38,229 nt of DNA from Pseudomonadota bacterium (GTDB taxonomy: Bacteria; Pseudomonadota; Alphaproteobacteria; Acetobacterales; Acetobacteraceae), in NCBI GenBank assembly GCA_021847175.1, contig JAJZUI010000007.1, positions 1-38,229 of the forward strand, given 5' to 3'. The position numbers were made by a program, and so were the translations under genes. The notes beneath the pieces were generated by a model. The model ran no database searches and was not told the origin of the DNA. It was given only the letters and a program-made list of their open reading frames with translations. The number at the start of each line of letters is the position of its first letter. Position 1 is the first letter of the stretch. Positions 1-38,229 of this stretch are shown here, one piece after another.

Positions 1-269
1 TACGCGCCGTCGAGATATTCGGCGATCGCCCAGGAATCGATCACCACGCGCTCGCCGTCGCGCAGCGTCGGCACCTGCGCGGGCCCGCTGGCCGGCTCCG
101 GCGCCGGATCGCCGAAGCGCCAGGGGCGTGTCTCGAACGCGAGCCCCTTGTGCGCCAGCGCCAGCCGCGTCCGCCAGCAATAAGGGCTGAAGCGCAAATC
201 CGCGTCGCGTCCGGCCAACTCCCAGAGAATGATTTGCGGGCGGGCGATGGGCGCCCCCGCCAGGCTCAC
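1..269 (-). CDS. Glutathione S-transferase family protein, N-terminal part (truncated by window edge)
   Basis: Reverse-strand translation from GTG at 269: VSLAGAPIARPQIILWELAGRDADLRFSPYCWRTRLALAHKGLAFETRPWRFGDP...VPTLRDGERVVIDSWAIAEYLDGA. GST thioredoxin-fold N-domain pattern (FSPYCWR, VPTL, DSWAIAEYL). GTGA overlap with the upstream gene stop. Confidence 0.82.
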   Translation of the reverse strand, partial: MSLAGAPIARPQIILWELAGRDADLRFSPYCWRTRLALAHKGLAFETRPWRFGDPAPEPASGPAQVPTLRDGERVVIDSWAIAEYLDGA

Positions 270-928
270 GCCGCCACCCGCGCCATCGCCCGCACCGTCG
301 CCAGCGCGTCCGCCGGCTCCATCCGCACCGAGGGCCGCGGGTCCACCTTCGCCGCCGCCACCACCCCGTCCGGCCGGATCACGAAGGCGGACGGCATCGG
401 CAGCACGCTGCCGTCGTCGCCGTTCTCCAGCGCCAGCGGATGGCCGAATTTCGCGTAGAGCAACCGCATGTTCTCCGGCACCGGCCAGACGACCCGGTAG
501 CGCGCCGCCACCTCGCACCCCTGGTCGTGCAGCATCGTGAGCCCGAACCCGAGGCACGCCCCCCCGTCGCGCGCCCGCGCCGGGTCCTGCGGCGACAGCG
601 CCAGCAGCGTCGCCCCTTCCCGCTCCAGCGCGGGACGGATCGCGTCCATCGCCCGCAGCGTCATGGCGCAGAACGGGCACCACAGGCCGCGGTAGAACAC
701 CAGCACCACCGGCCCGCCGGCCAGCGCCTCGGAAAGCCGCCTAACCCGTCCGGAACAATCCGGCAGCGCGAAATCCGGCGCCACCTCGCCAACCTGAACC
801 GCCTTGTCCGGCAGCCCCGCATCGATCGCCGCCTGGTACGCCGCGATCACCGCGGCCCCCGTACGCGGCCCTGCGCGCTCCAGCATCGACTCCCGGAAAG
901 CCGCCAGTTGCGCCGCGAGCGTGTGCAT
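266..928 (-). CDS. Peroxiredoxin-like (AhpC/TSA) family protein
   Basis: Sub-ORF of the 266..1321 ORF starting MHTLAAQLAAFRESMLERAG; contains GEVAPDFALPDCSGR and VVLVFYRGLWCPFCAMTLRAM (CPFC active-site-like motif). GGAGG Shine-Dalgarno just upstream of ATG 928. Confidence 0.88.
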   Translation of the reverse strand: MHTLAAQLAAFRESMLERAGPRTGAAVIAAYQAAIDAGLPDKAVQVGEVAPDFALPDCSGRVRRLSEALAGGPVVLVFYRGLWCPFCAMTLRAMDAIRPALEREGATLLALSPQDPARARDGGACLGFGLTMLHDQGCEVAARYRVVWPVPENMRLLYAKFGHPLALENGDDGSVLPMPSAFVIRPDGVVAAAKVDPRPSVRMEPADALATVRAMARVAA

Positions 929-984
929 GTCGCACCTCCACGGGTAACAGATTGTGTCATACCGCCCATAAATGGAATAACCTT

Positions 985-996
985 CGGATGCATCCG
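985..996. promoter_or_regulatory. Perfect 12-bp palindrome CGGATGCATCCG in divergent LysR/peroxiredoxin intergenic region, flanked by a 9-bp inverted repeat (TCATACCGC 957-965 / GCGGTATGA 1008-1016)
   Basis: Read directly in the 94-bp intergenic region; candidate regulator operator. Confidence 0.5.
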
Positions 997-1022
997 GTCC
1001 ATGCGCTGCGGTATGAAGTGGC

Positions 1023-1940
1023 ATGGACCTGCTGGCCGCCCTCAAGAGCTTCGTCCGCCTCGCTGAAACCGGCAGCTTTTCCGCCGTGGCGCGCGACGTC
1101 GGCGCTACCCAGCCCGCCATCTCGCGCCAGATCACCGCGCTCGAGGACCATCTCGGCGCCCGCCTGGTGCAGCGCAGCACCCGCAGCCTGCGCTTCACGG
1201 AGGACGGCCAGACCCTCCTCGTCCACGCACGCCACATCCTCGACGCCGTCGCCGAGGCCGAGGCCGCGGTCGGCCGCCAGCGCACCACCCCCTCGGGCCT
1301 GGTCCGCCTCGGCGCGCCCACCGTCTTCGGCCGCCTCTACCTCGCCCCGCATGTCGGCCGCCTCCTCGCCCGCAACCCGGAACTGCTGGTCGAGCTGGTG
1401 CTGTCCGACGATGTCTCGGACCTGGTCCAGCAGGGGCTCGACCTCGCGCTGCGCGTGGGGGAGATCGCCGACGTATCCCTCGTCGCGCGCCGCGTCGGCA
1501 GCTTCACCGTCGCCACCGTCGCCTCGCCGGACTACCTCGCCGCCAGGGGCGAGCCCGAGCGGCCCGAAGATCTCGCCGGCCATGAATGCATCCTCTTCAC
1601 CCGCGTCGCGGATCCCCACACCTGGCGCTTCGCCGGCCCCGACGGCGAGAAGCCGGTCGCGGTCGAGGGCCGCCTGCGCGTCAACAGCATCGAGGCCGCG
1701 GTCGCCGCGGCGGTCGCCGGCGCCGGCATCGCGGCCCTGCCCACCTGGCTCATCCGCGACGAACTCGCCGCCGGCTCCCTCAAGCGCATCCTGCACGACT
1801 TCCAGAGCCCGCGCCGCCCGATCTCGCTGGTCTACCCCTCGCGCCGCTTCCTCGCGCCCCGCACCCGCGCCGTGATCGACTTCCTCGTCGCCGAGTTCCG
1901 TCTCGACCCCGCGGTCTCCTCCTACGGCGAGATCGCCTGA
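1023..1940 (+). CDS. LysR family transcriptional regulator
   Basis: N-terminal wHTH MDLLAALKSFVRLAETGSFSAVARDVGATQPAISRQITALEDHLGARLVQRSTRSLRFTEDG is typical LysR; divergent from the peroxiredoxin gene. Confidence 0.95.
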   Translation: MDLLAALKSFVRLAETGSFSAVARDVGATQPAISRQITALEDHLGARLVQRSTRSLRFTEDGQTLLVHARHILDAVAEAEAAVGRQRTTPSGLVRLGAPTVFGRLYLAPHVGRLLARNPELLVELVLSDDVSDLVQQGLDLALRVGEIADVSLVARRVGSFTVATVASPDYLAARGEPERPEDLAGHECILFTRVADPHTWRFAGPDGEKPVAVEGRLRVNSIEAAVAAAVAGAGIAALPTWLIRDELAAGSLKRILHDFQSPRRPISLVYPSRRFLAPRTRAVIDFLVAEFRLDPAVSSYGEIA

Positions 1941-4240
1941 CGCCGTGCCCGCGCGCCGCGCGCCGCGAGCGCGGTATGGATCGCGCGCAGCCTCGCCGCA
2001 CCGGCATCGGTCAGGATCTCGGCACAGCCGCTCTCGTTCCACACACGCCGCGCGAAATCCGGGTGCAGTTCCATCGGCCCCTCCGCGTTCTCGAACGCGG
2101 CGCGGTTGCCGGTGTCGAGGTAGCTCTCGCACGGCGCCCCCTCGGCGAGGACCACGTCGTGCCGGTCGAGCTCCACATGCCAGTACGTCACCTGCCCGCG
2201 CGTCTCCTGCGTGATGGACGTGCCGTTGACGAGGTAGCGCACCGGCACCAGCGCGCCGTCGATCAGCACCGCGTGGTCGGGCGACAGTACCAGGTCGCGC
2301 AGCGGCAGCCCCTCGCCGAGCGCCCCGGCCGAAACCCGAACCGGCATCACGTCATGCGGGCTCGCGTGGCGCCGCAGGTCGAGCCGCCGGAACCCCACCC
2401 AGCGTATCGTCGCAAGCCGCCCGGACGCGGTCGCGAGCCGCTCGCCCGCGCGCAGCGTCTCCACCGCCCGTGCACCGCCCTCGGCCAGCAGCCTCGTCCC
2501 GGTCGCGAAACACGCCGTGATGAACGTGTTCCCACCGCTGTTCGAAACCCTCACCCGCGCCGGGCCGGAAAGATCGAGCGTGGTCCCGCCGGTGAGCGAC
2601 AGCGTGCCGCCCGAGAACGCCTGGTACGACGCCGCGAGCCCGGTGATCTCGATCGTGTCGCCGGCGGCAAACCCGGAAATCGCCTGCCCCGCGGCCAGCC
2701 CCGCCGCATCGCCGCTGGCCAGCCACGCCGCCCCCGCATCGAAGGTCAGCGCCGCGAAATCCACGACCGTCGAACCGATCCCCGCCAGCGTCCCTCGCCC
2801 GGCGCCGAACTCCAGCGTCGAGGTCGCCGTGCTGCCCGAGATGTTGCCGCCGATTACCTCGCCGCCGAACACGGCGCCCGGTTCGACGACCAGGCGGTCC
2901 GTGAAGCCCGCGGCGAAGTCCACCGCGTAGAGCCCGGCCGTCACGTTGATCGTGCCGGCGTTGGTGATCGTGCCGGACCCGGAAAGGAACCCGGCGCCAA
3001 GGCCGGCCCCCACGACCACGCCGCCGGCCTCGTTGACGAACAACCCGCCGGCATTCAGCGCCACGCCGGTGACCGAAGCGCCCTCGATCAACCCGGCGTT
3101 GATCGCCGTCGCCGCGGCCGTAATCGCCAGCACGCCCTGCTGCGCGCCAATGATCGTTCCACCGGTGTGATTGACGACGTAGCCGCCGGCGTTGAGCTGA
3201 ATTCCATTGTTCCTGCCGACGGCCTCGATCGTTCCGGTGTTGTCGATCGTGAGTGCGAAACTCGTGCCGAAGACGCCATTGAAGCCCGCGATCGTTCCCG
3301 CATTGGAGACCGTTCCGCCACCGTACATGGCGATGCCCGATGCCGTCGTGCCGATCACCACACCGTCATTGGTGACCGTCGTCGGCTGTCGATAGCCCGC
3401 ATAAACGCCGTTCTTCGCGCCCGTCAGCAGCGCGCCCCTGGCGTTGAAAACCGTCCCGCCGTCCCGCAGTCGTGCACCGAAGTTGGTCTGGCTGATGATG
3501 GTGCCGTAGTTGGTGAGGCCAACCGAGCTCGTCGTGTACCCATAAAATCCGGCCTTGTACGCGCGTATCATCCCCGTGGCTTCATTGGTCATCGCGCCTC
3601 CGGCACCGAGATCAATGCCGGTGTGAAACTTCGCAATCAGCGTGCCGGCGTTGAAAGCCGTCGCGGGTGCGTGCATCACATAAATGGCGTTGCCATGGGC
3701 GGAAACGAAGCCGCCGACCTGGTTGGTAATCACCCCACCGGCATAGAGCACCAGCCCCTGCGCCCCGTCGGCGAACACCGACCCCTCATTGACGATGGTC
3801 CCAAGCCCCCCGGTGACATACAGCCCATCCCCTGCATTCGCAGGCACCGTGCCGCCGGCGACGACAACCCCGGAACTCGCGTTCGTGATCGCGCCGCCCG
3901 CCAGCAGCACCACCGCGCCGCGGGTCGCGTCGGAGATATATCCGGCATTGACCACCGTCGCCGCCGCACCCGTCGCCAGCACGGCATGGAGCGCCGCCTC
4001 GATCGTCCCGCCAGCCGCGTTCAGGACATAGCCGCCATCCTTAAGAAAAACGCCGCGGAAACTTCCGGTTCCGGTCGAGAAAACGGCACCCAGATTGTCG
4101 ATGCTCCACGGCGTCGCCGCATAGAGCGCCGATGCGGCCGAGGTAACATTGATAACGCCGGTAACCGTCACGGGGTCCGCGTAAACCCCGGGCGTCAGTT
4201 GCACCGGCGACAAATGGATTCCGGATATCGTGCCCGACAT
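1922..4240 (-). CDS. Large beta-helix/autotransporter-passenger-like repeat protein with C-terminal Hint domain
   Basis: 772 aa; many G-[GT]-x-[VI]-x-N-x-G-x-I-type repeats, then CFATGTRLLAEGGARAVETLRAGERLATASG...LSPDHAVLIDGALVPVRYLVNGTSI, a Hint-type autoprocessing domain. Confidence 0.85.
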   Translation of the reverse strand: MSGTISGIHLSPVQLTPGVYADPVTVTGVINVTSAASALYAATPWSIDNLGAVFSTGTGSFRGVFLKDGGYVLNAAGGTIEAALHAVLATGAAATVVNAGYISDATRGAVVLLAGGAITNASSGVVVAGGTVPANAGDGLYVTGGLGTIVNEGSVFADGAQGLVLYAGGVITNQVGGFVSAHGNAIYVMHAPATAFNAGTLIAKFHTGIDLGAGGAMTNEATGMIRAYKAGFYGYTTSSVGLTNYGTIISQTNFGARLRDGGTVFNARGALLTGAKNGVYAGYRQPTTVTNDGVVIGTTASGIAMYGGGTVSNAGTIAGFNGVFGTSFALTIDNTGTIEAVGRNNGIQLNAGGYVVNHTGGTIIGAQQGVLAITAAATAINAGLIEGASVTGVALNAGGLFVNEAGGVVVGAGLGAGFLSGSGTITNAGTINVTAGLYAVDFAAGFTDRLVVEPGAVFGGEVIGGNISGSTATSTLEFGAGRGTLAGIGSTVVDFAALTFDAGAAWLASGDAAGLAAGQAISGFAAGDTIEITGLAASYQAFSGGTLSLTGGTTLDLSGPARVRVSNSGGNTFITACFATGTRLLAEGGARAVETLRAGERLATASGRLATIRWVGFRRLDLRRHASPHDVMPVRVSAGALGEGLPLRDLVLSPDHAVLIDGALVPVRYLVNGTSITQETRGQVTYWHVELDRHDVVLAEGAPCESYLDTGNRAAFENAEGPMELHPDFARRVWNESGCAEILTDAGAARLRAIHTALAARGARARRQAISP

Positions 4241-4495
4241 GTGCCACCCCCAGCATGTCCGGAATTATCCAGCGGCAAGCGCATCCGGAATTGCAACAGA
4301 ATTGGCACCGCAACCCGCAAACGGCGGGTAACGATGTCGTGACTTTTTTGGAACCGCCCGCGAACTTTCTTGCTTTACTTGAATTCGTGGCTCGCTCGCG
4401 GCCCCGGACACGCCCATCCGCCGCCACCCCCGCGGCCCGTCCCCGCCCCCAGCGATCTTCTTGTCGGCCACGCCCCGGGCGCCGATAATACGCCG

Positions 4496-5164
4496 GTGAA
4501 TATCCTCGCCCCGCCCCGCGCGCGCCTCACGGTGGAGGTCGTCCACGACCTCGTCTGCCCCTGGTGCTACCTCGGGCTGCGGCGCCTGCTGCGCACGCTG
4601 CGCGCCCGTCCGGACCTCGCGGTGGAGCTCGCCTGGCGCCCCTTCCTGCTGAACCCGGACATGCCGCGCCTCGGCATGGCGTGGGGCGACTACGTGGTGC
4701 GCAAGTTCGGCGGCGAGGACCGTGCCCGCCGCCTCTACACCACCATCGCCCAGGTCGCCGCCGGCGAGGGCCTGGCGCTGGATTTCAACGCCATCGCCCG
4801 CGTTCCCTCCTCGGTCGATGCCCACCGCCTCGTCCGCCACGCCGTGCGCGCCGGCGGCCCCGATAGCTCCGCGGAGGGCCTCGTCATGGCCCTGTTCCGC
4901 GCCCATTTCGCCCAGGGCCGCGACATCGGCAGCCGCGCGGTGCTCACCGCCATCGCCGAGGAAAACGGCGTGCCCGGTGCCGCCGCCTTCCTCGCCTCGG
5001 ACGCCGAGACCGACGCCATCCACGCCGAGAACCTGCGCGCCCACCGCCTCGGCATCAACGGCGTGCCCTGCTTCGTCATCGCCGGCCGCCACGCCATCGC
5101 AGGCGCGCAGGAGAGCGAAGTCATCGAGCGCCTGCTCGACGTCGCCGCCCTGGAGGGCGCCTGA
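4496..5164 (+). CDS. DsbA family (FrnE-like) oxidoreductase
   Basis: VNILAPPRARLTVEVVHDLVCPWCYLGLRRLLRTL...; C-terminal INGVPCFVIAGRHAIAGAQESEVIERLL is typical of DsbA/FrnE. GTG start at 4496 chosen within ORF 4370..5164. Confidence 0.9.
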   Translation: MNILAPPRARLTVEVVHDLVCPWCYLGLRRLLRTLRARPDLAVELAWRPFLLNPDMPRLGMAWGDYVVRKFGGEDRARRLYTTIAQVAAGEGLALDFNAIARVPSSVDAHRLVRHAVRAGGPDSSAEGLVMALFRAHFAQGRDIGSRAVLTAIAEENGVPGAAAFLASDAETDAIHAENLRAHRLGINGVPCFVIAGRHAIAGAQESEVIERLLDVAALEGA

Positions 5165-5595
5165 CCGCCATCCGCCCCGCCATCCGACAGGCGACCGCGG
5201 CCGACGCGCCGGAAGTCGCGCGCCTCCTCCACCACCTCGGCTACGACATCACCCCCGCGCAGGCCGCCTCCCGCCTCGCCACCCTCGCGAAACACAACGA
5301 CCCCGTCTTCCTCGCCGAGCAGGACGGAAGCGCCGTCGGCCTCGTCGCACTCCACCGCACCCAGATGCTCCACGCCGAGGGTGAGACCGCGCGCATCACG
5401 GCGCTGGTCGTCGCCCCGGAAGCCCGCCGCCAGGGCATCGCCTCCGCTCTCGTCGCCCGCGCCCGCGAATGGTCCGCCGGCTGCGCCGTCCTCGAGCTCA
5501 CCACCGGCGTCCAGCGCAAGGACGCCCACGCTTTCTACATCCGCGAGGGCTTCGTCTCGAACGCGATACGTTTCAAGACCGGCCCCGGCCGCTGA
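5161..5595 (+). CDS. GNAT family N-acetyltransferase (apparent non-ATG start, CTG at 5161)
   Basis: In-frame translation upstream of ATG 5365: LTAIRPAIRQATAADAPEVARLLHHLGYDITPAQAASRLATLAKHNDPVFLAEQDGSAVGLVALHRT..., then ARITALVVAPEARRQGIASALVARAREWSAGCAVLELTTGVQRKDAHAFYIREGFV (GNAT motif A). No in-frame ATG/GTG/TTG seen between 5041 and 5161. Confidence 0.8.
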   Translation: MTAIRPAIRQATAADAPEVARLLHHLGYDITPAQAASRLATLAKHNDPVFLAEQDGSAVGLVALHRTQMLHAEGETARITALVVAPEARRQGIASALVARAREWSAGCAVLELTTGVQRKDAHAFYIREGFVSNAIRFKTGPGR

Positions 5596-5596
5596 C

Positions 5597-8500
5597 TCAC
5601 GCCGCCTTCGCCTCGTTCGCAATCGCCGCCAGAGCCGAGAGCGTCTCGCGGGCCGCGCGCAACCGTTGCGTCAGCGTCATGTCGCGCACCAGGGCCAGCT
5701 TGTGGTCCGGCCGCAGCCTAACCATCCCGCCCCGCGTCGCCAGCCACGTCACCAGCCCCGCCGGGTTGCGGAATGCGTTGCGCCGGAACCCGATCACCAT
5801 CCCCTTCGGCCCCGCCTCCAGCTTCTCGACATCCGCCTCGCGGCACAACCGCTTCAACCCCACCACCGCGAGCAGGTTCTCCACCTCCTCCGGCAGCTTG
5901 CCGAACCGGTCGACCAGCTCCGCCGCCATCGCCTCGCTCTCCGCGTCCGATGCCAGCGCCGCGATGCGCCGATAGAGCCCGAGCCGCACCGGCAGGTCGC
6001 GCACATAGGTCTCGGGGATCAGCACCGGCAGGCCCAGCGCGATCGTCGGCGCCCACTCGCGGTCCGCCACGCGCCCCCTGCCCTGCGCCCGCAACTCGGC
6101 AACAGCGTCCTCGAGCATCTGCTGATAGAGCTCGATCCCCACCTCGCGGATATGCCCGCTCTGCTGGTCGCCCAGCAGGTTCCCCGCACCGCGGATATCG
6201 AGGTCGTGGCTCGCCAGCGTGAACCCCGCGCCCAGCGTATCCAGCGTCTGCATCACATCCAGCCGCTTCTTCGCGGTTGCCGACAACGGCTGCGTCGGCG
6301 GCCAGGTCAGGTACGCATAGCCCCGCTGCTTGCCCCGCCCCACGCGCCCGCGCAATTGGTAAAGCTGACCGAGTCCGAAACGATCCGCCCGGTAGACGAT
6401 CAGCGTGTTCACCGCCGGCATGTCGAGCCCGCTCTCGACGATGTTGGTCGAGAGCAGGATGTCGTGCCGCCCGTCGCCGAACTCGGTCATGACGCGCTCG
6501 AGCTGCGTCGGTGCCATCCGCCCATGCGCCTCCACCACCCGTGCCTCGGGTGCGATCTCGCGCAGCCGCTCGGCCATGCGCGGCAGGTCCTCGATGCGCG
6601 GGCACACGCAGAACACCTGCCCGCCGCGGAACCGCTCGCGCTGGATCGCCTCGCGCGCCACCAGCGCGTCGAACGGCCCGATGAATGTCCGCACCGCGAG
6701 CCGGTCCACCGGCGGGGTCGCGATCAGGCTCATCTCCCGCACGCCGGAAAGCGACATCTGCAGCGTGCGCGGAATCGGCGTCGCCGTCAGCGTCAGCACG
6801 TGGATATCCGCGCGCAGGGCCTTCAGCTTTTCCTTGTGCGCGACGCCGAAATGTTGCTCCTCGTCAATGATCAGCAGCCCGAGGTCCGCGAACTCGACCC
6901 CCTTCGCCAGCAGCGCGTGCGTGCCGATCACGATGTTGACCGTCCCGTCCTTCAGCCCCGCCTTCACCGCCGCCGCCTCCTTCGCGGAAACCATCCGCGA
7001 AAGCTGCGCCACCTTCACCGGCAGCCCCTGGAACCGCGCCGAGAACACCCGGTGGTGCTGGCGCGCCAGCAGCGTCGTCGGCACCACCACCGCCACCTGT
7101 GCGCCCGACATCGCGGCGACGAATGCCGCGCGCAGCGCCACCTCCGTCTTGCCGAACCCCACGTCGCCGCAGATCAGCCGGTCCATCGGGTGGCCGGAGG
7201 CGAGGTCCTCCAGCACATCGGCGATCGCCCGCGCCTGGTCCTCCGTCTCCGCGAACGGGAAGCGCGCGCAGAACTCGTCCCAGCTCCCCTCCGGCGGCGC
7301 CATCAGCGGCGCCTCCTGCAGCTGCCGTTGCGCCGCCGTTCTGATCAGCTCCGCTGCCATGTCGCGGATGCGCGACTTCATCCGCGCCTTGCGAGCCTGC
7401 CACGAGGCCCCACCCAGCTTGTCGAGCGCCACCCCGGCGCTCTCCGCGCCGTAGCGCGACAACGCCTCGATGTTCTCGACCGGCAGGAACAGCTTGCCGT
7501 CGTCGTCGTAGAGGATGCGCAGGCAGTCGTGCGGCGCGCCCGAGACCGTCAGCGTCACCAGCCCGTCATACCGCCCGATGCCGTGGTCCTCGTGCACCAC
7601 GAGGTCGCCGACCTCGATCTCGCTCGCTTCCGCAATGAACTGGTCCGCCCGCCGGCGCCGCCGCGGCGGCCTGGCGATCCGTTCGCCCAGCAGGTCCTGC
7701 TCGGCCACGATCGCGAGGTCCGGCGCGACAAACCCGCGGTCCAGCCCCAGCGTGGCCAGCGCGATCGTCCCTTTCGGAACCCCCGCGATCCCGACGGCCG
7801 TCTCCACCGGCGCCGTCGCCAGCCCCCGCTCGGAGAGGATATGCGCGAGCCGGTCGCGCGAGCCCGCGGACCACGCCGCCAGCGCCACCTTCCGCCCGTC
7901 GCGCAGCCACCGCCCCGCCGCCTCCGCGAACGCGGCGATCGCATCCGGTCCGGTCGCCGCGGCCTGCGCGGAGAACAGCGGCCCCGGCCGCGCGCCCGCC
8001 TCCACCCCCGCCGCCCCTTCCGGCCGCGCGAACGGCGAGAACGCCGTCGCCTGGTGCGCGGCCAGCAGCGCGTCCCATTCCTCGCGCGAGAGATACAGCG
8101 CCGTCTCCGCCAGCGGCCGGTATGCCAGTTCCCCGTCACGCGGCATCGCCAGCCGCGCCTGGTGATGGTCGGCGATCATCTCGAACCGCGACGTCGCCGA
8201 CGCCTCCCACTGGTCGTCCAGCGTCAGCAACGCCTTCGGCACGTAGTCCGCCAGCGTCTCCATCCGCTCGAAGAACAGTGGCAGGAAATGCTCCATCCCC
8301 GGATGCCGCCGCCCCTCGGAAAGCGAGAGATAGATCGGGTCGGACGCCGCCGCCGCACCCGCATGCGCCCGCCACCCGGTGCGGAACCGCGAGATCGACT
8401 CCTTGTCGAGCGGCACCTCGCAGACCGGCCGCAGCACGATCGCCTCCACGGCCTCGCCGCTGCGCTGCGTCTCCGGGTCGAACCGCCGTATCGACTCGAT

Positions 8501-9034
8501 CTCGTCGCCGAACAGGTCGAGCCGCACCGGCTCCTCGGCGCCGGCGGGAAACAGGTCGACGATCCCGCCGCGCAGCGCATAGTCCCCCGGCTCCATCACC
8601 GTGCCCGCGCGCACGTAGCCATGCGCCTCGAGCCGCCGCGCCAGTTCCTCCGGCTTCACCGAGCCGCCCTTGGCCAGCCGCAGCGAAGCCCCCGCGAACA
8701 CGTGCCGCGGCACCACGCGCTGCACCAGCGCGTTCACCGTCGTCAGCACGACGCGGGGACCGGCCGGCGCCTCCGCCAGCCGCGCCAGCGTCGCCATCCG
8801 CTCGGCCACCAGCACGGGGTGGGGCGAAACCCGGTCGTAGGGCAGGCAGTCCCAGGCCGGGAACCGCACCACCTCCAGTTCGGGCGCGAAGAACGCCAGC
8901 GCCTCCGCCACCCGCGCCATGCGCGCATCGTCGCGCGCCACGTGCAGCACCGCCCCGCCGGTCTCGCGGGCGCGCTGGGCGATCAGCCGCGAGACATGCC
9001 CCTCCGGCGCGCCGAAGACGGTCAGCACCGTCAT
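5597..9034 (-). CDS. mfd: Transcription-repair coupling factor Mfd
   Basis: 1145 aa; UvrB-homology N-terminus, RecG-like helicase motifs (LICGDVGFGKTEVALRAAF, LLIIDEEQHFGV, LTLTATPIPRTLQMSLSG), TRCF C-terminal domain. Confidence 0.97.
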   Translation of the reverse strand: MTVLTVFGAPEGHVSRLIAQRARETGGAVLHVARDDARMARVAEALAFFAPELEVVRFPAWDCLPYDRVSPHPVLVAERMATLARLAEAPAGPRVVLTTVNALVQRVVPRHVFAGASLRLAKGGSVKPEELARRLEAHGYVRAGTVMEPGDYALRGGIVDLFPAGAEEPVRLDLFGDEIESIRRFDPETQRSGEAVEAIVLRPVCEVPLDKESISRFRTGWRAHAGAAAASDPIYLSLSEGRRHPGMEHFLPLFFERMETLADYVPKALLTLDDQWEASATSRFEMIADHHQARLAMPRDGELAYRPLAETALYLSREEWDALLAAHQATAFSPFARPEGAAGVEAGARPGPLFSAQAAATGPDAIAAFAEAAGRWLRDGRKVALAAWSAGSRDRLAHILSERGLATAPVETAVGIAGVPKGTIALATLGLDRGFVAPDLAIVAEQDLLGERIARPPRRRRRADQFIAEASEIEVGDLVVHEDHGIGRYDGLVTLTVSGAPHDCLRILYDDDGKLFLPVENIEALSRYGAESAGVALDKLGGASWQARKARMKSRIRDMAAELIRTAAQRQLQEAPLMAPPEGSWDEFCARFPFAETEDQARAIADVLEDLASGHPMDRLICGDVGFGKTEVALRAAFVAAMSGAQVAVVVPTTLLARQHHRVFSARFQGLPVKVAQLSRMVSAKEAAAVKAGLKDGTVNIVIGTHALLAKGVEFADLGLLIIDEEQHFGVAHKEKLKALRADIHVLTLTATPIPRTLQMSLSGVREMSLIATPPVDRLAVRTFIGPFDALVAREAIQRERFRGGQVFCVCPRIEDLPRMAERLREIAPEARVVEAHGRMAPTQLERVMTEFGDGRHDILLSTNIVESGLDMPAVNTLIVYRADRFGLGQLYQLRGRVGRGKQRGYAYLTWPPTQPLSATAKKRLDVMQTLDTLGAGFTLASHDLDIRGAGNLLGDQQSGHIREVGIELYQQMLEDAVAELRAQGRGRVADREWAPTIALGLPVLIPETYVRDLPVRLGLYRRIAALASDAESEAMAAELVDRFGKLPEEVENLLAVVGLKRLCREADVEKLEAGPKGMVIGFRRNAFRNPAGLVTWLATRGGMVRLRPDHKLALVRDMTLTQRLRAARETLSALAAIANEAKAA

Positions 9035-9318
9035 GCCACATCCCCCGTCATGCGCAGCGCGTCGCCACGCAGCGCCCGCAGCAGCGCCGCGTGCTCCCCC
9101 TCGGGGATCGCCACCCGCCCGGTCAGCCAGTCCGCCAGGTCCGGCTCCGGCAGCTCCAGCAGCGCCTCCATCGCCGCCACCGCCGCCTCGTCCATCCCCG
9201 CGAGGTGGCGCGCGACATAGCCGCCGATGAGCAAATCCGTCTCGTGCGTGCCGCGATGCGTGGCACGGAACAGCAGCCGCCGGCGGCGGTGCTCCAGCGA
9301 TTTTTCGTCAGGCTGCAC
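9031..9318 (-). CDS. sdhE: FAD assembly factor SdhE (DUF339)
   Basis: VQPDEKSLEHRRRRLLFRATHRGTHETDLLIGGYVARHL...LLELPEPDLADWLTGR; ATGA overlap with mfd. GTG start at 9318 is inferred. Confidence 0.88.
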   Translation of the reverse strand: MQPDEKSLEHRRRRLLFRATHRGTHETDLLIGGYVARHLAGMDEAAVAAMEALLELPEPDLADWLTGRVAIPEGEHAALLRALRGDALRMTGDVA

Positions 9319-9428
9319 GCCCCGCAGGTAGCGCGCCGGGCCGGCGATTGCCAGCCCGCGCCGCGCATGGCCCGCCGCACGGCAGGCAGACGCTTGCGGC
9401 ACCGCGCCCTCTGCCCTCACTTAGTTCC

Positions 9429-11474
9429 GTGTCCGCCCCCGACCTCCTGCCGGTCCTGGCCCCGCTGGAATCGCTCCCCGGCATCGGCCCTGCGCTCGCG
9501 AAGCTCATCGAGCGCGCCGCCGGCGGCCCGCGCGTCGCGGACCTGCTGCTGCACCTGCCGCAGCACTACGTGGACCGCCGCACCCGAACCACCTGGGCCG
9601 AGGCGCACCCCGGCACCGTCGCCACGCTGGAGGTCACGGTCGAGCGCGTCGAAAAGCCCCGCACCTCCCGCCAGCCCACCCGCGTCATCTGCCGCGACGC
9701 CTCCGGCACCGGCGAGCTCATCTTCTTCGGCCGCTTCCCGGAGGCTCGCCTGCCCGTCGGCGCCCATATCCTCGTCTCCGGCCGCATCGGCGAGCGCGGC
9801 GGCATGCCGCACCCGGACTTCATCGTTCCCGCCGACAAGCCGCACGACCTCCCTGCGATCGAGCCGGTCTGGGGCCTCACCGCGGGCCTGCTCCCCTGGC
9901 ACCTCCGCCGCGCCTTCGCCGCCGCCCTGCCGCGGCTGCCGGACCTGCCGGAATGGCAGGACCCCACCTTCCTGCGCCGTCGCGCCTGGCCGGAATTCGC
10001 CGCTGCCCTGCGCGCGCTCCACGCCCCCACCGACATCCCCGCCCCAGCCTTCCGCGACCGCCTCGCCTACGACGAGCTCCTCGCCGACCAGCTCCAGATC
10101 GCCCTCGTCCGCCGCCGCGAACGCGCCATGCCCGGCCGCCCACTGACGGGGAACGGCAGGCTGCGCGACGCCGCACTCGCCCGCTTCGGCCACGCCCTCA
10201 CGCCAGGCCAGGCGAAAGTGCTCGCCGAGATCGACGCCGACCTCGCCGCCCCCACCCGCATGCTGCGCCTGCTGCAGGGCGACGTCGGCTCCGGGAAAAC
10301 CCTGGTCGCGGCACTCGCCATGCTCCGCGCCGCCGAATCCGGCACTCAGGCCGCCATGATGGCGCCCACCGAGCTGCTCGCCCGCCAGCACCACGCCACC
10401 CTCTGCGGCTTCATGCCAGTGGAAGTCGCCCTTCTCACCGGCGCCACGCCCCCCGCCGAGCGCCGCCGCGTGCTGGCGGGGCTCGCCGGCGGCACCATCC
10501 CGATCGTCGTCGGCACCCACGCCCTCGTGCAGGAGGGCGTGGCCTTCCATGACCTCGCGCTGGCCGTGGTCGACGAGCAGCACCGCTTCGGCGTCCGCCA
10601 GCGCGCGGAGCTGTCCCGCAAGGGCCACGCCGTCGACCTCCTGGTGATGACCGCGACTCCCATCCCCCGCACGCTGCTCCTCACCCAATGGGGCGAAATG
10701 GACGTGAGCCGGCTCGTCGGCCGCCCCGCCGGCCGCAAGCCCATCGCCACCTCGCTGCACGCGCTCGCCACCCTGCCCCGCGTCGTCGAGGCCATCGGCC
10801 GCAAGCTCGCCGAAGGTGCCCGCGTCTACTGGGTCTGCCCCCTGGTCGCCGAGAGCGAGACCGTCGACCTCGCCGCTGCCGAGGCCCGCCACGCCATGCT
10901 GCGCGAACGCTTCGGCGGGCAGGTCGGCCTCGCCCACGGCCGCCAGCCCCCGGACGAACGCGCCGCCATGCTCGAAGCCTTCGCATCGGGAACAATCCGC
11001 CTCCTCGTCGCCACCACCGTCATCGAGGTCGGCGTGGACGTCCCCTCGGCCTCGGTCATGGTCGTGGAACACGCCGAGCGCTTCGGCCTCGCCCAGCTCC
11101 ACCAGCTGCGCGGCCGCGTCGGGCGCGGCGCCGCCCAGAGCTTCTGCCTCCTTCTCCATGCCGACGACACCACCGGCGCCGCGAAACGCCGCCTCGCGAT
11201 GCTGCGCGCCACCGACGACGGGTTCCGCATCGCCGAGGCGGACTTCGCCGAGCGCGGCGGCGGCGACGCGCTCGGCACGCGCCAGTCGGGCCTGCCCGGC
11301 TTCCGCATCGCCGACCCCGAGGCCCAATCCGACGCGCTCGCGATCGCCGCCAAGGACGCCGCCCTGCTGCTGCACCGCGACCCGCACCTCCAATCCCCAC
11401 GCGGCCAGGCCGCCCGCCTCCTGCTCCGCTTCTTCGCCCGCGACCGCGGCATGCGCGCCTTGCTCGCCGGTTAA
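9429..11474 (+). CDS. recG: ATP-dependent DNA helicase RecG
   Basis: LPGIGPALAKLIERAA...LLQGDVGSGKTLVAALAML...VVDEQHRFGVRQR...MTATPIPRTLLLT...QLHQLRGRVGRG. GTG start 9429 preferred over ATG 9348. Confidence 0.96.
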   Translation: MSAPDLLPVLAPLESLPGIGPALAKLIERAAGGPRVADLLLHLPQHYVDRRTRTTWAEAHPGTVATLEVTVERVEKPRTSRQPTRVICRDASGTGELIFFGRFPEARLPVGAHILVSGRIGERGGMPHPDFIVPADKPHDLPAIEPVWGLTAGLLPWHLRRAFAAALPRLPDLPEWQDPTFLRRRAWPEFAAALRALHAPTDIPAPAFRDRLAYDELLADQLQIALVRRRERAMPGRPLTGNGRLRDAALARFGHALTPGQAKVLAEIDADLAAPTRMLRLLQGDVGSGKTLVAALAMLRAAESGTQAAMMAPTELLARQHHATLCGFMPVEVALLTGATPPAERRRVLAGLAGGTIPIVVGTHALVQEGVAFHDLALAVVDEQHRFGVRQRAELSRKGHAVDLLVMTATPIPRTLLLTQWGEMDVSRLVGRPAGRKPIATSLHALATLPRVVEAIGRKLAEGARVYWVCPLVAESETVDLAAAEARHAMLRERFGGQVGLAHGRQPPDERAAMLEAFASGTIRLLVATTVIEVGVDVPSASVMVVEHAERFGLAQLHQLRGRVGRGAAQSFCLLLHADDTTGAAKRRLAMLRATDDGFRIAEADFAERGGGDALGTRQSGLPGFRIADPEAQSDALAIAAKDAALLLHRDPHLQSPRGQAARLLLRFFARDRGMRALLAG

Positions 11475-11566
11475 ACCTCGGCAAAGCGCGCCAGGCCGGG
11501 GCTTGCAAACCGCCTCACCCTTGGTAGGACCGCGCGCCGGTTCGAGACGCCGGCAACGGGGGAGTC

Positions 11567-12325
11567 GTGACGGCACTGGTCGAGATCGAGGGGCTGACCA
11601 AGCGCTTCGGCAGCTTCACTGCCGTCGATCGCCTCAGCTTCACGGTCGCGCGCGGCGAGGTGCTCGGATTCCTCGGCCCCAACGGCGCCGGCAAGTCCAC
11701 CACCATGCGCATGCTCGCCGGCTTCATGGAGCCGACCGAGGGCACCGCCCGCATCATGGGCCACGACGTCCGCCGCGACGGCCTCGCCGCCCGCCGCGAA
11801 CTCGGCTTCCTCCCCGAAGGCGCCCCCACCTACCCGGAAATGACCGTCTCGGGCTTTCTGTCCTTCGCCGCCGCCGTCCGCGGCTATTCCGGACGGGAGC
11901 GCGCCGTCAGGGTGTCCGCCGCCATGGACCTCACCGGCCTCGAGGGCGTGCGCCTGCAGCCTGTCGAAACGCTATCGAAAGGGTTCAAGCGCCGCGTCGG
12001 CCTCGCCCAGGCCCTGCTGCACAACCCGCCGGTGCTCATCCTCGACGAACCCACGGACGGGCTGGACCCCAATCAGAAGCACGAGGTCCGCATCCTCATC
12101 AGCCGCATGGCCCCGCACAAGGCGATCATCGTCTCCACCCACATCCTCGAGGAGGTGGACGCCGTCTGCACGCGCGCCATCATCATCGCGGCCGGCCGCA
12201 TCGTCGCCGACGCCACCCCCGCGGCGCTGGCGAAGATGCACCCGAGCGGCAAGCTCGACGAAGTCTTCCGCGCGCTCACGCACCCCACCTCGACCAGCGC
12301 CGCCGCGACCAGGGCGGCCGCCTGA
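11567..12325 (+). CDS. ABC transporter ATP-binding protein (GldA-like)
   Basis: Walker A GPNGAGKSTT, Walker B LLHNPPVLILDEPTDGLDPNQ; GTG start with GGGGGAG upstream. Confidence 0.94.
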   Translation: MTALVEIEGLTKRFGSFTAVDRLSFTVARGEVLGFLGPNGAGKSTTMRMLAGFMEPTEGTARIMGHDVRRDGLAARRELGFLPEGAPTYPEMTVSGFLSFAAAVRGYSGRERAVRVSAAMDLTGLEGVRLQPVETLSKGFKRRVGLAQALLHNPPVLILDEPTDGLDPNQKHEVRILISRMAPHKAIIVSTHILEEVDAVCTRAIIIAAGRIVADATPAALAKMHPSGKLDEVFRALTHPTSTSAAATRAAA

Positions 12326-12326
12326 C

Positions 12327-13058
12327 ATGCGCGGCATCCTCCTCGTCGCGAAGCGCGAACTCGGCTCCTACGTCGCGACCCCGGTCGCCGCGGTGTTCAT
12401 CGTCATCTTCCTGGTGATCCAGGGCCTGCTCACCTTCAACCTCGGCGGCTTCTTCGGCCGCAACCAGGCCGACCTCGTCGCCTTCTTCAACTTCATCCCG
12501 TGGGTGTTCCTGCTCCTCGTCCCCGCCATCACCATGCGCCTCTGGGCGGAGGAACGCCGGCTGGGCACGATCGAGATGCTGCTCACCCTGCCGCTCACCC
12601 AGGCGCAGGCCGTGCTCGGCAAGTTCCTCGCCGCGTGGGTGTTCTGCATCGCCGCCCTGCTGCTCACCTTCCCCTTCGTCATCACCGTCAACTACCTGGG
12701 CTCGCCGGACAACGGCGCCATCCTCGCCGGCTATGTCGGCGCGGCCCTCCTCGCCGGCTCCTTCCTCGCCATCGGCTCCGCTATGTCCGCCCTCACGCGC
12801 AACCAGGTCATCGCCTTCGTCCTCGGCGTCGCCGTCTGCTTCCTCTTCGCCGTCACCTCCTACCCGGTGGTGACCGCCTTCCTCTCCTCCGCGGTGCCAG
12901 AGCTCGCGGTGCTGGCGCGGCGCGTGTCCGTGGTGGCGCGCTTCCAGGGCTTCGTGCGCGGCGTCATCAGCCTGCGCGCCCTCGTCTTCTTCGCCTCCTT
13001 CATCGGCTTCTGGCTCTACCTCAACACGATCTTCGTCAAAGCCCGGCAGACAGACTGA
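12327..13058 (+). CDS. ABC-2 type transporter permease (GldF-like)
   Basis: MRGILLVAKRELGSYVATPVAAVFIVIFLVIQGLLTFNLGGFF...MRLWAEERRLGTIEMLLTLPLTQAQAVLGKFLAAW; multiple TM segments; directly follows the ATPase. Confidence 0.9.
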   Translation: MRGILLVAKRELGSYVATPVAAVFIVIFLVIQGLLTFNLGGFFGRNQADLVAFFNFIPWVFLLLVPAITMRLWAEERRLGTIEMLLTLPLTQAQAVLGKFLAAWVFCIAALLLTFPFVITVNYLGSPDNGAILAGYVGAALLAGSFLAIGSAMSALTRNQVIAFVLGVAVCFLFAVTSYPVVTAFLSSAVPELAVLARRVSVVARFQGFVRGVISLRALVFFASFIGFWLYLNTIFVKARQTD

Positions 13059-13061
13059 GCC

Positions 13062-14960
13062 ATGCGCCGTTTCATCTTCGCAACCCTCGGCGTGCTCGGC
13101 GTGCTCGGCATCCTCACCGGCATCAACCTGGCCGCGGACACAAGCCTCGCCGGCCGCCAGCTCGATCTCACGCAGGGCCACATCTACACGCTCTCGCCCG
13201 GCTCGCGCGCCATCCTCGCCGGGCTCAAGGACCCGATCACCCTAAAGCTCTTCTTCTCCAGCGAGCTCGGCACGAAGGTGCCGGCCTACGGCGCCTACGC
13301 CGACCGCGTGCGCGCCATGCTGCAGCAGTACGTCGAGGCCGCGCACGGCAAGCTGCGCGTCGAGTACTTCAACCCGCAGCCCTTCAGCCCCACCGAGGAC
13401 CAGGCGCTCGGCTACGGGCTGCAGGGCGTGCCCGTCGACCAGGCGGGCACGCAAGTCTATTTCGGCCTCGTCGGCACCAACCTGCTCGACAACGAGGCCA
13501 CGATCCCGTTCCTGCAGCCGAGCCGCGAGGCCTTCCTCGAATACGACATCACCAAGCTGATCTATCAGCTCTCCAACCCCATCCGCCCGAAGGTCGGGCT
13601 GATGTCGGCGCTGCCGGTCGACGGCAACACGCGGCTGATGATGATGACCAACAACCCGGCGCTCGGCGCGCCCTGGGCCTCGGTCGCGCTGCTGCGCCAG
13701 AGCTTCAACGTCGTCGACGTGCCGACCAGCGCCCAGGTCATCCCCGCCAACATCAAGGTGCTGCTCCTCGTCCACCCGCAGAACCTGCCGCAGACGACGC
13801 TCTACGCCATCGACCAGTTCGTGATGCGCGGCGGGAGGCTGATGCTGCTCGTCGATCCCAACAGCGAGGCGCAGCTGCGCGCCCCCTCGCCCAACGGCCA
13901 GCCGCCCGCGGACGTCGCGAGCAACCTCGAGCCGCTGCTCAAGGACTGGGGCATCGCCTACAACCCGCACCAGGTGGTGGGCGACCTCAACGGCGCCTGG
14001 ATGGTCCAGGCCCCGTCCGGCTCGCGCGTCAGCTCCGTCGACTACGTCGCCTGGTTCAACATCACCAAGGGCATCAACCACAACGACCCCGCGACCGCGA
14101 ACCTGCAGCAGGTCACCGTCGCCTCGCCCGGCACCATCTCAAAGATGCCCGGCGCGAAAATCGACTTTACGCCGCTGCTCACCAGCGGCCCGCAATCGGA
14201 GCTGCTCAGCGCCTCGCAGGTCGGCGCCACCGCCAACCCGGTGCAGATCCTCGCCCACTTCAAGCCGGTCGGCCACGGCTACGTCATCGCGGCACGCGTC
14301 TCCGGCATCCTGCACTCCGCGTTCAAGGGCCCGCCGCCGGAGCCCGCCGGCCAGGCGCGCCCGAAGAACTTCCCGGCCTACATCGCCGCCACCAGCAAGC
14401 CCGCCCAGCTCGTCGTGATCGCCGATTCCGACATCATGGCGAACCGCTTCTGGGTTCAGACGACCAACTTCTTCGGCCAGACCCAGACGACGCCGTTCAG
14501 CGACAACGGCGCCTTCATCGCCAACCTCGTCGGCACGCTCACCGGCAGCGACGCGCTGCTCGGCCTGCGCGCCCGCGGTGTCACGGTGCGTCCCTTCACC
14601 CGCATCGATGCCATGCAGCGCGTCGCGGAGGCCCGCTTCCGCCGCACCGAGCAGGCGCTGCGCGCGCATCTCCTGGCCACCCAGAAGCAGCTCACGGCGC
14701 TGCGCACCGGACGCGGTGAAAAGGGCGCCACCGCCGTCATCACGGAAAAGCAGCGCCAGGCGATCGGCAACCTCGAGCGCGACATCATCGCGACCCGGGA
14801 GCAGCTACGCAAAGTGCAGTTCGACCTGCGCCGCAACATCCAGTCGCTCGAGGACACGGTGCGCCTGATCGACGTCGCCGCGGTCCCCATCCTGCTCGTG
14901 GCGCTCGCGGTCGGCCTCGCCCTCGCCCGCTCGCGCCGCCGCGCCCGGGCGCGCCACTGA
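13062..14960 (+). CDS. GldG-family ABC transporter auxiliary/substrate-binding-like membrane protein
   Basis: N-terminal TM, LAADTSLAGRQLDLTQGHIYTLSPGSRAILAGLKDPITLKLFFSSELG (GldG-like), C-terminal TM; third gene of the operon. Confidence 0.87.
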   Translation: MRRFIFATLGVLGVLGILTGINLAADTSLAGRQLDLTQGHIYTLSPGSRAILAGLKDPITLKLFFSSELGTKVPAYGAYADRVRAMLQQYVEAAHGKLRVEYFNPQPFSPTEDQALGYGLQGVPVDQAGTQVYFGLVGTNLLDNEATIPFLQPSREAFLEYDITKLIYQLSNPIRPKVGLMSALPVDGNTRLMMMTNNPALGAPWASVALLRQSFNVVDVPTSAQVIPANIKVLLLVHPQNLPQTTLYAIDQFVMRGGRLMLLVDPNSEAQLRAPSPNGQPPADVASNLEPLLKDWGIAYNPHQVVGDLNGAWMVQAPSGSRVSSVDYVAWFNITKGINHNDPATANLQQVTVASPGTISKMPGAKIDFTPLLTSGPQSELLSASQVGATANPVQILAHFKPVGHGYVIAARVSGILHSAFKGPPPEPAGQARPKNFPAYIAATSKPAQLVVIADSDIMANRFWVQTTNFFGQTQTTPFSDNGAFIANLVGTLTGSDALLGLRARGVTVRPFTRIDAMQRVAEARFRRTEQALRAHLLATQKQLTALRTGRGEKGATAVITEKQRQAIGNLERDIIATREQLRKVQFDLRRNIQSLEDTVRLIDVAAVPILLVALAVGLALARSRRRARARH

Positions 14961-14979
14961 CCGATGCGCGGGTGCTGAC

Positions 14980-16263
14980 ATGGCCACGACCGAACGCCGC
15001 AACCTCTTCCTCTTCGTCCTCGGCCTGATCGTCGCGATCGTCGGCTGGGAGATCGGCCCGGGCTCCGTCCCGGCGCCCAGCACCAATATCGGGCGCGGCC
15101 ACCTCGTCTTCCCGGGCCTCGCCGCGAAACTCCCGGGCCTCACGCGCATCACCATCGAGAGCGGCGGCAAGTCCATCTCGCTGCTCCCGCGCACCAACGG
15201 CGCGCCCAAGGGCGCCGCGGCGGGCGAATGGGGCCTCGAGCAGCGCGGTGGCTACCCGGTGCGCACCGACAAGCTGCGCTCGATGCTCACCGGCCTCACC
15301 CTGCTGCGCCAGGTCTCGCCGCGCACCTCCGACCCCGCGCTCTACAGCAAGCTCGGCGTCGAGAACGCGGGCAGCCCGGGCGGCTCCTCCACCCAGGTCA
15401 CGCTTTTCGCCGCAAACGGCAAGGTCGTCGCCTCGCTGATCGTCGGACACACGCGGGTGCGCACCGCGGGCAGCCTGCCGGACCAGGTCTACATCCGCCG
15501 CCCCGGCCACAAGCAGAGCTGGCTCGCCCAGGGCACGCTCTCGGTCGACGCCAACCCGCAGCTCTGGCTGCGGCGCACGATCCTGGACATTCCCGGCGCG
15601 AACATCGCCAGCGTCACCTCGACGCGCAACGGCACCGCCCTCGTCTTCACCGCGAAGGCCGGGAAACTGCACCTCACCAGCCCCGCAAAGCACCCGAAGC
15701 TGGACCGCTACAAGGTCAGCGACATCCAGGGCGCACTCACCGCGCTCACGCTGCAGGACGTCGCTCCTGCCGCCACCGTGCCGGGCAAGCCGGTCGGCAC
15801 CTCGGAGTTCCGCACCACCGGCGGGCTCACCATCACCGTCCACGGCTTCCGACAGGGCGCCAATTTCTGGGCGCAGTTCGCTGCCAGCGGCAAGGGCGCG
15901 AGCCCGCTTGAGGCCAGGCTGCACGGCTGGAGCTACAAGCTCGGCAGCTGGATGGAGCGCGAACTCGTCCCGGACCTCGCGGAACTGAAGGCCGCCGCCC
16001 CCGCCGCCCCCGCGGCCATCCCGCCGGCTACGGCCCCCGCCACGCCGATCCCCCACGCCAAGGCCCCAGGCGCGCCGATCCCGCACGCCAACGCCCCAGC
16101 CGCGCCCGGCACGGCGGCTCCGGGAAAGCCACCGGCCACTTCCGGCAAGGCCTCCGCGCAGCCCACCGCGAAACCCGCCAGGGCCGCCGCCGCCGGCACC
16201 GCCGACCCGGCCGAGGTCGCCGCCGCCGCCGCCGCCGTGCTTGCCGCCTCGTCGGGCAAGTGA
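14980..16263 (+). CDS. DUF4340-like domain protein with Ala/Pro-rich C-terminal tail
   Basis: N-terminal TM; WGLEQRGGYPVRTDKLRSMLTGLTLLRQVSPRTSDPALYSKLGVE is DUF4340-like; immediately downstream of the GldG-like gene. Confidence 0.82.
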   Translation: MATTERRNLFLFVLGLIVAIVGWEIGPGSVPAPSTNIGRGHLVFPGLAAKLPGLTRITIESGGKSISLLPRTNGAPKGAAAGEWGLEQRGGYPVRTDKLRSMLTGLTLLRQVSPRTSDPALYSKLGVENAGSPGGSSTQVTLFAANGKVVASLIVGHTRVRTAGSLPDQVYIRRPGHKQSWLAQGTLSVDANPQLWLRRTILDIPGANIASVTSTRNGTALVFTAKAGKLHLTSPAKHPKLDRYKVSDIQGALTALTLQDVAPAATVPGKPVGTSEFRTTGGLTITVHGFRQGANFWAQFAASGKGASPLEARLHGWSYKLGSWMERELVPDLAELKAAAPAAPAAIPPATAPATPIPHAKAPGAPIPHANAPAAPGTAAPGKPPATSGKASAQPTAKPARAAAAGTADPAEVAAAAAAVLAASSGK

Positions 16264-16691
16264 ACCGGGAATACCCGGCCCGGCCCATCGTCGGCATCGG
16301 CGTGGTCCTGCTGCGCCCGGGCGGATTGCTGCTCATCCGCCGCGGCCGCCCGCCGGCCGAGGGTAGCTGGAGCCTGCCCGGCGGCGGGCAGAAACTCGGC
16401 GAAACCGCCGAGGAAGCCGCGCGGCGCGAACTGCGCGAGGAAACCGGGCTCGAGGTCGGCGCCATGCTCCTCGCCGGCCACGCCGACAGCATCACGCGCG
16501 ACCCGGAGGGGCGGATCCGCTTCCACTACACCATCATCGACTTCGCCGCGGCCTGGACCGGCGGCGTCGCCAGGCCCGGGGGCGACGCCATGGAGGCGCG
16601 ATGGATCGACCTGGCCGCCGTCAATGATTACCTGGTCTGGAACCAGGCGCGCCACGTCGTCGCCTCCGCGCGGACGCTCCTGAACTATTAG
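16260..16691 (+). CDS. NUDIX hydrolase
   Basis: Nudix box GGGQKLGETAEEAARRELREETGLEVG; GTGA overlap with preceding gene. Confidence 0.95.
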   Translation: MNREYPARPIVGIGVVLLRPGGLLLIRRGRPPAEGSWSLPGGGQKLGETAEEAARRELREETGLEVGAMLLAGHADSITRDPEGRIRFHYTIIDFAAAWTGGVARPGGDAMEARWIDLAAVNDYLVWNQARHVVASARTLLNY

Positions 16692-16707
16692 GCCTTCCGG
16701 CCCGCCG

Positions 16708-17076
16708 CTACATCTTCCAGCGCGGAGACTTCGGCGCGCCCGGCCCGTGCAGCGTGATCGCGAGCCCGCCCAGAACCACCCCGCACGCCATCGGCAGCAG
16801 CCAGACCGGGCGCATCAGCACCGGCAGCACCAGCCACCGCCACGCCCACTCCCCCGCGCTGCCGCGCACGATCTGCGGCAGCGCGATGAGGGTGCGGTTG
16901 TCGAGCATGCCCACAAGCTCCGCGAGGCTCGTCATCGGCGGCAGCATCGTCGCCAGCGCGAAGGCACCCACCAGCGCGCCCGCCGCCAGCACCGCGAGCA
17001 CGCGCGCCAGCACCTGCTTGCCGCCGCGTCCCGCCTTCTTGCCGCCCAGCCCCGGTTTGCCGCCCCGCCCGATCAC
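16708..17076 (-). CDS. Small hypothetical membrane protein (two hydrophobic segments) downstream of msrP
   Basis: 122-aa ORF with Gly/Lys-rich N-terminus (GRGGKPGLGGKKAGRGGKQ) and two hydrophobic stretches. Confidence 0.6.
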   Translation of the reverse strand: MIGRGGKPGLGGKKAGRGGKQVLARVLAVLAAGALVGAFALATMLPPMTSLAELVGMLDNRTLIALPQIVRGSAGEWAWRWLVLPVLMRPVWLLPMACGVVLGGLAITLHGPGAPKSPRWKM

Positions 17077-17095
17077 CCGCTCGCGTTCCCTCCGC

Positions 17096-18097
17096 CTACC
17101 GGAACAACACCGTAGGCTTCACTCCCGCCTTTATCATGTCCGCATACAACGGCGCCACGTACTCGCCATAGCCATTGTAGATCATCGTCGGAACGGTCTC
17201 CCCGGTCCCCAGCAGCCGCTCGCGCGCCTGGCTCCACCGCGGATGCGGCACCGCCGGGTTCACGTTGGCCCAGAACCCATACTCGCTGGACTGCAACGTC
17301 TGCCAGAACGTCTTGGGCTGCGTGTCGGTGAACGTCACCCGCACGATCGATTTCGCCGATTTGAACCCGTATTTCCACGGCACCGCCAGCCGGACCGCCG
17401 CCCCGTCCTGCGGCGGTACCACGTGCCCGTACATGCCCACCACCAGGAAGGCGAGGTCGTTCGTCGCCTCGGCCAGCGTCAGCCCCTCGGTGTAGGGCCA
17501 GGGATAGAACGCGACATCCAGCCCCGGCATCACCTTGCGATCCTCGAGCGAGGTGAAGCCGATATATTTCGCGCCCGCGGCCGGCTTCGCCAGCGCCACC
17601 AGCTTTGCGAGCGGGAAGCCGGTCCAAGGCACCGTCATCGCCCAGGCCTCGACGCAGCGGTGCCGGTAGAGCCGCTCCTCCAGCCCCGCCTTTTTGATCA
17701 GGTCCTCGAGCCCGATGGTGAACGGCTTCTCAACCATCCCGTCGACCGCGATGTTCCACGGCGAAGTCGGCAGCTTCTGCGCCAGCGGCCAGCAGTTCTT
17801 GTAGTCGCTGAACTCGTAGAAATTATTGTAGGTCGTCGCCGCCTTCTCCGGCGTCAGCGCCCGCCCGGGCTTGTACGTCTTGTCCAGTGGCGCCGGCATC
17901 GCCGCCAGCTTCTGCAGCGGCACCTTGGGCGAGGAGAAGAACCACCCCGCCTCGGCCGGCCGCGTCGCCGCGACTGTCGCCGCGACTCCGGCCGCCGCCA
18001 CCGCGCCGCCCAGCACCGCCCGCCTGCCAAAGAACACGGACTCGGGCGTCGCCTTCGCCTCGGCGATCTCCCAGCCCCGCTTGCGCTTGATCAACAT
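17096..18097 (-). CDS. msrP: Protein-methionine-sulfoxide reductase catalytic subunit MsrP (YedY-like, molybdopterin)
   Basis: RR-containing Tat-like signal (FFGRRAVLGGAVAAAGVAATVAA), NNFYEFSDYK, YRHRCVEAWAMTVPWTGFPL, WPYTEGLTLAEATNDLAFLVVGMYG, PWKYGFKSAKSIV. Confidence 0.95.
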   Translation of the reverse strand: MLIKRKRGWEIAEAKATPESVFFGRRAVLGGAVAAAGVAATVAATRPAEAGWFFSSPKVPLQKLAAMPAPLDKTYKPGRALTPEKAATTYNNFYEFSDYKNCWPLAQKLPTSPWNIAVDGMVEKPFTIGLEDLIKKAGLEERLYRHRCVEAWAMTVPWTGFPLAKLVALAKPAAGAKYIGFTSLEDRKVMPGLDVAFYPWPYTEGLTLAEATNDLAFLVVGMYGHVVPPQDGAAVRLAVPWKYGFKSAKSIVRVTFTDTQPKTFWQTLQSSEYGFWANVNPAVPHPRWSQARERLLGTGETVPTMIYNGYGEYVAPLYADMIKAGVKPTVLFR

Positions 18098-18296
18098 TGG
18101 TCGTGACCCTCCGCGATACCTCTCGAACCCTACGCGACAGGCGGCGACGTGGATGCCAGTCTGCGCCGCCCCAGCCCCGTCCCGCAACAGCGTCGCGCAA
18201 CTGCCGCCGCGCCCGCCTGCATGGACATCCGCGCTCCTGTCTGGAACATTCCCCGCTGCAAGCCGTTACAGGGCTGCTTCACGAGGATAAATTCCC

Positions 18297-19316
18297 ATGC
18301 ATCTCGCTCGCTTCCCCCGCGTCAAGCTCTGCCACGCGCCGACCGCGCTTGAGCCCATGCCCAACCTCACGCGCTTCCTCGACGCCGGCCCGCACGGCTC
18401 GCCGCAGCTCTGGATCAAGCGTGACGATTGCACCGGCGTCGCCACCGGCGGCAACAAGAACCGCAAGCTCGAGTTCCTCATGGGCGAGGCCCGCGCGATG
18501 GGCGCGGACCACGTCGTGACGCAGGGCGCCGTGCAGTCCAACCACGTCCGCCAGACCGCCGCCGTCGCGCGCAAGCTCGGCCTCGGCTGCACCGCCGTCC
18601 TCGAGCACCGCGTGCAGACCAACGACCCCGACTATCTCGAGGGCGGCAACGTCCTGCTCGACCACCTCATGGGCATCGAGATCGAGTACCGCCCCGCCGA
18701 TACGGACATGCAGAAGGCGATCGAGGAAGTCGGCGAGCGGCTCAAGGCGCAGGGCAGGAAGCCCTACCTCATCCCCGGCGGCGGCTCGAACACCACGGGC
18801 TCGCTCGGCTACGTCAACGTTGCGATGGAACTGCTCGGCCAGGCCAACGACATCGGCCTCAGGATCGACCGCCTCGTCCACGCCACCGGCTCCGCCGGCA
18901 CCCAGGCCGGCCTCGTCGCCGGCATGGCGGCGATGAACGCCGGCGTGCGCATCCTCGGCATCGGCGTGCGCAACCCGAGGCCGGTGCAGGAGGCGAATGT
19001 CCGCAAGCTCGCCGAGGCCACGCTCGCCAAGCTCGGCGTCGCAGGCCCCCTCGCGGCCGACGCCGTGCAGTGCAACTGCGACTATGTGGGCGCCGGCTAC
19101 GGCATCCCCACGCCCGGCATGGTCGAGGCGGTGACCCTGCTCGCCCGGCACGAGGGTATCTTCCTCGACCCGGTCTATTCCGGCAAAGGCATGGCCGGCC
19201 TGATCGACCTGATCCGCAAGGGAGCGTTCAAGCGCGACGAAAACGTCGTGTTCCTCCACACCGGCGGCCAGGTCGGCCTGTTCGGCTACCGCCAGGCGCT
19301 CTCCACTGCCGCCTGA
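18297..19316 (+). CDS. PLP-dependent D-cysteine desulfhydrase / L-cysteate sulfo-lyase family enzyme
   Basis: [28 protein letters not shown]...[21 protein letters not shown]...[19 protein letters not shown]-deaminase/D-cysteine desulfhydrase fold signatures. Confidence 0.88.
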
Positions 19317-19371
19317 AGCAACCTCGCGGGCACCGGACGGCATGGCGCCCGGCGACAGGGGGGGCGGCGAC

Positions 19372-21003
19372 ATGGAGGGGGATGTCTTCGCCGACCTCTC
19401 CCGCCATGTCGACCGCGCCTTCTACGGCCACCTCTACAAGGACATCGTCCAGGCCACGCTCGACCCGGTGGAACACTGGCACAGCCATGGCTGGGCCGAG
19501 CGCCGCCATCCCAACGTCTGGTTCGACACCGGCTTCTATCTCGACGCATACCCCGACATAGAACGCGCGCGGATCGATCCGCTCCTGCACTATATCCGCC
19601 ACGGCCGCGCCGAGGGCCGCCTGCCGCGCCCGCCGCGCGCCACGCGCCGCGCCATCCTCGCCGCCGCCCGCCCCGCGGCGGCGCGCCCGGCGGGCTACGA
19701 CGCGCCCCCCGATGCCCCGATCCTCGACGCCACGGAACTCGCCGCCCGCCTGCTCCACGCCATGGCGCCGGCTGCCCTGGCGAAAGGCGGCGGCCGCGTC
19801 GGCCTTGTCGTCGCCGCCAGCCACGACCGCTACATCGACATCACCGGCGGCATCCAGCTCGTGCTCGCCGACGAAATGGCGGCCTGCGCCGCCGCCGGCA
19901 CGACGCATCTGCACCTCGCCCCCGCCGTCGCGCGCATGCACCTCGCCGACGACATCGAGCCCGCCTGCCTGCTCCAGGCGACGATCGACGGCGTCTTCCA
20001 GGGCCTCGCGCCGGCCGACGCCGCCGTCGCCGCCATCGCCGAGGTCGCGCGCGCCCTGCCGCAGCGCCCGCGCCGCTTCGTCGTGCACTCTCCCCTCGGC
20101 CACCGCACGGCGACGCTCGCGGCACTCGCCGCCGCCTGCGGCCCAGATCCCGTGTTCTGGCTCCATGACCACACCTCGCTCTGCGAGGGCTACAACCTGC
20201 TGCGCAACGATCTCGACGCCTGCGGCGCCCCGCCGGCGGAGAGCATGGCCTGCCGCATCTGCGTGCACGGCGAGGGCAGGCAGGCGCACCGCGCCCGGCT
20301 GCGCGCCCTGTTCGAAGCCGTGCCGTTCCACGTCCTCGCCCCCTCGCGCGTCACCCTCGATCTCTGGCTCGCCCGCGCCGACCTGCCCTTCGCCTCCGCC
20401 CGCGTCGAGGAACCCGCGACCCTCGCGCCTCCCGCCGCGGATGTCCGTCCCGTGCCCGCAACGAACCCCGCCGCGCCGCTGCGCACGGCCTTCCTCGGCT
20501 TCCCGCTGCCCAACAAGGGCTGGCCGCTCTTCCTCGACCTCGTCACCGCCCTCGCTTTCGCGCCGCCCGACGATCACGCCTGCGCGCTCTACCAGTTCGC
20601 CACCGAGGCCGCGCTGCAGCCGATGGACCTCGTCGCCACCGTCCCGGTCCGCGTCGGCCGCGGCGCGCGTCACGCCGCCGTCGAAGCGCTCGCCCGCCAC
20701 GACATCGAGGCGGTGATCCTCCCCTCGCCCTGGCCCGAGACCTTCAGCTTCGTCGCGCACGAGGCGGTGGCGGCCGGCGCCGCGGTGCTCACCATCGAGG
20801 CCGCCGGTAACATCGCCGCCATGGTCCGCCGCCACGACGCCGGGCGCGTGTTCGAGACCGGCGAGGCGCTGATCGAGTACCTTCTCTCCGGCCGCGCCCG
20901 CGACGAGATCCGCGCCCGCCCGCGCCCGGGCCCCCGCACCATGATCCCCGGCCAGGGCAGCCTGCCGCTCCTCGAATCGCTGCTCGACGCAAGCCGCCCA
21001 TGA
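19372..21003 (+). CDS. Glycosyltransferase-like protein with N-terminal FYxxxYPDI...HYxxHG-type repeats
   Basis: VWFDTGFYLDAYPDIERARIDPLLHYIRHGRAEGRLP repeat seen in large GT proteins; C-terminal GT-B-like segment HDIEAVILPSPWPETFSFVAHEAVAAGAAVL. SD-like AGGGGGGG before ATG 19372. Confidence 0.75.
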   Translation: MEGDVFADLSRHVDRAFYGHLYKDIVQATLDPVEHWHSHGWAERRHPNVWFDTGFYLDAYPDIERARIDPLLHYIRHGRAEGRLPRPPRATRRAILAAARPAAARPAGYDAPPDAPILDATELAARLLHAMAPAALAKGGGRVGLVVAASHDRYIDITGGIQLVLADEMAACAAAGTTHLHLAPAVARMHLADDIEPACLLQATIDGVFQGLAPADAAVAAIAEVARALPQRPRRFVVHSPLGHRTATLAALAAACGPDPVFWLHDHTSLCEGYNLLRNDLDACGAPPAESMACRICVHGEGRQAHRARLRALFEAVPFHVLAPSRVTLDLWLARADLPFASARVEEPATLAPPAADVRPVPATNPAAPLRTAFLGFPLPNKGWPLFLDLVTALAFAPPDDHACALYQFATEAALQPMDLVATVPVRVGRGARHAAVEALARHDIEAVILPSPWPETFSFVAHEAVAAGAAVLTIEAAGNIAAMVRRHDAGRVFETGEALIEYLLSGRARDEIRARPRPGPRTMIPGQGSLPLLESLLDASRP

Positions 21004-22040
21004 CCATCGCCTGCTTCACCAGCTTCACCTGGGGCTACCTCGCGCGCGCCCGCGTCCTCTCGCGCACGTTGCGCGCCGCGCACCCGGACTGGCACCAGGT
21101 CGCCCTCATCGTCGACACCCCGGCCGCGGGCATGGAAGCGGCCCTCGCCGGCTTCGACGAGGTCGTCTTCGCGGCCGAACTCGGCGTGCCGGACTTCCCC
21201 GCCTTCCTGTTCCGCCACACGCTCGTCGAGGCCTGCACCGCGCTCAAGCCGCGCATGCTCGCCCGCCTGCTCGAAACCGGCGCCGAGGCCGTCGTCTACC
21301 TCGACCCCGATATCGCCGTGTTCCATCCCCTCGCCGCCGTCCTGCGCGCGCTCGAGAGCGCCTCGATCGTTCTCACCCCGCACCAGCATGCGCCCAACGA
21401 CGAACCCCAGGCGATCCACGACGCGGAACGCACCGCCCAGCTCTACGGCGTCTTCAACCTCGGCTTCGCCGCGATCCGCAACGACGGGACCGGGCGCGGC
21501 TTCGCCCGCTGGTGGCAGTCCCGCTGCGAGACCGACTGCCGCGACGCGCCGGAGGAGGGCCTGTTCACCGACCAGCGCTATTGCGATCTCGTTCCGGCCC
21601 TGTTCCCGCGCGTAGCGGTGCTGCGCGACCCCGGCTGCAACGTCGCGAGCTGGAACCTCAGCCGCCGCCTTCCCGTCGTGACGGCGGAAGGCGCGCTCGA
21701 TGTGGACGGCAGCCCGCTCGCCTTCTACCACTTCACCAAGATCGGAGACGTCGGAGACACCATGACGCGGCGCTACGCCCGTAACGAACTTCCGCTGGAG
21801 CTCGCCCACTGGTGGCAGCGCCAGGTCGCCGCCGCGGCCGTCCCCTCCATCTCCGACCGGCCCTGGGCCTGGCGGTATTTCGCCGACGGAACGCCCATCC
21901 CGCCCGGCCTGCGACGCGCCTGGCGCACCGAGCGCGACCTGCGCGCCCGCTTCGCCGATCCTTTCGCCACCGGACCTGATTCGTTCCTTGCGTGGATCGT
22001 GCACGAACGCCCGCACCTGCTCACGGCGGCGGAAACCTGA
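21000..22040 (+). CDS. GT-A type glycosyltransferase
   Basis: MTIACFTSFTWGYLARARVLSRTLRAAHPDW...ALKPRMLARLLETGAEAVVYLDPDIAVFHPL; DPD motif; ATGA overlap with the upstream gene. Confidence 0.75.
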   Translation: MTIACFTSFTWGYLARARVLSRTLRAAHPDWHQVALIVDTPAAGMEAALAGFDEVVFAAELGVPDFPAFLFRHTLVEACTALKPRMLARLLETGAEAVVYLDPDIAVFHPLAAVLRALESASIVLTPHQHAPNDEPQAIHDAERTAQLYGVFNLGFAAIRNDGTGRGFARWWQSRCETDCRDAPEEGLFTDQRYCDLVPALFPRVAVLRDPGCNVASWNLSRRLPVVTAEGALDVDGSPLAFYHFTKIGDVGDTMTRRYARNELPLELAHWWQRQVAAAAVPSISDRPWAWRYFADGTPIPPGLRRAWRTERDLRARFADPFATGPDSFLAWIVHERPHLLTAAET

Positions 22041-22042
22041 CG

Positions 22043-23071
22043 ATGGCGCGCCATCCCGCACCCCGTCATCTCGTCGTCGGCGGCGCCGGCTATGTCGGCT
22101 CGCATCTCGTGGCGGAGCTTCTGTCGCGCGGCGAGGACGTCACGGTCTTCGACGACCTTTCCACCGGCCACGCGGCCGCCATCCTGCCCGGCGCGCACTT
22201 CGTCCGCGCCAGCCTCGCCGACCAGGCAGCCGTCGACGCCGTCCTCGCCGACGGCCCGTGGCACGCCGTGTTCCATTTCGCCGCCCTCTCGCTGGTCGGC
22301 GATTCCATGCGCGAGCCCCTGCGCTACCTGCGCCGCAACATCGGCGAGGGCCTCACCCTCATCGATTCCTGCGTCCGCCATGGCGTGAAGCGCTTCGTCC
22401 TCTCCTCCACCGCCGCCCTGTTCGGCACCGCAGGCGACGGCCCGATCTCCGAATCCACCCCGATCGACCCCGGCTCGCCCTACGGCGAAAGCAAATGGGC
22501 GCTGGAACGCGCGCTGGCCTGGACGTCGCGCATCCACGGGTTACGCTACGCCGCGCTGCGCTACTTCAACGCCGCCGGCGCCGACGCGCAGGGAAGGCTC
22601 GGCGAGGACCACGCGCCGGAAACCCACCTCATCCCGCTGACCATCGACGCCGCGCTCGGCCGCCGCCCGCCGCTCACCGTCTTCGGCGCCGACTACGCGA
22701 CGCCGGACGGCACCGCGATCCGCGACTACGTCCACGTCACCGACCTCGCCACGGCGCATCTCGCGGCGCTCGCGCTGCTCGAAAAGGACCGTGACGCCGT
22801 CTTCAACCTCGGTACCGGCTCCGGCAACTCGGTGCGCGAGGTCATCGCGGCGGTGGAACGTGTCTCGGGCCGGCCCGTGCCGCACACGCTCGGCCCCCGC
22901 CGCGCCGGCGACCCGCCCGTCCTCGTCGCCGCGTCCGACGCCATCGCCGCCGCCACCGGCTGGTCGCCCCGCTTCCGCACGCTGGACGAAATCGTCGCCA
23001 CCGCGCTGGCCTGGCGCCAGGCGCATCCGCGCGGCTATGACGACGCCATGCCCGATTCCCGCGCTTCATGA
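22043..23071 (+). CDS. galE: UDP-glucose 4-epimerase (GalE-type SDR)
   Basis: HLVVGGAGYVGSHLVAELLSRGEDVTVFDDLSTGH...LSSTAALFG...SPYGESKWALE; DYVHVTDLATAHL. Confidence 0.92.
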   Translation: MARHPAPRHLVVGGAGYVGSHLVAELLSRGEDVTVFDDLSTGHAAAILPGAHFVRASLADQAAVDAVLADGPWHAVFHFAALSLVGDSMREPLRYLRRNIGEGLTLIDSCVRHGVKRFVLSSTAALFGTAGDGPISESTPIDPGSPYGESKWALERALAWTSRIHGLRYAALRYFNAAGADAQGRLGEDHAPETHLIPLTIDAALGRRPPLTVFGADYATPDGTAIRDYVHVTDLATAHLAALALLEKDRDAVFNLGTGSGNSVREVIAAVERVSGRPVPHTLGPRRAGDPPVLVAASDAIAAATGWSPRFRTLDEIVATALAWRQAHPRGYDDAMPDSRAS

Positions 23072-25623
23072 CCGGCGACGAACTCGCAACGATTCTCACC
23101 GCCGCGCCCGACGCCGGCTACCCGGCCTGGGCTCGTTTCGACGCCGACTTCTACCGCGTCACCAACCCCACGGTCGGCATCCGAGCCGGCGAGGCGCCGG
23201 AAGCCGCTCTGCTGCGCCACTACATCCAGGTCGGCCGCTTCCAGGGCGCCTCGCCCAACGCCTGGTTCGACGAGGCCTGGTATCTCGCCCGCCACGGGGA
23301 GGTCGCGGACCTCGTCGCCGACGGCCGCCCCATCGCCGGGAGCGGGGCCATCGAGAGCGGCTTCGAGCACTACCTCCTGCTCGGCCACGCCTCGCTCTCG
23401 CCGCACTGGCTGTTCGACGCCCCGCGCTACCGCGAGCAGGTGAGCGAGCGCGCGCTCGCCGCCGGCGGCTCTACGGATCTCTACGACCACTACCTGCGTT
23501 CCGGCGCCCGCCGCGGCATCACCGCCCACGCCCTGTTCGAGCCCGACTTCTACCGCGAAGCCAACGGCGTCACCCTCGCGGCACTGCCGGCGGAGGGCGC
23601 CTACGGCCACTACCTCACCCGGCTCTGGCGCGACGCGGAAGAGGGCTGGACGTCGCCCGATATCGACCTCGTCGCCACGCGTCGCGACGCGGCCTGCAAC
23701 GACGCCATCGCCGAGGCAAGCGCGCGCGGCGCGCTGCATCACGGGCTCGCGGCCGGCGGGCTCGCCACCTTCCCGCCCGCCCTCGCCACGGGCCTGCGCA
23801 ACCTCGCGGCCGAACCGTCCCTGGGCGGCATCGACATCGTTGGCGCACACGAGGCCGCCGGCGGCTGGTTCGTCGCCGGCTGGCTCGGCCGCGCCGGCAT
23901 GGGGCGGGACGCCGTTCTCCTCGCGCCCGGCGAACCGGTCGTGATCGCGCTGCGCATGGCGCACGGCACGCTCGCGGCCCGGGCCACGATCGGCCTGTTC
24001 CCCCGTCAGGATCTCGAGGGTCGCGGCGACGGGTTTCTCGCCTTCATCCCCGCCGCGGAGGGCCTGGCCTCGGGCGAGATCCGGCGCATCCACGTGGTCG
24101 GCGAAGCCGCGTCCTGGTGCCTCCCGATGCCACCCGACCTGCGCCCGACGCCGGCATCCGGGCTCGCCCCCGCGCTGCGCCCCATCGCCGAGCGGCTGCT
24201 CTGCCCCGATGCCGCGAGCGCCATCGGCCGCCATCTCGCCCATCCCGTTCCCGACGGCGGCGACACGCTGGCGCAACTGCCGGAGCGCGTCCTCCTCGAG
24301 GTCGACGAGGCGATCGCGCTGCCGGGCGGCGACCTCCTCCTCGCCGGCTGGCACCTCGCCCGCCCGGGCGCCGTGCGCGCGATCCGCCTCCGCCGCGGCT
24401 GGCGCTCGCGCCCGATCCGCCTCGAGCAGGGCATCGTCATCGAGCGGCCCGACGTGCGCGATACCGTCGGGCGCGAAACCGGGCTCGCCAAACTCCGCTG
24501 CGGCTTCATGCTGCGCCTCTCGGGCGTGTTCCGCCCCGGCGAGGACGCGAGCGCGGGCGCACAGCCTTGTATCGAAATCGAACTGGAATCCGGCGCCATC
24601 GCGCATCGCCCCGTCACCGTCGGCTCGCGCGCGGGGCTCGCCGCCATCCGCTTCATCCTCGACCGCACCGACCCTCCCTTCGGCGACGCCGCCACCCCGT
24701 TCGACCGCGTCGCCGGCCCGGCCATCGCCGCCCTGCAGGCGAGCCGCATGGCTGAGCCCGCGCATGCGCGCCGCCTGGACTTCGGGCAGCCGCACCCCGC
24801 CCCGCGCGTCAGCGTCATCGTCACCCTCTACGGCCGCGTCGACTTCCTTGATTTCCAGCTCGGCATCGAGGCCGCGCAACTGGCGCAGAACCGCGGCCCG
24901 GCGCCCGCGATCGAACGCCTCTACGTGCTCGACGACCCGCCGCGCGCGCGCGAGACGGAAAACCTCGCCGCCGGCGCGCATCTGCGCTTCGCACTTCCGT
25001 TCTCGCTGCTCTCGCTCGGCGAGAACCGCGGTTTCGCGGGCGCCAACAACGCCGGCCTCGGCGAGGCGCGCGGCACCTATGTCTGCTTCCTCAACTCCGA
25101 CGTCTTTCCCGGCACGCGGGACTGGGCGCTGCGCCTCGCCGACCGGCTCGACGCGGATCCCACGCTCGGCGCCATCGGCGCCCGCCTGCTCTACGAGGAC
25201 GGCTCCATCCAGCACGACGGCATGACCTTCCGCCGCGTCCCCCGCGTCGGTCCCTGGCGCTTCCCGGACCACCCCGGCAAGGGCCTCCGCCCGGACGCGA
25301 GCCGCGGCGCGCACCGCGTCATCGCCGCGACCGGCGCCTGCCTGATGATGCGCCGCGACCTCGCCATCGCCCTCGGCGGCTTCGACGAAGCCTATCCCGT
25401 CGGCGACTTCGAGGATTCCGATCTCTGCATGAAGCTGCACGCCATGGGCCTCGGCATCGCGGTGGACCGCGACACCGTGCTCTACCATCTGGAACGCCAG
25501 TCCCAGGCCGGCTCGGCGGAGCATTGGCGCATGCAGCTCACGCTGTTCAACGCCTGGCAGCACGAACGGCGCTGGCAGCGCCTGCTCGACCGCCCTTTGC
25601 TCAACGGGGCGGAGCGCGCATGA
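23068..25623 (+). CDS. Glycosyltransferase family 2 protein with N-terminal FY/HY repeats
   Basis: N-terminal repeats (FDADFYRVTNP...LLRHYIQVGRFQGASPNAWFDEAWYLARHGEV) and C-terminal GT2 (RVSVIVTLYGRVDFL...SLGENRGFAGANNAGLGEARGTYVCFLNSDV). Confidence 0.88.
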   Translation: MTGDELATILTAAPDAGYPAWARFDADFYRVTNPTVGIRAGEAPEAALLRHYIQVGRFQGASPNAWFDEAWYLARHGEVADLVADGRPIAGSGAIESGFEHYLLLGHASLSPHWLFDAPRYREQVSERALAAGGSTDLYDHYLRSGARRGITAHALFEPDFYREANGVTLAALPAEGAYGHYLTRLWRDAEEGWTSPDIDLVATRRDAACNDAIAEASARGALHHGLAAGGLATFPPALATGLRNLAAEPSLGGIDIVGAHEAAGGWFVAGWLGRAGMGRDAVLLAPGEPVVIALRMAHGTLAARATIGLFPRQDLEGRGDGFLAFIPAAEGLASGEIRRIHVVGEAASWCLPMPPDLRPTPASGLAPALRPIAERLLCPDAASAIGRHLAHPVPDGGDTLAQLPERVLLEVDEAIALPGGDLLLAGWHLARPGAVRAIRLRRGWRSRPIRLEQGIVIERPDVRDTVGRETGLAKLRCGFMLRLSGVFRPGEDASAGAQPCIEIELESGAIAHRPVTVGSRAGLAAIRFILDRTDPPFGDAATPFDRVAGPAIAALQASRMAEPAHARRLDFGQPHPAPRVSVIVTLYGRVDFLDFQLGIEAAQLAQNRGPAPAIERLYVLDDPPRARETENLAAGAHLRFALPFSLLSLGENRGFAGANNAGLGEARGTYVCFLNSDVFPGTRDWALRLADRLDADPTLGAIGARLLYEDGSIQHDGMTFRRVPRVGPWRFPDHPGKGLRPDASRGAHRVIAATGACLMMRRDLAIALGGFDEAYPVGDFEDSDLCMKLHAMGLGIAVDRDTVLYHLERQSQAGSAEHWRMQLTLFNAWQHERRWQRLLDRPLLNGAERA

Positions 25624-26862
25624 GCGCCGGCGCGAAATCCCGCGTGCTCGTCGCCGCCCACTCCCATCCGGAGCTGACGAAGGGCGGCGCCGAAATCGCC
25701 GCCTGGCAGCTGCACCACGCCATCGCCGCCGGCGGCGCCTGGGAATCCACCTTCCTCGGCTGCGGCGGTACGCCTCGACCCGGCCCCTCGATCGGCCAGC
25801 CGATGGGGCCCGGCCAGTACCTCTACACCCCGGGCGAGTTCGACTGGTTTACGTTTACCAACCGTAACGAACGCTTCCCCGAGGACTTCGCTGGCCTGCT
25901 CGCCAAGCTGCGGCCGCGGGTCGTGCATTTCCACCACTACGCGCAGTTCGGGGTCGAGGCCTTCGCCATCGCGCGGCGCGCCGCGCCCGAGATCCGCCTC
26001 GTCCTCACGCTCCACGAGTTCCAAGCCATCTGCAACCATTTCGGCCAGATGGTCACCCGCCCGCAGCGCAGCCTGTGCACGCAGGCAACCCTGGTCGCCT
26101 GCCATCGCTGCTTCCCCGAGCGGGCCACGGTCGACCTCTTCCTGCGCGAGCACTGGCTCAGATCCTTCTTCGGCCTGATCGACGCCTTCGTCGCACCCAG
26201 CCGCTTCCTCGCCGAGCGCTACATCGCCTGGGGCCTGCCACGCGAGCGCATGCACGTCATCGGCAACGCCACCGCCGCCGCGGCGGAGCTTCCGCACCGC
26301 CCGCGCCGCTCGCGGCGCCTGCAGCTCGGTTTCTTCGGCCAGATGTCGCTGCTCAAGGGCATCGGCGTGCTGCTCGACGCCGCGGAGGACCTCGCCGACG
26401 AGCCGGACGTCGTCATCAACATCCACGGCGACGACCGCAACCAGCCGGAGGCGTTCCGCGAGGAGCTTGCCGCCCGGCTCGCCCGCGCGCCGCAGAACGT
26501 CCGCCTGCACGGCCCCTACGACAACGCCCGCGTCGACGCGCTGATGCGCGGCATGGATGCGATCGTCATGCCCTCGGTGTGGTGGGAGAACGCGCCGGTG
26601 GTGATCGAGGAGGCGCTGCGCAACCGCGTGCCCGTCCTCTGCTCGGACATCGGCGGCATGGCGGAGGCGGTGCGCGAGGGCCTCGACGGATTCCACTTCT
26701 CCGTCGGCAGCGGCACCGAACTCGCCGCCCTGATCCGCGAGCTCGCGGCGGAACCGCAGCGCCTCGCCGCCCTCGCCCAGACGATGCGCACGCCGCCGAC
26801 GCCCGCCGAGGTCGCCGCGAGCCACATCGCCCTCTACGAGCGCCTGCTTCCCGCGGAGCCGC

Positions 26863-26888
<26 letters not shown>
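25620..26888 (+). CDS. Glycosyltransferase family 4 protein
   Basis: [25 protein letters not shown]...[23 protein letters not shown]...[43 protein letters not shown] overlap with the upstream GT2 gene. Confidence 0.92.
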
Positions 26889-28053
<1,165 letters not shown>

Positions 28054-28065
28054 GCGTGAGCCTCC

Positions 28066-28953
28066 TCAGTCGCCCTGGAACACCGGCTTCTGCCGCGCCG
28101 CGAACGCGTGGTAGGCGCGCGCGAAATCCTCGGTCTGCATGCAGATCGCCTGCGCCTGCGCCTCCGCCTCGATCGCGGCGTCGATACCCATGTCCCATTC
28201 CTGCTCCAGGCAGGTCTTGGTCATCGCGTGCGCGAAGCCAGGCCCCGCGGCGATCTCCGCCGCCAGCGCCCGCGCACTGGCGGCGAGTTCCTCCGGTGCG
28301 ACGACCCGGTTCAGGAAACCCCAGGCGAGTGCCTCGTCCCCAGGCAGCGCGCGGCCGGTGAACAGCAACTCGCTTGCCCGCCCATGCCCCACGATGCGCG
28401 GCAGGATCGCGCACGCACCCATGTCCGCTCCCGCCAGCCCCACGCGCACGAACAGGAACGCCGTCCTGCTGCGCGCCGTCCCGATCCGCATGTCGGAGGC
28501 CATCGCCAGGATTGCCCCCGCGCCGGCGCATACGCCGTCGATCGCGGCGACGATCGGCTGCGGGCAGGCGCGCATCGCCTGCACCACCGCGCCGGTCATC
28601 CGCGTGAAGCGCAGCAGCGCGTCCATGTCGCCCGCCCGCTTCAGCGCCACCAGCGGCCCAATGATCTCGTGCACGTCGCCGCCGGAACAGAAATTCCCGC
28701 CCTCGCCCGCAATCACCACCGCCCGCACCGCGCGCCTCGCGGAACGCAGCGCGCGGAACAGGTCGCGCAGCTCCGCATAGCTCTCGAAAGTCAGCGGGTT
28801 CTTCCGCTCCGGCCGGTTCAGCGTGATGGTCCCGATCCCGTCCGCCACCTCCCACCTCACGTGCCGGGCGCGATAGGAAACGGGATCGCCGATCGGCTGC
28901 GGCGGCGGCGCCACGTCGGGCTGCGTGGTGCTGGCGCTGGTGGTGCTCGACAT
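28066..28953 (-). CDS. Enoyl-CoA hydratase/isomerase family protein
   Basis: [31 protein letters not shown]...[19 protein letters not shown]...[31 protein letters not shown] 28953 preferred in ORF 28066..28989. Confidence 0.94.
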
Positions 28954-29004
28954 GGGGCGTCCTCCCGCTTCGACGCGGTCAGCCACCATGCCCCGGCGGT
29001 GCTG

Positions 29005-30069
29005 TCAACGCGGCTCCCCCGCGGCGCGCAACGCGAGCCGGCCCAGCCTGCCGAGCGCGCGCCGGACCAGCGGCCGCGGTGGTGGCGGCGGCGGTGGCGG
29101 CGGCGGTGGTGGAGGCGGCGGCGGGGGTTCAGGCTCGGGCAGCACCGCTTCCTCGACCGGCCGCCGCGCCGCCATCAGCGCCTCGATCCCCGTGAACGGC
29201 ACGCCGTGATGGGCGAGATCCGGTACGTCGAGCAGCCGGACCTCATGCACCGGCCCCAGCCGGTCGAGCTTCAGGCAGGCCAGGACAGAGAAATCCTTGC
29301 GGTCGAGCAGCCACAGACTGCCATTGCTGTGCGCCCGCATCGCGCGCCCGCCGCGCTCGCTCTCGCCCACCAGTATGTGATCCGCGCTCGCCGCGAGCCC
29401 GCGCGTGTACCCGCCGGTCGGCGAGCGCCAAAGCGTCTCCCCGCTCAGGAGATTGACCAGCGACGCCGTTTCGCTCGCGCAGCCGATCAGCACGCCCGTC
29501 CCGGCCGGCCAGATATTGTGCCCGCCGCCGATGCCGCTGCACGCCACGCGCTCGACGAGTTCCAGCCGCGGCAGCGAATAGCGCGCCGCGTACGACTCCC
29601 GGCCGAAATTATGAGCGAGCACCCACATTTCCTCGCGCCCCACATGGACGGAGTTGAGGTGATCGCCAGCCCGGTCCTCGAGCGACAGCCGGTCCCAGTG
29701 CAGCGGCGACAGGCGCAGCTCGCGCACCCAGCCGCTCGCGGGGTCGATCACCGCAACGCAGTTGCGCCCGGTGTTGGTGGCATAGATCAGCCCGTCCAGC
29801 CCGCAGGCGATCTGGTGCGGCTGCGACAGCGCATAGGCGTCAAGCCGCCGCGGTCCCACGCGCACCGCCCCCACCTCGGAGAGCGCGTAGCTCGAGACAT
29901 CGCGCAGGCCGTTGTTGTCGAGATGCGAATGCGACGTAACAAGCTGGGAATCACCGGGGAACCACGAAATCCCGTAATATTCCGGTTCGGAATTCTCCAG
30001 CAGACTCAGTTCGTTCCGAGTCAAATCAGCCAGAACGATACAATTGGATGTAGAAACGACCGCCAGCAT
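29005..30069 (-). CDS. Predicted beta-propeller-like protein with C-terminal polyproline tract
   Basis: Repeated blade-like segments (PHQIACGLDGLIYATNTGRNCVAVIDPASG, DHLNSVHVGREEMWVLAHNFG); 17 consecutive Pro codons near the C-terminus. Confidence 0.65.
   Translation of the reverse strand: MLAVVSTSNCIVLADLTRNELSLLENSEPEYYGISWFPGDSQLVTSHSHLDNNGLRDVSSYALSEVGAVRVGPRRLDAYALSQPHQIACGLDGLIYATNTGRNCVAVIDPASGWVRELRLSPLHWDRLSLEDRAGDHLNSVHVGREEMWVLAHNFGRESYAARYSLPRLELVERVACSGIGGGHNIWPAGTGVLIGCASETASLVNLLSGETLWRSPTGGYTRGLAASADHILVGESERGGRAMRAHSNGSLWLLDRKDFSVLACLKLDRLGPVHEVRLLDVPDLAHHGVPFTGIEALMAARRPVEEAVLPEPEPPPPPPPPPPPPPPPPPRPLVRRALGRLGRLALRAAGEPR
29077..29127 (-). repeat. 17-codon CCN (polyproline) trinucleotide repeat
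   Basis: Counted directly on + strand: cgg tgg tgg cgg cgg cgg tgg cgg cgg cgg tgg tgg agg cgg cgg cgg ggg. Confidence 0.9.
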
Positions 30070-30167
30070 CGCAGGGCCCTACTCGCAGTTTTCGCGCCCC
30101 GGCGCAATCCGCCGAACCCCGCCGCAACCAGGCCGCCGGGTTCCGGCGCGCATGGCGTGGGCGTTCA

Positions 30168-30243
30168 TGGTGAGCCCGGTGGGAATCGAACCCACGACCC
30201 CAAGATTAAAAGTCTCGTGCTCTACCGACTGAGCTACGGGCTC
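30168..30243 (-). tRNA. tRNA-Lys (UUU anticodon), CCA encoded
   Basis: Minus strand GAGCCCGTAGCTCAGTCGGTAGAGCACGAGACTTTTAATCTTGGGGTCGTGGGTTCGATTCCCACCGGGCTCACCA: acceptor GAGCCCG/CGGGCTC, loop CTTTTAA, T-arm GGTTCGATTCC. Confidence 0.97.
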
Positions 30244-30330
30244 ATCCCATGCGTCGGGCGCCGCGCGGCGGCTCCGGCGCCTTCAACGCCAGAACCGCCC
30301 GCGATGCAAGGCCACTCTTCCCGCCCGGCC

Positions 30331-30900
30331 TCACTTCGGCGCGTTGGCCATCCGCATGGTGATGATGCGGTCCGGGTTGGTGACCATTCCGTTCGGCCCC
30401 GAGCCCTTCTTGATCTCGTCGACATACTGCATGCCCGAAATCACCTGGCCGAAGATCGTGTACTGCCCGTCGAGGAACGGCGCCGGCGCGAAGCAGATGA
30501 AGAACTGGCTGTCCGCGCTGTTCGGGTCGGAGGAGCGCGCCGCCCCGACCGTGCCGCGCAGGAACTTGCGCTGCGTCGTGAACTCCGCCGGCACGTGGCC
30601 GAGATTGCTGCCGCCCATGCCGGTCCCGGTCGGGTCGCCGCCCTGCGCCATGAACCCCGCGATCACGCGGTGGAACGGCGTGTTGTCGTAGAAGTGCTCC
30701 TTCACCAGCTCCTTGAAATGCGCCACCATCTTCGGCGCGATATCGGGCAGCAGCTGGATCACCACCTGCCCGTATTTCAGGTCCATGTAGACCTCGTTGG
30801 ACAGGTCGGCGGCTTCGGCTTCGCTCATGTTGATTCCGTTCAGCGGTGTTGCAAGCAGGGGGGCGGCGAGCAGGGAACGCGAAAAAGTCCGGCGCTTCAT
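30331..30900 (-). CDS. Peptidylprolyl isomerase, cyclophilin type
   Basis: Signal-like N-terminus; FHRVIAGFMAQGGDPTGTGMGGSNLG...FFICFAPAPFLDGQYTIFGQVISGM. Confidence 0.95.
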   Translation of the reverse strand: MKRRTFSRSLLAAPLLATPLNGINMSEAEAADLSNEVYMDLKYGQVVIQLLPDIAPKMVAHFKELVKEHFYDNTPFHRVIAGFMAQGGDPTGTGMGGSNLGHVPAEFTTQRKFLRGTVGAARSSDPNSADSQFFICFAPAPFLDGQYTIFGQVISGMQYVDEIKKGSGPNGMVTNPDRIITMRMANAPK

Positions 30901-30904
30901 GGGG

Positions 30905-31409
30905 CTACTCCTGGTCCTTGCGGCGAACGCGCGTATGCATGCGCGCCAGCGTCGAGGCCGGCACGAAGGAGGCGATGTCGCCGCCCAGCATCGCCACCTC
31001 CTTCACGAGCTTGGAGGAAATGAACTGATGCCGCTCGCTCGCCATCAGGAACACGGTCTGGATCTCGCGCGCGAGCCGGTAGTTCATGCCAGCCATCGCG
31101 AACTCGTAGTCGAAATCAGTCACCGCGCGCAGCCCGCGCACGATCATCTGCGCCCCCACCTCCTGCGCGAACTCGATCAGCAGCTTGTCGAACGGCTTCA
31201 CCTCGATGCGCGCGCCGGTGTCCGCCGCGATCGGCAGGCATTCCATCTCCACCAGTTCCACCCGCTCCGCCAGCTCGAACAGCGGCCCCTTGCCGGCGTT
31301 CATCGCCACGCCCACCACCAGCCGGTCCACCAGCCTCGCCGCGCGGCCGATGATGTCGAGATGCCCGTTCGTCACCGGGTCGAACGTGCCGGGATACAGC
31401 GCCACGCGC

Positions 31410-31417
<8 letters not shown>
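30905..31417 (-). CDS. coaD: Pantetheine-phosphate adenylyltransferase CoaD
   Basis: [25 protein letters not shown]...[26 protein letters not shown]...[21 protein letters not shown]. Confidence 0.96.
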
Positions 31418-34211
<2,794 letters not shown>

Positions 34212-34254
34212 GAGTCTCTAGCCAATCCTGTTGTCTGGGGTTGGCGGGGACGTA

Positions 34255-34785
34255 TCAGAACGGGATTTCGTCGTCGAGGTCGCGCCCGGACGGCGCGTCC
34301 CAGGACGGCTCGCCCTTCCCTTCGCCGCGTCCCGCGCCGCCACCGCGCGACTCGCCCTTGCCCCCGCCACTGGCCGCCCGTGCCGGCCGGTCCTCGCGCT
34401 CGAACCCGCCGGCGCGCTCGCCCCCGCCCTCGCCGCGGGCATCGAGCAGCGTCAGTTCGCCGCGGAACCGCCCGAGCACCACCTCGAACGCCTCGCGCTC
34501 GTTGCCGTCCTTGTCGGTGTACTTCCGGCTCTCATAGGCGCCTTCGAGGTAGATCTTGGAGCCCTTGCGCACGTATTTCTCGGCGATCTCGCCCAGCCGC
34601 TCGTTGAAGATCGCGATGCGGTGCCACTGCGTCTTTTCCTTCCGCTCGCTGGAGGCGCGGTCGGTCCACGTCTCGGACGTCGCGAGCGAAAAGCTCACCA
34701 CCTTCCCCCCATTCTGCATCGTCCGAACCTCGGGATCCCGCCCGACATTCCCGATCAAAATCACCTTGTTGACGCTACCCGCCAT
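34255..34785 (-). CDS. ssb: Single-stranded DNA-binding protein
   Basis: MAGSVNKVILIGNVGRDPEVRTMQNGGKVVSFSLATSETW...; Gly-rich linker and DLDDEIPF acidic tip. Confidence 0.97.
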   Translation of the reverse strand: MAGSVNKVILIGNVGRDPEVRTMQNGGKVVSFSLATSETWTDRASSERKEKTQWHRIAIFNERLGEIAEKYVRKGSKIYLEGAYESRKYTDKDGNEREAFEVVLGRFRGELTLLDARGEGGGERAGGFEREDRPARAASGGGKGESRGGGAGRGEGKGEPSWDAPSGRDLDDEIPF

Positions 34786-34807
34786 AAACCAGTCTCCACA
34801 TGCCGAA

Positions 34808-34822
34808 CCGGGCCAGGCCCGG
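34808..34822. promoter_or_regulatory. Perfect inverted repeat CCGGGCC-A-GGCCCGG upstream of ssb
   Basis: Read directly; 7-bp arms, 1-nt centre, 22 nt upstream of the ssb start codon. Confidence 0.45.
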
Positions 34823-35014
34823 ACGACCTTTCTACCCCAATCCCGCCGGCTTCCAAACCCTGCCCCAAGCGACAACGCCCCCCGTTTAGTTACTGGGATT
34901 AACCTCCATCCAGTCCCTCGAACACTCGCTCGGTTACCTTCGAACGGCGGTATGGGCTATCCTGCCACACGGGGCGCGAGTAGACGCCCCCGCTCCTGTG
35001 GCCAGAAATTTACA

Positions 35015-35848
35015 ATGGAACGTCAGAACGTGGAGATCGAAAAGGTAAGACTAACCGGACCGGCTGCGGAAGCCGCCATCTTCAAGGACGCCAATATAGA
35101 GGGGATCCTAGCGACAGCCGCAAAGCTCCTTGTCAGGGCAAACGAATTGCTTGCGGCATCGCTTTTGGCGAACGCGTCGATCTCCATAACGCACTGGGAG
35201 CACGACAATTGGGAGGGCGGCCAAGACACGTGGCGCCTGTACCTAGCTGTACCAGCTGACACCTACCTGGCGCTGGAAAGCCGCGAGGAAATTGAAAAGA
35301 TAATCGATCGGGCCATCGCAACACCGATGCGTGCGGTGTCGACTTCGGACTTTATCACGGTCGAAATCACGACAACCCTCGACCGCGATCCCGATTGGCG
35401 TCGAAAAACGCTTCAGGCGGTGACGGGGGAAGGCATCAACAACCAGGGCCGTGTCCACAGCCAAAATATCGCAGCCAGGGAATTTGATAACCTGAGGTTT
35501 CGGTCTAGCGCGGAGGTATGTTTTTACCGCGCACTGAAGGCCGCCGGTGTCGCATTCGCGCCGCTCTGCGTCGTAGTCGGGCACGGAGGAGCGGGGCAGG
35601 CGCCACGCCGGATCGAACCAGACTTCATCATCTTCAAAGATGGGCTGGTTACAGTTATCGAGATTGATGGAGATTTATTCCACACCGAGACGCCGTACGT
35701 TGCCCACCGCCGATTGAAGTTCTTGACTGACGAAGGCGCGCACCTCGATCGGCTCAATGCGAATGAGTGCGATACATACGAAAAAGCGAGGGAAGCCGTC
35801 CGCTTAGTGTTAATGCAAATTGAAAAGCGACGAAATTCAAAAATATAA
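35015..35848 (+). CDS. Putative nuclease: novel N-terminal domain + DUF559/Vsr-like (PD-(D/E)XK-fold) C-terminal domain
   Basis: C-terminal FRSSAEVCFYRALKAAG...RRIEPDFIIFKDGLVTVIEIDGDLFHTETPYVAHRRLKFLTDEGAHLDRLNANECDTYEKA matches the E...D...ExDG..H pattern of DUF559/Vsr-like nucleases. ATG 35015 chosen within ORF 34556..35848. Confidence 0.65.
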   Translation: MERQNVEIEKVRLTGPAAEAAIFKDANIEGILATAAKLLVRANELLAASLLANASISITHWEHDNWEGGQDTWRLYLAVPADTYLALESREEIEKIIDRAIATPMRAVSTSDFITVEITTTLDRDPDWRRKTLQAVTGEGINNQGRVHSQNIAAREFDNLRFRSSAEVCFYRALKAAGVAFAPLCVVVGHGGAGQAPRRIEPDFIIFKDGLVTVIEIDGDLFHTETPYVAHRRLKFLTDEGAHLDRLNANECDTYEKAREAVRLVLMQIEKRRNSKI

Positions 35849-35860
35849 TTGCTATAATTG
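35844..35860 (+). promoter_or_regulatory. Duplicated -10-like element TATAATTGc/TATAATTG, second copy with extended -10 (TGCTATAAT)
   Basis: Two TATAAT hexamers at 35844-35849 and 35853-35858, the first overlapping the TAA stop of the nuclease gene. Confidence 0.45.
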
Positions 35861-35931
35861 TTATTTTTTATGCGAATATGTTTATGTATTATATTTTTCC
35901 TGAAATCAGTCGGCGAAAAGGGGGGCGAAAG

Positions 35932-36633
35932 ATGACGTTCTGGAGTATGAACGCGGTCGAATCAACGATTAGAAACATATACTTAGAAACCGCCACCTTC
36001 TACGATCAGATTCGCCCCCGCATGGGTGCACATGCGTTCGGATTCAAGATCCTCTACGGGCCGCCATTGGTCAACGCGCCGATCGCATTCGTCGGCATCA
36101 ATCCGGGTGGAAGTCTGATTGATAAGATTAAGGGGGAACGAATAGGCGAATTTGGTGAACATGGCGGCTGGCCGCCCGAATGCGAATATGCAGATTCAAA
36201 CTGGAAGTTGGCCCGCGCGCTCCAGAACGTCTTCAAACCCTCTTTCCTCAAGGAATGCACAGGATTGAATGCAAATTTCTTTAGGTCTCCAAGCGAGGAT
36301 TCCTGGAAATCGTTACCCCACGACCTCCGAAGAATGGCTGAGAATTTTTCTGCCGTCCGAGCGCAGAAAATTCTTAGTGTTTTGGCACCCCGTTTGGTCG
36401 TTATAATTGGCTTTGGGCTAATGGATAAGCTTCGCGACAGATCTTCGACAATAACCAACGTTCTAGAAAATAGAGAGAGAATTTTGATTAGGTCCGGTAC
36501 AGTTTTCGGTTTCCGTTCATTGGCTCTGAGGCACTTAAGCGCCAGCCGCATTACTGTCAGACCATCTCCCGACGAGATGATCATGATAAGGGACTACTTT
36601 ATGCAATACAGAACCACGATAAAATTGGACTAG
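35932..36633 (+). CDS. Uracil-DNA-glycosylase-superfamily-like protein
   Basis: APIAFVGINPGGSL resembles MUG/TDG motif A (GINPG); C-terminal RSLALRHLSASRIT in the place of motif B. Strong SD AAAGGGGGG before ATG 35932 (alternative ATG 35878). Confidence 0.55.
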   Translation: MTFWSMNAVESTIRNIYLETATFYDQIRPRMGAHAFGFKILYGPPLVNAPIAFVGINPGGSLIDKIKGERIGEFGEHGGWPPECEYADSNWKLARALQNVFKPSFLKECTGLNANFFRSPSEDSWKSLPHDLRRMAENFSAVRAQKILSVLAPRLVVIIGFGLMDKLRDRSSTITNVLENRERILIRSGTVFGFRSLALRHLSASRITVRPSPDEMIMIRDYFMQYRTTIKLD

Positions 36634-36722
36634 ACGCCGTCGACGCAAGAAGTGCCCGACCCTATTGATCCGCTCCGCCGAATTTTCGCAGCAGACCCAT
36701 TGCGAACCGTAGGTGTTCCGAT

Positions 36723-36740
36723 GGAATTACGGAATTACGG
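36723..36740. repeat. 8-bp tandem repeat GGAATTAC-GGAATTAC-GG
   Basis: Read directly: atGGAATTACGGAATTACGGtgacagtgcac. Confidence 0.7.
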
Positions 36741-36803
36741 TGACAGTGCACCAAACTCGTCACCCACGCCGCGCAATGCCAAACCCGCGGGCCGCCTGCC
36801 ACC

Positions 36804-37202
36804 TCACCCCCAATCCTCGCACCGCAGCCCCCGCACCCGCCCAAACTCCCCCAGATTGCCCGTAACAACTACCAACCCCCGGCTACGCGCGTGCCCCGCG
36901 ATCATCAGATCATACGGCCCAATCACGCGCCCCTGCCGTTCCAGGTCCGCCCGAATCTCCGCCGTATGCCCCGCCGCCTCGCTGTCGAACGGCAGCACCG
37001 CCAGCCGCCCCGCGAAATGCTCCACCTCCCGCCGCACGCGCGGTGGATCAGCGGAACGCTCCGCCCCATACAAAAGCTCGTAAAGCACCACGTCCGAAAG
37101 ACACATCGCCTCCGCCTGCGCGTTGAACCGCTCCCGCAGCGCCACGGGCCGGTCGCGCAACACGCGTATGCACAGATTCGTATCGAGCAGATAACGAAGC
37201 AT
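36804..37202 (-). CDS. vapC: VapC-like PIN-domain ribonuclease toxin
   Basis: MLRYLLDTNLCIRVLRDRP...LSDVVLYELLYGAERS...IGPYDLMIAGHARSRGLVVVTGNLGEFGRVRGLRCEDW: PIN acidic residues (DTN, E, D, N..E). Confidence 0.93.
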   Translation of the reverse strand: MLRYLLDTNLCIRVLRDRPVALRERFNAQAEAMCLSDVVLYELLYGAERSADPPRVRREVEHFAGRLAVLPFDSEAAGHTAEIRADLERQGRVIGPYDLMIAGHARSRGLVVVTGNLGEFGRVRGLRCEDWG

Positions 37203-37432
37203 CAGAACCCTTCGCGCTCCTGCATCGGCGGCTGCCGCCGCTCGCCAAGATCGACACCAGGCGCGCTGAAAAAATCGTCCCATCCTCGGTCGGCCGGCGC
37301 GATGATCCGCCTCGGCCCATCCGGCACAATCACCACCTCGTGCACGTCCTCCGAGAACGCCACCGCCTTGGGCAACCGCACGGCCTGAGACCGGTTCGAG
37401 AGAAACAGGGAAGTTCGCGCCAGCATTGCCAT
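37202..37432 (-). CDS. vapB: VapB-like (AbrB/SpoVT-type) antitoxin
   Basis: MAMLARTSLFLSNRSQAVRLPKAVAFSEDVHEVVIVPDGPRRIIAPA; ATGA overlap with vapC. Confidence 0.92.
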   Translation of the reverse strand: MAMLARTSLFLSNRSQAVRLPKAVAFSEDVHEVVIVPDGPRRIIAPADRGWDDFFSAPGVDLGERRQPPMQEREGF

Positions 37433-37442
37433 CGTTCCTACA

Positions 37443-37461
37443 TATATCCTAATTGGATATA
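37443..37461. promoter_or_regulatory. Inverted repeat TATATCC-TAATT-GGATATA, candidate VapBC operator
   Basis: Perfect 7-bp arms with 5-nt spacer, about 10 bp upstream of the vapB start codon. Confidence 0.65.
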
Positions 37462-37550
37462 CAAACTGCCGCACGCCGTCGCAAGAGCGATCGCGCCGCC
37501 AACCGACGCACGCCCCCTTCCCAACTCCCCCAAATCCCGCCATATAATAA

Positions 37551-37565
37551 GAACATCCCGGGAAC
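37551..37565. promoter_or_regulatory. Candidate LexA SOS box GAAC-N7-GAAC (= GTTC-N7-GTTC on the other strand) at uvrA
   Basis: GAACATCCCGGGAAC immediately upstream of the uvrA ATG, preceded by TATAAT at 37543-37548; matches the alphaproteobacterial SOS box consensus GTTCN7GTTC. Confidence 0.75.
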
Positions 37566-37569
37566 ATTC

Positions 37570-38229
<660 letters not shown>

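Follow-up and report, generated by a model that had tools for sequence, protein, structure and literature searches.

Adjacent foreign genes between ssb and uvrA encode a predicted DUF559-like nuclease and a putative UDG-superfamily protein that do not occur as a conserved pair

Two adjacent genes, called gene 1 and gene 2 here, lie between ssb and uvrA in the window, the 38,229-nucleotide stretch of Acetobacteraceae DNA that we analysed. They are best read as two independent single-gene DNA-targeting functions, not as a two-part machine. We consider it likely that the junction holds horizontally acquired cargo in which two such proteins, probably defensive, stand beside a VapBC pair. A first-pass annotation had proposed that the two genes form a base-excision plus strand-cleavage module. 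Its placement of two co-directional genes agreed with the open reading frames (ORFs) that we found: both are on the + strand, separated by 83 bp, and the start codon of gene 2 is preceded by GGGGGGCGAAAG (Table 1).

Table 1. Features of the ssb-uvrA junction and of the two genes (nucleotide positions are those of the window)
Feature	Position	Strand	Remarks
Foreign segment between ssb (-, start about 34788) and uvrA (+, start 37570)	34789..37569		Delimited by relatives' junction and GC3
Gene 1	35015..35848	+	277 aa; ATG at 35015; ORF intact
Gene 1 N-terminal half	about residues 1-150	+	Family-specific; in no searched library
Gene 1 C-terminal DUF559-like PD-(D/E)XK nuclease domain (predicted)	about residues 160-276	+	Relatives, motifs, predicted fold
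Gene 1 nuclease signature codons: E167 (FRSxxE), D203 (EPDF), E216 and D218 (ExDG)	35513..35668	+	Invariant in 22 relatives
Sigma-70-like promoter, TTGAAA-18-TATAAT	35820..35849	+	End of gene 1, before gene 2; 11/12 matches, to the consensus only (shuffled sequence yields 1.5 sites of at least 9/12)
Gene 2	35932..36633	+	233 aa; ATG at 35932; ORF intact; putative UDG-superfamily protein
Gene 2 motif A, V-GINPGGS	36091..36114	+	N57 at 36100-36102; from sequence; N57 invariant
Gene 2 R118-S119 (FRS motif after N115)	36283..36288	+	Invariant; probably the motif-3 region
Gene 2 motif B, HLS	36532..36540	+	H201 at 36532-36534; from sequence; H201 invariant
VapC-like PIN toxin	36804-37283	-	Part of the foreign segment
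MazE/AbrB-type antitoxin	37202-37567	-	Part of the foreign segment; forms VapBC with the PIN toxin

Relatives have ssb and uvrA in divergent orientation, mostly 0.1-0.4 kb apart, and most of these relatives carry no insert there. In the window, the two are separated by 2.8 kb of low-GC DNA that carries VapBC as well as genes 1 and 2. The GC content at third codon positions (GC3) was 0.63 for gene 1 and 0.56 for gene 2, against 0.917 +/- 0.030 for 18 other genes of the window. The low GC3 and the short ancestral junction in relatives show that this segment is of foreign origin. In a congener (G811; loci L071 and L088), homology ended 37 bp upstream of ssb and was followed by an FkbM-type methyltransferase-like gene (family assigned by eye). 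The junction varies in content and accumulates foreign genes, and the adjacency of gene 1 and gene 2 can thus be explained without a functional link. Elsewhere in the window, a 772-aa repetitive protein (1922-4240, - strand) has a C-terminal part that appeared Hint-type-like by eye.

Neither protein was matched in Pfam, PADLOC, NCBIfam or PHROGs, apart from one chance match in NCBIfam, and searches of PDB sequences with either protein alone yielded nothing useful. Their identities were taken from their relatives. When 85,488 genomes were scanned with profile guidance, 25 relatives of gene 1 were detected, mostly full length and with 33-41% identity. Their hosts were cyanobacteria, beta-, gamma- and delta-proteobacteria, Chloroflexi, Planctomycetota and Acidobacteria; a copy on a conjugative Burkholderia plasmid and a distant copy in Azospirillum were also found. 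Gene 1 is a member of a widely scattered protein family that is uncharacterised and whose proteins have about 257 aa.

The gene 1 protein carries the motif string FRSSAE...RIEPDFIIF...VIEIDGDLFH. In an alignment of 22 full-length relatives, E167, D203, E216, D218 and H223 were invariant, as were W128, G138, an NQGRVxSxN block (143-151), ExP (225-227), R233, an EG and R246, so the motif is not a product of chance. Judged by sequence, D203...E216 and D218 correspond to the D...ExD core of DUF559-type PD-(D/E)XK nucleases. The DUF559 model was matched weakly by 13 of the 22 relatives (best 0.0044), reaching 2.4e-5 in more distant cyanobacterial relatives, and the MTES_1575 REase model was matched weakly by 8. 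The true Vsr family, PF03852, was matched by neither gene 1 nor any of the 22, and we rejected Vsr membership. Of the proposed "DUF559/Vsr-like nuclease", therefore, the DUF559-like part is borne out by relatives, profiles and predicted fold, and the Vsr part is not.

Structure prediction from the 22 sequences (AF2; pLDDT 79, pTM 0.46) gave a model whose predicted fold is of the PD-(D/E)XK nuclease type, as the annotation had expected. Against the PDB, many matches had a probability of 0.97-1.0 and none an E below 0.001. Among them were Holliday junction resolvases, Bax1, I-Bth0305I (TM 0.60) and VRR_NUC (TM 0.55), the last two with E about 0.02 and with TM normalised by target length. Against BFVD, viral restriction, Vsr-like and DUF559 proteins were matched with E down to 1e-5, 35 of the matches having E below 0.001. 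When profiles were used to search the PDB, the one useful match for gene 1 was 3hrl (endonuclease-like, E 1e-4), obtained with the wider set of cyanobacterial relatives. The DF...ExDG...H core and the predicted fold are common to gene 1 and the DUF559/MTES_1575/Vsr-like nucleases, for example VsrA of Caulobacter (PMC12907096). Gene 1 differs from these in an extra conserved N-terminal half of about 150 aa, the NQGRVxSxN linker motif and FRSxxE. The earlier remark that this N-terminal part has no recognisable family held for every library searched.

In 7 of 27 gene 1 relatives, a defence-type gene was the next or next-but-one neighbour; the neighbours scanned were chosen by hand, and defence enrichment is an impression. 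The Gabija genes GajA-GajB were directly upstream in L035 (4316-8798) and L037 (4277-8759), loci of two Pseudomonas species that are close relatives of each other, and the gene 1 relative could be an accessory third gene of Gabija there. Other neighbours were an OLD-TOPRIM and UvrD pair (L024), a type I methyltransferase (L018), a type IIG restriction-methylase (L015), an HNH effector-like gene at a distance of 3 bp (L033, 7182-8732) and a CAP12/PCTIR TIR gene at about 120 bp (L029, 4270-5977). Some relatives were among ordinary house-keeping genes (L013, L020 and L036). No neighbour recurred across the 27 loci, which suggests that gene 1 acts alone or with trans-acting partners. At L023, a different UDG-superfamily gene (4904-5632; PF03167, E = 6.8e-5) was found upstream of the gene 1 relative, with another gene between the two.

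For gene 2, a genome scan with the single sequence as query found no relatives. The first detectable relative was a Roseibium plasmid protein annotated as UDG family (29% identity, E 2e-5), which matches Pfam UDG at 8.6e-7. Profile searches then placed relatives in about 1% of the genomes of the class; among 150 genomes of one other family, 6 had a relative, which in two cases was a fragment. PF03167 was matched by 7 of 11 members (best 1.7e-7), while gene 2 itself stayed under every Pfam threshold. Its motif string is FVGINPGGS...FRS...RHLSAS. N57, P58, R118, S119 and H201 were invariant in the 11 relatives aligned, which argues against a chance motif; the C-terminal H-x-S-like motif noticed earlier is thus real, in the form of HLS. 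No profile match to a solved UDG in the PDB was significant (SMUG1 1oe4, E = 0.58; E. coli Mug, probability 15%), and a single-sequence AF2 model had a pLDDT of 32. Relatives, profiles and motifs support gene 2 as a putative UDG-superfamily protein.

Within the superfamily, published motif tables list GINPG in motif A for MUG/TDG (family 2), with a motif B of the MPSSSAR type that has no His, and GMNPG with HPSPRN for SMUG1 (family 3) (PMC10359453). Gene 2 has motif A in common with MUG/TDG, but its motif B, HLSAS, carries an invariant His that MUG/TDG lack, and its profile comparison with E. coli Mug was weak. The "MUG/UDG-like" label is accordingly kept for the superfamily and for GINPG, and membership of the MUG/TDG family is rejected. 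By these tables, the combination of GINPG with a motif-B His is SMUG-like, as SMUG1 also has an xNPG with Asn in motif A and a His in motif B. SMUG1 differs from gene 2 in having HPSPRN in place of HLS, whereas the FRS motif is specific to the family of gene 2.

Among gene 2 relatives, a SocA/Panacea-domain gene was downstream on the same strand at two loci (L048:7312-8688 and L052:6998-8667), a possible link to toxin-antitoxin systems or phages. In L052 (8026-9667), a SRAP (abasic-site crosslinking) gene was divergent to the UDG-like gene, a pair that is chemically suggestive. The relative in L003 stood beside a NACHT gene whose N-terminus is weakly Cap4-like, and that in L053 (7951-12679) had a GmrSD_N (DUF262) gene and a true Vsr gene within 5 kb. 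The source genome has three UDG-family genes besides gene 2, so a house-keeping role in uracil repair is unnecessary for it.

The proposed module would be a restriction or mismatch-repair system: gene 2 would excise a base that is modified or mismatched, and gene 1 would cut the strand at the abasic site or close to it. The closeness of the genes on one strand and the chemical compatibility of their activities speak for it, and their adjacency and direction would allow co-transcription, which counts against independence. UDG-type defence genes may also have operon partners, as in Brig3-BapA (PMC13160076), and the UDG-superfamily gene at L023 is 2.3 kb from the gene 1 relative; by a rough estimate, one such case in 27 loci is about what chance would give for a superfamily with a few copies per genome. 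The conserved pairing that a module implies was absent: tblastn and profile searches found no gene 2 relative near gene 1 relatives at any of 27 loci, and gene 1 was found in none of 10 genomes with gene 2 relatives. A weak gene 2 profile match occurred elsewhere in one of 25 genomes with gene 1 relatives (G831, the genome of L018), on a different contig from the locus (49,179 versus 54,206 bases), and is therefore not a linked pair. Moreover, gene 2 has its own promoter match, base composition differs between the genes, and abasic sites are already cut by host AP endonucleases. We rejected a two-gene nuclease and glycosylase system for its lack of conserved co-occurrence, and we regard the module as very unlikely. 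A lineage-specific variant, a restriction module in which the glycosylase makes abasic sites in modified phage DNA and an N-terminally guided DUF559-like nuclease breaks them, seems scarcely likely at all.

Accessory DNA repair with no phage role, by SMUG-like repair of uracil or oxidised pyrimidines and by nicking of the very-short-patch kind, would suit the SMUG1-like motif pair of gene 2, the SRAP gene in L052 and the behaviour of Caulobacter VsrA, a DUF559 protein that acts like a Vsr-type mismatch nuclease (PMC12907096). The genes are nevertheless rare, patchy and foreign, other UDGs are present in the genome, and defence systems adjoin gene 1 relatives; uvrA and ssb do adjoin the pair, but this proximity is due to the insertion site. 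We consider this explanation unlikely. That the genes are neutral cargo, which once served defence or belonged to a plasmid, landed in the junction and is now drifting, is improbable to a high degree: the hot spot, with its unrelated gene at the same place in the congener, and the low GC3, which suggests recent arrival, are consistent with it, but both ORFs are full length and every catalytic-type residue has been kept.

In the preferred reading, that of two independent and probably defensive proteins, gene 1 would be a stand-alone PD-(D/E)XK (DUF559-like) endonuclease that probably recognises its target or a partner through the N-terminal half. Gene 2 would be a small monofunctional UDG-superfamily base glycosylase, in which N57 may position the water and H201 may stabilise the leaving base. 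By removing a base that is damaged or modified, it would leave an abasic site, which would block replication or be cut by ordinary AP endonucleases. We infer these enzymatic activities, the role of the gene 1 N-terminal half and the mainly anti-phage service of both proteins; the neighbourhoods make an anti-phage role plausible for each gene separately. No relatives of either gene were found in the phage collection searched.

In anti-phage defence, gene 2 might work like Brig1, Brig2 and Brig3, DNA glycosylases of the UDG superfamily (PMC11078745, PMC13160076). By description, these resemble gene 2 as small, patchily distributed UDG-superfamily proteins that lie in defence islands and act as single-gene effectors. 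The Asn that Brig3 employs close to the glycosidic bond, N50, is comparable to the motif-A Asn of gene 2. By simple count, the Brig3 specificity residue E55 (N50+5) corresponds to L62 of gene 2, which suggests that the substrate of gene 2 is probably not 5hmC. By domain, gene 2 can also be set beside the UDG-domain genes of DefensePredictor (PMC13092281), whose defence role is predicted, not validated.

These genes carry a warning that adjacency at an insertion hot spot need not mean a system. The gene 1 family is widely spread, has no name in the libraries searched and, in several lineages, directly adjoins genes for Gabija, for restriction-modification or for TIR/HNH effectors; gene 1 is a promising candidate for a single-gene defence nuclease of a kind not yet described. 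Gene 2 appears to represent a branch of the UDG superfamily distinct by its motifs from MUG/TDG, and could widen the range of Brig-type glycosylase defences.
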